Source: Caldicellulosiruptor kronotskyensis 2002 (lineage in GTDB: Bacteria; Bacillota; Thermoanaerobacteria; Caldicellulosiruptorales; Caldicellulosiruptoraceae). Taken from it: 64,000 nucleotides of DNA. Shown one piece after another: positions 1 to 64,000 of the stretch (the first letter of the stretch is position 1; the number at the start of each line of letters is the position of its first letter). The stretch lies in NCBI RefSeq assembly GCF_000166775.1, contig NC_014720.1, positions 2,698,001 through 2,762,000 of the forward strand, in the 5' to 3' direction. The position numbers and the translations under genes were made by a program. The notes under the pieces are model-generated. The model saw only the letters and a program-made list of their open reading frames with translations, ran no database searches and had not been told where the DNA came from.

Positions 1-363
1 ATACTTGTATTCCTGCTTTTGCTTGTATACAGCATATTTGCTATACTTCTTGGAGTTTTTGTTGCTCTTGTTGCTAAAAACTATATAGTTTCAAATGTGT
101 TGGTAAGCTCACTTGCTATTGTATTTACATTTCTGGCAGGAGGATATGTGAGAGTTGACTTAGGAGAGGGGTTATTGAGTACTTTGAGAGAGTTTTTGCC
201 AAATTATGCTGTGCAATCAGCAATCTTTAGTGTAATTTACAATCCTGCGGATATAAATCATTTTAAAAACGCTATAACATATCTTACTCTTCTTTGCTCA
301 GTCATTTTCATTATTTGTACACTCTCGATAAGGAAGGTGAAATCATGGCAGTTTTCAGGATAA
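1..363 (+). CDS. ABC-2 type transporter permease, C-terminal part (5' end outside window)
   Basis: The reading frame is open from the first base, so only the last 120 or so residues are present. They form hydrophobic helices separated by a short loop, which fits the C-terminal half of an ABC-2 family membrane subunit. The following gene is another ABC-2 permease and overlaps this one by 19 bp, so the two are probably translationally coupled and make a heterodimeric exporter. The ATPase would be expected upstream, outside the window. The transported substrate cannot be told from the sequence. The family call rests mainly on context and hydrophobicity. Confidence 0.7.
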   Translation: MLVFLLLLVYSIFAILLGVFVALVAKNYIVSNVLVSSLAIVFTFLAGGYVRVDLGEGLLSTLREFLPNYAVQSAIFSVIYNPADINHFKNAITYLTLLCSVIFIICTLSIRKVKSWQFSG

Positions 364-1460
364 ATATAAAAAGGCTATTAAAAGATAAATTTAATCTATT
401 TTTGATGATTGTGCTTCCTTCTGTTGCAGTAGCTCTTTCGACATTTTTCACAACAAGTGTTGTTGAGACCACATACAAGATAGGAGTTATTATTGACAAA
501 GATAAAAGCAACACAGCCGAACTTGTAGAGCAGCAACTCAGAAAATGCTTTGATGTAAAAATTTTTGACCCTCAAAAGTCTATTGCAAGCCAGATGGTCC
601 AAAGCGGAGTTGACTGTGTTGTTGTGTTAAATAATAAGGCAGTTGATGATATTATAAACGAAAAAAGTAAAAATATTAAAATATACACCTTTGGCAAGTC
701 TGAAACACACATTGTTTTAAAAGAATATTTAAACAGCATATTCAAGGTTCTTATTTCACAAAATAACATCAACAGCACAAGATTTTTAGAATCTTCTAAG
801 TATATTTTTGAGCACTCACCTTTAGTATTAAGCAAACAACTTAAGCATGAGTCAAAAGCTATTTCAGTTTCATTTGCCTCAGGATTCTTTGTAATGTCAC
901 TCTTCTGGCTCGCTTTAAATGCTTCAAACATTATACTAAAAGATTATCAAGAAAGAGTTATTATGAGGATTCTGTGCTCACCTGTTTCAAAACAAAGTTA
1001 CATTTTGCAATCTATATTGAGCATATTTGCGGTCATATTCTTACAGCTTTTATTCTTTATTGTGCTATGCAAGTATTTTTTCAGCTTTTCGTTTGGCGTA
1101 AACTTTTTGAGTGTATTACTGGTTCTTTCTATCTGCGGCTTTATGTTTGTTTCATTTGCTGTGATGTTCATAAGCATAGTAAATGATATTAAAAAACTTG
1201 CAGCTTTGAATTCTATGGTTGTAACAATCATGTGCATGGTTGGCGGCTGCTACTGGCCTCTTCACATTATGCCAAAGTTTATGCAAAAGTTAGCTCTTGT
1301 TTTTCCAACAACATATGCAACAAATCTTACGAAAAACATGCTAACAGGTAAACCCCTCGAAAGTATGCTGATTGACATATTGATAGTATTAGCATTTTGT
1401 GTGCTTTTTATCCTTGTTGGTATAAATCAGCTTTCCAAAAATGTAATTTCAAAAATGTAA
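345..1460 (+). CDS. ABC-2 type transporter permease
   Basis: This 371-residue protein has the ABC-2 layout: a first membrane helix near residues 20-40, a large extracytoplasmic domain of about 150 residues, then five or so membrane helices in the C-terminal half. ATG 345 is chosen as the start because AGGAAGGTGA at 331-340 lies just upstream; the frame is open further 5' without a ribosome site. It overlaps the preceding permease gene by 19 bp. The downstream two-component genes suggest a stress-induced exporter of the LiaFSR/YvfRS type, with lipid, peptide or drug as possible substrates. Family assignment is firm, substrate unknown. Confidence 0.82.
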   Translation: MAVFRINIKRLLKDKFNLFLMIVLPSVAVALSTFFTTSVVETTYKIGVIIDKDKSNTAELVEQQLRKCFDVKIFDPQKSIASQMVQSGVDCVVVLNNKAVDDIINEKSKNIKIYTFGKSETHIVLKEYLNSIFKVLISQNNINSTRFLESSKYIFEHSPLVLSKQLKHESKAISVSFASGFFVMSLFWLALNASNIILKDYQERVIMRILCSPVSKQSYILQSILSIFAVIFLQLLFFIVLCKYFFSFSFGVNFLSVLLVLSICGFMFVSFAVMFISIVNDIKKLAALNSMVVTIMCMVGGCYWPLHIMPKFMQKLALVFPTTYATNLTKNMLTGKPLESMLIDILIVLAFCVLFILVGINQLSKNVISKM

Positions 1461-1546
1461 TTAAATAAATGCTTATATTTTCTCACATTAATCTCTCAAA
1501 TATGATAAAATGTTTGTAAGAAAATAATTAATTGATATAAAATACC

Positions 1547-2647
1547 ATGTTATCACTTATTGTGACTTTATATACCTTCTTTAGTCTATACATCAATCAA
1601 AAAATTTCAAAAGTTACAATTTTGTTTTTGCTTGTATTTTTGATATTAGATTTTGCAAAAACTGAATATTTAAAATCAAGATTTTTTGTTTTAACAATAT
1701 CTTTTGTCCAGTTTATCTTAATTACAATTTCCATCAAACTTTTTGGATGGGAATTTTCATTTTTTATTCCCTGCTCAATGAGCATATTCTGGGATTATAA
1801 AAACAAACTTGCATCGCTGCTAATAGCCTTTTTATTATTGATATTTATGTTCTTTGTACCTGCAAATTTTGCAAAAGATTATTTTTTAATCTGTATATTT
1901 GTTCTTTACTCAAAATCAGCTTTCCAAATGCTTCAAGAAAGCAAACAAAAGTATATTCAGAACATAGATAACCTGAGACTTTTAAATCTTCAACTGAGCA
2001 AATTGAAAACAGAACTTTTGCAATCCCAGCAGATAATACAAAAGCTTTCTGAACAAAATCAGCAGATGAAACTTGCATCTTCTTTGCATGACACAGTGGG
2101 GCACAGCTTAGCAGCAATCAATATTCAGCTCAATGCCCTGAAAACACTCCTTGAGAAAAAAGACCTTTTAGGAGATGAACAAATAAATCATATACTATCA
2201 TCATGTTTAAATCAGACTCAAGTTTCATATAAGAGCCTCAGAAACTTTGTGTATTCATTAAAAAACTCTTTTGAGTCTAAAACAAGGTATTTAGAAAAGG
2301 TTATAGAAGAGTTTAACTTTTGCAAATTAAATTTAAACTGCAGCGGTGACATTGAGAATATACCATCGTATATATTCGAAAACTTAATGGCAATTTTAAA
2401 AGAAGCTCTTGTAAACGTTTCTAAACACTCAGATGCAACTTTTGTTGATGTATCTTTACAAGCAAATCCAATGTATGTTCGTTTGTATATACATGACAAC
2501 GGCACAAAAAAGGGAGAAATCAAAGAAGGTATAGGACTTATGAGTATTAAACTAAGGTCAAAAGCAATGAATGCTACCATTAATATTGACAACAGTTCTG
2601 GATTTTCGATAGTTGTGTTTGTTCCACTAAAATCTGAGGGGGATTAA
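1547..2647 (+). CDS. Sensor histidine kinase, NarL/DesK class (HisKA_3)
   Basis: A 366-residue protein with about five N-terminal membrane helices (residues 1-130), a coiled-coil linker, a HisKA_3 dimerisation/phosphoacceptor segment with SSLHDTVGHSLAAINIQL (the His of LHD is the phosphorylation site), and a C-terminal HATPase domain with an N-box-like EALVNVSKHS and a GIGLMSI G-box. This is the architecture of DesK and YvfT kinases, which sense membrane or envelope state. It lies 7 bp ahead of a LuxR-type response regulator gene, its probable partner, and downstream of an ABC-2 exporter that is the likely target. The ribosome site at the chosen ATG is weak. Confidence 0.88.
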   Translation: MLSLIVTLYTFFSLYINQKISKVTILFLLVFLILDFAKTEYLKSRFFVLTISFVQFILITISIKLFGWEFSFFIPCSMSIFWDYKNKLASLLIAFLLLIFMFFVPANFAKDYFLICIFVLYSKSAFQMLQESKQKYIQNIDNLRLLNLQLSKLKTELLQSQQIIQKLSEQNQQMKLASSLHDTVGHSLAAINIQLNALKTLLEKKDLLGDEQINHILSSCLNQTQVSYKSLRNFVYSLKNSFESKTRYLEKVIEEFNFCKLNLNCSGDIENIPSYIFENLMAILKEALVNVSKHSDATFVDVSLQANPMYVRLYIHDNGTKKGEIKEGIGLMSIKLRSKAMNATINIDNSSGFSIVVFVPLKSEGD

Positions 2648-2653
2648 ACTTAC

Positions 2654-3289
2654 ATGACAACAATAAAGGTACTGATAGTTGACGACGACAAATCTGTTTT
2701 GGACGGTCTTAAAATCATCCTTGAGCTTGAGAATTTTGAAGTTGTTGGGCTTTGTACAAATGCAAAAGATGCAATGGATATAGTAAAACAAAAAAACCCA
2801 GACGTTGTCCTTATGGATATTAGAATGCCTGTTATGGATGGTATTGAAGGAACTTTTAATATAAAAACCAAATTTCCAAACGTCAAAGTTATAATATTAA
2901 CAACATTTTGTGAAGAAGATTACATAGAAAAGAGTCTGAGCTTTGGCGCAGATGGGTACATCCTCAAAAGCTCTGACGCAAAGCATATTGTAAATTCTAT
3001 TTTGTCTGTGCTTGACGGTAAGGTTGTTATGGACAAAGAAATTGCTTTATACATTTCAGATGTATTGAAAAGGACTAGTAAGCAGTATTTTGAAAAGACA
3101 CAAAACCTTACTGAAAGAGAGCTTGAAATTGCAAAGCTCATATCACAAGGATACTCAAATAAGGAAATCGCAAGGATGCTTTTCATCTCTGAAGGTACAG
3201 TAAGAAACTACATAACATCCATTCTTCAAAAGTTAAATCTTAAAAATAGAACCCAAATTGCAGTATACTATCTTACCAAATTTTCTTAA
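2654..3289 (+). CDS. Response regulator, NarL/LuxR family
   Basis: This 211-residue protein has a receiver domain (residues 1-120: acidic pair in VDDDKS, phospho-acceptor Asp in VVLMDIRMP, Thr in ILTTF, Lys in YILKSS) and a C-terminal LuxR-type helix-turn-helix (ELEIAKLISQGYSNKEIARM through SEGTVRNY). It would be phosphorylated by the kinase encoded immediately upstream and activate transcription, probably of the adjoining exporter genes. No terminator is evident in the 130 bp after it. Confidence 0.92.
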   Translation: MTTIKVLIVDDDKSVLDGLKIILELENFEVVGLCTNAKDAMDIVKQKNPDVVLMDIRMPVMDGIEGTFNIKTKFPNVKVIILTTFCEEDYIEKSLSFGADGYILKSSDAKHIVNSILSVLDGKVVMDKEIALYISDVLKRTSKQYFEKTQNLTERELEIAKLISQGYSNKEIARMLFISEGTVRNYITSILQKLNLKNRTQIAVYYLTKFS

Positions 3290-3419
3290 TCTTAAAAGTG
3301 TTAGACAGGAACATTTGTTAATCAATTGTTACTCAAAAGCATGCTTGAATAAATGGTCATAAAAAAATATAATCTGTCTGTACCCAGTTTATGTAGACTT
3401 TTTGTCGGAGTGATTTTTA

Positions 3420-4091
3420 ATGTATAAAATAATGATTATCGAAGACGATATATCTATTGCTGAAACTATAAAAAACCACTTGTCTAAATGGGATTTCGAC
3501 GTACGTTATGTTACAGATTTTAAAAATATCATTGAGTGCTTTATTCAATTTGAGCCACATCTCGTGTTAATTGATATAATATTGCCTTTTTACAATGGTT
3601 TTTACTGGTGTAATGAAATACGCAAAATATCAAAAGTTCCTATTATGTTTATATCTTCTGCAAGCGACAATATGAATATCATAATGGCTATTAATATGGG
3701 TGGAGATGATTTTATTGAAAAACCTTTTGATTTGAACGTCCTTACAGCAAAAGTCCATGCTCTGATAAGGAGAACTTACTCATTTGTCTCAAATATAAAC
3801 CTTATTGAGTACAAGGGAGTTATTTTAAATCTCAATAATACCACTCTACTTTACCAAAATAAAAAAATTGAGTTAACAAAAAATGAATACAAAATTTTGC
3901 AATTGCTTATGGAAAATGCCGGAAGAGTGGTATCTCGTGAAGAAATTATGCAACACCTTTGGCAAAGTGATAGCTTTATTGACGATAATACTCTTACAGT
4001 AAATATAACAAGGCTTCGCAAAAAGTTAGCCGAGTTAGGTCTCGAAAATTTCATTAAAACCAAAAAAGGCATTGGATATATTATAGATTGA
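3420..4091 (+). CDS. Response regulator, OmpR family (BceR-like)
   Basis: A 223-residue protein with a receiver domain (IIEDD acidic pair, phospho-acceptor Asp in LVLIDIILP, Lys in IEKPFD) and a winged-helix DNA-binding domain in the last 95 residues (LTKNEYKILQLL, NITRLRKKL, TKKGIGYI). Size, divergence and the following genes (kinase with a short sensor, ABC ATPase, FtsX-type permease) identify a Bce-type module that detects and detoxifies cell-wall-active peptide antibiotics. The kinase gene follows after 10 bp. The stretch just upstream probably holds the promoter. Confidence 0.9.
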   Translation: MYKIMIIEDDISIAETIKNHLSKWDFDVRYVTDFKNIIECFIQFEPHLVLIDIILPFYNGFYWCNEIRKISKVPIMFISSASDNMNIIMAINMGGDDFIEKPFDLNVLTAKVHALIRRTYSFVSNINLIEYKGVILNLNNTTLLYQNKKIELTKNEYKILQLLMENAGRVVSREEIMQHLWQSDSFIDDNTLTVNITRLRKKLAELGLENFIKTKKGIGYIID

Positions 4092-4101
4092 GGGGAAAAA
4101 T

Positions 4102-5112
4102 ATGAAGGAACACATAAACATTATAGGGGCATATTTAAAACGGAATATGTTGCTTATCATTTATCTGTTGGTTTCAAGCTGTATATTTTTTTCTATTTCA
4201 TTCCTTTATTCTCTTCCTTTAGAACCCACAGTTTATAGCTTAGTACTAACATATATTTTTGCATTTATCATTGGAATTACTGACTTTTTCTCATTTTATA
4301 AACGACATATAACACTTGAAAAACTAAAACGAAACATTACGATTGCGGATTTTTCTTTTCCAATTGCAAAGGATTTGATTGAAAAAGATTATCAAGAATT
4401 AATTAAAATCATTAATGAAAGCAAAATTGAAATTTTAGCTAATAATGAAAAAGTCTATAGAGATATGATTGATTATTACACAGCATGGGCACATCAAATT
4501 AAAACACCCATAGCTGCTATAAAGCTGGTTTTACAAGCAGAACAATCAAAAATTAGCAATGAACTTTTAGAACAACTTTTTAAGCTAGAGCAGTATGTTG
4601 AAATGGTTCTTCAATATCTTCGTATGGAAAATATGAGCAATGACTTACTACTAAAAAAATATTCACTTGACCATATTGTAAAACAAGCGCTGCGAAAATA
4701 CTCTCTAATTTTTATACGTAAAAAGATAAAACTCAATTACAAAGAATTAAACTGCCATGTGTTAACTGACGAAAAATGGCTAACATTTGTTATTGAACAA
4801 ATACTTTCAAATGCGCTTAAATATACAAACCCCGGTGGTCAAATCTCTATTTATATGGAAAACAATTTGCCAAATACATTGGTTATTGAAGATACAGGCA
4901 TAGGTATTGCAAAAGAGGATTTGCCCCGTGTTTTTGAAAAAGGCTTTACAGGATATAACGGTCGCTTGGACAAAAAATCTACAGGTATTGGACTTTACCT
5001 TTGCAAGCGGATTTTAGATAAACTATCACACAAAATTATAATCGAATCAGAAGTTGGAAAGGGTACAAAAGTAAAAATCAATTTTGATACTGTTGATATA
5101 GCAGCAGATTAG
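4102..5112 (+). CDS. Sensor histidine kinase, intramembrane-sensing (BceS-like)
   Basis: This 336-residue kinase has two closely spaced membrane helices at about residues 14-33 and 44-65 with almost no extracellular loop. That is the mark of intramembrane-sensing kinases that take their signal from a partner ABC transporter. A phosphoacceptor motif AHQIKTPIAAIKL follows, then an HATPase domain (N box ILSNALKYT, DTGIGI, STGIGLYLCKRI). GGGG-rich ribosome site GAGGGGAAA precedes the ATG. It sits between its regulator gene and the bceAB-like transporter genes. A hairpin follows the gene. Confidence 0.9.
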   Translation: MKEHINIIGAYLKRNMLLIIYLLVSSCIFFSISFLYSLPLEPTVYSLVLTYIFAFIIGITDFFSFYKRHITLEKLKRNITIADFSFPIAKDLIEKDYQELIKIINESKIEILANNEKVYRDMIDYYTAWAHQIKTPIAAIKLVLQAEQSKISNELLEQLFKLEQYVEMVLQYLRMENMSNDLLLKKYSLDHIVKQALRKYSLIFIRKKIKLNYKELNCHVLTDEKWLTFVIEQILSNALKYTNPGGQISIYMENNLPNTLVIEDTGIGIAKEDLPRVFEKGFTGYNGRLDKKSTGIGLYLCKRILDKLSHKIIIESEVGKGTKVKINFDTVDIAAD

Positions 5113-5150
5113 TTTATCTAATTAAAACCTTACTAAAATGTAAGATTGAG

Positions 5151-5196
5151 AAGAGAAAATGTAAGCCAAAAATAAGGCAAGCATTTTCTCTTTTTT
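5151..5196 (+). terminator. Rho-independent terminator after the BceRS-like genes
   Basis: An 11-bp stem (AAGAGAAAATG with CATTTTCTCTT) is followed by a run of six T. It separates the regulator-kinase pair from the transporter pair. A TATAAT hexamer at 5199-5204 right after it could be the -10 of a separate, regulated transporter promoter; no clear -35 is visible, as expected for an activator-dependent promoter. Confidence 0.75.
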
Positions 5197-5250
5197 GTTA
5201 TAATGGACAAGAATAAAAAAGTCAATTTTGCGCTCGGAGGGAAGTAAAAT

Positions 5251-6024
5251 ATGACACATGTTCTTTTAGAAGTGAATAGTTTAAAGAAAATCTACACAAC
5301 AAGATTTGGTGGAAATCCTGTTCAGGCACTTGTAAGTGTATCTTTTTCAGTCGAGCAAGGAGATTATATAGCTATTATGGGCGAATCAGGTTCAGGTAAA
5401 ACAACACTGTTAAACATCATTGCAGGTTTTGATAAACCCACAAGCGGTAAAGTACTTCTAAATGGCAGAGAAATTACGTCAATGAATGAAAAAGAAATTT
5501 CAGCCTTCAGACGAAATAACATAGGCTTTGTGTTTCAAGATTACAATCTTCTTGACACATTTTCTATACAAGACAATATCCTGTTACCTCTTGTATTAGC
5601 AGGAAGACCATATACAGAAATGTTCGAAAGGTTAAAACCTGTTGCTGAAAAACTTAGAATTTCTGATATTCTCTCAAAATATCCTTATGAGGTCTCAGGC
5701 GGACAAAAACAAAGAGCTGCAATTGCCCGTGCACTTATTACAAAACCCCAAATTATTCTTGCCGATGAACCAACTGGCGCTCTTGACTCACGTTCATCCG
5801 AAGAATTATTAAAACTATTTTCCGAAATAAATAATGAAGGCCAAGCCATTCTTGTAGTCACACATAGCATAAAAGTTGCAAGCCATGCAAAAAGAGTTTT
5901 GTTTATAAAAGACGGAGAGATTTTTCATCAAATTTATAAAGGTTCAATGTCAAATGATGAAATGTATCAGAAAATCTCCGATACGCTTACCATGATTGCA
6001 ACAGGAGGTATCCGAAATGGTTAA
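5251..6024 (+). CDS. ABC transporter ATP-binding protein (BceA-like)
   Basis: A 257-residue ATPase of the MacB/LolD/BceA class: Walker A GESGSGKTTLL, Q-loop VFQDYNLL, signature VSGGQKQR, Walker B IILADEPTGALD, and the switch His in VTHS. It would power the permease encoded next, which it overlaps by 8 bp (translational coupling). CGGAGGGAAG is a strong ribosome site before the ATG. With the kinase it probably forms the sensory and detoxifying complex against peptides such as bacitracin; the actual inducer is not visible. Confidence 0.95.
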   Translation: MTHVLLEVNSLKKIYTTRFGGNPVQALVSVSFSVEQGDYIAIMGESGSGKTTLLNIIAGFDKPTSGKVLLNGREITSMNEKEISAFRRNNIGFVFQDYNLLDTFSIQDNILLPLVLAGRPYTEMFERLKPVAEKLRISDILSKYPYEVSGGQKQRAAIARALITKPQIILADEPTGALDSRSSEELLKLFSEINNEGQAILVVTHSIKVASHAKRVLFIKDGEIFHQIYKGSMSNDEMYQKISDTLTMIATGGIRNG

Positions 6025-7987
6025 ATTTTTTTATATAAAATTTGCAGCCAACAACATAAAAAGAAATACCCAAGCATATATCCCATATATTTTGACCTGT
6101 ATTGGAGCAGTTATGATGTTTTACAACATGTGTTTTTTGTCTAATACAGAAGATATCGGACATTTGAGCGATAGCCAAGCGCTGAGGAGTATTTTGCGAT
6201 TTGGAGCAGGAGTAATTGGTATTTTTTCTGTTATATTTATTTTTTATGTAAACAGCTTTTTGATAAAGAGGCGTAAAAAAGAATTTGGACTTTTCAATAT
6301 TCTTGGAATGGAAAAAAGACATATAGCAAGGATTATGTTTTTTGAAACGGTAATCATAGGACTGATATGTATTGCAACTGGTATTTTATCAGGAATAATT
6401 TTAAGCAAACTTATGACACTTCTACTTTTTAAAATTGTAAGTTTTAAAGTTGTGTTTGGTTTTGAAATATCACCGTCATCCATTTTGGTCACAATTCTTT
6501 TATTCAGCGGAATTTTTATTTTAAACCTTATATATAACATCTTCTCGGTACATCTATCAAAACCCATTGAATTATTAAAAGCAAGCAATGTAGGTGAAAA
6601 AGAACCAAAAACAAAATGGCTTTTGACTATCATTGGTATAGTTTGCCTTGGTATTGGATATTACATTGCACTTACAACTGAAAAGCCTTTAGCAGCGATG
6701 AACATCTTTTTTGTTGCAGTTATCTTAGTAATGATAGCGACATATTGTTTGTTTACAGCTGGAAGCATAGCATTTTTAAAGACTCTTCGGAAAAACAAAA
6801 ACTATTACTATAAACCTCATCATTTTATATGGATTTCTAACATGATATACAGGATGAAACAAAATGCAGTTGGACTTGCAAACATATGTATACTTTCAAC
6901 CGCAGTAATTGTTGTCCTTTCAACCACAATTTCCCTGTATATTGGAGTTGAGGATGTTTTAAAAACTCGCTATCCACAAGAAATAATTATTACATCGGAC
7001 AATATTAATTTGGAAAATGTAAAAAAAATTGATAATACGATAATGCAGCAATTGCGAAAATTTAATATAGTTCCTAAAAACATGGTTAAATACAAATATT
7101 TAGAGCTTGCTTTAATTCAAGATAAAACTCATTTCAGAATAAAAAAACAAAATTTTTTTGATAAGAACTCAGCCATTGCCTTTGTAGTGCCTCTTGAGGA
7201 TTACAGTAAAATTGAAAAGAAAGTTATCAAATTATCTGATAAAGAAGTTCTTCTGTATACTATTGATGCTAATATTCCGGGAAATTTTATCAATTTCAAT
7301 GGTTTCAAGCTCTCAATTAAAAAACGATTAACTTCAAACTCTCTAACTAATAGCCTTACACCAGCCATTAGTTACTTTTGGATAATAGTCAAAGACATTG
7401 AAACAATGAAGAAAATCTTCTGTTCACTAAATAGCAATAAAAACGACATGGTACAATTTTCATATTATTATGGTTTTGATTTTGATGGTAATAAGGATAA
7501 TCTCATGGACATTTACACATCACTAAAAAATAGCTTAAATAAAATAGTAAATAATGCAACAATTGAAGTTCGTGAAATGGCAAGAGAAGGTTTTTACTCT
7601 ATCCATGGCGGGTTATTATTCATTGGCTTGTTTCTTGGACTTTTGTTTATTATGGCAACAGTGCTTATAATTTACTATAAACAAATTGAAGAAGGATTTG
7701 ATGATAGGCATCGCTATGAAATTTTACAGAAAGTGGGTATGACGCGTCTGGAGATTAAAAAGTCAATACAAAGCCAAATACTTGCAACCTTCTTTTTGCC
7801 TTTATTCTCAGCAATAGTTCACATAGCGTTTGCTTTTAAAATAATAGTTAAAATGTTACAGGTATTCAACCTTACAAATATACCTTTGTATGCTCTTTGC
7901 ACATCTGCTGTTATACTTGTGTTTGCTATATTTTATACTGGCGTGTATGCCCTTACAGCAAAAACCTATTATAAAATTGTAAGTTAG
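6017..7987 (+). CDS. FtsX-family ABC permease (BceB-like)
   Basis: A 656-residue membrane protein with the BceB layout: helices arranged in groups, an FtsX domain in the N-terminal third, a large extracytoplasmic domain at roughly residues 310-520, and three C-terminal helices. The start at ATG 6017 follows AGGAGGT at 6003-6009; an upstream in-frame ATG has no such site. The large external domain in this family contacts the peptide antibiotic-target complex and signals to the kinase. A terminator follows. Confidence 0.93.
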   Translation: MVKFFYIKFAANNIKRNTQAYIPYILTCIGAVMMFYNMCFLSNTEDIGHLSDSQALRSILRFGAGVIGIFSVIFIFYVNSFLIKRRKKEFGLFNILGMEKRHIARIMFFETVIIGLICIATGILSGIILSKLMTLLLFKIVSFKVVFGFEISPSSILVTILLFSGIFILNLIYNIFSVHLSKPIELLKASNVGEKEPKTKWLLTIIGIVCLGIGYYIALTTEKPLAAMNIFFVAVILVMIATYCLFTAGSIAFLKTLRKNKNYYYKPHHFIWISNMIYRMKQNAVGLANICILSTAVIVVLSTTISLYIGVEDVLKTRYPQEIIITSDNINLENVKKIDNTIMQQLRKFNIVPKNMVKYKYLELALIQDKTHFRIKKQNFFDKNSAIAFVVPLEDYSKIEKKVIKLSDKEVLLYTIDANIPGNFINFNGFKLSIKKRLTSNSLTNSLTPAISYFWIIVKDIETMKKIFCSLNSNKNDMVQFSYYYGFDFDGNKDNLMDIYTSLKNSLNKIVNNATIEVREMAREGFYSIHGGLLFIGLFLGLLFIMATVLIIYYKQIEEGFDDRHRYEILQKVGMTRLEIKKSIQSQILATFFLPLFSAIVHIAFAFKIIVKMLQVFNLTNIPLYALCTSAVILVFAIFYTGVYALTAKTYYKIVS

Positions 7988-8008
7988 TTTATTCAATACT
8001 TTTTGTTG

Positions 8009-8057
8009 CCTTCTGCAGCAAAGGATAGATATTTTAAATGCTGCGGAGGGTTTTTTT
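8009..8057 (+). terminator. Rho-independent terminator after the BceAB-like genes
   Basis: CCTTCTGCAGCA pairs with TGCTGCGGAGGG across an 18-nt loop and is followed by seven T. It ends the transporter transcript. Confidence 0.8.
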
Positions 8058-8114
8058 ATTTTTGTGTAAGTATTGCCTAACTTAAAACTTAAATATTGTA
8101 TATTGTTTATGTCC

Positions 8115-8312
8115 TGAAATGTTCAAATTGCTGAGGATAAAAAATTTTTAAAGTAAGTATGACACAAACTCTTGTATTTGTAGTTGTGGTAATTGGCATT
8201 AGTGCTTTTCTTCACGGCTACATCCCAACAGGTGCACTTGCAAAAATTGCTGGCAAGAACAATCCCTTTACTGTGGTATTTGTAACTTTACTTGGAATAC
8301 TCCTTTACTCAT
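8115..8312 (+). pseudogene. Fragment of an ArsP-type permease gene
   Basis: About 200 bp match the 3' third of the intact permease gene at 10430-11401 (compare 10950-11190). Both read HGYIPTGALAKIAGKNNPF and then leave homology after LLYS. The 5' part of the match, around 8115-8155, is interrupted by a frame break and a deletion. An ATG at 8159 opens 71 codons, but there is no ribosome site and only part of two membrane helices would be made. It is best read as a gene remnant from a second, lost copy of the permease locus. Confidence 0.8.
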
Positions 8313-8349
8313 TAAAGAGGTCAATGACTACAAAAAAATCCATTTTTTT

Positions 8350-8512
8350 AAATTCTAAAGCGCTCATGTCTTAGTGTTTGTGAAACGCCCTTGCAAAAAT
8401 TGAACATGAATAAAAGACTACCTTAAGAGCTATCTTCAGTAGTCTCTGGCTTGTCTGTTGAAAGAAGCAGACTGCATACGTGCTGAATCCTCACCTCAAT
8501 CAAAAAGCCGGG
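8350..8512 (-). pseudogene. Fragment of an AraC-type regulator gene
   Basis: On the - strand this stretch matches the 3' end of the intact AraC gene at 13795-13965, including the segment encoding the second helix-turn-helix. The run around CTTGTC-GTTGAAAGAAGCA is nearly the same in both. Several small deletions and stops rule out function. It sits about 40 bp from the permease fragment, in the same relative order as the intact arsP and araC genes. Confidence 0.75.
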
Positions 8513-8522
8513 TTTCTAAAAA

Positions 8523-8566
8523 ACAAAAAAGCCACAGATAGTTTGCAGAAAAAATTATCTGTGGCT
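8523..8566 (-). terminator. Rho-independent terminator of the PIN toxin-antitoxin operon
   Basis: AAGCCACAGATA and TATCTGTGGCTT form a 12-bp stem; read on the - strand it is followed by a T run. It lies 15 bp after the stop of the small gene at 8581-8754. Confidence 0.8.
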
Positions 8567-8580
8567 TACCTGTTATGAAA

Positions 8581-8754
8581 TTATTGAATAACTTCCTTCT
8601 TTTTTTTCTTTTTCAGTTCCTCTAATTCTCTCTCTACTTTTTTTGCCGTTTCTTCAAAATACCTAATCAATTCTTCAGGAGTCATGCCTTTTGTTTCTTC
8701 GTAGATCTCCTCCTGTATTCTGTGCAGTTCTTTCATCGCGCTTGTTTCAAACAT
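8581..8754 (-). CDS. Small helical protein, candidate antitoxin
   Basis: A 57-residue, highly charged helical protein ending in a lysine/glutamate-rich coil. ATG 8754 is preferred because AGAGGAG at 8764-8770 is spaced 8 nt from it; a GTG at 8763 overlaps that ribosome site. It directly follows the PIN-domain gene. Cognate partners of PIN toxins are usually small and acidic or DNA binding; no DNA-binding motif is recognisable here. The antitoxin role is inferred from context only. Confidence 0.6.
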   Translation of the reverse strand: MFETSAMKELHRIQEEIYEETKGMTPEELIRYFEETAKKVERELEELKKKKKKEVIQ

Positions 8755-8759
8755 ATTTG

Positions 8760-9236
8760 TCACTCCTCTTCCTCTAACATCATAAGTGGTGACACCAGTT
8801 GAATTTCTCTATAACCCATAAGTTTGTTTATTGCGTTTACGCCTTGAATAGTCTTATATCTAACTATATGCTTAAAATTCCATGATACCAAAATATCACA
8901 TTCGTTAATGCTTGCTACTGCAATATGAACTGCGTCGTCGAAAAACCTTGACGGAATTATACATTCATTCACATACCTCTGTGCAAGTTCCAAAACTTGT
9001 TGGTCAATCTCAATTCTCGTGAATTCTATCTGGGACATATACTCTAATAGCCTGCTTCTTTTTGGTTCCTTGCACTTATTTAATTCAGTTATCACTGTAC
9101 TTGAAATGTATACATTGTATTTTCCTTGTTTGAGCTCTTCCCAAAATTTTTTTGTTATCTGCATATACTCAGGATTATCATGCTGGTCTAAGTGACTTAT
9201 AACTGAGGTGTCAAGGTATACTCGTAGCCTCCTCAA
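8760..9236 (-). CDS. PIN-domain protein, VapC-like toxin candidate
   Basis: A 158-residue PIN domain: first Asp in VYLDTSVISHL, conserved Glu in TELNKC, and a third acidic centre FFDDAVHIAVA followed by DILVSWNFKHIV, the pattern of metal-dependent PIN ribonucleases. The start is TTG 9236 with AAAGGAG about 13 nt upstream; no better start is visible. In VapBC loci the antitoxin gene usually comes first, whereas here the small gene follows the toxin. Targets in this family are tRNA or rRNA; the target here is unknown. Confidence 0.82.
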   Translation of the reverse strand: MRRLRVYLDTSVISHLDQHDNPEYMQITKKFWEELKQGKYNVYISSTVITELNKCKEPKRSRLLEYMSQIEFTRIEIDQQVLELAQRYVNECIIPSRFFDDAVHIAVASINECDILVSWNFKHIVRYKTIQGVNAINKLMGYREIQLVSPLMMLEEEE

Positions 9237-9239
9237 TGT

Positions 9240-10020
9240 TACAAATTTTCTCCTTTCTTACACTAACACCTCTTCCCTGCCTCTGATTTAATTATACCAC
9301 AAGCCAGCGTATTCTGTGTTAAAAAATATGAACATACAATTGAACCACTAAAATCATTAGAATTAATCTTTTTCTCACTTTTCTGCTTTGACTTAACTTT
9401 GTCCCTGCCTTAAAAGTTTTTTGATTTATATTGGATATTAGAAATTAATATTTGCAATCATTATTATTGGTATTTTTCTAAATTGACTCAACGCTAAAAG
9501 CCTATGCGCTGTCCTGCGCCGAATTAATATACTGCACAAATTTAGCTACAGACTCTAATCTCCAACCAACAAATTTTTTGTCTATTTTCTTTTTCTATTT
9601 TTCATTAATCACCATATCCCACATCAGTTTAATTTTAAAGGTTCCCCATTAATAGACATGGTTGAACTCACAATATTATTTAAAAACTAAATTAAAACCA
9701 AATAAACTTAAACATTCGTTTGGTATCATATCTAACCTGAATAGCAGCTTTTGTTTATAGTAATATATCTTTGTTATGTAATGAATATTTTTGTAATAAT
9801 TTATTTGTGTATATGAAATAATTATTTTTATCGATTTTTTCATATCAACCCAGCAATTTTTTCACATTACTTTATGCCGACAAACATAAATATAAACCCT
9901 TTTTCTCAGTAATTTAAACTTTTATTCAGCTGGTTATACTCTTTAAAAGCTTTGACTTCAAAACAGAACTTGCTCTGCAATATTCTATTCATTAAATAAT
10001 TTTACTTGCTTTTTTGTGAT
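9240..10020. other. Long gene-free stretch
   Basis: No open frame with a ribosome site and no recognisable gene remnant was found on either strand. The composition is strongly AT-rich. The - strand promoter of the PIN gene should lie near 9240-9300. Confidence 0.5.
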
Positions 10021-10060
10021 TATTAGTTTATTATATAATTAAATGCTTATAAACTAATTA

Positions 10061-10119
10061 AAAGAGAGGTGCAAAAAGCACAACTCTTTCTTTTAAAGCT
10101 GAAAAAAGAAAGATTGTGC
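10061..10119 (+). promoter_or_regulatory. Two mutually exclusive hairpins in the arsR leader
   Basis: Segment 2 (10078-10094, starting GCACAACTCTTTC) can pair with segment 1 (10061-10072, AAAGAGAGGTGC) or, more extensively, with segment 3 (10104-10119, ending GATTGTGC): a 16-bp stem with one bulged C and a 9-nt loop. The two pairings share the same bases and cannot coexist. Segment 3 ends 8 nt before the arsR start codon and contains the only purine-rich stretch that could serve as ribosome site. A TATAAT at 10034-10039 lies upstream. This looks like a translational switch, by structure only. Confidence 0.5.
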
Positions 10120-10126
10120 GAAAAAT

Positions 10127-10423
10127 ATGTCTATGGAAGAAAGGCTTGCAAAGGTGTTCAAAGCGCTTTCTCACCCAATTAGAATAAAGATAGTTCAAAA
10201 CCTTTTGAGCGGTGAAAAGTGCGTATGTGACCTTTTACAGTTTGTTGAATTTTCTCAACCAAATTTATCTCAACATTTAAAAATCTTAAAAGAGGCTGGT
10301 TTGCTTGAACACCGCAAAGTGGGTGCAAATATGCATTACAGGATTAAAAATGAATATGTCAAGGCTTTGCTGAATATAGCAGAAAAATTCATAATTGAGA
10401 GCCAAAATTTTGAAAGGATGTGA
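10127..10423 (+). CDS. ArsR/SmtB-family metalloregulator
   Basis: A 98-residue winged-helix repressor: KVFKALSHPIRIKIVQNL, then CVCDL at the first helix of the DNA-binding motif (the cysteine pair that binds As(III) or a soft metal in ArsR), the recognition helix SQPNLSQHLKILKEAGLL and wing HRKVGANMHYRI. It leads an operon with a permease and a thioredoxin-like protein, the usual context for arsenic or metal-responsive control. It is probably autoregulated. Its mRNA leader has unusual alternative hairpins. Confidence 0.92.
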   Translation: MSMEERLAKVFKALSHPIRIKIVQNLLSGEKCVCDLLQFVEFSQPNLSQHLKILKEAGLLEHRKVGANMHYRIKNEYVKALLNIAEKFIIESQNFERM

Positions 10424-10429
10424 TAGAAT

Positions 10430-11401
10430 TTGTTTTTCCCCGTTCAAAAATTTGCTGATTTTGTGACATACACTGTTTTCAAAATCCCGCAGGGTTCAAA
10501 ACTTGCAAGTGCTGTAAACTTTTTTATATTTGACACAATCAAAATTTTCATTCTGCTATTTTTGATTGTATTTGTGATAACCTTTATAAGAAGCTTTTTC
10601 TCACCAGAAAAGACAAGAGAAATTCTTTCACACAAAAAACAAAATATCTTCCTTGCCCACATTTTAGCAGCACTTTTAGGAATTGTGACGCCATTTTGTT
10701 CGTGCTCAGCAGTTCCGCTTTTTATCGGATTTGTTGAAGCAGGCATTCCACTTGGTGTGACATTTTCGTACCTGATTGCTGCCCCAATGGTAAATGAGGT
10801 GGCGCTTGGACTTTTATATGCAAATTTTGGTCTTAAAATCGCTCTCATCTATGTCCTGTCAGGTGAGATAATTGCAATTGTAAGTGGCATCCTAATTGGA
10901 AAGCTTAATCTTGAAAAATATGTTGAGGACTATGTTTTTAAAATCAAAGTTGGAAACGTCCAGATTGCTGAGGACAAAAAAACTTTAAATCAGCGTCTCA
11001 AAGAAACACTGGAATTTACCATTGAGCTTATAAAAAAGGTATGGGTATTTGTTGTAGTAGGAATTGGTATTGGTGCATTCTTGCATGGCTACATCCCAAC
11101 AGGAGCACTGGCAAAGATTGCTGGTAAGAACAATCCTTTTGCTGTAATTTTTGCAACAGCACTTGGAATACCTCTTTATTCTAACGCAGCAGGAATAATT
11201 CCACTTGTGAGTGAATTCAGACGCCTCGGGGTTTCGATGGGAACATCACTCTCTTTCATGATGAGTGTAACAGCCCTATCTTTGCCTGAGATGATACTTC
11301 TTCGCAGGGTGTTAAAGCCAAAGCTTCTTGGAATATTTGTGGCAATTGTGGGCTGTGGAATAATTATAACAGGGTATCTATTTAACCTTATTCTTGGATA
11401 A
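10430..11401 (+). CDS. arsP: ArsP/DUF318-type permease
   Basis: A 323-residue membrane protein of about eight helices with the family hallmark TPFCSCSAVPLFIGF near residues 85-100 (the Cys motif thought to take part in organoarsenical handling) and a repeat-related segment GYIPTGALAKIAGKNNPF in the second half. ArsP exports trivalent organoarsenicals such as methyl- or aromatic arsenite; related SO_0444 members are described as metal effluxers, so the substrate is open. It starts at TTG 10430, 7 nt after the arsR stop, with GAAAGGATG upstream. Confidence 0.88.
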   Translation: MFFPVQKFADFVTYTVFKIPQGSKLASAVNFFIFDTIKIFILLFLIVFVITFIRSFFSPEKTREILSHKKQNIFLAHILAALLGIVTPFCSCSAVPLFIGFVEAGIPLGVTFSYLIAAPMVNEVALGLLYANFGLKIALIYVLSGEIIAIVSGILIGKLNLEKYVEDYVFKIKVGNVQIAEDKKTLNQRLKETLEFTIELIKKVWVFVVVGIGIGAFLHGYIPTGALAKIAGKNNPFAVIFATALGIPLYSNAAGIIPLVSEFRRLGVSMGTSLSFMMSVTALSLPEMILLRRVLKPKLLGIFVAIVGCGIIITGYLFNLILG

Positions 11402-11433
11402 AAACTTTTAAGAAGGGAAGGTGTGATTGACAG

Positions 11434-11679
11434 ATGGTTATAAAAGTTCTTGGTGGTGGATGTGCAAACTGTAAAAAACTAATGGAAAATGCTAAAAAGG
11501 CAGCTGAGGAGCTTGGAATTGAGGCTCATTTTGAAGAGGTAAAAGACATCGAAAAGATAATGTCTTACGGTGTTATGAGAACGCCTGCTCTTGTTGTTGA
11601 TGAAAAGCTCATATTCTCAGGCAGGGTTACAGGTGTTGAGGAAATAAAAGAAATTTTGAAAAAAGAGGCAGGAAAGTGA
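11434..11679 (+). CDS. Thioredoxin-like redox protein (redox-active disulfide protein 2 family)
   Basis: An 81-residue thioredoxin-fold mini protein with active site GGGCANCKKL and the cis-proline segment RTPALVVDEK. This family very often sits beside ArsP-like permeases in anaerobes. It may reduce the permease or its cargo; that role is inferred. A good ribosome site (AAGGGAAGGTG) precedes ATG 11434. The gene is followed by a strong terminator. Confidence 0.9.
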   Translation: MVIKVLGGGCANCKKLMENAKKAAEELGIEAHFEEVKDIEKIMSYGVMRTPALVVDEKLIFSGRVTGVEEIKEILKKEAGK

Positions 11680-11692
11680 ATAGTTATCTAAT

Positions 11693-11722
11693 AAAAGGCG
11701 GGCAGCACACCCGCCTTTTAAC
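11693..11722 (+). terminator. Rho-independent terminator of the arsR-arsP operon
   Basis: AAAAGGCGGG and CCCGCCTTTT make a perfect 10-bp stem with a 7-nt loop, 14 bp after the thioredoxin-like gene. Confidence 0.9.
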
Positions 11723-11836
11723 TTTTCGGTATTAAATTTTCTATCACTCTTTTATCTACTAAAAATTTATTTGTAAAACCTGCTTTTTTGTTCCAAATTT
11801 TCAAAAATGAATTTTTATTCAGCAATTTACATAACA

Positions 11837-13195
11837 TCACTGTGTACACTGTTGCCTGCCCTGTTTAGACTCAGAACTACTCAAACTCCTGGTCAACCAA
11901 ACTGTGCACATTAGCACATGTTTGGCGGCTGGGGTACTTGTAGTCCGCCCATCAAAGCTTTCCCAGCCCCAGCAGGCGGTATTTGGGAAAGCCATAGCCC
12001 CTGCCCCAAGAAGCAGCATATAATTGTGCGGTATCCTTTCTCTCAAGCCAAGGCCTCTTCGCGCTATTACATACGCTGCCGCAATATCCTTGCTCACCAT
12101 AAACTGCGGTGCATACTTCAACATACCTATTACCGAAGTATACGCAGGGTCTACTTCTATAACCTCTACTCCTTCCCGTTTTGCCAGAAGTTTTACCTTT
12201 TCCAAAAGTGACCTGTACCCAAAATAGTGCCTTATCCGTCTTGATTTTCTACCTGAAAAATCTCCTCTTCTGCCCCTGTCCTGTATGCTAAGGTTCTCAA
12301 TCACTATCGCTTTTTTCTTCTCTTTCGCCATTTGTACTATCATGTGTGCATACTGCCACCTGTAATACTCTCTCTTGCTTGAGCTTCCACTCTCAAGCTT
12401 CTCAAGTGGTATTCTGCCATATCCCAGAAACTGTCCGTACTCATCTGTTTCTGCCCATGCAACATTCTTTGGATATGCGTTAGTGTCTATCCCTATAACT
12501 CCATTTGCTCTCGTTATCGCAGGCTTGGGGAAAACTTCTTCAACGGTGAAGTAGGCATATACTACACCGTTTTTGAGTTTCAGTTCTACAGAATAAGGTT
12601 CACTTGAGCTGCTTATCGCTTGTAGCAGTAGGTTCCTATCCATGTATGTCTTACCTTTCATCTTCCATCCACCTTGTATCGTCGCATATACGTACTCTCT
12701 TTCCCCTACATTAATCCTGAGTTTTGTGAAGTTTCCGTCTATCTCAATCCTTGTATTGAGATTCCCATTTTTGCTCCTGTCTCCTCTTGAGTACAGACTC
12801 CCCTTCCTTTTCTCCTGCCACTTAAGTTGAAGTTTCCTATTTGCTTTGCCGTTTATGTGCCGCCTCTTTAGTTTTTCAAAAAGTTGCCTACCACCAAAAA
12901 TGACCTTTTCAGGATTTTCTCCTCTTTCTTTGCATGAGGTCAAAATGCTTTTTGCTTTCATTATTGCATCATCAACGTATCGGGAATTAAGATTAAAAAT
13001 TCCTTGCAGCTGCCTTTTGAGTTCATTCCTTTTGTGACCTTCAAGTAACCTCTTGTATGCATACCTCATACAAGAGGACCATCTTCTCATAAGGTCTAAT
13101 ACTTTTTGCTTATCTTTGCTGCTGTCAAAAATTAGCTTAGCCTGAACTGTTACCATGTCTTTTAGCACCTCTTTGTCAGTAAATTCTTGCTGCAA
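11837..13195 (-). CDS. tnpB: TnpB, RNA-guided nuclease of an IS607 element
   Basis: A 452-residue TnpB with RuvC-like catalytic centre: Asp in GVIGIDTNAYP, Glu in AIVIENLSI, and the last Asp in VSKDIAAAYVIARRG. The CxxC...CxxC zinc ribbon usual between the second and third motifs is absent; the segment reads DPAYTSVIGMLKYAPQF instead, as in the zinc-less TnpB subgroup. TnpB proteins cut the donor site after excision, guided by an RNA from the element end. The first codons overlap tnpA by 20 bp. A Met 13 residues in (MVTVQAKL) could be the true start. Confidence 0.88.
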   Translation of the reverse strand: MQQEFTDKEVLKDMVTVQAKLIFDSSKDKQKVLDLMRRWSSCMRYAYKRLLEGHKRNELKRQLQGIFNLNSRYVDDAIMKAKSILTSCKERGENPEKVIFGGRQLFEKLKRRHINGKANRKLQLKWQEKRKGSLYSRGDRSKNGNLNTRIEIDGNFTKLRINVGEREYVYATIQGGWKMKGKTYMDRNLLLQAISSSSEPYSVELKLKNGVVYAYFTVEEVFPKPAITRANGVIGIDTNAYPKNVAWAETDEYGQFLGYGRIPLEKLESGSSSKREYYRWQYAHMIVQMAKEKKKAIVIENLSIQDRGRRGDFSGRKSRRIRHYFGYRSLLEKVKLLAKREGVEVIEVDPAYTSVIGMLKYAPQFMVSKDIAAAYVIARRGLGLRERIPHNYMLLLGAGAMAFPNTACWGWESFDGRTTSTPAAKHVLMCTVWLTRSLSSSESKQGRQQCTQ

Positions 13196-13730
13196 AAGAT
13201 GTTACTATCGCTATTAAGTCCTCTGCCAGTTCTCTGTTAATATCTTCTTCGTTTTCTCTGCCATTTAACACTATAAGTTCTACCCCAAAACTCTCCATGA
13301 AAAACTTAAGATATTCAAATCCAAACCTTGCAAGTCTGTCGGGATACTCTATTACAACTTTTGCAACTTCTCCTCTTTTGATTTTGTTCAAAAGTCTTAA
13401 TAGTCCTCTCCTGTTTTCATTCACTCCGCTGGCTATTTCAGATATAACTTCATACTGCCAACCTTGCGACTTGGCATATTCTTCAAGTCTTCTAATTTGG
13501 TTTTTAAGGTACTCTTCTTGCTTTTTAGTGGAGACTCTTGCATACAAAACAACGGTTGGTTTTGGTTTTTCCTCTATCATACCAAGTAGCTTTTCTATGT
13601 CTTCTTTTTTATACCTTCTCCTTCCCTTCGGTGTCCTGAGAGGTGCTATTAACCCTTCCTTCTCCCAGTTTATTAGTGTTCTTCGGCAGATAGCATGTAT
13701 CTCTTTAATTTTTTGAATACTTAGCAACAT
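13176..13730 (-). CDS. tnpA: IS607-family serine recombinase TnpA
   Basis: A 184-residue protein with an N-terminal MerR-like helix-turn-helix (CRRTLINWEKEGLIAP then GRRRYKKEDI) and a serine-recombinase catalytic domain: nucleophile Ser in LYARVSTKKQ, and Arg residues in YPDRLARFGFEY. This order, DNA-binding domain first, is specific to IS607 transposases. It catalyses strand exchange through a covalent 5'-phosphoserine link with little target specificity. Confidence 0.92.
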   Translation of the reverse strand: MLLSIQKIKEIHAICRRTLINWEKEGLIAPLRTPKGRRRYKKEDIEKLLGMIEEKPKPTVVLYARVSTKKQEEYLKNQIRRLEEYAKSQGWQYEVISEIASGVNENRRGLLRLLNKIKRGEVAKVVIEYPDRLARFGFEYLKFFMESFGVELIVLNGRENEEDINRELAEDLIAIVTSFAARIY

Positions 13731-13774
13731 TCAACATCACCTATTCAAAATTATACCTTTTTGCATTGTTATTT

Positions 13775-14698
13775 TTAACTGTTGTGACCTCCTCTTTTCC
13801 TGAACTCTTGAGCACTCATACCTTTGTGTTTATGAAAAACTCTGGCAAAAGTGGAATATGAATCAAAACCAACCTCAAGAGCTATGTCTGTTACAGGCTT
13901 GTCGGTTGAAAGAAGCAAACTGCATGCGTGCTGAAGCCTCACTTCATTCAAAAAGTTGTGAAAGTTGCTCCCAACAAGCTTTTTAAAAAGCTGGCTTATG
14001 TAAGAAGGACTTAAGTGAAACTCTTTTGACAAGGTTTTCAGGTCTATGTTCTGGTTATAATTTTTATGTACATAGTACACAAGCTGCCAGTAGTCGAACG
14101 GAACAGGAATGCTCTCTTCTTGAGTTCTGTTTATCACAGAGTTAGAAGCAGGTCTTTGAAAGCTTTTTTCACATACCAAATTTCTGCACCTGTCAAAATA
14201 CGCAACTATTTCTAAAATCTTGGCTTTGAGTATTATCTCTGCCCACACATCCTGCTGGTTATAATATATCCAAGCTTCTTTAAAGAGCCTGTCCATCACT
14301 TCTTTTTCCTTGCCTTCAAAGTAATAATAGGGAAGGACATTTTCGTCATAACTTAAAAGAAGCTTTCCTATTTTGTAAAAAATGCTTGACGGTGCTAAAA
14401 GCTCCTCAAACGAAATGGCAACAACATAGATTGAAAGAGGGGTTTGCTCTGAATAATCTATTCTGTGAATCTGGTACGGCATGACAATTGAAAATGTGCC
14501 AGGTTTTAAACTGTAGCTGATTGAATTTATGTGTTCTGTCCCCTCGCCTTTTACAACATACATAAACTCAACAAAATTGTGCCTGTGAAGCTTAAAATAC
14601 CTTGGGTCTTCCCAAAAATTCAGGGCAAACTTCTGTGGACGCTGGCTGACATAGTCAAAAATCTCTTCTATGTAAAAAAGAGGCTCTTTTTCTGGCAT
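13775..14698 (-). CDS. AraC-family transcriptional regulator
   Basis: A 307-residue regulator with an N-terminal cupin-like sensing domain ([32 protein letters not shown]) and a C-terminal pair of helix-turn-helix motifs ([18 protein letters not shown] and [20 protein letters not shown]). Proteins of this type usually control sugar uptake or degradation genes. AAGGGG lies 9 nt before ATG 14698. No obvious target gene adjoins it; a decayed copy of its 3' end is present at 8350-8512. Confidence 0.9.
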
Positions 14699-14811
14699 TT
14701 ATCATTTCCCCTTAACAATTTTAAATTCTCGTGTTAATTTTCATTATACACCAATTTACAATGCAAATAAAAGTGTGCTAAAATCTTTTTGCAGTTTTTA
14801 CATAGCGCTGC

Positions 14812-14845
14812 CCGGGTCGCAGCAACCCCGGTCAAAAAAACAAGG
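14812..14845 (+). promoter_or_regulatory. PreQ1-I riboswitch controlling queF
   Basis: CCGGG-TCGCAGCAA-CCCCGG forms the P1 hairpin with the preQ1-binding loop, followed by the A-rich tail TCAAAAAAACAAGG that folds back as the H-type pseudoknot. Stem, loop and tail match the preQ1-I aptamer known upstream of queuosine genes in Thermoanaerobacter. The AAGG end of the tail is 1 nt from the ribosome site AAAGGAG at 14847-14853, so ligand binding would hide the ribosome site and shut off translation. The following gene, queF, consumes preQ0 to make preQ1, so this is feedback control. Confidence 0.93.
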
Positions 14846-14861
14846 TAAAGGAGTGTTTTTA

Positions 14862-15257
14862 ATGTCTGACAAATACCAGCAAAGAAGATTTGACATCTAT
14901 GGGTATGAAAAGATTGACACAGAGGTCTTAGAAGCAATCCCTTATGAATACCCTGAAAAGAACACGGTAGTGGAATATATCACAGAAGAGTTTTCATCAG
15001 TCTGTCCATGGACAGGTCTTCCTGATACTGCAAAGCTCACAATTCGATATATCCCTCACCAAAAACTTGTTGAGCTAAAATCTCTCAAGTATTATCTTAC
15101 CTCATACAGAAACGTTGGGATACTGCAGGAACATGCAGTAAATAGAATCCTTGATGACCTTGTAAAACTGCTTGAGCCAAAGTTTATGGAAGTGATTGGA
15201 GAGTTCCATGAACGTGGAGGAATATCAACAAAAGTAGTGGCAAGGTACGAAAAATAA
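14862..15257 (+). CDS. queF: NADPH-dependent 7-cyano-7-deazaguanine reductase QueF (riboswitch-controlled copy)
   Basis: A 131-residue unimodular QueF that reduces preQ0 to preQ1 in queuosine biosynthesis. The catalytic Cys lies in [14 protein letters not shown] with the conserved Asp after it, and the QueF motif is [17 protein letters not shown] 14862 follows AAAGGAG by 8 nt. The frame is open further upstream, but that would run through the riboswitch. No other queuosine genes adjoin it. A second gene encoding the identical protein lies at 18728-19123. Confidence 0.95.
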
Positions 15258-15273
15258 CACCTTGCCACTTTTT
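15237..15273 (+). terminator. Terminator overlapping the 3' end of queF (copy 1)
   Basis: GTGGCAAGGT inside the last codons pairs with ACCTTGCCAC just after the stop, followed by five T. The stop codon is in the loop. Confidence 0.88.
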
Positions 15274-15449
15274 ACTTTTATAATGCGATTGGAGGTTTTG
15301 ATATATGCCTAAATTCATTGTATTTAAAGATTTACTTTGAATCCTCAACCTTGGTTTTACGTATGCAATATGCAAGTGAACAACGTAAATTTAATAGCTA
15401 TTAGAGTAAATACTCTTTGGAAAACTGAACTGTCCAGTATATATAAAAA

Positions 15450-16493
15450 TTATAACTTCGTATTTATCGCCTTTGCATAGATTACTGCAGAACAAGCACA
15501 AGGAGGATTACCACAAACTGGACAAAAATATCCTTTTTCTAAACTTTCCTTTTCCCAATATCTATTTATTTCCAAATATTTCTTAAACCCTAACAATGTT
15601 AATATTCCCCCTATGTTAATTACCTCACCATTTTTCCAAGCAATAGAAAATACTGATTGCACTCCTCTTTTTACAAGCTCATTATAACAGTCTTCTACTA
15701 ATTTTTTCCCAATACCATATCCTTGATAATTTTTCTCTACTGCTACAGTTTTTATTACTCCAATTTTATCAGAAAGGCGTAAAAAGCGTGGTATTTTAGC
15801 AGATTCAACTTTCAGTAGCGATTGTAATTTCTCTGGGTTTATTATAAAACCCAAGCAAAATCCTACTATTTTGCTTTCATCGCTACAATATGCCACCTTA
15901 CATATGTAATCTTCTTTGCTATCTATCATTTGTTCTATATCATTATGATTTAAATAATCTTTCCCTAATTCTTGGTCAGAGATTTCTATTATTTGGGGAA
16001 TATCTGATTTTTTCATATTCATAATTTTTACTCCTGTGAGAATAGGATAAAATTCATACCTTCCTGAAGTTATTTTACCATTTACAGAATCGTATCCAGA
16101 CCACAACCCCACCATCCTTCTTTTATTGTCGACTTTCAAGAAGAAATTACCTATCCCCTTGTCAATAGGGTCCTCTGCATAATAAATACCATAAATGTGA
16201 CCGTTTGATGAAATCTCCCCCTCAATTATCCAACTTCTTTTGTCTTTGGGCATGTAAGTTTTACCAAATATTTTATTTCCTTTTTGCTTTAATTCTGCCG
16301 GCGCAGTACAAATAACTTTTTTCCCATCTATTTCATCTTCAAATTTTGTAATATAAAAGCCTTTTATGGGAAATTTTCTCTCAATTATTTTTTCTTTAAT
16401 CTTTTTGTACAGGTAGTTTATGAAACTTACAATAAAGCCACCCAATAAACCAATAAAAATATTTTCCCAAGCTATTCCAAGAAATTTGTCCAT
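15450..16493 (-). CDS. Membrane-anchored GNAT acetyltransferase with beta-rich sensor-like domain
   Basis: A 347-residue protein in four parts: an N-terminal membrane helix (IFIGLLGGFIVSFINYLY) and basic stretch; a beta-rich domain of about 110 residues (WIIEGEISSNGHIYGIYYAE, GLWSGYDSVNGKITSGRY); a GNAT acetyltransferase domain with the acetyl-CoA loop NYQGYGIGKKLVEDC; and a cysteine-rich tail CPVCGNPPCACS that could bind zinc. ATG 16493 is chosen because AAGGGGGAA lies 8 nt upstream. Beta-barrel domains behind a membrane helix occur in some immune effectors (Cap15-like), but I cannot establish that relation here. Substrate unknown. Confidence 0.75.
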   Translation of the reverse strand: MDKFLGIAWENIFIGLLGGFIVSFINYLYKKIKEKIIERKFPIKGFYITKFEDEIDGKKVICTAPAELKQKGNKIFGKTYMPKDKRSWIIEGEISSNGHIYGIYYAEDPIDKGIGNFFLKVDNKRRMVGLWSGYDSVNGKITSGRYEFYPILTGVKIMNMKKSDIPQIIEISDQELGKDYLNHNDIEQMIDSKEDYICKVAYCSDESKIVGFCLGFIINPEKLQSLLKVESAKIPRFLRLSDKIGVIKTVAVEKNYQGYGIGKKLVEDCYNELVKRGVQSVFSIAWKNGEVINIGGILTLLGFKKYLEINRYWEKESLEKGYFCPVCGNPPCACSAVIYAKAINTKL

Positions 16494-16523
16494 TATGGTT
16501 ATTTCCCCCTTAATTACAATCAA

Positions 16524-17380
16524 CCTTCTACTTTAAATATATTGGATTATATTAGGGATAATATTAACTAAAACTCGGAAAAATTTAATAACATTATTAA
16601 GGTCTCGACTAATCACTGTTATTAAAAAAAAGCTTTGCCATTTCTATCTTTAATATTAAATTCTACAAATATTGAAATGTAATATATGAATCAAGCCCAA
16701 ATTCTTGTGTAAAATCTCCTCTAGTTAGAATATAAACTTTTTTCTTTTATCTTAATCAATCTAATAAAATTTCATATAGGCTTTTTGTAAGTTAAAATTT
16801 GCAAGTTTATGTTTATAACTTCTAAAAATATCTTTAGCAACCTTTCATAAAATATCAGCCATAATAAAACTTATCTCCCTAAAATAACTTCTTCTTTTAA
16901 CACTTCCTCTCGTCAATAAAAAATTCCTTGCTCTTTCTTATTTGTTTTAGAGGCTCAAAATTGAATGCTTAATTGCTAATCTTTTTTATTTTAAAAACTC
17001 CAGCAGTTCATTAGAGTTACTTTTTGGCATTTTCTAACATTCATACTCTTTAAAACTCTTAATATTGTAACATACCTCTTAATGGTTAAATTTATAACCG
17101 CTCCTTTCATGCTATTGACAAAAGGAGATAGACCCCAACTGTAATTCAATAATCACCTCTTCTTTAAGTAATACCTGATTTTTATAGTTGAACTCATACC
17201 ACTAGGAGTTGTATACAAAACTTGATTTCAGCCTGCATTTTCTCATACAAAATTCTGTACAACTATGGCATCCTGTTTTTCATGCCTAATTGCTTGTGAA
17301 TATCACCTGAAACCAACTCAATATAATCTTCCTCCCGCTTTTTTGCTTCCTGCAACAATTTTTCTATGTATTTCCTTGTA
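16524..17380. other. Gene-free, strongly AT-rich stretch
   Basis: No intact gene was found on either strand. Short open frames lack ribosome sites and stop codons are dense. The first 50 bp hold the promoter region of the acetyltransferase gene. The rest is probably degraded coding DNA like the stretch that follows. Confidence 0.5.
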
Positions 17381-17384
17381 TTAT

Positions 17385-17815
17385 CTATCGTTTTTTCAAA
17401 TCAGAGAGTTCTTCAGCCGCTTTTGTTTCTTTTTCAAGTTTAATCAGCCTCTCTAACTCTGGAATCCATTCTCCTAGTTCCTTGCCTTTAAGAGGAATCC
17501 AAAAATAGCTTAGATATGGCAACAGTTTTTCATAGTAAGATTCTCCTACCAAAATAATAAATTCATCATGCACTAAATCAGAAAATTTCTATAATTCGTT
17601 TAATATCAAATATCCATATCTCTGTTGCTTTTGGATGTTTTACCTCAATGTTTCATTATAAGGTCAATAATCATTTTCTCTTGTACCAAACCATATTTTT
17701 GCCGAAAAAATAAATATTTTACTTATCTGAAATAAGTTTTGTAAAATTATATGCTAACCGAAATCGCGGACTTTCTGAATATATTTCACTTGGTGGACAT
17801 TTATATGTATTCTTA
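17385..17815 (-). pseudogene. Decayed gene resembling the DUF6884 family
   Basis: On the - strand, 17690-17815 reads CPPSEIYSESPRFRLAYNF then KLISDK and a stop, and 17385-17573 reads FIILVGESYYEKLLPYLSYF then WIPLKGKELGEW. These recall the start (lysine/serine segment ahead of FRLAYEYA) and the end (LAGxxYxxxLLPxL, VPLxGLxIGxQ) of DUF6884 proteins, small proteins of unknown function. Stops and frame breaks lie between the two parts. The family match is from memory and moderate. Confidence 0.45.
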
Positions 17816-18727
17816 ACACTCGTACAGAAATATAATGTTATTTTTTGCCATAACCTCTTCACCTTTATTTTCCTCATTTTTATATTAAATATCAAACCTC
17901 AAAAACATACAGATTCGTTTTTGCCACCATAATAATAGCTGCAGTAATTTCTTTCATTTAACACCTTACAGTATTTTCTAGATTCATCTATCTAAAAGAA
18001 AATCCTTCTGTGATTAAGCTATTCAATATCATCTTTAAATATTTTGACCAGCTTTGTTAAAAATATTTGTTTTAACTCCTAATTATAATCAAATAGAGTA
18101 GTGCAAAAGAAGTCTCTCCAGTAGTACGTTTGGAGAATAAAGTGGAAAGTTGCGAGTACAAATCGTGGGTAGTTTATAGTCATTTTGCAAGTTCCTCAAT
18201 AACCTCAACATTAACTTCTTGGAAATTCAGTTTCTCTGCAGCTATGTATAGCGTACACCTATCAATCAATATCATGTCGTTTTTGACTTCTATATATTTA
18301 CCATAACCGACGGTACTTAAATACTAAGTTTTAAATTTTACATGGAGATTTATTATTACTCGCTTCCACTTTCTTGACTTTAGCATTTTTCTTACTTGCT
18401 TGGTTTTGCCGTACTTGCTTTTCTAACTTTTTTTGAAATACCTATTCGCTAGGTTGGAAATGTTTTGGATAGTTCCAAATTGCTTCTTTGATTGTCTTCT
18501 TCACTTCAGGGTTTTTTTAAAATCCTTTCAATATTTTGGCATCCAAACAAAGTGGCAATTTATTAAGAATTTAGCATGTCGAGTCGATTTGTAAGTATTC
18601 GTTAATGTATGCCCTTCCATTTCTTATAATTTGCCTTAATTATATCATATTAGATTCTCAGATTCAAACATTGTATTCATTCCCGCCTTAAAAGAACAAG
18701 GTTTTTGCAAAACTTTTTGCAAATTCT
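17816..18727. other. Stretch with gene remnants only
   Basis: A - strand segment at about 18194-18318 is open and reads YGKYIEVKNDMILIDRCTLY then EKLNFQEVNVEVIEELAK before a stop. It looks like the C-terminal end of a lost gene of unknown family. The rest is broken in all frames. There is no riboswitch or promoter of recognisable strength before the second queF at 18728. Confidence 0.4.
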
Positions 18728-19123
18728 ATGTCTGACAAATACCAGCAAAGAAGATTTGACATCTATGGGTATGAAAAGATTGACACAGAGGTCTTAGAAG
18801 CAATCCCCTATGAATATCCTGAAAAGAACACGGTAGTGGAATATATCACAGAAGAGTTTTCATCAGTCTGTCCATGGACAGGTCTTCCTGATACTGCAAA
18901 GCTCACAATTCGATATATCCCTCACCAAAAACTTGTTGAGCTAAAATCTCTCAAGTATTATCTTACTTCATACAGAAACGTTGGGATACTGCAGGAACAT
19001 GCAGTAAATAGAATCCTTGATGACCTTGTAAAACTGCTTGAGCCAAAGTTTATGGAAGTGATTGGAGAGTTCCATGAACGTGGAGGAATATCAACAAAAG
19101 TAGTGGCAAGGTACGAAAAATAA
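18728..19123 (+). CDS. queF: QueF, second copy without riboswitch
   Basis: This gene encodes exactly the same 131 residues as the queF at 14862-15257 and differs from it by only a few silent changes (for example CCCTTATGAATACCCT versus CCCCTATGAATATCCT). The match begins at the start codon and ends just after the terminator. The preQ1 riboswitch and ribosome site of the first copy are missing; upstream is AAACTTTTTGCAAATTCT, with no Shine-Dalgarno sequence. It may be poorly translated or silent. If expressed it would escape preQ1 control. Confidence 0.85.
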
Positions 19124-19140
19124 CACCTTGCCACTTTTTT
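19103..19140 (+). terminator. Terminator overlapping the 3' end of queF (copy 2)
   Basis: The same stem as after the first copy, GTGGCAAGGT with ACCTTGCCAC, followed here by six T. Confidence 0.85.
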
Positions 19141-19146
19141 AATCCT

Positions 19147-19722
19147 CTATATGTTGCTGAAAATCTCTTCAGTTGACATTTCAAAGCCTGGCAAAGCTGA
19201 AGATTTTACCACAGCTGGATGAAAAAATATTCTGCCTCTGTCAAATCCACCTTCTTCTGCTTGTGTAAACACAGCCACGCTTTTTTCCTGAGGATTTACA
19301 ATCCAGTACTCTTTTGTACCATATTTTTCATATAGTTTTAGTTTTATAAGATAATCCCTTGCAGATGTGTTTAGATAAACAACCTCTACAATAAATTCTG
19401 GTGCTCCTATAATCCCTTTTTGATCAATCTTAGATTTGTCACAAATGACGAATACATCTGGCTGCACAACGTTTTTTATATCCTTATCTTCAGCTCCTTT
19501 TGGGGCAAGTATCACATCCACAGGCGAAATGAAAGGTATGCATTCTTTTCCTTGCAGAAAAATCCTCAGTTTATGGTATATGTTCCCGCACACATGCTGA
19601 TGAAAAATCGAAGGAGAGGGAGCTAAATTGTACAGCCTTCCCTCGATAATTTCATATCTGTTATCATCTTCTATATTTTTGTACTTATCATAATTGAATT
19701 CTTCTAAAATGTAGTCTTCCAT
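19147..19722 (-). CDS. Uma2-family (DUF820) restriction-endonuclease-fold protein
   Basis: A 191-residue Uma2 protein: RYEIIEGRLYNLAPSPSIFH at the start, the catalytic core VVQPDVFVIC, then PEFIVEVVYLNTSARDYLIK (PD...E-K pattern of a PD-(D/E)XK fold) and KEYWIVNPQEKSVAVF. The family is abundant in bacteria with many transposons and its function is unresolved. AAAAGGTGC precedes ATG 19722. It converges on queF copy 2. Confidence 0.85.
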   Translation of the reverse strand: MEDYILEEFNYDKYKNIEDDNRYEIIEGRLYNLAPSPSIFHQHVCGNIYHKLRIFLQGKECIPFISPVDVILAPKGAEDKDIKNVVQPDVFVICDKSKIDQKGIIGAPEFIVEVVYLNTSARDYLIKLKLYEKYGTKEYWIVNPQEKSVAVFTQAEEGGFDRGRIFFHPAVVKSSALPGFEMSTEEIFSNI

Positions 19723-19800
19723 AATACAAAAGCACCTTTTCAGTATGTTCTTTTCTACTTTTAATTATACACCATAAAAATTCTGTCAGCCAGCTTCTTT

Positions 19801-20451
19801 CTATTCAGCCCCTTCAAATATATTCACCACAAACTGCAAATTGTCAAGTCTAAAGAGTGAAAAATTGTCCCAGAAGATGCAGCTTCCACATACAATTAGC
19901 TTTCCACCGCTTTCAAATCTTTTTTGAGCGATAAGCACAGGCGATTTTTTGCCGCTGTCTGTGAGGCTAGTCTTTCTTGCTTCAAGCACAACCTCAGCTC
20001 CATTTCCAACCTCAAGAGGAGCTGAGTACGGGAACACAACCTCTTTGACACCTTTTCGGTAAAGTTTTACTTCATCTGTTGTTATTATAAAAAGATCATC
20101 TTCTAAATGGTGTATCTCATCCTTTATGCCTTCTGGCAATATGTTTATCCCATAATCCCTTGTTATACTATTGCAAATCTCAGAAACACCGTCTTTGTTT
20201 TTGAAATGTGCTGTAAAGATGATCTTCTTGCCCTTTTGCTGCAAAGCCTCTCTTATCTTTTCCTTCTCTTCATTGCTGAAAGGATTTTCTGGATAGTTGA
20301 AAACTATGACATCATACTCAAAAAGCCTGTCAAAATTGTCTACCTCTTCAATCTCAATATTTCTTTTGCAAAGCTCCTTGTAAAGTCCTGAAAAGTAATA
20401 GCCATCTGTGAGCAGAAACTCTTGATGTGTTGCGCTCCATGCAACTTTCAT
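19801..20451 (-). CDS. Hypothetical protein with glutamine-amidotransferase-like fold
   Basis: A 216-residue soluble protein. The pattern MKVAWSATHQEFLLTDGYYF, FEYDVIVFNYPENPFSNEEK, KKIIFTAHFKN and GGKLIVCGSCIFWDN recalls the alternating strands of GATase1-like or DUF4350 domains, which bind rather than hydrolyse. No catalytic Cys-His-Glu triad is clear. ATG 20451 is preferred over the upstream GTG at 20463 because AGGGTGA is 8 nt from it. Function unknown. Confidence 0.7.
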   Translation of the reverse strand: MKVAWSATHQEFLLTDGYYFSGLYKELCKRNIEIEEVDNFDRLFEYDVIVFNYPENPFSNEEKEKIREALQQKGKKIIFTAHFKNKDGVSEICNSITRDYGINILPEGIKDEIHHLEDDLFIITTDEVKLYRKGVKEVVFPYSAPLEVGNGAEVVLEARKTSLTDSGKKSPVLIAQKRFESGGKLIVCGSCIFWDNFSLFRLDNLQFVVNIFEGAE

Positions 20452-20686
20452 TTTCTTTCTCACCCTGTGTGCTGTAGTTTTTTAAATATGTGGACAAACA
20501 ATTTTTTCTTAAGTACTTTATATAATTTATTTTACCACCCTCAAAATTCTTCTCAAAAGCCTTAAAATATACAAAATTGTCCTTCCCAGGTGTATTAATT
20601 TTTTGTCATAAAGTGATATTATTATATATGTAATTTTTAAAGCTTGATAGTTCATGAAATTTCGAAGGGAGCGATTGACAGGGACT

Positions 20687-22111
20687 ATGCACACTCAAGA
20701 AGACAGAAAAATAAATAAAAACATACTCATTGGAACAACATTATCTTCTTTTTTGATACCGTTTATGTCAAGCGCAGTCAATATTGCCGCACCAGATATA
20801 GCAAAAAGTTTTAAACTCAACACTGAAGAGCTGAACCTTGCAATAAGCATATTTTTGATATTCTCTGCAGCCTTCATTCTTCCCATGGGAAAGCTCTCTG
20901 ACACATTTGACAGGACAAAGATATTCAAAACCGGATTTTTGCTGTTTACACTTTCAACCCTGATGTGTGCACTTTCAACTTCAATTAAAACACTTTTAAT
21001 TTTTAGGGCATTGCAAGGCTTTTTCTCAGCATTTACATTTGTAACATCGATGCCAATTTTGATTGAAAATCATTCTCCGCAAATAAGGGGAAGGCTTTTG
21101 GGGATAAACACAGCAGTTGTGTACTTGGGAACATCCTTAGGACCTTTTTTAGGTGGTTTACTTGTAAAACTTTGGGGATATAGAAGCATATTTTTGTTTG
21201 GATTTGCCATAGGACTTATTGGTTCATTTGTGAACCTGTTCTTGCTTCAAAAAGAAGTGAAAAATACAAGACAGGCAAAACTACTTGACAGCCTCAAATT
21301 GCTTGACAAACTGGGCACAATCCTGTCAATGACAGGTCTTTTTCTTTTAATGTACGGAGCCTCCACATTTGAACTGGGAAATACATCTAAAATTTTGTTC
21401 TTTGCAGGGTTAATTTTGATGGTAATTTTTGTTGTCGTAGAGGCAAAACTTCAAAATCCCATTCTGGATGTAAAACTGTTTGTAAAAATCCCTCAGTTTG
21501 GGTTTTCAAACTTGGCAGCGTTTATAAACTACAGCTGTACATTTTCTGCATCTTACCTTTTGTCGCTGTACCTTCAACTTGTAAAAGCTCTGCCATCCCA
21601 GCTTGCAGGCTCTATTTTGATTGTTCAACCACTGTCGCAGGTTATTACTTCATTAATTTCCGGCAGAGCCTCTGAAAAGATAGAACCAAGAAAGCTTGCA
21701 ACATCTGGCATGGTTTTGACCACAGCTGGTCTTTTTATTTTTTCAACTTTCGCTGCTAAAACAAACCTTGTTATTGTTATTTTAAATCTGTTTATCATGG
21801 GAATTGGTTTTGGACTTTTCTCATCGCCAAACACAAATGTTGTTATGAGCTGTGTGCCAAAATCACTCTATGGCACAGCATCATCAACAATATCTGTCAT
21901 GAGAGTTATAGGACAGGCATTCTCAATGGCAATTGTTTCGTTTGTATCAATCATGTTCTTAAAAGGTGTAAAGCTTTCGCACGAAAATTCTATCCTGATT
22001 TTAAAGAGCATGAAGACAAGCTTTTTGGTGTTTGCAATTCTCTCTATTCTGGGAATTGTTGCATCATACAAAAGAGGAAATATTTACTCTGAAGTAGAAC
22101 AAAGCAAATAA
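20687..22111 (+). CDS. MFS drug exporter, DHA2 (14-helix) family
   Basis: A protein of about 474 residues with 14 predicted membrane helices. It has the motif-A segment GKLSDTFDRTKIF after helix 2, motif C-like GTSLGPFLGGLL in helix 5, and the duplicated second half typical of EmrB/QacA exporters. These proton antiporters expel lipophilic drugs or metabolites. The start is uncertain: ATG 20687 is the last Met before helix 1; ATG 20654 and TTG 20675 are in frame upstream, and none has ideal spacing to AAGGGAG at 20665-20671. Confidence 0.9.
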   Translation: MHTQEDRKINKNILIGTTLSSFLIPFMSSAVNIAAPDIAKSFKLNTEELNLAISIFLIFSAAFILPMGKLSDTFDRTKIFKTGFLLFTLSTLMCALSTSIKTLLIFRALQGFFSAFTFVTSMPILIENHSPQIRGRLLGINTAVVYLGTSLGPFLGGLLVKLWGYRSIFLFGFAIGLIGSFVNLFLLQKEVKNTRQAKLLDSLKLLDKLGTILSMTGLFLLMYGASTFELGNTSKILFFAGLILMVIFVVVEAKLQNPILDVKLFVKIPQFGFSNLAAFINYSCTFSASYLLSLYLQLVKALPSQLAGSILIVQPLSQVITSLISGRASEKIEPRKLATSGMVLTTAGLFIFSTFAAKTNLVIVILNLFIMGIGFGLFSSPNTNVVMSCVPKSLYGTASSTISVMRVIGQAFSMAIVSFVSIMFLKGVKLSHENSILILKSMKTSFLVFAILSILGIVASYKRGNIYSEVEQSK

Positions 22112-22146
22112 AGGGGCAGCTCAAACTCTGGCTACCCCTGTTTTTC
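22112..22146. terminator. Terminator between convergent genes
   Basis: AGGGGCAGC pairs with GGCTACCCCT (one mismatch) around an 11-nt loop and is followed by TGTTTTT. It lies immediately after the MFS gene and just before the 3' end of the - strand gene. Confidence 0.75.
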
Positions 22147-22155
22147 TTATATCTT

Positions 22156-22812
22156 TTATTCCAATGCTTTTATATCCTCAACAACTGGATTTGATTTAGG
22201 ACTTTGAGGATTTGTCTTAAAAGTCACCTCAACGTCGGTATTTTCATTAAAGTAAGCTAATTTATCGGAAACATTACTAATCTGCAAAACTATGTGTTTT
22301 TGGTCAAACACAAACTCTGCAAAGTTGTTGTCTGCAAGTCCCACAAACTTCCCTTTTAAAGTGACCTTGTCAGGCTTTTTTATGCTCACAATTCGTGGGT
22401 TACCACCATCTTTGGGCTTTTCAAATTCAACTTCAACAATCTCACCCTCTGAAAGATTAAGCCCCTGAGTGAGTTTCTCATCAACTTCAAATTCTTTGAA
22501 GTCAAAGTTTGTGTTAATAAGCGAAAGCTGTATAGTGTGTACATCAACATCACCGACAAACCTTGCAACAGCTTTATACACTTCAGACAAAACCTCTTGG
22601 CTTTGCTGTTGGCTTGGATTTTCTTGCTCAAGCTGACTTTGTTCTTGCTTTGGCTGATTTGAATTCTCATCTGCTTGATGAGGCTGCTGCACAATAGGTT
22701 TTTGATTGAGATACCCCGCTATGTAATAACCTGCCAAACCTCCAAGAACACATACCACTACAATCAAAACTGCAATCCACAACCTTTTTGCAGCACCTTT
22801 TTTTATTCTCAT
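22156..22812 (-). CDS. Membrane-anchored extracytoplasmic hypothetical protein
   Basis: A 218-residue protein: basic N-terminus, one membrane helix (residues about 11-34), a linker of 40-45 residues rich in Gln, Glu and Ser, and a beta-rich external domain of about 125 residues (LKGKFVGLADNNFAEFVFD, VSDKLAYFNENTDVEVTF). ATG 22812 is chosen over an upstream start because it directly precedes the basic, signal-like segment. No family was recognised. Confidence 0.75.
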   Translation of the reverse strand: MRIKKGAAKRLWIAVLIVVVCVLGGLAGYYIAGYLNQKPIVQQPHQADENSNQPKQEQSQLEQENPSQQQSQEVLSEVYKAVARFVGDVDVHTIQLSLINTNFDFKEFEVDEKLTQGLNLSEGEIVEVEFEKPKDGGNPRIVSIKKPDKVTLKGKFVGLADNNFAEFVFDQKHIVLQISNVSDKLAYFNENTDVEVTFKTNPQSPKSNPVVEDIKALE

Positions 22813-22906
22813 AAAAAATCCTGACTCCTTCTTTGCCAAATGAAAAGTCACATTTTCTTATATACTTATAAGTCTACAACAAAGCCTAATCAAATTCAAT
22901 GGAATT

Positions 22907-23962
22907 TTAAGACGCTGCAAATCTTTTGTAATGCCTGCTTTGCCCTTTTCCCTGTCCAACTTTTCTACCAAGCGAAACTATAATTGACTCAATACAACCT
23001 CTGCACTTTGTTGCATCTTCATTTATGCAAATCTTTCCAGGATACAGCTCATATTTGAGCTTGTACTCAAGGTCATTTACATTTGGCATCACAATATTTG
23101 CACCGCACTTAAGACCTTTTTGTCTCCCAAGAGGGTCTAAAGTGCCAAGCGCAGTTGTTGCAGGAATATTGGCATCTGGAATCAAAAGCCTCAAAATGGC
23201 AATGCTCTTTAAAGTTAAATCCACCGAACCTTCTTTTGAGTCTTTTAGAGGCGTCTGTGGATGAGGAATAAAAGGTCCAATGCCTATCATATCTGCATCT
23301 AACTCTTTTACAAGAAGTATATCCTGTGCCAAATCATCAATAGTTTGCCCTGGAAGACCTATCAAAAAACCTGTCCCAAGCTCATACCCAAGATTTTTGA
23401 TCCATTTGAGACATTCTATTCTTTTTTCAAAGCTCATTCCGGGATGATATTTTTTATATAGCTCTTCGTTTGAAGTTTCAAATCTCATTAAAAACCTGTC
23501 TGCTCCAGCATCTTTGAATGCCTTGTACTCATCATATGACCTTTCACCAATAGAAAGTGTTATAGCAACATCCACGCTACTTTTTATCTTTTTTATAATT
23601 GAACACAGCATGTCTTTGGTATAATACATATCCTCACCAGACTGCAATACAACCGTGCGGTACCCCATCTGATACGCCCTTTTCGCAACCTCTACAATCT
23701 CATCTTCCTGCATTCTGTAACGCTGAGCTTGGCTATTGCTTCGTCTCAGACCACAGTAAAAACAGTCGTTTTTGCAGTAGCTTGAAAATTCAATAAGCCC
23801 TCTTAAAAAGACCTCATCTCCAACATGTTCTTTTCTTACACTATCAGCTGTTTTGAAAAGAAGTTCTTTATCATCTCCTTCTGCCATCAGCAAAAGCTTT
23901 ATCTCATCTTTTGTGAGAATATTCTCATAACATGCTTTTTCCAAGATATCTTTTACTTTCAT
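22907..23962 (-). CDS. hydE: [FeFe]-hydrogenase H-cluster radical SAM maturase HydE
   Basis: A 351-residue radical SAM protein. The cluster motif is CKNDCFYCGLR (CX3CX2C), followed by the HydE/BioB-type barrel with YRTVVLQSGEDMYY, RFLMRFETSNEELY and GPFIPHPQTPL, and a C-terminal segment KCRGCIESI with extra cysteines that in some HydE proteins hold a second cluster. HydE helps build the dithiolate/diiron part of the H-cluster. ATG 23962 follows GGAGAG; 7 codons upstream there is a weaker start. HydF, HydG and the hydrogenase are not in the window. Confidence 0.93.
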   Translation of the reverse strand: MKVKDILEKACYENILTKDEIKLLLMAEGDDKELLFKTADSVRKEHVGDEVFLRGLIEFSSYCKNDCFYCGLRRSNSQAQRYRMQEDEIVEVAKRAYQMGYRTVVLQSGEDMYYTKDMLCSIIKKIKSSVDVAITLSIGERSYDEYKAFKDAGADRFLMRFETSNEELYKKYHPGMSFEKRIECLKWIKNLGYELGTGFLIGLPGQTIDDLAQDILLVKELDADMIGIGPFIPHPQTPLKDSKEGSVDLTLKSIAILRLLIPDANIPATTALGTLDPLGRQKGLKCGANIVMPNVNDLEYKLKYELYPGKICINEDATKCRGCIESIIVSLGRKVGQGKGQSRHYKRFAAS

Positions 23963-24144
23963 TTTACTGGTCTCTCCTGTCAAACAGAAAATTTGAGTAT
24001 TTCTATCTATTTTAATGCTTTTGATTTTATTATACCATATTATATAACGGTTTAAAAGTCTACCTTAATCCATTTTTTGCCAGAATGGTATACATATTTA
24101 TTTTTGTGGTATAATTGAATAAGGAAAGAGGGGAGGAATATTCG

Positions 24145-26589
24145 TTGCAAAGCAAAAATAAAAAAGTAAAAAAACAAACGCCATTTAGGCTTTTTCTCAA
24201 AAGCTTTATAAGAACTATTTTAGTACTTTTGATTGCAAGCATGGCAGTTTTAATCGGTGCTGGTTTTGGAATGGTCACAGGATACATAAAGGCAATACCA
24301 GCAAATGCTCTTGATATAATAACTTCTTCTTCAGATACTCAGACAACTATTGTTTACGACCAGAGCGGAAACGAAATTGCCCGGCTTCATGGTAATGAAA
24401 ACAGAATAAGAGTGCCTTATAGCAAGATTCCAAAAAATCTCATAAACGCTTTTGTTGCAATTGAGGATGAGAGGTTCTGGCAGCACAACGGGATTGACAT
24501 CAAAAGAATATTCGGAGCAATATTTAAAAATATAAAAAGTGGCTCTCTTTCAGAAGGTGCAAGCACAATCACTCAGCAGCTTGTAAGAAACAAACTTTTA
24601 ACATTTGAAAAGTCCTTCAAACGAAAGATTCAAGAGCAATACCTTGCCATTCAGCTTGAAAAAATATGGACAAAAGAGCAAATTTTAGAAGAATATCTCA
24701 ACACAATAAATCTTGGAAGTGGGGCTTATGGTGTAGGAGCTGCGGCATACACCTATTTTGGAAAGGATGTATCGCAGCTGACTCTGGCAGAGTGCGCCCT
24801 AATTGCCGGAATTACTCAAAACCCATCATATTACAATCCTTATGTATTCCCAGACCATGCAAAGAAAAAGCAGGAAATTGTTCTTAAAAAAATGCTTGAA
24901 CTTGGATATATAACCGAACAAGAGTACTTAGAAGCAATAAATCAGCCACTTGTTTATGTAAAAAAAGATATTTCTGAGCAAAGCATTTATAAACATCCTT
25001 ATTTTGTCGACTCTGTAATAGATGAAGCAATTGAAATTCTATCTGAAAAGAAAAGAATTTCAAAAGATGAAGCAGAAAATTTAATCTATGGTGGCGGACT
25101 TAAAATCTATACAACAATGGACGAAAACATACAAAGTACAATGGAAGATGTCTTTTCAGACCTGTCAATTATGCCAAAGATAAAACACTACGATGCATCA
25201 GGAATACCACAACCTCAGGCAGCAGCTGTTTTGATTGACTTTAAAACAGGTGCTGTGAAAGGTATTATGGGCGGAAGAGGAAATTTAAAAGGTGTTAGGC
25301 TCTTGAACCGCGCAACAATGTCTGTTCGCCAGCCTGGGTCAGCTATAAAACCTATTGCGGATTATAGCTTGGCGCTTGAAAATGGTTATACTGCTGCAAC
25401 TGTGATTGATGATGTGCCATTTTCGGTTGGCAGGTACACACCACGAAACTGGTATAAAAGTAACGTGGTTTCAGGCAAAAGGGGGTATAAAGGATTAATG
25501 ACCTTGAGAGAAGCTTTGCAGTGGTCAGCAAACATTCCTGCTGTAAAGTTTGCATATAATCTTGGAATTCAAAATGTTTACAGGAATCTAAAGCGGTTCG
25601 GTTTTACAACTCTTTCTCCGCAGGATATGAACAGTCTCTCAATTGCAATTGGTGGATTTACTTATGGAGTAAAACCAATTGAACTTACTGCTGCGTTTGC
25701 TGCAGTTGCTAACAGCGGTGTGTATATAAAGCCTTATTTCATAACAAAAATTGAAGATAAAAACGGTATTATAATATTTGAAAGAACACCCTATAAAAGA
25801 AGAGTAATGGACGAAAAAAATGCATATATACTTACAAATATACTTCAGAGCGTTGTCACTTCAAGGATAACAGTAGGAGTTAAATTTTCATATCCTGTTG
25901 CAGGAAAAACAGGTACAACCGATGACAGCAAAGACAGATGGTTTGTAGGATACACTCCAAACTATGCGCTTGGCGTATGGGTTGGCGAAGACAAACCTGT
26001 TGCATTAAATTATATAACCGGAACAAACCCGGCACTGAAGATTTTCAAAGCAATAATGGACAGAGTTGTGAGCCAAAAAGGTGTAAGCTCAGAGTTTTTA
26101 AGACCTGCTGGAATTGTGGAAAGGTATGTGTGTAAAGAGTCAGGTAAGCTTGCAACAAGCCTTTGCAAACAAGACCCTCGTGGAAGTCAGGTTATAAAAG
26201 AGATATTTGTTGAAGGCACAGAACCAACAGAGTACTGCGACAAGCATGTAAAACTTAAAGTTTGCACTCAGTCTAAAAAGCTTGCAACACAGTACTGCCC
26301 AAATGTTATAGAGAAGATATTTATAAAACGTGACAATCCTATATGGCCGGGAGAATCTATTGTCCCACCTGATGATTATATGTACCAAGCACCAAATAGT
26401 TACTGTGACATCCATAAAGCACCGCAAGAGGAGATTGTGCCGCAGAAAGGCAATACCTCGCAGCTGGAGCAGCCTTCTTCACAGAGCCAGCAATCCTCTT
26501 CTGCTGAACAGGGCAGCCAGCAAAGCATTGAAGAAAACTTGCCTCTTGAAAGCAACACAACACAATCAAGTACTTATTCTTCACAGTAG
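24145..26589 (+). CDS. pbpA: Class A penicillin-binding protein (PBP1A family)
   Basis: An 814-residue bifunctional cell-wall enzyme. After a short cytoplasmic tail and one membrane helix comes the GT51 glycosyltransferase (VAIEDERFWQHNGIDIKR, GASTITQQLVRN, LEEYLNTINLGSGAYGVGAA) and then the transpeptidase with active-site Ser in RQPGSAIKPI, SAN, and KTGTTDD. The C-terminus has paired-cysteine segments (CKESGKLATSLCK, CDKHVKLKVC, SKKLATQYCP) and a Ser/Gln-rich tail. TTG 24145 is taken as start because GAGGGGAGG lies 8 nt upstream; an in-frame TTG at 24115 has no such site. The gene symbol is generic. Confidence 0.93.
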   Translation: MQSKNKKVKKQTPFRLFLKSFIRTILVLLIASMAVLIGAGFGMVTGYIKAIPANALDIITSSSDTQTTIVYDQSGNEIARLHGNENRIRVPYSKIPKNLINAFVAIEDERFWQHNGIDIKRIFGAIFKNIKSGSLSEGASTITQQLVRNKLLTFEKSFKRKIQEQYLAIQLEKIWTKEQILEEYLNTINLGSGAYGVGAAAYTYFGKDVSQLTLAECALIAGITQNPSYYNPYVFPDHAKKKQEIVLKKMLELGYITEQEYLEAINQPLVYVKKDISEQSIYKHPYFVDSVIDEAIEILSEKKRISKDEAENLIYGGGLKIYTTMDENIQSTMEDVFSDLSIMPKIKHYDASGIPQPQAAAVLIDFKTGAVKGIMGGRGNLKGVRLLNRATMSVRQPGSAIKPIADYSLALENGYTAATVIDDVPFSVGRYTPRNWYKSNVVSGKRGYKGLMTLREALQWSANIPAVKFAYNLGIQNVYRNLKRFGFTTLSPQDMNSLSIAIGGFTYGVKPIELTAAFAAVANSGVYIKPYFITKIEDKNGIIIFERTPYKRRVMDEKNAYILTNILQSVVTSRITVGVKFSYPVAGKTGTTDDSKDRWFVGYTPNYALGVWVGEDKPVALNYITGTNPALKIFKAIMDRVVSQKGVSSEFLRPAGIVERYVCKESGKLATSLCKQDPRGSQVIKEIFVEGTEPTEYCDKHVKLKVCTQSKKLATQYCPNVIEKIFIKRDNPIWPGESIVPPDDYMYQAPNSYCDIHKAPQEEIVPQKGNTSQLEQPSSQSQQSSSAEQGSQQSIEENLPLESNTTQSSTYSSQ

Positions 26590-26672
26590 AAAAAAGGGGT
26601 TAATAAATATTGAGATATTAATTGAGCAAAATAAGGCAAAACTCTGCCACACAAAGCTATACTTTACTACAT

Positions 26673-26718
26673 AAAGAGGCTATTAACCTTTCTTTTTAGA
26701 TAGCCTCTTTTTTTTTTC
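26673..26718 (+). terminator. Rho-independent terminator after the PBP gene
   Basis: AGAGGCTAT pairs with ATAGCCTCT around a 16-nt loop and is followed by ten T. Confidence 0.85.
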
Positions 26719-26914
26719 TTCATCTTTGTTCAGTCTATTATTCTGAACATTTTATATGCGCTGATATACTATTTGTACACATTTTCTGACATTTAAAACT
26801 ATATCCAAAAATCAATTATAAATCAAATTTTATTTGTAATCATTTATTTACCATTCTTGTTATAACATTTATTTCCTATTAAAGTCATGTACTTAGTATA
26901 TTCTATTAATTAAA

Positions 26915-27099
26915 ACTTTTGTATTTACCAATTGCTGTCGACCTGAAATCCCCCCAAAAACCCCCGGGGGTCGACAGCAAAAGGTAATTTCTGGTATGTG
27001 TTGACTTTCATGCTTTTGAGGTGTATAATAGAAACAACATACTGCAGCTTGAAAACTTAACCATTTGTTCCTTGTGGCATTTTTCAACCTATCCACGGG
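26915..27099 (+). promoter_or_regulatory. CRISPR leader 1 with consensus promoter and inverted repeat
   Basis: The 185 bp before array 1 are almost identical to the leaders of arrays 2 and 3. They hold TTGACT (27001-27006), a 17-bp spacer and TATAAT (27024-27029), a near-perfect housekeeping promoter firing into the array about 60 bp before the first repeat. Upstream of it, TTGCTGTCGACC (26932-26943) and GGTCGACAGCAA (26969-26980) form a perfect 12-bp inverted repeat around a C-rich loop ending in CCCCCGGG. Confidence 0.92.
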
Positions 27100-27760
27100 G
27101 TTTGTAGCCTCCCCTTTGGGGATTGAAACACATTCACGCAGCTTGGGTGAATGTGTATCCTACAAGGTTTGTAGCCTCCCCTTTGGGGATTGAAACTGTC
27201 TCTCACTTCTCAAAACATTTTCTAAATTCTTGGTTTGTAGCCTCCCCTTTGGGGATTGAAACTCGCAAGGCACACTGAACAACCTTATCGTATCGAGTTT
27301 GTAGCCTCCCCTTTGGGGATTGAAACCCGCCTTTCTCAAGCAGTTCTGCACATTCTTTTTTCAGTTTGTAGCCTCCCCTTTGGGGATTGAAACTTCTGTC
27401 ATAGTACCCAACAAGGTACCGTCCCGGTAGGTTTGTAGCCTCCCCTTTGGGGATTGAAACGATTTGGGAGCTGAGAACGAAACAGGCTGGGCAAAGTTTG
27501 TAGCCTCCCCTTTGGGGATTGAAACATAAAATCAAGAAAAATGCAGTGCAGCATGGTTGCAGGTTTGTAGCCTCCCCTTTGGGGATTGAAACAAGTGATA
27601 CTTGAGGTGACAAAGTATAATATGAAGAGTTTGTAGCCTCCCCTTTGGGGATTGAAATCACATATCCATGGTTCATATCCTCTAAATTTTCAACAGTTTG
27701 TAGCCTTCCCTTTGGGGATTGAGGAGGAGGGGGGTGTAGCATTCCATTTGGGGATTGAAA
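27100..27760 (+). CRISPR. CRISPR array 1 (11 repeats, type I-B)
   Basis: The 30-nt repeat starts GTTTGTAGCC, has the stem core TCCCCTTTGGGGA and ends ATTGAAAC, which would give the usual 8-nt crRNA handle. Repeats begin at 27100, 27167, 27233, 27297, 27364, 27431, 27496, 27563, 27629 and 27696, with a last remnant near 27733. Spacers are 34-38 nt. The first eight repeats are perfect; the ninth ends in AAAT, the tenth and eleventh are degenerate, marking the trailer end. Orientation: leader left, transcribed +. Confidence 0.97.
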
Positions 27761-27925
27761 GGAGGGGGAAGTTTCCCATTTTATAAAAATCAATTTATGC
27801 ACTTAACTGAATTTTACATTTTATCTAATTCTATTTAATCTGTTACAAAAACAAAATTACAACCAAATAAAAACTTTCGTAATATTGTTAAAAATAATAT
27901 TATTTTATTGAAGGGGTTGGTAAGG

Positions 27926-28222
27926 ATGAGCGATATAAAAAATATTCAAGAGGATATTAAACATGAGGTTGCTATTGATATAGTCATGGGAGTTATCGGT
28001 GAGCTAACCAATATAAAAATTAAAATTGAAGATTTGTCTTTTGACAACGAAACAAAAGAACGAAAGATTCAAAAAATAGAAAAAATCTTAGAAATACTTT
28101 GGAAAGAAAGAGATCTCATCTATCGTGGTGATAAGGATGCGATTGAAAGGGCACTAACTGCTTATGCTCTCCTCTATTGGTTAATTGATGAAGAAAAAAT
28201 TATAAACTCTAAAACCTTTTAA
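27926..28222 (+). CDS. Small helical protein, probable antitoxin of a lost zeta toxin
   Basis: A 98-residue, all-helical acidic protein of no recognised domain. ATG 27926 follows AAGGGG by 9 nt. The next gene, 21 bp downstream, is the broken start of a zeta-type toxin. In epsilon-zeta and PezAT modules the antitoxin gene precedes the toxin and encodes a small helical protein, so this is probably the cognate antitoxin. That role is inferred from position. Confidence 0.6.
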   Translation: MSDIKNIQEDIKHEVAIDIVMGVIGELTNIKIKIEDLSFDNETKERKIQKIEKILEILWKERDLIYRGDKDAIERALTAYALLYWLIDEEKIINSKTF

Positions 28223-28243
28223 ATCAAGAAGGGGAAAACACAA

Positions 28244-28428
28244 ATGATTAATGAAAATCTTTATAAACTAAATAGCAAAGATCATGATGAAATCTTTTGT
28301 GAAATTAGGGAAAACACTTTTAAAAACAAAAGTCCAGTTGATTACCCTAAAATAATTATTCTTTGCGGACAACCCTGAGGAAAGGAAAAAGTAAAATAAT
28401 AACATTATCAGAAAAAGGTAGGGGCTGA
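28244..28428 (+). pseudogene. Zeta-toxin-like gene remnant
   Basis: ATG 28244 (ribosome site GAAGGGG) opens 44 codons ending PKIIILCGQP and a stop, exactly where zeta toxins have the Walker A motif xxGGQPGAGKS. One base out of frame the sequence continues GKSKIITLSEK and stops again. This shows a frameshift inside the ATP-binding loop and loss of the remaining 200 or so codons. Zeta toxins phosphorylate UDP-N-acetylglucosamine. The module is dead as a toxin. Confidence 0.65.
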
Positions 28429-28477
28429 TAATGGCAAAAAATTTAAGAAGATGGTGAAACTCTACTTTGTAGCTGAA

Positions 28478-28512
28478 ATAAAAAAGCACCTCAGCGCAGA
28501 TGCTGGGTGCTT
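28478..28512 (-). terminator. Terminator downstream of cas2
   Basis: AAGCACC-T-CAGC pairs with GCTG-GGTGCTT and, read on the - strand, is followed by TTTTTT. It lies about 60 bp after the cas2 stop and probably ends the cas operon. Confidence 0.75.
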
Positions 28513-28569
28513 TAACATGTTTTTTAGGAGATTGATAGGATTATAATTTTAAACATATACATAAATTTT

Positions 28570-28833
28570 TCATGTCATAAAATCCACAGGATTTTTTTCA
28601 ATGCCAATTATTTGCCTTTCTGAGTACCATGTATTTTGAAATTTGTAGATAATAACCGAATCTTCTGAGAGGTCAAGAACTTTTTCAAGTTCAAGAATTA
28701 GTCTTCTTAAGGTTGCTTCTGATATGTTGCCTTCGAATACCGAATTTTGCACCCATGTGAGATACTGCCTGCATTTTTTCAAAGCTTTTGCCACCCGTTT
28801 TTCATTGACATCATAAACAAGAATCACAAACAT
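28570..28833 (-). CDS. cas2: Cas2
   Basis: An 87-residue Cas2 beginning MFVILVYDVNEKRVAKALKK, with the ferredoxin-like fold and YLTWVQNSVFEGN segment typical of the family. It dimerises and bridges two Cas1 dimers in the spacer-integration complex. ATG 28833 is taken as start, 5 bp after the cas1 stop; an in-frame GTG at 28845 overlaps cas1. Last gene of the operon. Confidence 0.95.
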   Translation of the reverse strand: MFVILVYDVNEKRVAKALKKCRQYLTWVQNSVFEGNISEATLRRLILELEKVLDLSEDSVIIYKFQNTWYSERQIIGIEKNPVDFMT

Positions 28834-28838
28834 AGCGC

Positions 28839-29831
28839 CTACCACCTTGCAACAAAAGGTTTGTATTCTATATTTTCCAAAAACAATTTTTGTAGCTTGT
28901 ATGCTTCCATTCGGATGAGCCTTTTGTAACTCACTTGAGTATTTAGTTTCGGATGCGTTATAGTAGCGTAGAGCTTTTGGTTATACTCAGAGACAAACAA
29001 TTTTTTGCCCTGGTCGTTCAATATAATGCCGTTTAGTTCCTTTTCAAAATGTTTTTCTCCCAGCACTTTCTTGTTAACGAGAGAAAAAATTACTCTGTCT
29101 ACAATTATGGGTTTGAAGATTTCGGAAATATCTAAGTTCAATGAAAACTTGCGCTGGTTTGTGGAATGCAGATATCCTATGCGCGGGTCAAGCTGTGTTT
29201 GGTAAATCTCTCCAAGAGTTGTAGCATACAAAAGAGAATTCCCAAAGCTAATCAGAGCATTTATCTTGTCAAGAGGTGGATTTTTGCTCCTGCGGATAAA
29301 TGTAAAATTTTCATCATCCAGTATTTTGTTAAAACACTTATAGTAGACTTCTCTTATATTTCCCTCTAAAGCCATAAGCGTATTTACATCATCGCATGAG
29401 TTTATGTTATGGAGCATTCTTTCGATTGTTTCTATCTCATCTTTTAGCATATTTCCACGGGAATTGTAGTACCTCAGAACCACAAGCATATTTAGAACAG
29501 CTCCTTCAACAATTGACCTTGCAATGGTAATTCTTTTGTTGTAGTCGTTGTAAAATTCTACCTGCTTGAGTATCACAATGCCTGAGTTGTAATGTTCGCG
29601 CGGATAGTATGTGCCAACGTAGTACTCATATCTGTTGAAAAAATGGACACATATATTCTTTTCTGTCATGAACTCCAAGAATCTTTTGTTTATGTCAACC
29701 TCTCCAAATATAAAAACTGATTCTATCTCTTCAACAGGAAAATACTTTTTGCCTTCATCTGTTTCAAACATGATGGTGTTATCTTTCCTTCTTAAAAACC
29801 CTGAATTGAAAACATAAAGGTCTTTTTTCAC
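28839..29831 (-). CDS. cas1: Cas1, type I-B
   Basis: A 330-residue Cas1 integrase. The N-terminal beta domain (LYVFNSGFLRRKDNTIMF) and the C-terminal helical domain with LISFGNSLLYATTLGEIYQT, HSTNQRKFSLNLDISEIFKP match the I-B family; metal ligands are expected in these stretches (Glu in ALEGNIREVYY, His in YLHSTNQ, Asp/Glu in LDISEIF). It starts at GTG 29831 behind GGGGTGA. It catalyses integration of new spacers at the leader-repeat junction. Confidence 0.96.
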   Translation of the reverse strand: MKKDLYVFNSGFLRRKDNTIMFETDEGKKYFPVEEIESVFIFGEVDINKRFLEFMTEKNICVHFFNRYEYYVGTYYPREHYNSGIVILKQVEFYNDYNKRITIARSIVEGAVLNMLVVLRYYNSRGNMLKDEIETIERMLHNINSCDDVNTLMALEGNIREVYYKCFNKILDDENFTFIRRSKNPPLDKINALISFGNSLLYATTLGEIYQTQLDPRIGYLHSTNQRKFSLNLDISEIFKPIIVDRVIFSLVNKKVLGEKHFEKELNGIILNDQGKKLFVSEYNQKLYATITHPKLNTQVSYKRLIRMEAYKLQKLFLENIEYKPFVARW

Positions 29832-29877
29832 TTAAAATCACCCCGAAAATCTTTTTTGTGGACAAAACCTTTTCTTT

Positions 29878-30375
29878 TCAAGCAAAACAATATTCCCTGT
29901 AAGCACACTTTGGACAATACTTACAGTAGGCTGCAGGAGGCGGGCTCTCTTTTTCAATTATCGTTTCAATCTCAGCTATCATCTTATCCAATTTTTCTTC
30001 ATCTTCAAGAGTCAGCTCAACCTCCTCTTTCTTCCTCTCCTCTGGATAAAAAAGCACTCCTTTTGCTGAAATTCCTGCTTCTTTTAGAATTTTTATATAA
30101 AACAAAAGCTGATACCTTGATGCTTCTTTGAACCTTGAAGACTTCTTTGTCTCACCAATCACTATCTCATCTTTGTCCTGATACAGAATGTCAAACACTG
30201 CATTGCCAAATTTTATCTCCTTCTGATCTTTACTGTAATAATACTCATGAAGAAACCTGCCAAGCACGATGTTATCGTCGTTCTCATCTGGCAAAATGCT
30301 ATGTGCCATGAGCCACACCTGTCTTTTGCAGATGTTGTAATACCAGATGTAAACACCTGTCATGTAAATATCCAT
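29878..30375 (-). CDS. cas4: Cas4 exonuclease
   Basis: A 165-residue RecB-like nuclease with an iron-sulfur cluster: first Cys in YNICKRQVWL, C-terminal cysteines in YCKYCPKCAYREYC, and the nuclease core GRFLHEYYY, FGNAVFDILYQ and IGETKKSSRFKEASRYQ. Cas4 trims prespacers and checks the PAM before integration. ATG 30375 is chosen because the frame's upstream extension overlaps cas3; GGTG lies 8 nt before it and the gap to cas3 is 28 bp. Confidence 0.94.
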   Translation of the reverse strand: MDIYMTGVYIWYYNICKRQVWLMAHSILPDENDDNIVLGRFLHEYYYSKDQKEIKFGNAVFDILYQDKDEIVIGETKKSSRFKEASRYQLLFYIKILKEAGISAKGVLFYPEERKKEEVELTLEDEEKLDKMIAEIETIIEKESPPPAAYCKYCPKCAYREYCFA

Positions 30376-30403
30376 TTTCAAAACACCATCCTGTTTCTTA
30401 AAA

Positions 30404-32827
30404 TCAAGCAAAAATGACATTGTCGTTTGGGTCATACACAAATCCTGTCTTAGGGCTGTAATACCGCTCACAGGATGTGGGTGGCAAAGATAATATTCCT
30501 TTCTCTTCATCAAAAATCTGGGCGTATTTTACTGGCACAGAAATTGTGTATTCAAAAAGGATATTTTTAAGTTTAAGATAGATTTCTCTTCTTTCGTAAT
30601 AATCTTTAATGGAAAAAGAGTCTATATACCTTTGATAAGCATCTTCTATTTCTTCATTGTTTCTTATGATGACGCTGACATACCCACCCCGCTGCTGGAT
30701 AAGACTAAACCTTGAGATTGTAATCTCTTCCTTTTCCAGAATACTGTCAAACTTTAAAAGCCTTATTGCCTTCAAAAACTCTTCAGACTTTTTAAATGAT
30801 TTATTTTCTTTTATCATCCTGAAATAATTATCAATCAGCATACCATAGTCTTTTTCTTCCACTTCGGGATGTTGCAAAAGAAGCATGCTTGATATTTCAA
30901 TTGCCGTGTTGCCATAAACTCTTTTTGCAAAGGTTATGCCACTTTCATCTTTCATGTTTACAACCAGCACACTACCTTGGGTTTTTTCATTGTGCCTGTT
31001 GCACCTTCCTGCACACTGGATTATTGAATCAATAGGAGCTATGTCTCTTATTACACAATCAAAGTCAATGTCTACCCCTGCCTCAATCACCTGGGTTGAA
31101 ACAACAATGGGTTTTCTGCCGCTGCTCAACATATCTTCTATTTTCTTAATAACCTTTTTCCTATCTTTTGGCACAAGATTTGCTGAAAGGTAAATAACCT
31201 CTTTATTTTTGAGATTGTTTTTTATCCCATTGTAGATTTGATGCGACTGATTTATGGTGTTGGCAACAATCAAAAACGATTTTTCGTCTTCATATACTTC
31301 TTGTAAGAAGAAATCCACAAATTCAGCTACTTTTAAATCACTGTGGTGATACATAAGCTTTGTTCTGTTAAAAATTGAATAGTCACAAAACCCTGCAAGC
31401 TCACAAGCATCTTCGAATATAAGTGGTTTTGTGGCTGTCATGAGAATAATCTTGCACCTGAAAAGCTGCGAAAGTTTCCTCAAGATCTCTTCAACAAGTG
31501 GCAGAAGCTCAACCTCAATTGCCTGAATCTCATCAAGGAGGAGTACTGAATCGTAAAAAGCATGGAACTTTTTGAGCATCCTGTTTCTGTTTGAAATTAA
31601 AGTTTCAAGCAGCTGAACAAATGTTGTCACTACAAACCCAGATGTCCAGTTTTCTATAAAGCATTCTGATGCAACTTTTTCATATACTGTAATTTCATCT
31701 GTAATTTCTTTCAGAGCCTCTTCTTTCCCCTTGTACTCACCATCAGTTAGATGATGATGTTTTAACAAGTACCTGTCTCTGTTTGTTTCAAAATCTTCTA
31801 TTGTTTCAAATAGCTGTTTGACAACATCATAGTTCTGGTCTATTATAGAGGTGAATGGAAGAGCATATATTATCCTTCCAGACTTTTTCAAAATTTCTTT
31901 CAGTTTTACTGCTGCAAACACTCCTGCCAAAGTCTTCCCTGTGCCTGTTGGGGTTGTGATAGAAAATATGTCTTTTTCCTTATTCTTTTCAATGTTTGAA
32001 AGTACAGCCTCAAACACACTTTGTCTTATTCTCTTCAGATTTTTGTCCTGAGTCGGTTTGATAACTTTCTCTCTTGCCACAATAAGTCTATTTAACGAAG
32101 CATAGCAGGGCGACAGTAACTTGTAATTTGCAGCTGACATCTTGTCTGCCCATATGAGAAGAGAATACAACTTTTGCTGGGCAAAATAAAGCTCAGTTCC
32201 ATCTTTGAAAGCCTGCGGTATCATACCAATCATACGAATGCCATATTCAATTCTTTTAAGGTATCTCAGGATATCCTCTATAAAACCCCTTTGCTGTGCT
32301 AAAAACTTTTCAAACACATCACAAAGCCCAACCTTTTCAAGCGAAGGTTTTATATCTTCAGCATTGCACCTCAAATCCTCAATCTGAACATAGGCATCAT
32401 CTATTTTCTGAATAAGGTTTATATCTGCCTTGAAATCCCCTGCAAATTTTTCTGGCAGGTTCTTGCTAATATCCTTGACATCTCCGTGATGGTGAAGAAT
32501 GCAAGCGTAAATCAAAAGAGATATGACTTCATCTAAAGAAGCTGGTGGGTTCATCTTTTGTAAACACAGTCCTTTCTTTTGCATCCAGCAAAAGACCCCA
32601 AAGATGGCTGATAAAAAACCATGTTGTGAATGCTTGCTTGACACACCGCTAAGATGACTTTGAAAAAATGTTGTAAATTTCCCAAAGTCATGACAAAGAC
32701 ATATAATTTGCAGTGCTTCTTTTTCCCAGCTTTTTAGCTCCACATTTGCCTCCATAGCATAGTGATAAACTTCAAGAAGGTGATCATAGAGGAGCTTATC
32801 AGGATTTTTGTGAGAAAAATACTCCAT
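30404..32827 (-). CDS. cas3: Cas3 helicase-nuclease (HD plus DExD/H)
   Basis: An 807-residue fusion. The N-terminal HD nuclease shows HLLEVYHYA and CLCHDFGKFTTFFQ; the helicase shows Walker A TTPTGTGKTLAG, Walker B LLLDEIQAIE, and motif VI-like IQCAGRCNRHNE. It is recruited by the Cascade-DNA complex and degrades the displaced strand. All motifs look intact. Strong ribosome site AAAGGGGGA precedes ATG 32827. Confidence 0.96.
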   Translation of the reverse strand: MEYFSHKNPDKLLYDHLLEVYHYAMEANVELKSWEKEALQIICLCHDFGKFTTFFQSHLSGVSSKHSQHGFLSAIFGVFCWMQKKGLCLQKMNPPASLDEVISLLIYACILHHHGDVKDISKNLPEKFAGDFKADINLIQKIDDAYVQIEDLRCNAEDIKPSLEKVGLCDVFEKFLAQQRGFIEDILRYLKRIEYGIRMIGMIPQAFKDGTELYFAQQKLYSLLIWADKMSAANYKLLSPCYASLNRLIVAREKVIKPTQDKNLKRIRQSVFEAVLSNIEKNKEKDIFSITTPTGTGKTLAGVFAAVKLKEILKKSGRIIYALPFTSIIDQNYDVVKQLFETIEDFETNRDRYLLKHHHLTDGEYKGKEEALKEITDEITVYEKVASECFIENWTSGFVVTTFVQLLETLISNRNRMLKKFHAFYDSVLLLDEIQAIEVELLPLVEEILRKLSQLFRCKIILMTATKPLIFEDACELAGFCDYSIFNRTKLMYHHSDLKVAEFVDFFLQEVYEDEKSFLIVANTINQSHQIYNGIKNNLKNKEVIYLSANLVPKDRKKVIKKIEDMLSSGRKPIVVSTQVIEAGVDIDFDCVIRDIAPIDSIIQCAGRCNRHNEKTQGSVLVVNMKDESGITFAKRVYGNTAIEISSMLLLQHPEVEEKDYGMLIDNYFRMIKENKSFKKSEEFLKAIRLLKFDSILEKEEITISRFSLIQQRGGYVSVIIRNNEEIEDAYQRYIDSFSIKDYYERREIYLKLKNILFEYTISVPVKYAQIFDEEKGILSLPPTSCERYYSPKTGFVYDPNDNVIFA

Positions 32828-32918
32828 GCAAATCCCCCTTTTTGCTGTAAATAAAAACTTTTACACCAAAACAAGAAAAACGCCACTTGGGACTATCCCC
32901 CAAATGGCAAAATATCTT

Positions 32919-33671
32919 TTACATCAACGAGACACATTCTTTTTTGTCACTTGAAAACTCTTTTATAAAATACACCTTGTCCTGCGCACTGCTATCTAAA
33001 TCTACCCAGATAGGATTGAGATTTTCGTCGTTAATATACGTCTTGACCTTTGTGGCAAACCTATCTTTGTCAAAATCGCACGGCATCCTGTCTTTCATGA
33101 GGGCAAGAGAAGAAGAAGATTCTAAGCTTAAGTTCAAAGATTTTATTAAGCCTGTATCAAGCACAGTTAAAATACCTGCTCTGCTGTCTTCCCACCTGTA
33201 GGCTTCAAATTCACCCAAAAACTCAGTCTTTGCAGCAAACGGAGCACTGCCAAAGTATATAGGAAATTCTGACTTGCCACTTTCAAGCCTTGACCTTAAG
33301 TTATAATATACTTTTTCATCTTTTGGCATAACAAAAACTCTAAAACCTACAAATCCATTGTATCCAGCCAAGATCTCAAGCGGCACCTGTGTGTGGGTAT
33401 TTGGATTTTTTAGTTCATTTACAGTTGTTGCTTTTATATAGTTCACCGTCTGTATAATCTTATATGTCCTTTCTATCTTTTGTACTGCAACTAAAAGGTT
33501 TTCTGCTGAGAGCACCTCATAATAACTATCCCTCTCAAAACCCAAGATAGCTGCAACAATACCTTCAATCACAGTCCTCGGTGGCACAAGATACGAAAGC
33601 GATGATGAGTTTGTATAAAATTTTCTAAAGTGAGCAAACTTGCCTTTGAGGTCAAACACTAAAAATTTCAT
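32919..33671 (-). CDS. cas5: Cas5, type I-B
   Basis: A 250-residue Cas5 with the start MKFLVFDLKGKFAHFRKFYT and SSLSYLVPPRTVIEGIVAAI, typical of Cas5h/b, and a glycine-rich RAMP region later. It caps the 5' handle of the crRNA in Cascade. The gene follows cas7 after 20 bp. Confidence 0.95.
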   Translation of the reverse strand: MKFLVFDLKGKFAHFRKFYTNSSSLSYLVPPRTVIEGIVAAILGFERDSYYEVLSAENLLVAVQKIERTYKIIQTVNYIKATTVNELKNPNTHTQVPLEILAGYNGFVGFRVFVMPKDEKVYYNLRSRLESGKSEFPIYFGSAPFAAKTEFLGEFEAYRWEDSRAGILTVLDTGLIKSLNLSLESSSSLALMKDRMPCDFDKDRFATKVKTYINDENLNPIWVDLDSSAQDKVYFIKEFSSDKKECVSLM

Positions 33672-33691
33672 TTTCTTCTCACCTTGTTTTT

Positions 33692-34597
33692 CTAAACTTC
33701 TTCAAGATCAAAAGTACCAAATGTATCTTTAAAGTCCACAACATTGCCACCGCAAACAAGGCAAAGTTCTGGGTGTTTGAAATAGTAAATCTTTGAAATT
33801 ATATCTTTGTTCTTATGCAAAATCTCAGCCAAATCTGTAATATCAAGCTGAACATCTTCAATTTTTCGCGGTTTTTCGACAACCTCAATGAGTTTAATGT
33901 AATCTCTGAGGTCTCCAAGTAAGGTTTTATCGTCTACATACTCTACTCTCATGTAAAGCCTTGGATACTGACCTATCTTGCTTCTGGTTGCTAAAAGTGG
34001 AATTGCTTCTTTCATTGCTGTGTCAAAAAGTCTGATATCATCCTCAGTAAGCCCTGTTATCTTTGCCCTTCTTGCGCTCACTATCCCAGAAAAAGCTATG
34101 AAAGAGTATTTCACTCTGTAGTCTTTGCCTATAGCACCCTGCTGTTTTTTCTCATCGCTTGCAAAATGGCTTGTGATAGACGCTTCTAAAAGTTCAACCT
34201 TGTTCAATGAATATCCCCAGTTGAACTGTACTGGTCCAATGTAAGTTTCAGTTCTTCCTTTAATAGGAATTGTGGCACCAAAAAGTCTTATGTCAATGAA
34301 TGTATCAAGCACGTCTAACTTATCAACTTCAGTATTTTTTTCTTTTGCTGTAGCATCTAAAACTTTTTCTGGCTTTTCACTCTTGCCTTCAATCTTTCGA
34401 ACATAAATCTTTTGTCCTATATCTTCTAAATAATCACGGATATACCTTTTTACACGAACATCTGACACAAGGTTTATCTCTTTTTCCCAATCCATTCTTG
34501 GTCGATTTTCTTCATCTGGGTCACCGTTTGGATTGCAAAGCTTAGCATCATAGGTAAACAAAATCTCGCTGTTCTTATCAATAATCTTCTTTTCCAT
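33692..34597 (-). CDS. cas7: Cas7 (Csh2-type), type I-B backbone
   Basis: A 301-residue Cas7 of the Csh2 family: ILFTYDAKLCNPNGDPDEEN at the start, VSDVRVKRYIRDYLED, IDIRLFGATIP, and the C-terminal half KIGQYPRLYMRVEY. Several copies form the helical crRNA-binding backbone of Cascade. It is 20 bp after cas8b; ribosome site AGGAGG is upstream of ATG 34597. Confidence 0.96.
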   Translation of the reverse strand: MEKKIIDKNSEILFTYDAKLCNPNGDPDEENRPRMDWEKEINLVSDVRVKRYIRDYLEDIGQKIYVRKIEGKSEKPEKVLDATAKEKNTEVDKLDVLDTFIDIRLFGATIPIKGRTETYIGPVQFNWGYSLNKVELLEASITSHFASDEKKQQGAIGKDYRVKYSFIAFSGIVSARRAKITGLTEDDIRLFDTAMKEAIPLLATRSKIGQYPRLYMRVEYVDDKTLLGDLRDYIKLIEVVEKPRKIEDVQLDITDLAEILHKNKDIISKIYYFKHPELCLVCGGNVVDFKDTFGTFDLEEV

Positions 34598-34617
34598 CTT
34601 TCATCAGTCCTCCTATT

Positions 34618-36681
34618 TTAATTAGATGTATCCTGAGAGTTCGAAGCATTTAATATAACCTTTTGAGTTTTGTATGCATAGCCAGAGAGGATGTAAAATA
34701 GAGTTTCATATTTGTCAAGCTTCCATGAATCTATGTGCTTGTCCAAAAGCCTTTTCATTTCGGCAAAAATCATCTCGGTGTACGGTAAAAGTTTTTCTTG
34801 CCTCAGCTTGTTGTGAACATCATTACACAGTCTTATAAGCTTTGGCTTGTCAATCCCATTGTAATTTATCTTGTTCAAAATTGGTTTGTGTCCAGCAGAG
34901 TCGTCTTGCCTATCTTTGGTAGCAAGATATTGTTTTGCTCCTATCTCGCCAATCAAAACTCCAAGCAAAAACAGAGCTGTCTTTGGCTCATCATAATTCA
35001 TTTGTTGAATATAGGTTTTGAGATCGTCGGACAAATTCAGCTGCGCAATATCCATCCCTCTTTTCACCTCCAAGCAATCTAAAAGTTCTAAAAACTTTGT
35101 AACAAAAACCATTTTAATAACTATTGAAGCAATGTCGTTTCCTATAAACTTTGAAAGGTTATACCCTTCTTTCCCGTAAACAACAACACATACTGCCTTT
35201 ATGAAGTTTTCTATGAGAACATCTCTTGCTATTCTCTTGCCAGAAAAAATAGCATCGTAGATGTTCAAAAGCCTTTGCGCTTCTTTGCTCTCACTTATGT
35301 TTTTGAGCCTTATTGGAACGCTGTAATAGATGCTTTCAAGGGAAATCTTAAAAGAAGGGTCATTCCCAATGAGGTCAGTATACTGAGAAAAGACTTTTGA
35401 AGCTGCATTGTAAATTTTGTCGAAAATTGAAGGATTGATGTCGGGTATAAATCTTATTATCTTTGTACCTGCTTGTGCTTCCCTGTAGAAAATCAGGTTC
35501 AGCAAAAAATAGTGGTTTTGGTCGAAATATGAAAGAAAGTTGTATATATCATCTCGCAGTTTTTCCAGGCTGTTATAGTTCCATGCAGTGTTCAACGAAT
35601 TCGTGATATTTTGGGAAAGTTCCTCTAAATAGTTTTTTGTTAGCTTTGCACTTGTGTAAACAAAAGTTGGCAGAACATATACATCAAATGTTCCGAGCTG
35701 TGTTTTAAGTTTATTTCTTAAAAATATGTCTCCTGCCACAAGCTTTAAAAGACATTTTTCGCATACAGTTATGTTCTTGGCATAGTTCTTTTGGTCAAGA
35801 TAAGATGCAAATATATTCTGGTTTGTCGTAAAATATTTAAACTTTGTCTTTTTAAATCCTTCGAATGATAAGTTATCTGTGTCCAAACATATATAACATA
35901 TATTACCTTCTTTTTGCTTCTTTTTAGTCTTTTCTGTGCCTTTTTTGACCTGGCGTTTGTATGCAATAACAGCGTCAATATACTCTGGATAGCTTGTCAA
36001 AGGCTTTCCATCAACACAGAGTATATACAAGCCTATTTGCTGAGGTTTTAGCTCTGTTAATTTTTTTAATCCATTTGTACATTCCTTTGTAAAAACATCT
36101 CTCAATTGCTTAAAAATCTTATCTGTTGATTTTGCATTGTTAATCAGTTCTTTGTAAATTTGTGATAGCGGCTTTTCAGTCAATCTCTTGTTGTCATTTA
36201 CCACTATATTGTCAGTATCTAAAAAATAAACGTATTTTTTCTCTATCTTCTGCTGCAAATACCTCTTTTCTTCATCGATAAGTTCAGAAGATTTGCTCAG
36301 ATATTCTTTGACTTTGACAAAATACATATCTAATATTTTTTTACATATGTCAGATACTACAGGTATTTCACATTCAACAAGGTTTGGAATGGTTTCTGTT
36401 AGAAAATATGCAAAAGATGTCGTAGAAGCAAACCATTGTGACGAATTTGCCCCTTCTGCCGAACCAACATAAACATATTTTTTAGCAGTTTCATCATCAA
36501 TTTCTTCAGCACAGTCTATATTAATTTTTTTCTCATTTGTAGAAAAGTCAATTTTTGCAACATATCTCTTTTCATCCCCAGATGGAACCTCAATATCTTC
36601 TGTAAGAACAGATAAATAGGCATCATTTCCAGATGCATCACCAATTAAAATATCACCAACCTCAACTATTTCCTCTATCAA
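34618..36681 (-). CDS. cas8b: Cas8b (Csh1-type), type I-B large subunit
   Basis: A 687-residue Cas8b/Csh1. A zinc-finger pair is visible in the middle: CYICLDTD and, some 45 residues on, CEKCLLKL. In type I-B the large subunit reads the PAM and the C-terminal part often supplies the small subunit by internal translation; no test of that is possible here. It starts at TTG 36681 behind GAGGTGA. It is the first gene of the operon, where cas6 would normally precede it; here a promoter and then array 2's leader lie upstream. Confidence 0.95.
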   Translation of the reverse strand: MIEEIVEVGDILIGDASGNDAYLSVLTEDIEVPSGDEKRYVAKIDFSTNEKKINIDCAEEIDDETAKKYVYVGSAEGANSSQWFASTTSFAYFLTETIPNLVECEIPVVSDICKKILDMYFVKVKEYLSKSSELIDEEKRYLQQKIEKKYVYFLDTDNIVVNDNKRLTEKPLSQIYKELINNAKSTDKIFKQLRDVFTKECTNGLKKLTELKPQQIGLYILCVDGKPLTSYPEYIDAVIAYKRQVKKGTEKTKKKQKEGNICYICLDTDNLSFEGFKKTKFKYFTTNQNIFASYLDQKNYAKNITVCEKCLLKLVAGDIFLRNKLKTQLGTFDVYVLPTFVYTSAKLTKNYLEELSQNITNSLNTAWNYNSLEKLRDDIYNFLSYFDQNHYFLLNLIFYREAQAGTKIIRFIPDINPSIFDKIYNAASKVFSQYTDLIGNDPSFKISLESIYYSVPIRLKNISESKEAQRLLNIYDAIFSGKRIARDVLIENFIKAVCVVVYGKEGYNLSKFIGNDIASIVIKMVFVTKFLELLDCLEVKRGMDIAQLNLSDDLKTYIQQMNYDEPKTALFLLGVLIGEIGAKQYLATKDRQDDSAGHKPILNKINYNGIDKPKLIRLCNDVHNKLRQEKLLPYTEMIFAEMKRLLDKHIDSWKLDKYETLFYILSGYAYKTQKVILNASNSQDTSN

Positions 36682-36707
36682 TAGCCTCTCACCTCACTTT
36701 TATGTTA

Positions 36708-36736
36708 ATTATACCAATTTTATTTTCAAGATACAA
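36708..36736 (-). promoter_or_regulatory. Predicted cas operon promoter
   Basis: On the - strand TTGTAT (36736-36731) and TATAAT (36713-36708) are separated by exactly 17 bp, about 27 bp ahead of the cas8b start. It points away from the leader of array 2, so operon and array are transcribed divergently from this 250-bp region. Confidence 0.7.
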
Positions 36737-36928
36737 CCAAATTTTGAACTTGCAATTCTCGTTAGTTAGTTCACTTTTTAATTTTACATACCGTTATTTA
36801 ATTTTTAAGGCCAAATTTTATGCGAAGTTAATTAACTTTATATGTTATTTTTTTCATTTTATATTATTTTTGCTTGTACAAAAATTGACATTTTTAATTA
36901 TGTACTTTGTGATTTGTGACGTATTATG

Positions 36929-37112
36929 ACTTTTGTATTTACCAATTGCTGTCGACCTGAAATCCCCCCAAAAACCCCCGGGGGTCGACAGCAAAAGGTA
37001 ATTTCTGGTATGTGTTGACTTTCATGCTTTTGAGGTGTATAATAGAAATAACATACTGCAGCTTGAAAACTTAACCATTTGTTCCTTGTGGCATTCTTCA
37101 ACCTATCCACGG
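36929..37112 (+). promoter_or_regulatory. CRISPR leader 2
   Basis: Nearly identical to leader 1 from ACTTTTGTATTTACC onward. Promoter TTGACT 37015-37020, 17 bp, TATAAT 37038-37043. The same 12-bp inverted repeat with the CCCCCGGGGG core is present about 40-85 bp upstream of the promoter. Confidence 0.92.
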
Positions 37113-38658
37113 GTTTGTAGCCTCCCCTTTGGGGATTGAAACTTTTTAGTAGTCCAGAAGAAGAAAAATTACTTAATACCGTTTGTAGCCTCCCCTTTGG
37201 GGATTGAAACTCCACACATTCACTCTAATATCACCGTACTTACCAAGTTTGTAGCCTCCCCTTTGGGGATTGAAACTAATATTAATTAATGCTATCACAA
37301 GCCTTATCACCAGTTTGTAGCCTCCCCTTTGGGGATTGAAACACCATCCATCACTTATCCCTTAACATTAAACAACCAGGTTTGTAGCCTCCCCTTTGGG
37401 GATTGAAACTGTCGAAACGCATTAAATGCCTGCCCCGCTATTGTAAGTTTGTAGCCTCCCCTTTGGGGATTGAAACAAGTCTGCGGTCTCTCAATCATTC
37501 AGCTCTCCTCCTTGTTTGTAGCCTCCCCTTTGGGGATTGAAACACTTGATAGGTGGATATGTAGATAGTGACGGGGACGGGTTTGTAGCCTCCCCTTTGG
37601 GGATTGAAACTCCAGTCAAGTAATTCCCAACCCTCGAATGTAAACTGTTTGTAGCCTCCCCTTTGGGGATTGAAACTAATATTAATTAATGCTATCACAA
37701 GCCTTATCACCAGTTTGTAGCCTCCCCTTTGGGGATTGAAACCTTTCAAAATATTCCTTTCAAACCCATTGTATCTAGTTTGTAGCCTCCCCTTTGGGGA
37801 TTGAAACATTTCTTCGGGGTCTTCAACACAAAATCTACAAGGAGTTTGTAGCCTCCCCTTTGGGGATTGAAACCGTTGATATTAGGAATTGCAATACTAT
37901 TTGGTTCTGTTTGTAGCCTCCCCTTTGGGGATTGAAACATAATTGCTCTTGTAAGAGACAGACTTGAACGTGAAGTTTGTAGCCTCCCCTTTGGGGATTG
38001 AAACTATATTTTTGTTCTATTGTTCTAAAATAACCTCGAGTTTGTAGCCTCCCCTTTGGGGATTGAAACCAGCGACGACATTGGGCATCCGCAGGGCGAA
38101 ATACCGGTTTGTAGCCTCCCCTTTGGGGATTGAAACTTATACCTAAAAGTATAATAAAGCAAAATATAAAACGTTTGTAGCCTCCCCTTTGGGGATTGAA
38201 ACTAATGTGAAGCTTCTCTCTTGAGTGAGCCAATCAGTTTGTAGCCTCCCCTTTGGGGATTGAAACGTCTAATCATCATTCAGCACCTCCTAACAAACGA
38301 CGGTTTGTAGCCTCCCCTTTGGGGATTGAAACTAATGTGAAGCTTCTCTCTTGAGTGAGCCAATCAGTTTGTAGCCTCCCCTTTGGGGATTGAAACTTTT
38401 TTTGTGGTGTATGAAAAACCATTTGATTATCAGTTTGTAGCCTCCCCTTTGGAGATTGAAACTCAACAGGCTGAACCACAGTTTGGTTATGTTGATAGTT
38501 TGTAGCCTCCCCTTTGGGGATTGAAACTGATTTCCATTGTTAAATTATGCTATTACCATTTGTGTTTGTAGCCTCCCCTTTGGGGATTGAAACTAAAAGT
38601 AAGCCCTTGGGCATTTTTCAAACAGTGCGTTTGTAGTCTTTCCTTTGGGGATTAATAA
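37113..38658 (+). CRISPR. CRISPR array 2 (24 repeats, type I-B)
   Basis: The same 30-nt repeat as array 1; the first starts at 37113, the last at 38629. Spacers are 34-37 nt. Repeat 21 has one change (TTTGGAGATT) and repeat 24 is degenerate (GTAGTCTTTCC...ATTAATAA), marking the trailer end. Spacer 3 (37277-37312) equals spacer 9 (37677-37712), and spacer 17 (38203-38236) equals spacer 19 (38333-38366). It is transcribed on the + strand from leader 2, divergently from the cas genes. Confidence 0.98.
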
Positions 38659-38875
38659 GAAGTCTAAGTTTTGGAGGTAGAGGAGAAAAGGAGACTTTCT
38701 GTTGGAGATTGATACTGCTACCAATGGTGTAGTAAATGGTAGTGCAGGTGCATGGTCTGTATGCTTTTTGTTTTGGAAATTAAGGGAATTAGAAGAGTAT
38801 TTGCTTAAAAATTGGATAAAAAAGAAGCGCCTTCTTTTAGAAATTTGTTAAGTAAAGTTTATAACCAATTTTTTT

Positions 38876-38904
38876 ATAAAAAAAAGGGCTTTTCATAGCC
38901 CTTT
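38876..38904 (-). terminator. Terminator at the end of the Hsp70/beta-CASP operon
   Basis: AAAGGGCT and AGCCCTTT form a hairpin overlapping the stop codon of the nuclease gene; on the - strand a T run follows. Confidence 0.75.
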
Positions 38905-40668
38905 TAATCCTTGCCCGTGAACAAGTATAATCTTTTCAGGATTTAAAATTTTTAATGTGTGTAAAATTTCAAAGTAGTTAGAATGAGCAGAAAGAGGAAT
39001 ATCAAAATAGTGAACCTCAAAATTCTTTATTACCTTTATCATCTCATGAATATACTGCTGTTCTTCTATATATCCGCTTTTGATAAACCCAAATGCACTG
39101 CCGTTCAAAAGTTGAACATACTTTACTGCAATGCTGTTTGGCTGAAGCATACCAGAGCTTGCAACCACAACGTCTGCTTTTTTAATATTATTTTCAACAT
39201 CATTTGAATTTCCAAGACTAACATTGTAGAAAAAATTTTTCTCTCTTTTTTCTAAGTAATAAAGACTTATCTCTTTTGCCAGCCCGTCAACTATCACCTT
39301 CGGTCTTGTTCTGCAATAGGCATTTATAATTGCTAAAACTTCCTGAGCTCTGCCTATAGAAAACGCAGGTATAAAAACCTTCAGTTTTAATTTTACCAGA
39401 AAATCCACCGCATGTGCCAAACACCTTGCAGCATCCTCATACTTGATAGCAAAATCTTTCATTCCATATGTGTGTTCGCTGACAAGATAGGTTACCTTTC
39501 CTTTTTTCAAAATTTCTTGCAATGACATGCCTTCCAATATCATCTGACTGTGCAGAGAAAAATCACCTGTGTATATGAGTCTTCTGTTGCCAAAATGAAT
39601 GTCAAACCCTGCAGAACCCAAAATATGTCCGTTTGGAAACGCTGATACTTTGAATTTGCCAATCTCAAACTCTTCTGCATATTGGATAAAGTTAATTTTC
39701 TTTCCTCTCAGACATTCCCTGTTCATGATGAATATAAGATCAATTGTCTCTTTGGTGGCATAAACTGGTATTTGATGAGGCAGATACTGGACAAAACTGT
39801 AATGGTCGTAATGCGCATGAGAAATTAAAACAGCTTTTATCATATTTGTTGAATAACCTTTTTGTGCTAAAAATCCTTCTATGTCAACAATGCAAAATTC
39901 TCTTGGTTGACTTCCGCAGTCGATAACTAAAATTTCATTTTCAAATCTCAAAAAATGTATGTTATATTCAGGATATGTGAAAAAATGCATGTGCTCATCT
40001 TGATAATTAAAATACCACACCTTTTTTGAAATATCCTCTAAATTCTCAAAATAATAGATGTCATCAGAAGCATCAATCCCCAATTTTACTTTTTCTTCAT
40101 GCCTCAAATATTTTTCAGTTAAATGCTTCCTGCACTCCACAATTCCCAAATTGTAAAGACAATAACTTGCACGTGTTTTGACAAAAGCATCGTCTGTATC
40201 TTCTACTATCTTCACAATATCGTTTTTGCCACTTAAACAGAGTTTAAATGTTGTTAAATTTTCTTTTAGCTTTCTAATTTCATTCCAGATAAAACAGCTA
40301 TGCAGATTCCCAGAAACCTTATCCATCCTTCTTGAAATTTCTTTTGGAACTTTTTCAAATTCCTCAACCAAAAACAGCAAATCTGAAGCAATATTTAAAT
40401 CTTCCTCATTGCATATCAGTAAATATCTCTCTATTTTTTCCCTTTCTGACTCAAAAATATGAAATGCTAAATCTGTATAGCCCATTTTAGCAAGTGAAGC
40501 AATATAAATAATTTTTTCGATCTCTTCTCCCATATCAATTAGTTTTGACGAAAAAAGAAAACTGGGAATGTAATATGCGGATTTATAAAGTTCTCTGCAC
40601 AGTCTTTTTTGTTCAGTAACATCATTTCTTGCAAGAGCTTTGTAACTTTCATGTACCTCTGAAGTCAT
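38893..40668 (-). CDS. Metallo-beta-lactamase/beta-CASP nuclease with helical N-terminal extension
   Basis: A 591-residue protein. Residues 1-210 are helical and unlike known domains. The metallo-beta-lactamase core has HAHYDH (284-289), His 347 in GHILGS and Asp 369 in YTGDF; the beta-CASP part has PAFSIGRAQEVL, ASSGML, His 562 in LSAHSNYFE and His 584 in LVHGQ. All metal ligands of the CPSF-73/RNase J class are present, so RNA or DNA phosphodiester cleavage is expected. No KH domain. It is the last gene of a four-gene operon, 24 bp after the helical-repeat gene. Its link to an Hsp70 is unusual. Confidence 0.85.
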   Translation of the reverse strand: MTSEVHESYKALARNDVTEQKRLCRELYKSAYYIPSFLFSSKLIDMGEEIEKIIYIASLAKMGYTDLAFHIFESEREKIERYLLICNEEDLNIASDLLFLVEEFEKVPKEISRRMDKVSGNLHSCFIWNEIRKLKENLTTFKLCLSGKNDIVKIVEDTDDAFVKTRASYCLYNLGIVECRKHLTEKYLRHEEKVKLGIDASDDIYYFENLEDISKKVWYFNYQDEHMHFFTYPEYNIHFLRFENEILVIDCGSQPREFCIVDIEGFLAQKGYSTNMIKAVLISHAHYDHYSFVQYLPHQIPVYATKETIDLIFIMNRECLRGKKINFIQYAEEFEIGKFKVSAFPNGHILGSAGFDIHFGNRRLIYTGDFSLHSQMILEGMSLQEILKKGKVTYLVSEHTYGMKDFAIKYEDAARCLAHAVDFLVKLKLKVFIPAFSIGRAQEVLAIINAYCRTRPKVIVDGLAKEISLYYLEKREKNFFYNVSLGNSNDVENNIKKADVVVASSGMLQPNSIAVKYVQLLNGSAFGFIKSGYIEEQQYIHEMIKVIKNFEVHYFDIPLSAHSNYFEILHTLKILNPEKIILVHGQGLKGL

Positions 40669-40692
40669 TTTATCACCTGCTTGCTATTGCTT

Positions 40693-42351
40693 TTATTGAG
40701 GCGGTGCAGGTTCAAATTCATTCAGCAGTATACGTGTTGCTGCCTGTTTTATATTTGTATCAAAATCGCTTCTTTTTCGAATATAATCCAAATATTTGTA
40801 TATATCAGATTTGCTAAAGTTGTTCAGCACATCTTTTGTTATCTGCAGAACAATTGCCTGCTCTTCGCTTGTAAGTTTTACAGGCTTGTCTGGATAGCCC
40901 ATTTGTTCATATAAAAATATTAGAATATCCTTGTCAACTATATTTTTCCAGTATGGCTGTATATTCAGCAGAGCTATTCTTCTTATATTTTTGTTGTCAT
41001 TAAGCAAAATGTTTTTTAACTTTTCTTTAATAATTTCCCTCAGCTTTGAACTTACTGTTATTACCTCTTTCAAAACGCGATGAATTGATGAAAGAGCTGA
41101 TAAATCTTTACATAAAAGCAGTTCATCGGCCATAAGTGTGCAGTATGTTTCTGAACCCTGTACTATAAAAAACGCATACTCAGCATATTTCAGGTCTTTT
41201 TCTTTTTGAACAAGCTCCTTTACAAAGTTAAGACTGTCTGCACCTAAAAAGCCGAGCGTCAAAATTGCGTTTTTATAATCTCCCAGTTTTGCATCTTTTC
41301 TTTTCAAAACAGCATCTTCCAAATACGGAGCCAAATCTTTATCTTTTGTATATCTTAAACAATAAACCATAGAAGAGAAAGCCGAATAGTTGCTGTCAAA
41401 TAGATAATTTAATATCTCTTTTTTAAAATCTTCATTCATTTTCTGCTTAGAATAAGCAATGCAAAGCTGTTTAAAATAAGTAAAGTTTTTTTCTGACCTG
41501 TTTTTGATATTTTCAGCATGATTATTCTGGCTTTCTGCTGACTCTTCCGCCATATAATCTTTTATAACTGCCTGAATAATGCTTTTTGCAAAATTTTTAA
41601 GAAAATTGTAGTTTATTTCAAAATAATTTTTAAGTTCAATTACACCTTCTTTTCCCATGTATCTGGCAAATTTTTCTTTAAAAAAGTTTGCAATTGCTCT
41701 ATCTGTTGTATTATCTCTTTCAAGAGTGGTAAGCAGAAAAATCATTTGATTAATAAAATTTGTATTTTTTGAATATACAAGCATTTTTAAAAGTTCAAAC
41801 TTTATATAGTTCAAATGTTTGATATCTGAAAATCTGCTGTATGCCATTTGAATAAGTTCGCTGTCAGAAATTTTACCAATTGCTAAAAGCGCAATCTTTA
41901 TCTGTGGATACCAGCTCCATTTTGATATTATGTGCTCCAAAGTTTTTACTGCCATATTTCTATCATACTTGGCAACTTCATAGATGACATCTGAAATGTC
42001 TTCATGATCCTCTACGTCATTTGAAATAATTCTATTGACAGTTTTCGATGCATACAGCATCGGCTCAATAGGACAAATTCCCTCCCTGAGCAATTTGTTG
42101 CATTGAAATATGAGTTTTCTTTTAAATTCTGAGCGAACATAACCATACTTTGGCTGGCGTAAAAGCCCAAAGATTAGTTCAAACTCCTCAACATCCTCTT
42201 TTGAAAACATCCACATAAAAAGTCTGTTTGAAACATAATTAATCTTGTTTGTCCCAACAATAGCACCTTCAAAAATTCCCTCATCTGGACGATAAAAAGG
42301 TTCAAAAAGATTAATATCAAGTTCTCCGAAGTCTTTTATCACCTTGTCCAT
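40693..42351 (-). CDS. HEAT-like helical repeat protein of unknown function
   Basis: A 552-residue, almost entirely helical protein with a repeated pattern of paired helices of about 30-40 residues (for example VAKYDRNMAVKTLEHIISKW, YPQIKIALLAIGKISDSELI, and again KNAILTLGFLGADSLNFVK). This suggests HEAT/armadillo-like repeats forming a binding scaffold. No enzymatic motif is visible. It starts 15 bp after the Hsp70 gene with AAGGAGTG before ATG 42351. It may hold client or partner proteins together; that is inference. Confidence 0.75.
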   Translation of the reverse strand: MDKVIKDFGELDINLFEPFYRPDEGIFEGAIVGTNKINYVSNRLFMWMFSKEDVEEFELIFGLLRQPKYGYVRSEFKRKLIFQCNKLLREGICPIEPMLYASKTVNRIISNDVEDHEDISDVIYEVAKYDRNMAVKTLEHIISKWSWYPQIKIALLAIGKISDSELIQMAYSRFSDIKHLNYIKFELLKMLVYSKNTNFINQMIFLLTTLERDNTTDRAIANFFKEKFARYMGKEGVIELKNYFEINYNFLKNFAKSIIQAVIKDYMAEESAESQNNHAENIKNRSEKNFTYFKQLCIAYSKQKMNEDFKKEILNYLFDSNYSAFSSMVYCLRYTKDKDLAPYLEDAVLKRKDAKLGDYKNAILTLGFLGADSLNFVKELVQKEKDLKYAEYAFFIVQGSETYCTLMADELLLCKDLSALSSIHRVLKEVITVSSKLREIIKEKLKNILLNDNKNIRRIALLNIQPYWKNIVDKDILIFLYEQMGYPDKPVKLTSEEQAIVLQITKDVLNNFSKSDIYKYLDYIRKRSDFDTNIKQAATRILLNEFEPAPPQ

Positions 42352-42366
42352 CTTAAAATCACTCCT

Positions 42367-44055
42367 TCATACCTTTTGTTTTGCAGTCTTCACGTCAGAG
42401 TCAACATCAAGGTCTATTGGAGGATTCATACTGTCATTAACAATAACTCTGAGTTTTAAATATTTGTTTTCGTCTATTTCGTATTCTATATCAATAGGAG
42501 TGCCTGGTGTAACAGGGGATCTGAAGCTGCCTATAAACGACTTTTGAATTCTCATTTTACAGTCATAAGGATCTTCCCCTGCATATATATCAATTTTTAT
42601 GCCACTTGGGCTTGAAACTCTGAAAGAATTTTTAATCACACCTTTGTAAGGAACGGGCTGGTTTTTGGTAATTATCTCCCTTGGCAGCCCTTCCTCAACG
42701 TCTATCATTATAGCCTCTGCCAAAACAGTTCGGGTTACAATTTCCATTTCGGCAGAAGCTTCCTTTCTTACAGCTATGTCTAAAACAGAAGGTTTTTCTG
42801 TCTGTCTTTTTATTTCTACCTCATAGAATGAAAAAATTGACGCACCTCTTGCCACAGCTTCAATTGGATTTGGAGCTCTTATAACCTGACTTTTTGGAAA
42901 AAGTTCTTTTAATCTCTGAATTATCCTGTAATAAAAACTCATTCCTCCTGTTGCAAAAACATAATCTATTGAATTTTTATCAATTTCGTATCTTTCAAGT
43001 GTTTCAAAAATAGGATCAACTATGTTTTTACACTTTTCAAACTCTTCAATTGTCTTTAATTTTGTTCCTGAGGAATAATACAAATCTCTGGTTGCATCAT
43101 TGTATTCTTTTAGTGTAATGCTAAAAAGCCATGATTTGCCACGCCAGAATTCTGGAATGTTAATCTTGAACGATGGATTTGTCTTTTCAATCTCAGGATT
43201 TAACATAACCTGGTTTGAAAAAAACTCTTTTGCCTTCTCGCAAAATACCACGAGTTTGTTTGCCATTTGTGTTTGCTCATCAGATTCAATATCACCTTCT
43301 TTTATTCTGTTTTCATCATAAAATTTGCTAAGCAAATATTTCGTAGCTGCTTTGTCAAAGTCAATTCCGCCAAGTTCATTATACCTGCCAACAGCCTTTT
43401 CTTCAACTTTTAGACAGTTTTCACTCTGGACAACGTCCATCACAACAATATCGCACGTCCCACCCCCAAGGTCAAAAACAAGCACTCTTTTGGGAGTAGA
43501 AATATCAATTTTTCTATCCTCTTCAACAAGTTCAAACTGGTCGTTTATAAAGTCAATGAAAGCTGCTGTTGGTTCTGGAATTATTCTTATCTTTTCAGGA
43601 TCAAATCCTGCTTTTATGGCAGCATTGCGTGTATCTCTTATCTGATCTGTGTTAAACGATGCCGGAACTGTAATTGTCACCTGCTGAACAGGTTTTTCGC
43701 CCGAATTTAACTCAATTGTCCTTTTGCACATCTTCAAAATATGAGCAGCAACATCAACAGGGGTAAATTTCATATCATCTATTTCAAAAATTGCAGAGGT
43801 GCCCATATATCGCTTGCTATTTGATATTGTCCTTTTTGGATGATACTGTTTCATCTGTTTTGCCTTTTTGCCCACAACAATATTTTTGTCAAAGTCCAAA
43901 AACAAAACTGAAGGCAATATTTCTTCCTGAACCGAATTGTTGTATTCATCAAGCTGTGTTATCTTCATAACATGCGGTTCAACTCCGCCTCTTGCCTTTC
44001 GCTTAGCATAGGATACAACTGTATTTGTTGTGCCAAGGTCAATGCCAATGTGCAT
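42367..44055 (-). CDS. Hsp70-family (DnaK-like) ATPase
   Basis: A 562-residue Hsp70. The nucleotide-binding domain has phosphate 1 IGIDLGTTNTVVSYA, phosphate 2 VLVFDLGGGTCDIVVMD, IPEPTAAFIDF and the adenosine motif FATGGMSFYYRI. A beta-sandwich substrate domain follows (residues about 400-530), but the helical lid of housekeeping DnaK is missing or reduced. ATG 44055 is chosen: AGGGGG lies 9 nt upstream and abuts another ATG at 44064. It lacks the usual grpE/dnaJ neighbours and sits instead between a coiled-coil and a HEAT-like protein gene. Confidence 0.9.
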   Translation of the reverse strand: MHIGIDLGTTNTVVSYAKRKARGGVEPHVMKITQLDEYNNSVQEEILPSVLFLDFDKNIVVGKKAKQMKQYHPKRTISNSKRYMGTSAIFEIDDMKFTPVDVAAHILKMCKRTIELNSGEKPVQQVTITVPASFNTDQIRDTRNAAIKAGFDPEKIRIIPEPTAAFIDFINDQFELVEEDRKIDISTPKRVLVFDLGGGTCDIVVMDVVQSENCLKVEEKAVGRYNELGGIDFDKAATKYLLSKFYDENRIKEGDIESDEQTQMANKLVVFCEKAKEFFSNQVMLNPEIEKTNPSFKINIPEFWRGKSWLFSITLKEYNDATRDLYYSSGTKLKTIEEFEKCKNIVDPIFETLERYEIDKNSIDYVFATGGMSFYYRIIQRLKELFPKSQVIRAPNPIEAVARGASIFSFYEVEIKRQTEKPSVLDIAVRKEASAEMEIVTRTVLAEAIMIDVEEGLPREIITKNQPVPYKGVIKNSFRVSSPSGIKIDIYAGEDPYDCKMRIQKSFIGSFRSPVTPGTPIDIEYEIDENKYLKLRVIVNDSMNPPIDLDVDSDVKTAKQKV

Positions 44056-44069
44056 TTTTATCATCCCCC

Positions 44070-45299
44070 TCAAGATATTATCTTTACAAACTTGTGTGCA
44101 ATTATCTTTTGATTCAAAGTCCATCTGGGATAGAGCACTTTCGCAACAAAAGTCTGTTTGGCAGATTGCACAGGTTTGTCGCTCCTGTATATTGCACCTA
44201 TCTCTTCTTTTTTGACATTTATTTCAGAATTGTATTCTTCTCTGTCCAAATGTCCTATGATATTGTACAGACTTAACACTGCAAGAAAGTTTGTGAATAT
44301 TTCATGCGCCGTGCCGACGTCTGCCTGCTCAAACCCATTTGCATATATGTAAATTCTGTCCAATAAATTTCCAAACTGTGGTGAATTCAAATCGTTGAAA
44401 AGTTTTATAAGAATTTTTTCAGGCAGTTGCTGCCTATCCTGCAAAAGAGCCTCTTTTTCTCTTTGAAGTTCTGAGTTGATTGCTTTTAGTTCTTCTATCT
44501 GCTCTTGATATATATTAAGCATTAGCTCATAATTTTCAATCTTTTCTTTGAGCTTTTCTAATTCACGGTTCTCTAAATTGGTTGTATTTTCTAAAGATTG
44601 TTTTATATTTTTTTCTTCTACAGATTCTAAATTTTTATTCTCTATCGCATTTCTTTTGTATACTAATAAACCTCTTTTTTTGGCTTCCTCAAATAGTTTG
44701 TTATAAATATATTCTATTTCATTTTTGTATGATGATGCCATCTCCATATATTGCTTAAACGCTGTTTTTGATCTTGGGTCAATCATAATCAATCTTCTGT
44801 TTAATTCTCCGAAAAACTGAGGGTCTCTTTCGCCACAGATTTCATAAAGGCTTCTTTTTATATTGTTAAAAACATCTTCTGTCTTTTCATTCATTTCATT
44901 TGCAAAATATCTTACTATAAAACTCCTTACAAACGCTTCAATTATAAATCTATCCTTTTTTATATTTTCTAAGCCATCATTTACAATAAGTCTGAATGCA
45001 AAGTTCTCTGAATATATATATTCCTCTATCAGTTGAATTTTTTTAAAATCAAACTGGTACTTAACAAGCTTCTCTTTTATAAACTTTAATAAGCTGGTAA
45101 ATTTGCTATTTTCTTTTAAGCACTTACTGGCACCTGCAGCTGTAAGCACTTCAAGCTCAAATTGAAATTTTTCAAATTCCAGCACATTTTTAAGTTCATT
45201 TCTCAAAAACAACCTGTAATTTGGCTTTTCATAATTTCCATTTTTAGTCTCCATTCCCTGCACGATCATATTTTTTTCTCTGCCAACATACTCGTTCAT
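44070..45299 (-). CDS. Coiled-coil protein, first gene of the Hsp70 operon
   Basis: A 409-residue acidic protein. The N-terminal 210 residues are helical (ELKNVLEFEKFQFELEVLTA), then comes a long coiled coil at about residues 235-305 (LENRELEKLKEKIENYELML, EELKAINSELQREKEALLQD), then a helical C-terminal part. A long coil before a compact domain next to an Hsp70 gene recalls GrpE exchange factors, but sequence similarity is not evident. Ribosome site AAAGGGG is present. The stop is 14 bp before the Hsp70 start. Confidence 0.75.
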   Translation of the reverse strand: MNEYVGREKNMIVQGMETKNGNYEKPNYRLFLRNELKNVLEFEKFQFELEVLTAAGASKCLKENSKFTSLLKFIKEKLVKYQFDFKKIQLIEEYIYSENFAFRLIVNDGLENIKKDRFIIEAFVRSFIVRYFANEMNEKTEDVFNNIKRSLYEICGERDPQFFGELNRRLIMIDPRSKTAFKQYMEMASSYKNEIEYIYNKLFEEAKKRGLLVYKRNAIENKNLESVEEKNIKQSLENTTNLENRELEKLKEKIENYELMLNIYQEQIEELKAINSELQREKEALLQDRQQLPEKILIKLFNDLNSPQFGNLLDRIYIYANGFEQADVGTAHEIFTNFLAVLSLYNIIGHLDREEYNSEINVKKEEIGAIYRSDKPVQSAKQTFVAKVLYPRWTLNQKIIAHKFVKIIS

Positions 45300-45428
45300 A
45301 TTTTAAGTCCCCTTTCAAACAATTGATTTTATTTTTTAACATTTTTATATTTATATACCCAATTCATATTTATTAGTAACTTCAATTTTCTTTAAATTAA
45401 GCTCATTTGCTTATCAATCCTTCAGTTT

Positions 45429-46329
45429 TCACAAGTGCAAGCTGGACACTTCTAAGTTCACTCCACATGTAAAATAATTTTTTAGTTCTTCAGGTATTCT
45501 TGAAAAGTCCACTTGAAAAGAAGATTGCGGACTGCCAAATTTCAAGCCGTAATCTTGCGGTCTGTATGGGAAATAATACTTTAATTTTCTCAACATAACA
45601 TCTGCAAGAGGCTTTAACAGATGTATTCCCCTGACTTCTTCAGTACGAAGACGGGTATAATATTCTGAAACATTTGTATTATTTAACAGCATCATTGATA
45701 AAGAAGGCAATATGCTAAACGCAGCTTCAACAAAATACTTAGCAAATAGGCAAACATATTCTAATGCATAATACCTTGCCATCTCAGAAAGCATATAATG
45801 AAATTTAATTATGTTTGGTTTCTTCTTCTTGAGATTAATTATTTTTTGAAAATTACTTGCAATGTCCATGTTAATAACTTCAAAGTGTATATTGCTTGGA
45901 TTTGAAACTCTGCTTTTTATAAAGTTTTTAATACCTGCCCAAAAATGATTTTTTCAAAGCCGTAAAATTCTATTTCAAAATTGTGTTTTTTGTCCATAAA
46001 ACGTTCAAATGCCAGAAAATCTGTGCATGAACCGCACCCAAGAGAAAATACTTTAATCCTAATCTGGAACTCTGTGTTTTATTCTGTTCTAACAAGTATT
46101 CAAACTTCTGCACAAGTTTTAAAGTAAATTTACCGCATTAGTAATATATCATGTTCTGGCAGTTATAATCCTTGACTTTCCAGTTATTCTTTCTTGGAAA
46201 GTTACCCCTGTTTATGCAGTCATAACATAACATTCTGTAATCCAAAGTATTTTTGCAGGGGTCTTTCAAACACTTTTGCGAATGTTTCTCTTTTGACATT
46301 TTGATGAAATCTATTAAGAGTTCTGACAT
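45429..46329 (-). pseudogene. Broken methyltransferase-like gene with cysteine-rich start
   Basis: One gene in pieces. Reading down the - strand: MSELLIDFIKMSKEKHSQKC with CYDCINRGNF and YNCQNMIYY, a stop, then CGKFTLKLVQKFEYLLEQNK in the same frame, a frameshift, IKVFSLGCGSCTDFLAFERF with EIEFYGFEK, a second frameshift, FWAGIKNFIKSRVSN and SNIHFEVINMDIASNF, then about 140 intact residues. The glycine-rich VFSLGCGSCTD and the later INMDI fit a SAM-binding Rossmann fold. One stop and two frameshifts indicate recent decay. It lies just upstream of the Hsp70 operon in the same direction. Confidence 0.65.
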
Positions 46330-46540
46330 GCTTACCACCCTCTTTATTTGCTTTTCTCAAGACTTGTAAGGTTCATTATAATGCGCAGAAGAAGACTTGC
46401 AAAGTCAAAATTTATGCGAATAAAACCTTCGTTTTTAATTATTCAGATGCAAAATAAAATTTATTCAAATTTTACTTTACAAAATATCTTGCAAAAAGCT
46501 TTGTTTTTTTAAGACGGTGATAAATGTAATGATTAAAATT

Positions 46541-47162
46541 AAGTTGTTGAATAAATTATTATACCATTTATGTTATTATATAGAACTATAAATTATTCCA
46601 CGTGTATTTAAAAGAAAATTTACAGTTTTCAATTTTTTGAATATAGACCTCTATCAAATAAGTAATCATTATTCCCCTCTACATGCCTCTTATATGTTCT
46701 AAAACCTCTTAACCTTACTTGCTCTAAATTGTATTCTCCTTTTAACTTCCCAAATAATCTTTCAATTTTTGTCCTTTGCTTATATAACCTTTGTCCTTCC
46801 TCACTTATTAAAAATTCCATATTTTTTACCCTCAAAATATTTTTTACATTACTAAAATCCTTACTATTTCTCTTATTTACCGCCGCTACAAACTTTATCC
46901 CAAGTCTATCTGCCACCTCAAACCACTTCGCACAATCATAACCTGCATCTGCTAATATCACATCAAGCCAAATATCTTAGATCAATACAAAAGTTCTACT
47001 ACTCCTACTGTCATGGACATTTGCACGTGTCAACCACTATACTATTGGTATAACCCCATCTCCAACTGTTGCTATTACATGTAATTTATATCCATCGTAA
47101 AAACCTAAACTAATACATACTCCTATTCCTGCTTCTTTGTCATCTCTCGAGCTTCTCAAATG
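46541..47162 (-). mobile_element. Truncated copy of the IS-A insertion sequence
   Basis: This segment matches the 3' two-thirds of the complete IS-A transposase gene at 55619-56533, in inverse orientation, and includes the terminal sequence GTTGTTGAATAA at 46543-46554. The last 110 codons (46629-46961) give an identical protein. The homology stops near 47162, inside the codons for the first catalytic Asp region (TTTGAGAAG). The in-frame TAA present in the complete copy is also here. It cannot move by itself. Confidence 0.85.
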
Positions 47163-47296
47163 AGCATAAAAAATTAGAATTTTTATTACATTAGCTAAAT
47201 GTTATTGCTTGCATTTCAGTTTATATTTTCTTTTTTTGTTAAGGTGTTATTTTCCATTTTATATTTTGTATTAACTATTTTCTTTACTACGCTGAT

Positions 47297-47477
47297 TTTG
47301 TAGTTTCCAATTGCTGTCGACCTGAAATCCCCCCAAAAACCCCCGGGGGTCGACAGCAAAAGGTAATTTCTGGTATGTGTTGACTTTCATGCTTTTGAGG
47401 TGTATAATAGAAATAACATACTACAGCTTGAAAACTTAACCATTTGTTCCTTGTGACATTCTTCAACCTATCCACGG
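47297..47477 (+). promoter_or_regulatory. CRISPR leader 3
   Basis: Matches leaders 1 and 2 from TTCCAATTGCTGTCGACC onward, with promoter TTGACT 47380-47385, 17 bp, TATAAT 47403-47408, and the same inverted repeat. The outermost 15 bp differ, so the conserved leader is about 180 bp long. Confidence 0.92.
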
Positions 47478-48034
47478 GTTTGTAGCCTCCCCTTTGGGGA
47501 TTGAAACGATAATGGATGTCGTGTATATGTTGCCCGGCCTCGTTTGTAGCCTCCCCTTTGGGGATTGAAACTAATACCTTCCAGTCGTCCATTAATTCTC
47601 TTCATCTGTTTGTAGCCTCCCCTTTGGGGATTGAAACTTATAGCCATCTTAAATCAACCTCCTCAATTTCGTGAGTTTGTAGCCTCCCCTTTGGGGATTG
47701 AAACAACACATCGTAATTACTTAGCAGCCCTTTTTTCCACGGTTTGTAGCCTCCCCTTTGGGGATTGAAACAAGAGAAAGAGGAAAAGAAGCAAAAAAGA
47801 GTAAAGAGTTTGTAGCCTCCCCTTTGGGGATTGAAACCTGGACTTGTTACATGCAGTTGAGACAGCAGTGAGGGTTTGTAGCCTCCCCTTTGGGGATTGA
47901 AACCTGGACTTGTTACATGCAGTTGAGACAGCAGTGAGGGTTTGTAGCCTCCCCTTTGGGGATTGAAACACAGGGAAAGAAGTGTATGTAAGTACGAAAG
48001 ATATGTTTGTAGCCTCCCCTTTGGGGATTGAAAC
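47478..48034 (+). CRISPR. CRISPR array 3 (9 perfect repeats, type I-B)
   Basis: Nine perfect copies of the common repeat start at 47478, 47542, 47608, 47675, 47742, 47808, 47874, 47940 and 48005. Spacer 6 (47838-47873) and spacer 7 (47904-47939) are identical. In contrast to arrays 1 and 2 there is no degenerate trailer repeat: the last perfect repeat runs straight into a truncated membrane-protein gene. A lone degenerate repeat at 59741 may be the missing end. Confidence 0.97.
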
Positions 48035-48225
48035 TATATTCAATATTGTCATTTGGAGCTGTAGCATTTTATGTAGAGATAGCAAAAGGTGGTAAACCAC
48101 CTTTTAGTACATTTTTTGTAGGATTTAGTGACAAGTTGATATATAAGGTGGTGTTGCTATATTTATTAACTCAACTGATAATTCCTATAGGTCTGATAAC
48201 ATTTATTATACCAGCATTCCTGTAA
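48035..48225 (+). pseudogene. DUF975-type membrane protein gene, N-terminal fragment
   Basis: From the first base after the CRISPR repeat the frame reads ILSFGAVAFYVEIAKGGKPP, FSTFFVGFSDKLIYKVVLLY and LIIPIGLITFIIPAFL. That matches the first half of DUF975 proteins (Gly-rich helix, FSxLFxGF, then a helix ending LIIPG). The true start is missing, cut off by the repeat. The second half lies at 48811-49102, after an IS110 fragment. Confidence 0.65.
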
Positions 48226-48810
48226 TGAACGAAAATGAGTGAAAATGACGAGAAATGAGATTTGAAAAGATAAGGTACCTCCTGATAAAATTAATAAAGT
48301 AAGTTGTACAACTTACGAAAAAACAAAACAAAGGAGGTACCCTCTTTGAAGTATACACAAAATGAGAAGATATTACAAGTGACAGAGAAAACTTTAGTTG
48401 TAGGAGTAGACATAGCAAAGGAAAGGCATGTTGGAAGAGCATTTGATTTTAGAGGAGTGGAGCTTGGCAAGAGAATAGAGTTTGAGAACAGGAAAGAAGG
48501 TATGGAGAAATTTTTGGATTGGGCAAATAAGATAATGAAAGCTAATGGCAAGGAGAACATGATAGTAGGGATAGAGCCTACAGGGCATTACTGGCTGTGC
48601 TTTGAGCAGTACTTAAGAGAGAATGGCATAAAAGTGGTATTAGTGAATCCTTTTCACGTGAAGAGGAGCAAGGAGCTCGATGATAATACGCAAACTAAGA
48701 GTGATATAAAGGATCCAAAAACGATAGCGATGCTTGTGAAGGATGGAAGATACACAGAACCAAATATACCCGAGGTATATACGCTGAGATGAGAGGTATA
48801 TTGAGAGAGG
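48226..48810 (+). mobile_element. IS110-family element, truncated
   Basis: A 5' non-coding end (48226-48345, with GGTACCTCCTG and CAAAGGAGGTACC inverted segments) is followed by a transposase gene starting at TTG 48346 behind AAAGGAGGT. The product has the IS110 DEDD-type N-terminus: VVGVDIAKERHVGRAFDF, MIVGIEPTGHYWLC, QTKSDIKDPKTIAMLV. A frameshift after TEPNIPE and loss of about 250 C-terminal residues leave it inactive. It splits a DUF975 gene. Confidence 0.8.
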
Positions 48811-49102
48811 AATTATATTTATATTAGCATTATTTCCAGCAAATTATATATTGTATGAAAATAGTGATGTTTCTATAATTGAGATAATAAAAGAGTGCTT
48901 TAGGATTACAAAGAAAGCCAAGCTCAAAGTATTATTGTTTTACCTTAGTTTTATCGGATGGTACATTTTAGGTATGCTAACTTTAGGTATATTATTTATA
49001 TATGTTACACCCTATATATCAGTGACATCGTATTATTTATACAAAAAATTATCAGGTAAGGAATATGTAAATAGTGAAATTTCCAGTCAATATATGATTT
49101 AA
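48811..49102 (+). pseudogene. DUF975-type membrane protein gene, C-terminal fragment
   Basis: The segment reads GIIFILALFPANYILYENSD, then VSIIEIIKECFRITKKAK and SFIGWYILGMLTLGILFIY with VTPYISVTSYYLYKKL, which is the hallmark end of DUF975 (LSFIGWxLLxxLTxGIGxLxxxPY). It continues the fragment at 48035-48225 once the IS110 piece is removed. An ATG at 48851 opens 83 codons but without a ribosome site. Confidence 0.65.
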
Positions 49103-49136
49103 TAAGATGTTCATATTTTATTAAGGAGGGAATCAA

Positions 49137-52085
49137 ATGAAAAATAAAACTAAAAAAGTAATTAATATTATTGTTATTCTAGCATTATTAACAAATTTAT
49201 GTATATCAAATACAGCAGCTGTTTATGCAGATACTAAATCTACAACTACACAGTCTTCAAATACACAAGCTGCAAATATTAATAAAGTAGGCAGGACAGT
49301 AGTGTACAAGATAAATTCTATAAATCCCAATGAATTAAACAAGGTAATAAATGATTTTAACAGTAAATATGGATATTTAGATTTAGAAGATACTATAATT
49401 ATAGAGTTTTCTGGCGATTATTTATTTGATTTGATTAATGATTGTTTGGAATATAATAATATTACTATTCATTATGGAGCTAGCAAAGGTGCTAGCAATT
49501 TATATAGTCACGAGGTTTTAGACAAAAAGTATGGTGCTATGAAGACTGCGATTAGTTCTACAAGTATTAATGCGTTTGTAAGATACAAAAAGAGTAATGG
49601 CAAATACAGGTATGTTTATGTAGATTCAAACAGTCCATTTTGGTTTAATATAACAGACAAGGATTTTTATAAGTATTTCAATGTTAAAGAAGATTCAACA
49701 TTTAGAAGTCCTGAGTCAAAGCGCATTTTTTATTCAAAAGATTTCTTTTCATTAAATCCAATTGGACAATATTTTTCCGATAGATTAAAGATAGCACCAT
49801 TAAATGGATATTCATTTATATATCAAGGTAAAATGTATATTTGTGGTTTAGAGTCAGCTTATAATTTCTTTAAGGACTTTTTAAGTCAGCCATCAGAAAA
49901 TTTACGTGATCTGCCATTTGATACTACAGAATCAGCAGAAGGGTTTAAGATTGCAATATCACAAGCATTACAGAGCACAGGAATTTATTATACAGAGACT
50001 TTTCTTGAAATAGCTAATATTTGGGATGGACAAATACCATATTTAATACAGACATTGAAAGAGATAAGACAAAAAGCTAAGGAATTGACAAAAGGATGCA
50101 AAGATTTAGTAGATGCAGGATTTGAATTAGAAAAATTTTTTATGTTTGAAGTAAAATATGACTACAAGTGGTTAGAAGAAGGTGTATCAACTGTTACAGC
50201 TGAAAAAATAAAAAGTGATAACGAATGGAACACTGAAAAAGGTAAAAAATATGCTTGGCGTAAAAGTCCTCTTATGGGCATATGGAACTTTAGATATGGT
50301 ATATGTTCAGAGTATGCACGTTTAGCTGAAGTTTTAGGTTTTTATATGGGTTTAAACACGTTGTATACTTATAGTTGGGATTTGGATCATGCTTGGTATG
50401 TTCATGATATATATGGATTGCACTGGTCCTCAGATACTTTAGGTACTACTACTGATCATATATTAACACCTGTAACTATATTAACTATAGGTCACCACAT
50501 GGACAATAAGCCTCTTATAAATGAATTTTTAGAATGGCACACACCAAGAGGATTTATAAATTTATTAAAAACAAATAGAAGTTTTGCCGAAAAATTGTTT
50601 AGAAAGTTGGTAGATGAAAGCGGGATACTTACAATGTATTCACCTATGGTATTTCTTAATAATGATCCTAATTATGATTTTCGTGACAAAAATGGTATGT
50701 GGGCACCAAGTCCTTATTACAGTGAATTATGCAGAAGAGTAGGGTTATTTGCATTATTTCCAAAATTTAAAGAACCACCTATAAAGGTGACTTCTATAGA
50801 TCAGGTTCTTAAGGATTTGGACAGTAGAAGCATGAGTGATTATGAAGTTAGAAATTATTATATATTGCCACAGGATTTATACAAGAAAGAACCAAAGTCT
50901 TTAGAAGAAGCAAAACAGGTTCCTATTAATATTTTAAGAAAGATTCTTAATTATGTAACAGTTAAAACTGGTAAGGATTATGATTCGTTAGAAATAAACA
51001 ATAGTTTGGATTATTGGACTCCATTTAAATTAAACTCGTACGCCAGATTTAATTTGTATGATTCAGCAGCAGACGGTAGCAGGTATTTTGTATATATTTC
51101 TTATGTTTTCCCTTATGTAGACTTATACATTTTAGTAAAACCAGTATTTAGAAAAGAAGGCATTGCATATGGCATTTATATAGGTAAGCTACCCAAATCA
51201 GGAAGTTTGAGTTCAATAGACAACAAGTTTATGGATGATTACGTTAAGAATATACCAATTTATAGAGCAAATCTTGCAGAAAGCGATTTAATATTTAAGC
51301 TACTTACAGTAGAGGATGAGCCAATTGTTGATAAGTTTGATGTAGTAGTTAGAGAAGGAGATACCTTTAAAATAAATGTATCTCAAAGGTATGGAATGTT
51401 GAATACAAAGTTTAATTATATAATTGTATCTGAAGATAATGTTAACACATTAAGTCAAGGTAAAATTTCTGAAGCTAATTCACAGGTAAGTGAGATAAAG
51501 CATCTAGGTAATTTTACATTTAAAGCATTGAAGCCAGGGACTATAAAAATTATACCAGTATATGAAGATGAGCAACTTTTATTGGATTTAGGTAAGAGCT
51601 TACTACAATTTTCACCTGATATTAAAAGCAATTATTCTAATGTTGATTGGCTTAACAATCATTTTGTATTTAAATTAGATAATGGACTTATTTCAACTTT
51701 GGTCAATAACCCTTGTACAACATGGGGATTTACTAATGAAGAAAAAATTGCTAATAGTGTATGGTTTTATACGACTCATCCGTTTTATGATGAAGCAAGG
51801 TCATGGCATACTGTTTTTCCAACAATGTCAATAAGAGTTAAAGTATTACCTTCATCAAAAGCTTATTTTAAGACAAATAAAATAATAGCTAAGGTTGGAT
51901 CTACTGTAGCATTACCAATAGCAACCACTGGTAGTGGAGCTAAATATAAGATTGTAGTATCAAATCCTAATATAGTAGAAATTAAAAACAATAATAGTGC
52001 AAAAATAAAGTCAAAAGGCACAGTTAAATTGACTATTATAAATAGCAATGGAAGTAAGAGTGAGTGCATTATTGAGGTAAAATAA
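49137..52085 (+). CDS. Large secreted protein with transglutaminase-like domain
   Basis: A 982-residue exported protein. A signal peptide (VINIIVILALLTNLCISNTA then AVYADT) is followed by a Ser/Thr/Gln-rich linker. Around residues 370-440 is a transglutaminase-like core: Cys 390 in RYGICSEYARLAEVLG, His 418 in DLDHAWYVHD, Asp 433 in HWSSDTL. The last 80 residues (IVVSNPNIVEIKNNNSAKIK then SKGTVKLTI) look like a Big_2-type immunoglobulin fold. AAGGAGGG precedes ATG 49137. Possible roles are cross-linking or proteolysis at the cell surface. Codon use is unusually rich in TTA and ATA. Confidence 0.75.
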   Translation: MKNKTKKVINIIVILALLTNLCISNTAAVYADTKSTTTQSSNTQAANINKVGRTVVYKINSINPNELNKVINDFNSKYGYLDLEDTIIIEFSGDYLFDLINDCLEYNNITIHYGASKGASNLYSHEVLDKKYGAMKTAISSTSINAFVRYKKSNGKYRYVYVDSNSPFWFNITDKDFYKYFNVKEDSTFRSPESKRIFYSKDFFSLNPIGQYFSDRLKIAPLNGYSFIYQGKMYICGLESAYNFFKDFLSQPSENLRDLPFDTTESAEGFKIAISQALQSTGIYYTETFLEIANIWDGQIPYLIQTLKEIRQKAKELTKGCKDLVDAGFELEKFFMFEVKYDYKWLEEGVSTVTAEKIKSDNEWNTEKGKKYAWRKSPLMGIWNFRYGICSEYARLAEVLGFYMGLNTLYTYSWDLDHAWYVHDIYGLHWSSDTLGTTTDHILTPVTILTIGHHMDNKPLINEFLEWHTPRGFINLLKTNRSFAEKLFRKLVDESGILTMYSPMVFLNNDPNYDFRDKNGMWAPSPYYSELCRRVGLFALFPKFKEPPIKVTSIDQVLKDLDSRSMSDYEVRNYYILPQDLYKKEPKSLEEAKQVPINILRKILNYVTVKTGKDYDSLEINNSLDYWTPFKLNSYARFNLYDSAADGSRYFVYISYVFPYVDLYILVKPVFRKEGIAYGIYIGKLPKSGSLSSIDNKFMDDYVKNIPIYRANLAESDLIFKLLTVEDEPIVDKFDVVVREGDTFKINVSQRYGMLNTKFNYIIVSEDNVNTLSQGKISEANSQVSEIKHLGNFTFKALKPGTIKIIPVYEDEQLLLDLGKSLLQFSPDIKSNYSNVDWLNNHFVFKLDNGLISTLVNNPCTTWGFTNEEKIANSVWFYTTHPFYDEARSWHTVFPTMSIRVKVLPSSKAYFKTNKIIAKVGSTVALPIATTGSGAKYKIVVSNPNIVEIKNNNSAKIKSKGTVKLTIINSNGSKSECIIEVK

Positions 52086-52102
52086 TGTGGAGGTGTCATA
52101 CT

Positions 52103-52321
52103 TTGATAAAATCATTTTTAAGCAGCAAAATAGAAAGAATTGTTTATATTATATGTTGCGTTATGATTGTAGTGGTTTAAATGGTAATTTTATATAATGT
52201 ATTAAAATTGCCTGATAATTTGACTAACAATTATCATAAAGATAACAGCAAAATTCACAATTCATTTAAGGAAATTACTACTACAGGCAGCAATTTGACT
52301 TATAATAAATTAGATTCTATA
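52103..52321 (+). pseudogene. Small membrane-anchored protein gene, 5' part, split by an insertion
   Basis: TTG 52103 with ribosome site GGAGGTG opens a short protein with one membrane helix (IERIVYIICCVMIVVV) that stops, then continues in frame as MVILYNVLKLPDNLTNNYHK and ends NKLDSI at the insertion point. The rest of the frame resumes at 56636 after a 12-bp repeat (TTAGATTCTATA) as DKLTIRKEYPVVKAPSGQND and ends at 56725. The intact product would be about 110 residues, exported and anchored. Confidence 0.6.
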
Positions 52322-52709
52322 TAGGTTGTTGAATAAAAGAAATTAACATAAAAGATAATAAATAGATATATAAAAAGCCATCCTCCTTGATGTAAAATTA
52401 TAGGAAGAGAAGATTAAAACACCTATAGGCGTTTGCAAAATGGGTGGTGATTGAAGGTAAGAGATGCCAATACTAACATTGAATACAATCAAGATACAAA
52501 AAGAAAAGCAAAATGATAACCAAATATTATCAATGCCAACAAAATTAATCAGCAACAAACATATGACGAAAATTAACAACTTTAAAAAAGACAATAGTAC
52601 CCTAAACCTTCTAAACTTCTTGATTTTAGAAGGCTAAATAAAAAACAAAACCATAAATTTTTTGTAAGAAATAGATTCAAAAAAATAGTGGTTTTAAGCG
52701 ATAAGTTTT

Positions 52710-55459
52710 TTGAGTTTGTTAAGCTTTTTGATAGTCAATAAAGAAGCAATAAAGCTTAATGTTGTGAGCGAGGATAAATAAGAGCGAAAAAGTAATGGCA
52801 GATAGCAAGAAATCAGAGAAAATAGAAATATGGTCATAAGGATAGAATAGTATCAGAACCCATGTAGGATTTTAAGTGGTAAATAGTCTGCTCTACAGCG
52901 ACACGTTTTTTGTAGAGGTCTAAAAACTCTTGAGAATTTCTGTTTATACCTGGGAAAGAGCGAAAATCGTCAGGGTAAGTGTAAACTATTGCCCCTGATT
53001 TAGAGGTAGTACAAGGTTGAGGGCAAGAGCAGACACGTTTGCCATCTTTGTATTGTGACATAGGGCAAGTCCATTTAAGGCGCAAAGAGCGATTTTTACC
53101 CTGATATTTGCCTTCGGGTTTAAAAGGTTGATTGAACTTTTTACAAGAAGAAGCACCATCTTCAGAAATAACGATATTAGGGCTTGATGTAGGTGTAGTA
53201 TTTTTAGAAGCTCTTGTATTAAGAAGAATAACGATTTTGGAGAAGTTAAAAGTATTTTTTAAAGTGGAGTATATGTTGTGGGAATCCAAAGCACTGTCGG
53301 CGATTGATGGTAGAGAAATTTTTTGGGATGTAGGAGAATAGAGTTTTGAGCGAAGGAATTAAACCTTTAGAGTCGGAGATAGAGACTTGTCAAGAATTTT
53401 GTGTTTCCAATTTATAACGTAAGTTGTAAAGTTGGGTTATGTTATTGATGCATTTTCTAATACTGAAAAGCTCCATTTTTCCATTTTGTACGGCGTAAGT
53501 TCTCTTCTTGTTAAGTAAATATTAATTTCTAAGACTTTGGCAGTCTGAAAGTATCCACCTGAATTTACTTCTTGTCTTTTCAATCATGCTGTTTACACTT
53601 TCAACGGCGTTTGTGGTATAAATATGCTTCCTTAATTCCTCAGGGTATTTCATATGGGCAAGATAAAACTCTGCTTTTTCTGATATTGCTTTAATAAATC
53701 GTGGATATTTTGAAAGGTATCCATCGCAAAGTTCTTTAAATTTCAGTACAGCTTCATCGAAATCAGAAGAAGAGATTTTGATTTTGTCCAAACTCTTGTT
53801 AAAAGCTGAAAGCTAAATCTATTGTCATATGTTTTCTGACATTACGTTGGAGGTGAACAAAACACAGTTGATGGTCAGCAAGAGGATAAGCAAGTTTGAC
53901 AGCATCTATAATACCAGGGAAATCATCACTTATGACAATTAAAACTTCTTTAAGACCTCTTGTAATTAAATCGTCAAAAACTTTCATCCAATCAGCCTTA
54001 TTTTCTTTGCCGAAGAAAGGGCAGAATACCAAAGATATCTTTTTTACCTTTCTTGAGTCGATACCAAGGACAACATAACAAGTAGCTTGTTTAACTTTAG
54101 AATTGTCCTTAACTTCACTTTTGAATAACCGTCGATGATGAGAGCAAAAGCACTTGTGGGCAATTCTCTTTGTTTGAATAATTGAATCTCATTTTTAAGG
54201 TCTTCTTTGATTTTTAGTATTTCATTTTCGGAATATGGAAGATTCAAAGCTTTCAAAGTCTGGACAAGGGAAAGCTCAAGAATAACCATTGACGTAGTTG
54301 CGACATAAGAAGGGAAGTAGTTGAACTATCAACTCTTTTGTAGCGGAAAGAAGAGGATAGAAGGTGGGAAATTCTAAGGGCGTGTGCGAGGGACAGAGAT
54401 TTCAAGACGTTAGGCAGGTGTTGCAAGTTTTACTTCAATAAAAACCATTGCCTTTGTCATTGTCATTTTTAGCAAGGTAGACTGATCTTTCCGATAACAT
54501 AAAGCAATCGAGCAAGTTTTCTAAGAGTTGCTTTAGAGCTGGGCGGTTAGGATCATCTTTGGAGCAATACATATTTAATACTTGCTTCTTGCGCCATGTT
54601 TTTAGCAGGCTCAATAAATTTCGTTTTTATTCATTCTCAATGACCCCCTTTGATGATTATTTCAATACTAATTATACAGTGGACACAATTTTATTTTAAC
54701 TCCCTCGGAGATAGCTTTTGCTTCTTGTGGGTCAGAGGAAGGGGAATCATAGTTAAACAGAGGTACCAAAGCTAAAGGGATACCAAGAGCATTTGTAATG
54801 ACAGCAAATTTCAAAGCCCAGCAGAAATGGCCATTTACGAACATAAGGCGGATGTTAGGATTAGCGTTAGCACTTTTAGGCAAAGAAGAATAAACAAGAG
54901 AGTAGATTTTATCGGAAGACAGTTCAGGATTAGCTTTTGATGTATTTTTCAAAAGGGATTGAATGAATTTAGGATTGTTTTCACGGACCTTTGGGACAAT
55001 ACCAGTTGTGTCGAAGATTAAGATTGAAGAATCTTGGGGGCATTGTTGGAGAGAAATATTGTGTGCATGGATAGAGATATTTTGAAAGAGTTTATGGATT
55101 TCACTGTTAAATAGTTTTCTGAAGCGAGAGAAAGTAGAAATAGAGGGGACATTGCCATTTAAGTTACAAAATAAACGGAGTTCATAAGAGTTAAGAAGAA
55201 CAGCGCGAAGCTGTGTAAGGGTATTTAGTTTGAGTAATTTTTGGACAAGGAAGCACAGAAGCATAGATTCTAAGGAGAAGTATCTATGCTTGCCAAAGTG
55301 TTTATAGTAAGCATTGTAGAAAGAAGAAGGTATGTAGTTTGACAAGTCGATGAATTTATTGAACAAGCCCAAGAGGCTTTCAGGCTTGTAGAAAGCCAAA
55401 GCCTTTAGGTGGGAGAATAAATCTAAAAATGAAAGTTGTTTAGGTTTGGTGTTGAACAT
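52710..55459 (-). pseudogene. IS-B DDE transposase gene, interrupted
   Basis: The N-terminal half (54668-55459) begins MFNTKPKQLSFLDLFSHLKA, with YFSLESMLLCFLVQKLLKLN and the first Asp in SILIFDTTGIVP; it breaks off at DPQEAKAISEGVK. The C-terminal part resumes near 53350 as SIADSALDSHNIYSTLKN, with a zinc-like segment CPMSQYKDGKRVCSCPQPC and KKRVAVEQTIYHLKSYMGSD (catalytic Glu), then a frameshift before the end. Between them lies an IS256-type element. I recognise a DUF772-like IS4/IS5-superfamily transposase but not the exact IS family. Confidence 0.7.
53522..54610 (-). pseudogene. IS256-family (mutator) transposase gene, degraded
   Basis: In three frames on the - strand one can read, in order, RPALKQLLENLLDCFMLSER (start), IQLFKQRELPTSAFALIIDG with YSKVK (first Asp region), WMKVFDDLITRGLKEVLIVI then SDDFPGIIDAVKLAYPLADH with QLCFVHLQRNVRKH (second Asp and the IS256 signature), and ELRKHIYTTNAVESVNSMIE (catalytic Glu region). 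Stops and frameshifts separate them. It interrupts the IS-B transposase gene. Confidence 0.85.
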
Positions 55460-55624
55460 TTTGGAACCCTCCTCATAGTAGAAGATTTGTTTTATATAAT
55501 CATATTTTACTACAATTATGAGGAGGGTGACCAGACTTTTTTGATTCTATGTAAAGCTTGATAACGCTCATCTTGAGCGTTTCTGCAAAAGGCTATTAAA
55601 AACACCTAACAAAGGAGGATGGCA

Positions 55625-56533
55625 ATGACTGATTTTATTAAAACACAAAATCAAAAATTTTTAAAGATACTTATGAAAATTGAGAAAGTAATAAAAGCTT
55701 TAGGATTAAAGATAAAAAGCAATAGAAGAGGAAGACCAAAGAAGTTTATTAAGTTAAGCCATATAATAGCTTGTTTTGTTTACAAAGTCAAAAACAAGAT
55801 AAACAGCTTCAGGGAATTAGAATACAAGATAAACGAAGATGAAGAATTTAAAAAGGCTATAGGGATAGAAAAGAGCCCTGATCATACATATTTTTCGAAA
55901 TGGGCAAAAGTAATTGAAGAAGAATATATAGAAGGAATAGCAAGAATTTTAGTAAGAGAAATAGCTCCGCAGACAAAAGTTTGTGCTATAGATTCTACCC
56001 CTTTGAGAAGTTCGAGGGGTGACAAAGAGGCAGGAATAGGAGTATGTATTAGTTTAGGTTTTTACGATGGATATAAATTACATGTAATAGCAACAGTTGG
56101 AGATGAGGTTATACCAATAGTATGGTGGTTGACACGTGCAAATGTCCATGACAGTAGGAGTAGTAGAACTTTTGTATTGATCTAAGATATTTGGCTTGAT
56201 GTGATATTAGCAGATGCAGGTTATGATTGTGCGAAGTGGTTTGAGGTGGCAGATAGACTTGGGATAAAGTTTGTAGCGGCGGTAAATAAGAGAAATAGTA
56301 AGGATTTTAGTAATGTAAAAAATATTTTGAGGGTAAAAAATATGGAATTTTTAATAAGTGAGGAAGGACAAAGGTTATATAAGCAAAGGACAAAAATTGA
56401 AAGATTATTTGGGAAGTTAAAAGGAGAATACAATTTAGAACAAGTAAGGTTAAGAGGTTTTAGAACATATAAGAGGCATGTAGAGGGGAATAATGATTAC
56501 TTATTTGATAGAGGTCTATATTCAAAAAATTGA
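55625..56533 (+). pseudogene. IS-A DDE transposase gene with one in-frame stop
   Basis: The frame runs from ATG 55625 (ribosome site AAAGGAGG) to 56533, broken only by TAA at 56183-56185. Before it: RGRPKKFIKLSHIIACFVYK, first Asp in CAIDSTPLRSS. After it: second Asp in VILADAGYDCAKWF, and QRTKIERLFGKLKGEYNL with the catalytic Glu. The order fits the IS4/IS5 superfamily. The same stop is present in the truncated copy at 46541-47162, so both descend from an already mutated element or the stop is tolerated by readthrough. Confidence 0.85.
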
Positions 56534-56635
56534 AAACTGTAAATTTTCTTTTAAATACACGTGGAGTAATTTATAGTTCTATATAATAACATTAATGGCA
56601 TAATTATTTATTCAACAACTTGATTAGATTCTATA

Positions 56636-56725
56636 GATAAACTAACAATTCGCAAAGAGTATCCTGTTGTTAAAGCACCTTCTGGACAAAATGATGTTGC
56701 AAATAATATTAACGTTAACTGGTAG
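56636..56725 (+). pseudogene. 3' part of the split small membrane-anchored protein gene
   Basis: The frame continues from 52321 across the insertion: DKLTIRKEYPVVKAPSGQND then VANNINVNW and a stop. See the 5' part at 52103-52321. Confidence 0.6.
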
Positions 56726-56847
56726 TTACTAATAAATAAGAAAAACAGTAACTATAACAGAAGTTACCGTAGTAAATCCAGTATACAAATTAGGAGAATA
56801 AAAAAAGAAAGTTCAAATAATAATTAAACGATATAGCAGATATAAAT

Positions 56848-57078
56848 ATGAGTATAAGTCCAGTTATAAAAGGAAAGATAACAAAAACGTTTTTAGTCAA
56901 TTTATTTAAGATACTAAATACTATACAAATAGTATATATCAACAAAGATAGCAATGCTATCACAGCAGATAAAGAGGCTTTGTTGGAGATATTAAAAGGA
57001 TATAATGATTATTTGACAAAGTATAAAAATGAGTTAACAAGCATTATAATCAATCAACTAAAATTAGCAGAGCATTAG
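56848..57078 (+). CDS. Small hypothetical protein
   Basis: A 76-residue helical protein without signal peptide or recognised domain (LFKILNTIQIVYINKDSNAI). No good ribosome site precedes ATG 56848. A strong hairpin begins at its stop codon, which supports a real transcription unit ending here. It belongs to the AT-rich secreted-protein island. Confidence 0.45.
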   Translation: MSISPVIKGKITKTFLVNLFKILNTIQIVYINKDSNAITADKEALLEILKGYNDYLTKYKNELTSIIINQLKLAEH

Positions 57079-57102
57079 GGATATTGGTATCCTAATGCTC
57101 TG
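57068..57102 (+). terminator. Hairpin at the end of the small gene
   Basis: CAGAGCATTAGG and CCTAATGCTCTG form a perfect 12-bp stem with an 11-nt loop. Only a weak T run follows, so termination strength is uncertain. Confidence 0.6.
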
Positions 57103-57340
57103 CTTGACTATATAAGGACTTATAAGTATTATAGGAGGTTTTATACTATATGTTCAAGTTAATTGTTAATTTGATTAGCAAAAGAGTATATAAAAATATT
57201 ACATAGACCCAAGTTTTTATAAAGATAATACAAATGGCGGTACCATAAACCTTAGAGATGTACCATTTAGTGTGGCAATAAGTATAAACAAAGATACTTA
57301 TGTACAAAGTTAAAAATGGCTATAACTGTTAATGATAAAA
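57103..57340. other. Remnants of an exported-protein gene before IS21
   Basis: One frame reads DPSFYKDNTNGGTINLRDVP then FSVAISINKDTYVQS before a stop, in the style of the large secreted proteins nearby. A short open start (ATGTTCAAGTTAATTG at 57151) with AGGAGG upstream ends quickly. These are probably the 5' pieces of the gene broken by the IS21 insertion. Confidence 0.4.
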
Positions 57341-57426
57341 TAAAAATGTACTGAAAGTGGAATATAATGATGTACAAAATTGTACATTGATATGATATCC
57401 TTTCTCATAGTGAGGAGGGATATCAA

Positions 57427-58630
57427 ATGCAGAACTTAACAGCACATTTAAACATGATAAGGGCGATGAAAATGAAACCTAACTTTTCAGAACTTGCAAG
57501 AATATATGGGATGGATAGAAGAACAGTTAAAAAATATTATGAGGGTTATGAAGGAAAACCTAAGAATAGAAATAAACCAAGTAAATTGGACAAATACTAT
57601 GATGAGATAAAATCAAAGCTTGCTATCAAAGGAGTTACAGTCAAGGGTGTTTATGAGTATTTAAAATCAAAAGATGAGACAATAGGAACATATTCAAACT
57701 TCAATAAGTATGTTAAGAAAAAAGGATTAAAGCCAGAGAAGAAAATAAAAGGTCACCCAAGATTTGAGACAGATCCAGGTGAGCAAGCGCAAGTTGATTG
57801 GAAAGAGAATATAAAGCTTGTCTCAAGAAATGGAGAGGAGTTTATCATTAATGTTCTTGATTTTAAATTAGGTTATTCAAGATATTGCTGCTTTGAGATA
57901 AACAGGACAAAAACTCAAGAAGAATTAATAGAAACTCTAAGTAAGAATATTCAAAGATATAGGCGGAGTACCGAGAGAGATTTTATTTGACAATACAGCA
58001 GCAGTTGTTGATATAACAGGTGAGAAAATTAAAGTAAATTCAAGATTTAAAAGTTTTGCAAAAGACTTTGGGTTTGAAGTGAAACTGTGCAAACCAAGAC
58101 ATTCGTACACAAAAGGAAAAGTTGAAGCAGCAAACAAGTTCATAGATTGGATACTGCCATATCAGGGTGAATTTGAAACAGAAGAGGACTTAGTAAGGAT
58201 AATAAAAGAGATAAACGCAAAGGTCAATATGCAGCCAAATCAAACAACTCAAGTTCCACCTGCTCTTCTGTTTCAAAAAGAAAAAGAGTATTTACAACCC
58301 TTGCCAGACAAAAGGTTAATAGACAGTTACCTAAATTCCGACAAGTCAGTTAAAGTCCAAAAGGACTCTCTGATTTACTACAAGGGAAGTAAATACTCTG
58401 TTCCACCCGAATACATAGGAAAGACAGTCCAAGTAAAGGAGGTGGAAAACAAAATTTATATTTATTATAACACAAACCTGTTAAGGATACATGTTATTGA
58501 TGAAAAAAATATCAATTATCACGATGAAGATTACAAACAGCTAATGCTAATGAGAGTTGGTCAAAGAGAAGAGCTTAACAAGATATGTGAGGAAAACCTA
58601 AAGAAATTTGATAATCTGTTGAAAACCTAA
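57427..58630 (+). pseudogene. istA: IS21 transposase IstA, frameshifted
   Basis: The first part (57427-57990) has an N-terminal helix-turn-helix (NFSELARIYGMDRRTVKKYY) and the first DDE region (DPGEQAQVDWKENIK, with the first Asp in QVDW). At about 57955-57965 the frame shifts by one base; the other frame continues IGGVPREILFDNTAAVVDIT (second Asp in FDNTAAV) and HSYTKGKVEAANKFIDWILP (catalytic Glu), to 58630. Loss of one base is enough to explain it. AGGAGG precedes the start. Confidence 0.85.
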
Positions 58631-58650
58631 AGAAAGGAGAAAATCTAAAA

Positions 58651-59415
58651 ATGAGCAACTATGTGAAACTACTTAACAACTTAGAAGAGTTAGGTCTTCA
58701 CAACATAAAGAATAACCTTGACAAATACTTAGATTTAGTGGCAAGCGGAGAAAAAAGTATGACAGATGCATTATATGAACTTAGTAATTTAGAGATAAAA
58801 GCCAAAGAAGAAAGGGCGATATTAGGATGTGTGAGGGTGGCAAATTTCCCATTTATAAAAGGTATAGAAGATTTTGATTTTTCATTTCAGCCAAGTATAA
58901 ACAAGCAACAGATAATGGACTTAATGAGTTTGAGATTTTTAGAAGGTAATGAAAATATACTATTTGTCGGAACACCAGGGGTAGGGAAAACGCATCTAGC
59001 CACAGCAATAGGTATAGAGTGTGCAAAACGAAGGTATTCAACGTATTTTATACATTTTCAAGAGTTAATAGCTCAGCTAAAAAAAGCACTGATAGAGAAC
59101 AGATTAGAATACAGGCTTAAACATTTTTCAAAATATAAAGTTTTAATAATAGATGAGATAGGTTATTTGCCAATAGACAATGATGGAGCAAATTTATTTT
59201 TCCAGCTGATATCGAGCAGATATGAGAAGAGCAGTACAATAATAACAACTAATGTTGTATTCTCAGAATGGGGAGAGATATTTGGTGGAGCGACAATAGC
59301 AAATGCAATTTTAGATAGGCTACTGCATCATTCTTACGTGATTTTTATAAAAGGTCCTTCATACAGGTTACAGTCAAAAACAGCATATTTTAGCAATACA
59401 AACCAGCAAAGTTAA
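58651..59415 (+). CDS. istB: IS21 ATP-binding helper protein IstB
   Basis: A 254-residue AAA+ ATPase of the DnaC/IstB family: Walker A VGTPGVGKTHLATAIG, Walker B VLIIDEIGYLP, sensor 1 STIITTNVVFSEW and the arginine finger region ILDRLLHHS. It remodels target DNA for IstA. It starts 20 bp after istA with AAAGGAG upstream and looks intact. Confidence 0.95.
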   Translation: MSNYVKLLNNLEELGLHNIKNNLDKYLDLVASGEKSMTDALYELSNLEIKAKEERAILGCVRVANFPFIKGIEDFDFSFQPSINKQQIMDLMSLRFLEGNENILFVGTPGVGKTHLATAIGIECAKRRYSTYFIHFQELIAQLKKALIENRLEYRLKHFSKYKVLIIDEIGYLPIDNDGANLFFQLISSRYEKSSTIITTNVVFSEWGEIFGGATIANAILDRLLHHSYVIFIKGPSYRLQSKTAYFSNTNQQS

Positions 59416-59494
59416 GTTTATTTTTTGTACATTTTTATTTTCGATTTTTTGTTCATTTTGATATTGACATTTACACTATAACATAGTTAAGTTA

Positions 59495-59740
59495 AATTAT
59501 AGAACCAAATTTGCATATGAACCAGATAGTGCATTATGGTTTGTTAATGAAAACTTGGTGTATATGTATTCAAAAATAATAATTTTAGTTTTGATGTAGA
59601 TGGTAGACTTAATAATTTACTGAATCCGAAAAAATTAAACTTGAACGATATAATTACCTTGAAAAAAGAAGACGCTTTAGATGTAAAAGCAAGATTATTA
59701 TCTTTGTTAATTCAAACTTATGCTCTTATAGATTTTAAGG
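59495..59740 (+). pseudogene. Secreted-protein gene remnant ending at a CRISPR repeat
   Basis: Frame 1 reads YRTKFAYEPDSALWFVNENL then VYMYS; after a one-base shift it continues KNNNFSFDVDGRLNNLLNPK, LNLNDIITLKKEDALDVKAR and LLSLLIQTYALIDFKG. The coding stretch ends where the lone CRISPR repeat begins at 59741. The 5' part was lost through the IS21 insertion. The type of sequence resembles the island's other exported proteins. Confidence 0.5.
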
Positions 59741-59769
59741 GTTTGTACCTCCCCTTTGGGGATTGAAAT
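59741..59769 (+). repeat. Orphan CRISPR repeat
   Basis: Twenty-nine bases match the common 30-nt repeat with one G deleted (GTTTGTACCTCCCC for GTTTGTAGCCTCCCC) and the last C changed to T. There is no leader and no second repeat within several hundred bases. Terminal change C to T is also seen in array 1. It is probably a displaced trailer-end repeat of array 3. Confidence 0.9.
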
Positions 59770-59824
59770 AACTTAATATAAATATTAAAATCAAATAAAA
59801 GTAAAAAATAGGGGAGTTGATATT

Positions 59825-62203
59825 ATGAAGATTAAATTAAAGACAAAGTTAATTGTATCATTGGCAGTAGTGGTGACATTTGTTATAGTGACTTTATTAA
59901 GTCCTGTATTTTATAATTGTAGCCAAAAGTCAAGCGTTAAGCAGGATATTACCAGCCAGCAACCTACAGATAGTAATACCCAAACAGAAAAATCGACTTT
60001 TGATACAGATAAGTTGTTCAACTGGATGAATATATTTAAAGCATATGCAGATAATACAAATAGCAACAGCGATGGTAATATAGATAATGAGGTAGTTGAT
60101 GAAGCACCATATATGGTTCCAGTATGGCAGCCAGGAGAGATTAATCCAGTAATATATCAGAAGAACGGTAAGTTGTATAGGTTAAATGATATTTCTGTAG
60201 AAACTCTGGCTAAATATTGCAGGATATTGTATGAGATGGAACTAGATGATGCAGAATCCAAATATGATATTGATAAGGATTATCCGACTATGGATAAACC
60301 AATAATTGGATGGGGTTTACTTTATCGCAGAATAGGACAGCCGTTTTATGATATAGGCAGCTATTCAAGTATAGATTATAAAGTTAAAAATTCTTTTATG
60401 GAGAGATTGGTAGCATCGTGGTATAATTATCGTTATAATTGGTTTTCAGCAATTACACCTATTAAGCTTAATTGTAACACATTAAATACAACTTATCTGT
60501 ATGACAATCAGTATATAAGCAAAAATAGAAGAGAATTTTATATGAAATGTGATTTGGTTTTGGAGGTAGAGCCAGATTTAAATAGAGCACAAGATAGATT
60601 CCCTGATTATTTACAGCTATCAAAGGTAGGATCATTTAGTGAAAGCAATGTTAAGGCTGAATTACTACCTTGGAAGTATTTTGACATGACAAGAGCATAC
60701 ACTTATCTTTCTGTAAGATTTCTCAAGGATTTTGATATAAAAGTTTATAATAAATTGGCTTCTATAATTAAAAAATATAAAATGTCGCTGGGTAAAGATG
60801 CATTTGTGTCTGTAAAAATGTCAAGCATGCCTCTCAAGCAAGGAAAATATTATTCAGGACAGCAATTTACAATAAGTTTAAAGTTTATGTATATTAAACC
60901 TACGCTTGATATAAAACCGACCAAAGCAAAAATACCAAAAGTAAAATCTAATAGTGGGTATTTAATATATAAAGTTCAACTTGAACCATATACAATCTCA
61001 TTTGAGAAAGTATACAGTATAACAGAACTATATTCCAAGCAGGATTTAAGACCATTATTAACAGAACTAGGCAAAATTTATAAGGCAATAGGAAGCGGTA
61101 AGATAAGCGCAAAAGGGTATTTTGAATTTTTAAAGAGAGCAAAACTAACAAGTGGGCAGTCTAATGAATATTTTAAAAATGCATCCAAGTTGGGAGACTC
61201 CTATTTAAATTTAGGCAAATCAAAGCAGCCATTATATGTAGTTACAACATCAACTTCGACATTCAGGGCAGCTTGTTTAAGCTATAAGAGAAAGTATATT
61301 GTAGATATATTCTATGATATTTTAAACAAGATGGACTATTTAGATGATTTTAAGTCTGCATGGAATTTAGGAGCTAAATATGCTAGTGCAGTTTACAATA
61401 CACCAGATCAGAAAACATTTGATCCAATAAATCTACTAGATCATAAAATATCACAGGATCTTTATCCAGTATTTGTAGCAGGAAAAGTGCCTATAGGGAA
61501 GGTTGGATTTGCAGGATACAATTTTGAGGATCAAGTAGGTAAGCATATAGGAAAAGGTTATTATTATGCACCAGAATATTATACATTAATAGAAGCAATG
61601 AATAAAAAGATTGCTGACAAGTCAATATTAAGCAAATATTATAATATAGAATATTTTACAATACCGATTTTTGTTGAAGCAAATTCCACAAAAGATTATA
61701 AGAATTTAGTACCAGCAGCAATGCCACATTTATACAATGTAATGGTTATTTCTAGCAGATATCCAGAGCTTGATAATAACGGCAAGCCATTTAAGTTTAG
61801 ATCACAGGATTCTGGTGCTTTAATTAGTACATTTCCAATAATCTTTAGATTTTTCCCAGAGTTTGTAAATAAAGACAAAACAACATACCCATATTTTGCA
61901 GTAGAGTCTATAATAGTCGATGGAGTAACATTTAATAATAAACCAACAATACCATTATCAGATGGTAAGATAGCAAAAGATTGGATAGAGTTAATACCGA
62001 GATGGTGGTGGTCTAATTTGGCGGTGAAGTCAGATATAGAGCAAGGTAAAGATTTAGAAACTGTTGGTATAATAGTTAAACCAGGTTATTCGATTACAAA
62101 AAAAGAAATAGAAGTAGCAAAGAAACAATCAATTACACAGGATATAATTCTAAAGAAAGCCAAATATTTTGGTTCAATTTTAGGTAGTGCTTTTGAGAAA
62201 TAA
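59825..62203 (+). CDS. Large exported protein of unknown function
   Basis: A 792-residue protein with an N-terminal export signal (LIVSLAVVVTFVIVTLLSPV then FYNCS; the Cys at about 32 does not fit a clear lipobox), a Ser/Thr/Gln-rich linker to residue 90, and a long region with many Tyr, Lys and Ile and no known motif. GGGGAGTT lies before ATG 59825, only 55 bp after the orphan CRISPR repeat. Style and codon use match the 982-residue protein at 49137. I do not recognise a family. Confidence 0.7.
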   Translation: MKIKLKTKLIVSLAVVVTFVIVTLLSPVFYNCSQKSSVKQDITSQQPTDSNTQTEKSTFDTDKLFNWMNIFKAYADNTNSNSDGNIDNEVVDEAPYMVPVWQPGEINPVIYQKNGKLYRLNDISVETLAKYCRILYEMELDDAESKYDIDKDYPTMDKPIIGWGLLYRRIGQPFYDIGSYSSIDYKVKNSFMERLVASWYNYRYNWFSAITPIKLNCNTLNTTYLYDNQYISKNRREFYMKCDLVLEVEPDLNRAQDRFPDYLQLSKVGSFSESNVKAELLPWKYFDMTRAYTYLSVRFLKDFDIKVYNKLASIIKKYKMSLGKDAFVSVKMSSMPLKQGKYYSGQQFTISLKFMYIKPTLDIKPTKAKIPKVKSNSGYLIYKVQLEPYTISFEKVYSITELYSKQDLRPLLTELGKIYKAIGSGKISAKGYFEFLKRAKLTSGQSNEYFKNASKLGDSYLNLGKSKQPLYVVTTSTSTFRAACLSYKRKYIVDIFYDILNKMDYLDDFKSAWNLGAKYASAVYNTPDQKTFDPINLLDHKISQDLYPVFVAGKVPIGKVGFAGYNFEDQVGKHIGKGYYYAPEYYTLIEAMNKKIADKSILSKYYNIEYFTIPIFVEANSTKDYKNLVPAAMPHLYNVMVISSRYPELDNNGKPFKFRSQDSGALISTFPIIFRFFPEFVNKDKTTYPYFAVESIIVDGVTFNNKPTIPLSDGKIAKDWIELIPRWWWSNLAVKSDIEQGKDLETVGIIVKPGYSITKKEIEVAKKQSITQDIILKKAKYFGSILGSAFEK

Positions 62204-62207
62204 TGTG

Positions 62208-62250
62208 GCACACAGGGTTACTAATATTAGTATAGTAACCCTGTGTGTGC
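62208..62250 (+). terminator. Hairpin after the large exported protein gene
   Basis: GCACACAGGGTTACTA pairs with TAGTAACCCTGTGTGTGC in a long, nearly perfect stem with a short AT loop, starting 5 nt after the stop. The T run is weak. Confidence 0.7.
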
Positions 62251-62305
62251 ATGTTTATATATTTAGTACAAGCAACTAATATTAAGTCTGGAGGTGCATA
62301 GTTGC

Positions 62306-62707
62306 ATGAATCAATTTTTAAAGGTTAATCTTGGGAAAAGAGTAAGGATAGTGGTTAAATTTGCTATGGTTGCTGTTATGATAACTGTTGTTTTTGGTTT
62401 ATTTAAGCCTTGTATTGTTAAAGCAGAGAAAGATGATAAGGAATTAAAATTCAATTACATAAAACAGATTGATATTAATTCCAATTTTGTTGATGAAAGC
62501 AACCTTGAGGAGCTAATTCCTGAGTATTACAGAAAACTTGCATGACGTGCTGTTTTTGAAACAAACAGTGACGGCAAGGAAAAATTACAAAAATTTATTG
62601 AAGCAAGATACATACTTCTTTGCATCTCATCTGACTCTGATACAGCCACAATCGGAAATTTTAAACTTTTAGAGGATGAACATTACAAAGTAGATATGAT
62701 TTGTTGA
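62306..62707 (+). pseudogene. Small exported protein gene with an in-frame TGA
   Basis: ATG 62306 (GGAGGTG upstream) begins a signal peptide (VVKFAMVAVMITVVFGLFKP then CIVKAE) and a short mature part that stops at TGA 62543-62545. The same frame continues with RAVFETNSDGKEKLQKFIEA, YILLCISSDSDTATIGNFKL and stops at 62707. CGA to TGA would explain the break. The intact protein would have 133 residues. Family unknown. Confidence 0.6.
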
Positions 62708-62776
62708 GGCAGATAAAGAAAGTTATTCCCTGCATCATAATTTCAGATACATTCAAACATAATTCATAGACTAACT

Positions 62777-62923
62777 CTACCAAGATTTTTGTAACCCTTT
62801 TTTAAACCCATTTAAAATTCCCTTTATTAGAATCGAAAGGCATAAAACTGTAGCAAATATCTTAAAGCCGCCAACTATACCATTTAACATAATAGATGCA
62901 CCAAGCAAACTGCCAATTGACAT
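62777..62923 (-). CDS. Small membrane protein
   Basis: A 48-residue frame with ATG 62923 behind GGTGGGGTGA encodes one long hydrophobic helix (MLNGIVGGFKIFATVLCLSI) and a basic tail (KGILNGFKKGLQKSW). It runs in the same direction as the Csx1-like gene, about 130 bp after it. It could be a membrane peptide or toxin; no family recognised. Confidence 0.45.
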   Translation of the reverse strand: MSIGSLLGASIMLNGIVGGFKIFATVLCLSILIKGILNGFKKGLQKSW

Positions 62924-63055
62924 ATCTCATCACCCCACCAAAATATATTCTCCTCTTATTATATAATACTTCCTTTTTAATTTTTCAGACCAAAAATTGT
63001 GCGAACTTGAACCCAGATTATACCAAAGAAATTTTTAATAAATATTCCCCCGTTG

Positions 63056-64000
63056 CTACTCTATCCTGTCTTTCAGCCAGCAGTTAATTACGTTTAAATT
63101 TGTATTAAACGCATATCTTACAAATGTATTTTTTCCATCTGTTCTTATCTCTGTAACATTTCTTTCAAATCCGCTGTGTGCAAAGTAATTCCTGTCAATA
63201 GGTTCGCCTGGCAACTTTTGAGGGTCAATTATTTTATAAAGACCTGTCCAGTTATCTATGTCACCAATTTGTTCTAACATCTTTTGTGTATTTGATATTT
63301 CATTGCTCAACATCACATAGTTTGTCGGAAGCCTAAATATTGTATAAATCTCAAAAAAGTTTCTCTTAATCAAATCAAGATCAATTCCTGTGTCCTGGCA
63401 GAACATAGTGATATTATATTTTTCAAGCACATTTACAATTCCTATGTAAAACCCTAAACTCAAAATGGCATCTATATAAGCCCTTTTGTTAAGATTTGGT
63501 GATTTTTGGTAGTCGCTACTGAGCTTTTCTTTGGCATTTTCGATAAGTTGTAAAATTTCATCTTTAATTTCATTTACACTGTGGTAGTGCTGATAGTAAA
63601 GATAAAGTGGCACGTTGTTTTTTATAGCCGAAAACAAAAGACAAAACATCTCTATCTTTTCCCTGAGCTTTTTTCTTTTTTCTCTTACCTGCTGCTTGAC
63701 CTTTACTGCTTCTTGCCCTTTTATTTGCTTATTTTCTGGGTCGGGATAAATATTTCTCAAAAATGAAAAGTTGAACTCTGCAGCCTCTTTTCGTTTAACT
63801 GGCGAAGAAAAAAATGCTGTAAAATTTTGTTGTTGAATATGTATTTCGAAATTGTTTGCAGAACTGCCTATAATCGGGTCAGAAAATACTAAAAAAATCT
63901 TTGGCAATTTGTGCACATCCATCCACTCCATAAGATTAGAAAATACAGCAAAGTGTCTTGCTGCCTCTAAAATTGCAGAAATATAAATATTGTGCCCGCT
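63056..64000 (-). CDS. csx1: Csx1-like CARF-HEPN ribonuclease (5' end outside window)
   Basis: The - strand frame is open to the window edge, so the N-terminus is incomplete. The upstream residues SGHNIYISAILEAARHFAVF look like the second CARF motif region that binds cyclic oligoadenylate. The C-terminal part carries the HEPN active site RNYFAHSG (R-X4-H) followed by FERNV, the common end of the Csx1 family. The middle is helical. Csx1 is switched on by the messenger made by type III Cas10 and cuts RNA non-specifically. The type III genes are expected beyond the window. Confidence 0.8.
   Translation of the reverse strand, partial: SGHNIYISAILEAARHFAVFSNLMEWMDVHKLPKIFLVFSDPIIGSSANNFEIHIQQQNFTAFFSSPVKRKEAAEFNFSFLRNIYPDPENKQIKGQEAVKVKQQVREKRKKLREKIEMFCLLFSAIKNNVPLYLYYQHYHSVNEIKDEILQLIENAKEKLSSDYQKSPNLNKRAYIDAILSLGFYIGIVNVLEKYNITMFCQDTGIDLDLIKRNFFEIYTIFRLPTNYVMLSNEISNTQKMLEQIGDIDNWTGLYKIIDPQKLPGEPIDRNYFAHSGFERNVTEIRTDGKNTFVRYAFNTNLNVINCWLKDRIE

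Follow-up and report, generated by a model that had tools for sequence, protein, structure and literature searches.

A hairpin between the Shine-Dalgarno sequence and the start codon of arsR in Caldicellulosiruptor kronotskyensis points to a probable split ribosome-binding site

In phage T4, two genes carry a Shine-Dalgarno (SD) sequence that is too distant from the start codon and is given a working distance by an intervening RNA structure. As summarised in one account (PMC3014915, citing Nivinskas 1999; Malys and Nivinskas 2009), this structure cuts the gap between SD and AUG from 22 to 5 nt in gene 38, and according to the same source from 27 to 11 nt in gene 25; initiation of both genes drops when the structure is destabilised. 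As far as that source describes it, the gene 25 arrangement is confined to close T-even phages, more distant relatives being without the hairpin (PMC3014915). Here, we describe a leader of similar layout ahead of arsR in C. kronotskyensis, with a distant SD that an intervening hairpin would bring within reach of the AUG and, as for T4 gene 25, a hairpin that is present in some relatives and missing in others. It differs from the T4 genes in its dimensions (a linear gap of 55 nt versus 22 and 27, and a residual gap of 13 nt versus 5 and 11), in having, upstream, an alternative stem able to bury the SD, and in being the leader of a bacterial chromosomal repressor gene from an extreme thermophile, analysed here by sequence and computation. 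To our knowledge, hairpin-bridged ribosome sites are known only from phage T4, and a partial literature search, mostly of titles and the beginnings of abstracts, found neither this leader nor such a site in a bacterial chromosomal gene. Translational riboswitches and RNA thermometers share with the arsR leader the alternative pairings at the ribosome site and the temperature-sensitive predicted stability, whereas in the arsR leader the stable stem leaves the SD free, and neither an Rfam match nor covariation was found.

The window, that is, the whole stretch of 64,000 nt that was analysed, corresponds to positions 2698001-2762000 of the 2,843,785-base genome (G000 in our set). Best growth of the genus Caldicellulosiruptor is given as 65-78 °C in PMC3425538. 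The first gene of the operon encodes a protein that scored 55.4 bits against PF01022 (cut-off 22) and 95.6 bits against NF033788 (cut-off 55), which places it in the ArsR/SmtB family. As in other ArsR/SmtB ars operons, the repressor gene comes first and is followed by genes for an ArsP permease and an ArsE-type thioredoxin, with an operator-like palindrome in the promoter (Table 1). What sets this form of the operon apart is the hairpin between SD and AUG, whereas five orthologues have a short leader and a normal SD.

Table 1. Features of the arsR leader and operon (window coordinates).
Feature	Coordinates	Strand	Basis
Promoter: -35 TTGCTT (10006-10011), 17 nt, -10 TATTAT (10029-10034)	10006-10034	+	sequence
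TATAA-N8-TTATA palindrome over the -10, candidate ArsR operator	10034-10051	.	sequence
Segment 1: 5' arm of stem 1, includes the SD	10061-10072	+	sequence, pairing
Shine-Dalgarno GAGGTG	10066-10071	+	best anti-SD match
Segment 2: common to stem 1 and stem 2	10078-10089	+	sequence, pairing
Stem 2 hairpin, 42 nt: arms 10078-10094 / 10104-10119, 9-nt loop, C84 bulged	10078-10119	+	
Single-stranded spacer GAAAAAT ahead of the start codon	10120-10126	+	sequence
arsR, ArsR/SmtB repressor, 98 aa, starts ATG	10127-10423	+	ORF, HMM
arsP-type permease (PF03773)	10430-11401	+	ORF, HMM
Thioredoxin-like MTH895/ArsE family protein	11434-11679	+	ORF, HMM

A -35 element beginning with TTG and a TATTAT -10 element, 16-17 nt apart, were also recognised by eye in 10 other Caldicellulosiruptor operons with or without the hairpin; the C. 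kronotskyensis promoter was absent from the output of a generic promoter scanner. Judged from its position, transcription would start at approximately 10041-10046. The palindrome block is mostly retained across the genus and is a putative ArsR operator. In the genomes that carry the hairpin, no in-frame ATG, GTG or TTG lies upstream of the start codon. The ATG at 10133 was rejected as the arsR start, being ACG in genome G002; the GTG at 10069, which opens an out-of-frame ORF without an SD of its own, and a 4-codon ATG ORF at 10043, inside the operator block, were both set aside on sequence alone. The surroundings of the operon contain a decayed second arsP fragment about 2 kb 5' of the intact operon (8116-8310, 80-84% nucleotide identity to arsP) and, just 3' of it on the minus strand, two adjoining ORFs, putatively TnpB-like and serine-recombinase-like (11837-13730), in an arrangement resembling that of an IS607-type element.

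The preliminary description of this locus had proposed that the middle segment of the leader pairs either upstream or downstream, the two pairings being mutually exclusive and the downstream one comprising 16 bp with one bulge, and both sequence inspection and shuffle tests bear this out. Stem 1 joins 10061-10066 to 10084-10089 and 10069-10072 to 10078-10081, giving 10 bp with a 2x2 internal loop. Stem 2 joins 10078-10083 to 10114-10119 and 10085-10094 to 10104-10113, and its end is separated from the ATG by 7 unpaired nt. The stems exclude each other because both use 10078-10089, where all positions but 10082-10084 are paired in both. The minimum free energy of the region 10040-10140 was -21.4 kcal/mol (z -3.6), a value reached by none of 200 shuffles, and that of 10046-10126 was -17.0 kcal/mol, with 23 of 5000 shuffles as low. 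The upstream pairing also exceeded chance: when 10078-10103 was held fixed and 10046-10077 shuffled, 38 of 5000 sequences folded as well, the best fold in this test being stem 1 in a slightly extended register.

Folded alone, stem 2 has a predicted energy of -15.6 kcal/mol at 37 °C and -2.0 at 75 °C, and stem 1 of -11.4 and -1.2 kcal/mol, respectively. At equilibrium, stem 2 was the dominant form at all temperatures tried up to 80 °C, with stem 1 as a minor form. Pairing probabilities of four probed stem 2 pairs were 0.92-0.99 at 37 °C and 0.46-0.76 at 75 °C, and three of the four still reached 0.54-0.60 at 80 °C before falling to 0.32-0.40 at 85 °C; three probed pairs of stem 1 gave 0.005-0.008 at 37 °C and 0.04-0.18 at 75 °C. 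No Rfam family reached its gathering threshold in the leader, and we rejected the idea of a known riboswitch, as the four sub-threshold matches were at chance level (E 0.41-2.5).

The leader was scored against the bacterial consensus anti-SD; this assembly yielded no 16S gene. Within 80 nt 5' of arsR, the strongest 9-mer was GAGAGGTGC at 10064-10072 (-9.4 kcal/mol), while 9-mers beginning at 10078-10117, inside the hairpin, reached -1.4 at best. The SD thus lies outside and 5' of the hairpin, and the stem does not contain it. From GAGGTG to the AUG there are 55 nt of linear sequence, reduced to 6 + 7 = 13 unpaired nt with the hairpin folded. All seven genomes that carry the hairpin had their best 9-mer at the same place (-8.5 to -9.6), ending 54 nt before the AUG, with a best proximal match of -1.4; the only change in the SD among them is A67 to G in G005, which gives GGGGTG and a 9-mer of still -8.5. 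In all seven carriers, then, a long gap without a proximal SD is filled by a hairpin lying wholly between SD and AUG, as in the T4-type split sites.

These results change the sense of the earlier model, in which the downstream stem hides the only ribosome site and a signal shifts the pairing upstream, turning translation on. That model can draw on the fact that both exclusive pairings are better than chance, on the position of the stem 2 end within the expected ribosome footprint, and on a weak purine run, AAAGAAAGA, in the 3' arm. We nevertheless judge it improbable, as anti-SD binding inside the hairpin is far weaker than outside, the better SD would be buried by the upstream stem, one pair of stem 1 is broken in G005, and five operons lack the arrangement altogether. 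According to the predicted folding, the polarity is probably the reverse, with stem 1 hiding the SD and stem 2 freeing it and bringing it near the AUG.

The reading that we favour, with moderate confidence, is a split ribosome-binding site like those of T4 genes 25 and 38, in which the hairpin brings SD and AUG together. Bridging is supported, at the level of sequence and computation, by the pairings, the SD outside the hairpin, the normal SD of hairpin-free orthologues and the invariance of the stem. Mechanistically, the folded hairpin would bulge out and allow one 30S subunit to hold both elements, given that they are 13 unpaired nt apart once it has folded, so that the ribosome might use the SD across the hairpin. 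The workability of this distance is the weak point: optimum spacing between SD and start is given as 7-8 nt in PMC4619774, and the residual 13 nt exceeds both this optimum and the 11 nt of gene 25, which counts against bridging. Besides the 13-nt gap, our confidence is kept only somewhat above even by the marginal stability predicted for stem 2 at 75 °C, by the indirect placement of the 5' end and by an SD that pairs in part with the start region.

To place this site in its genomic context, we analysed about 444 kb of the genome, consisting of 19 stretches of 20 kb and the window. Among 350 ORFs of at least 110 codons, a length that leaves arsR out, 315 reached -4 or better with a proximal SD (the median being -8.2, versus -2.25 at random mid-gene positions), which is an upper estimate because starts were chosen partly by their SD; 35 were without a proximal SD of -4. 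Three split-site candidates from this set were judged unconvincing. In a second scan of 399 ORFs, from 80 codons up, 77 had no proximal SD at any early start, and arsR ranked first as a split site (hairpin of -17.0 at the ATG 10127), followed by three weaker ones. We also scanned other ArsR homologues (80 loci plus L140 and L141, three of them without a usable start) and found a proximal SD of -4 or better in 65 of 79, taking the best of several candidate starts. Among the 14 others, L081, L091 and L114 were split candidates by energy, and were unconvincing by eye.

Of 13 family genomes searched, 12 gave an ArsR match at E <= 1e-20, the exception at this threshold being G001. Neighbouring genes identified the same operon in all 12, with arsP in 12 of 12 and the thioredoxin gene in 11 (in G012 it was not found near arsR within the stretch taken). 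The hairpin is present in seven of these operons (G000, G002, G003, G004, G005, G006 and G011) and absent from five (G007, G008, G009, G010 and G012). In each of the five, the chosen start (ATG in four, TTG in G007) is preceded at a distance of 3-8 nt by the end of a 9-mer scoring -5.8 to -9.4. Removing 10073-10119 from the carriers leaves GAGGTG (GGGGTG in G005), 8 nt and ATG, that is, an ordinary site. Carrier leaders with these bases removed align clearly with that of hairpin-free G009, and those of G007, G008, G010 and G012 align less neatly between promoter block and start. The simplest reading of these alignments is that the hairpin was inserted between SD and AUG rather than lost.

Within the carriers, none of the 32 bases of stem 2 was variable. 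By comparison, 7 of the 32 other leader positions in 10063-10126 varied (Fisher p 0.011), as did 34 of the 96 third positions of arsR codons (Fisher p 1.3e-5); neither test takes the tree into account, nor are the seven leaders independent of one another. Variable sites include the bulge at 10084, the loop at 10098 and the spacers at 10077 and 10120. As stem 2 is invariant, no covariation is visible in it, which neither supports nor refutes it. For stem 1, the six distinct rows retained 59 of 60 pair cells, G-U wobbles accounting for three, one pair was broken in G005, and no pair had changed on both sides. Its energy across carriers ranged from -11.4 to -6.7 at 37 °C, and it was not predicted for G005 at 70 °C or for G003 and G005 at 75 °C. 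The proposal that compensatory base changes in relatives would reveal both stems yielded retained pairing without two-sided change. Conservation of the alternative pairing, the lack of which the preliminary description had named as refuting, gave a mixed result: the seven carriers keep it, and the other 5 of the 12 operons have neither this pairing nor any of the hairpin. What stands of the switch interpretation in the preliminary description is a structured leader with exclusive stems and the translation start as its likely target, while a regulatory switch is unsupported by compensatory change.

The same comparison bears on whether the hairpin is a tolerated insertion that lowers repressor translation, the AUG being reached by SD-independent initiation or from a 30S subunit on standby at the upstream SD. 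Orthologues without the hairpin exist, 35 of the 350 sampled ORFs likewise lack a proximal SD by the same measure, and the residual gap of 13 nt is long, all of which would suit such an explanation. It appears unlikely to us, as changes occur in loop, bulge, spacers and synonymous sites but nowhere in the stem, and the SD-like match is retained in 7 of 7 carriers. Bacterial mRNAs are often stabilised by 5' hairpins, and a 5' leader element for mRNA stability or protein binding, independent of SD spacing, would likewise account for a stem kept among carriers. Given that the hairpin falls precisely into the interval from SD to AUG in a site that is otherwise normal, and that the leader has no Rfam family at threshold, we regard this role as rather improbable.

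Concerning the origin of the hairpin, segment 3 repeats segment 1 imperfectly in direct orientation, a score matched by 43 of 2000 shuffles, and GTGC(G)AAAAA flanks the inverted repeat on both sides like a 9-nt target duplication, both flanking copies reading GTGCAAAAA in G006. From these repeats, a local duplication or template switch would be a plausible origin. The flanking copies could also be taken to mean that the inverted repeat acts as DNA, either as a second ArsR operator or as the remnant of a tiny mobile element. This is very improbable in our view: the whole hairpin had no second copy in its own genome or in 12 genus genomes, where partial matches of 19-26 nt only were found, and operons without the hairpin retain the likely operator, which overlaps the -10. 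The same searches led us to reject the leader as a dispersed repeat or mobile hairpin. The best partial match in this genome covers 22 of 23 bases of segments 1-2 (10065-10087) at L002 1501-1523, on the non-coding strand of a coding gene (E 0.002) that is presumably hydG-like; the same part of the query was also matched in G001, G002, G006 and G009, and the similarity is probably due to chance. Other inverted repeats were noted in the window. One of 19 bp (TTACCAATTGCTGTCGACC ... GGTCGACAGCAAAAGGTAA, 25 nt apart) occurs at 26925-26987, 36939-37001 and 47304-47366, the third differing by one base, each time about 112 bp left of one of the window's three CRISPR arrays, and is perhaps a leader element. 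Two more (15223-15282 and 19097-19140) have a common core (AAAGTAGTGGCAAGGT / ACCTTGCCACTTTTT) and are possibly shared terminators or element ends.

The distribution of the hairpin did not follow the dnaA tree, in which each of the two deep clades of the genus contains carriers and the hairpin needs three changes. The ArsR protein tree needs two and the arsP tree one, the latter weakly supported (65/89; found in 66% of 200 bootstrap trees), and a single gain by simple descent was not supported. Compared with G000, the operon of G011 is 90% identical and its dnaA 82%, while for G010 these values are 80% and 85%. This conflict between operon and dnaA (L009-L019) indicates that operon and leader were probably exchanged as a unit between clades, and the seven leaders are consequently not seven independent tests.

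Finally, we folded growing transcripts for three of the seven carriers (G000, G003 and G005). For G000 at 75 °C, SD exposure was 0.21-0.33 with 3' ends at 10089-10116 and rose to 0.56 at 10119 and 0.67 at 10122, being 0.56 with the start region present. At the same temperature, exposure in G003 went from 0.25-0.45 to 0.83 and then to 0.66 with the start region, and in G005 from 0.51-0.71 to 0.91 and then to 0.45. At 37 °C, G000 and G003 reached 0.70-0.90 at 10119-10126 and approximately 0.2 with the start region, and G005 stayed at about 0.34 before and after completion of stem 2, with 0.17 once the start region was included. In the G000 RNA 10046-10160, SD exposure with stem 2 blocked was 0.23 at 75 °C, compared with 0.57 unblocked, and 0.08 at 37 °C, compared with 0.21. 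As the upstream stem buries the SD, the downstream stem is the predicted ON state, most clearly at growth temperature. In the nascent RNA, stem 1 would form first and hide the SD, and completion of stem 2 would displace it and expose the SD. Melting of stem 2 would cost the bridge rather than expose the SD. One may extend this to a self-timed, heat-tuned translational switch, in which stem 1 buries the SD until transcription has gone beyond 10119, segment 3, which copies segment 1 imperfectly, then displaces segment 1 by strand exchange and the SD is at once carried to the AUG, and the bridge melts near 80 °C so that repressor synthesis falls; we put this forward very tentatively, as an unlikely elaboration.

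Related species have this operon either with or without the hairpin and so provide matched natural pairs. Among the carriers, G002 has an 8291-base contig of which 3.5 kb were compared and are 100% identical to a plasmid of Caldicellulosiruptor bescii DSM 6725, and genetic tools for C. bescii are described in PMC10434631. The split-site mechanism would thereby become testable in a bacterium with growth near 70-78 °C, and the locus would reveal in what way a sequence inserted between SD and AUG can be tolerated. It also cautions that a seemingly missing proximal SD may be looped to the start.
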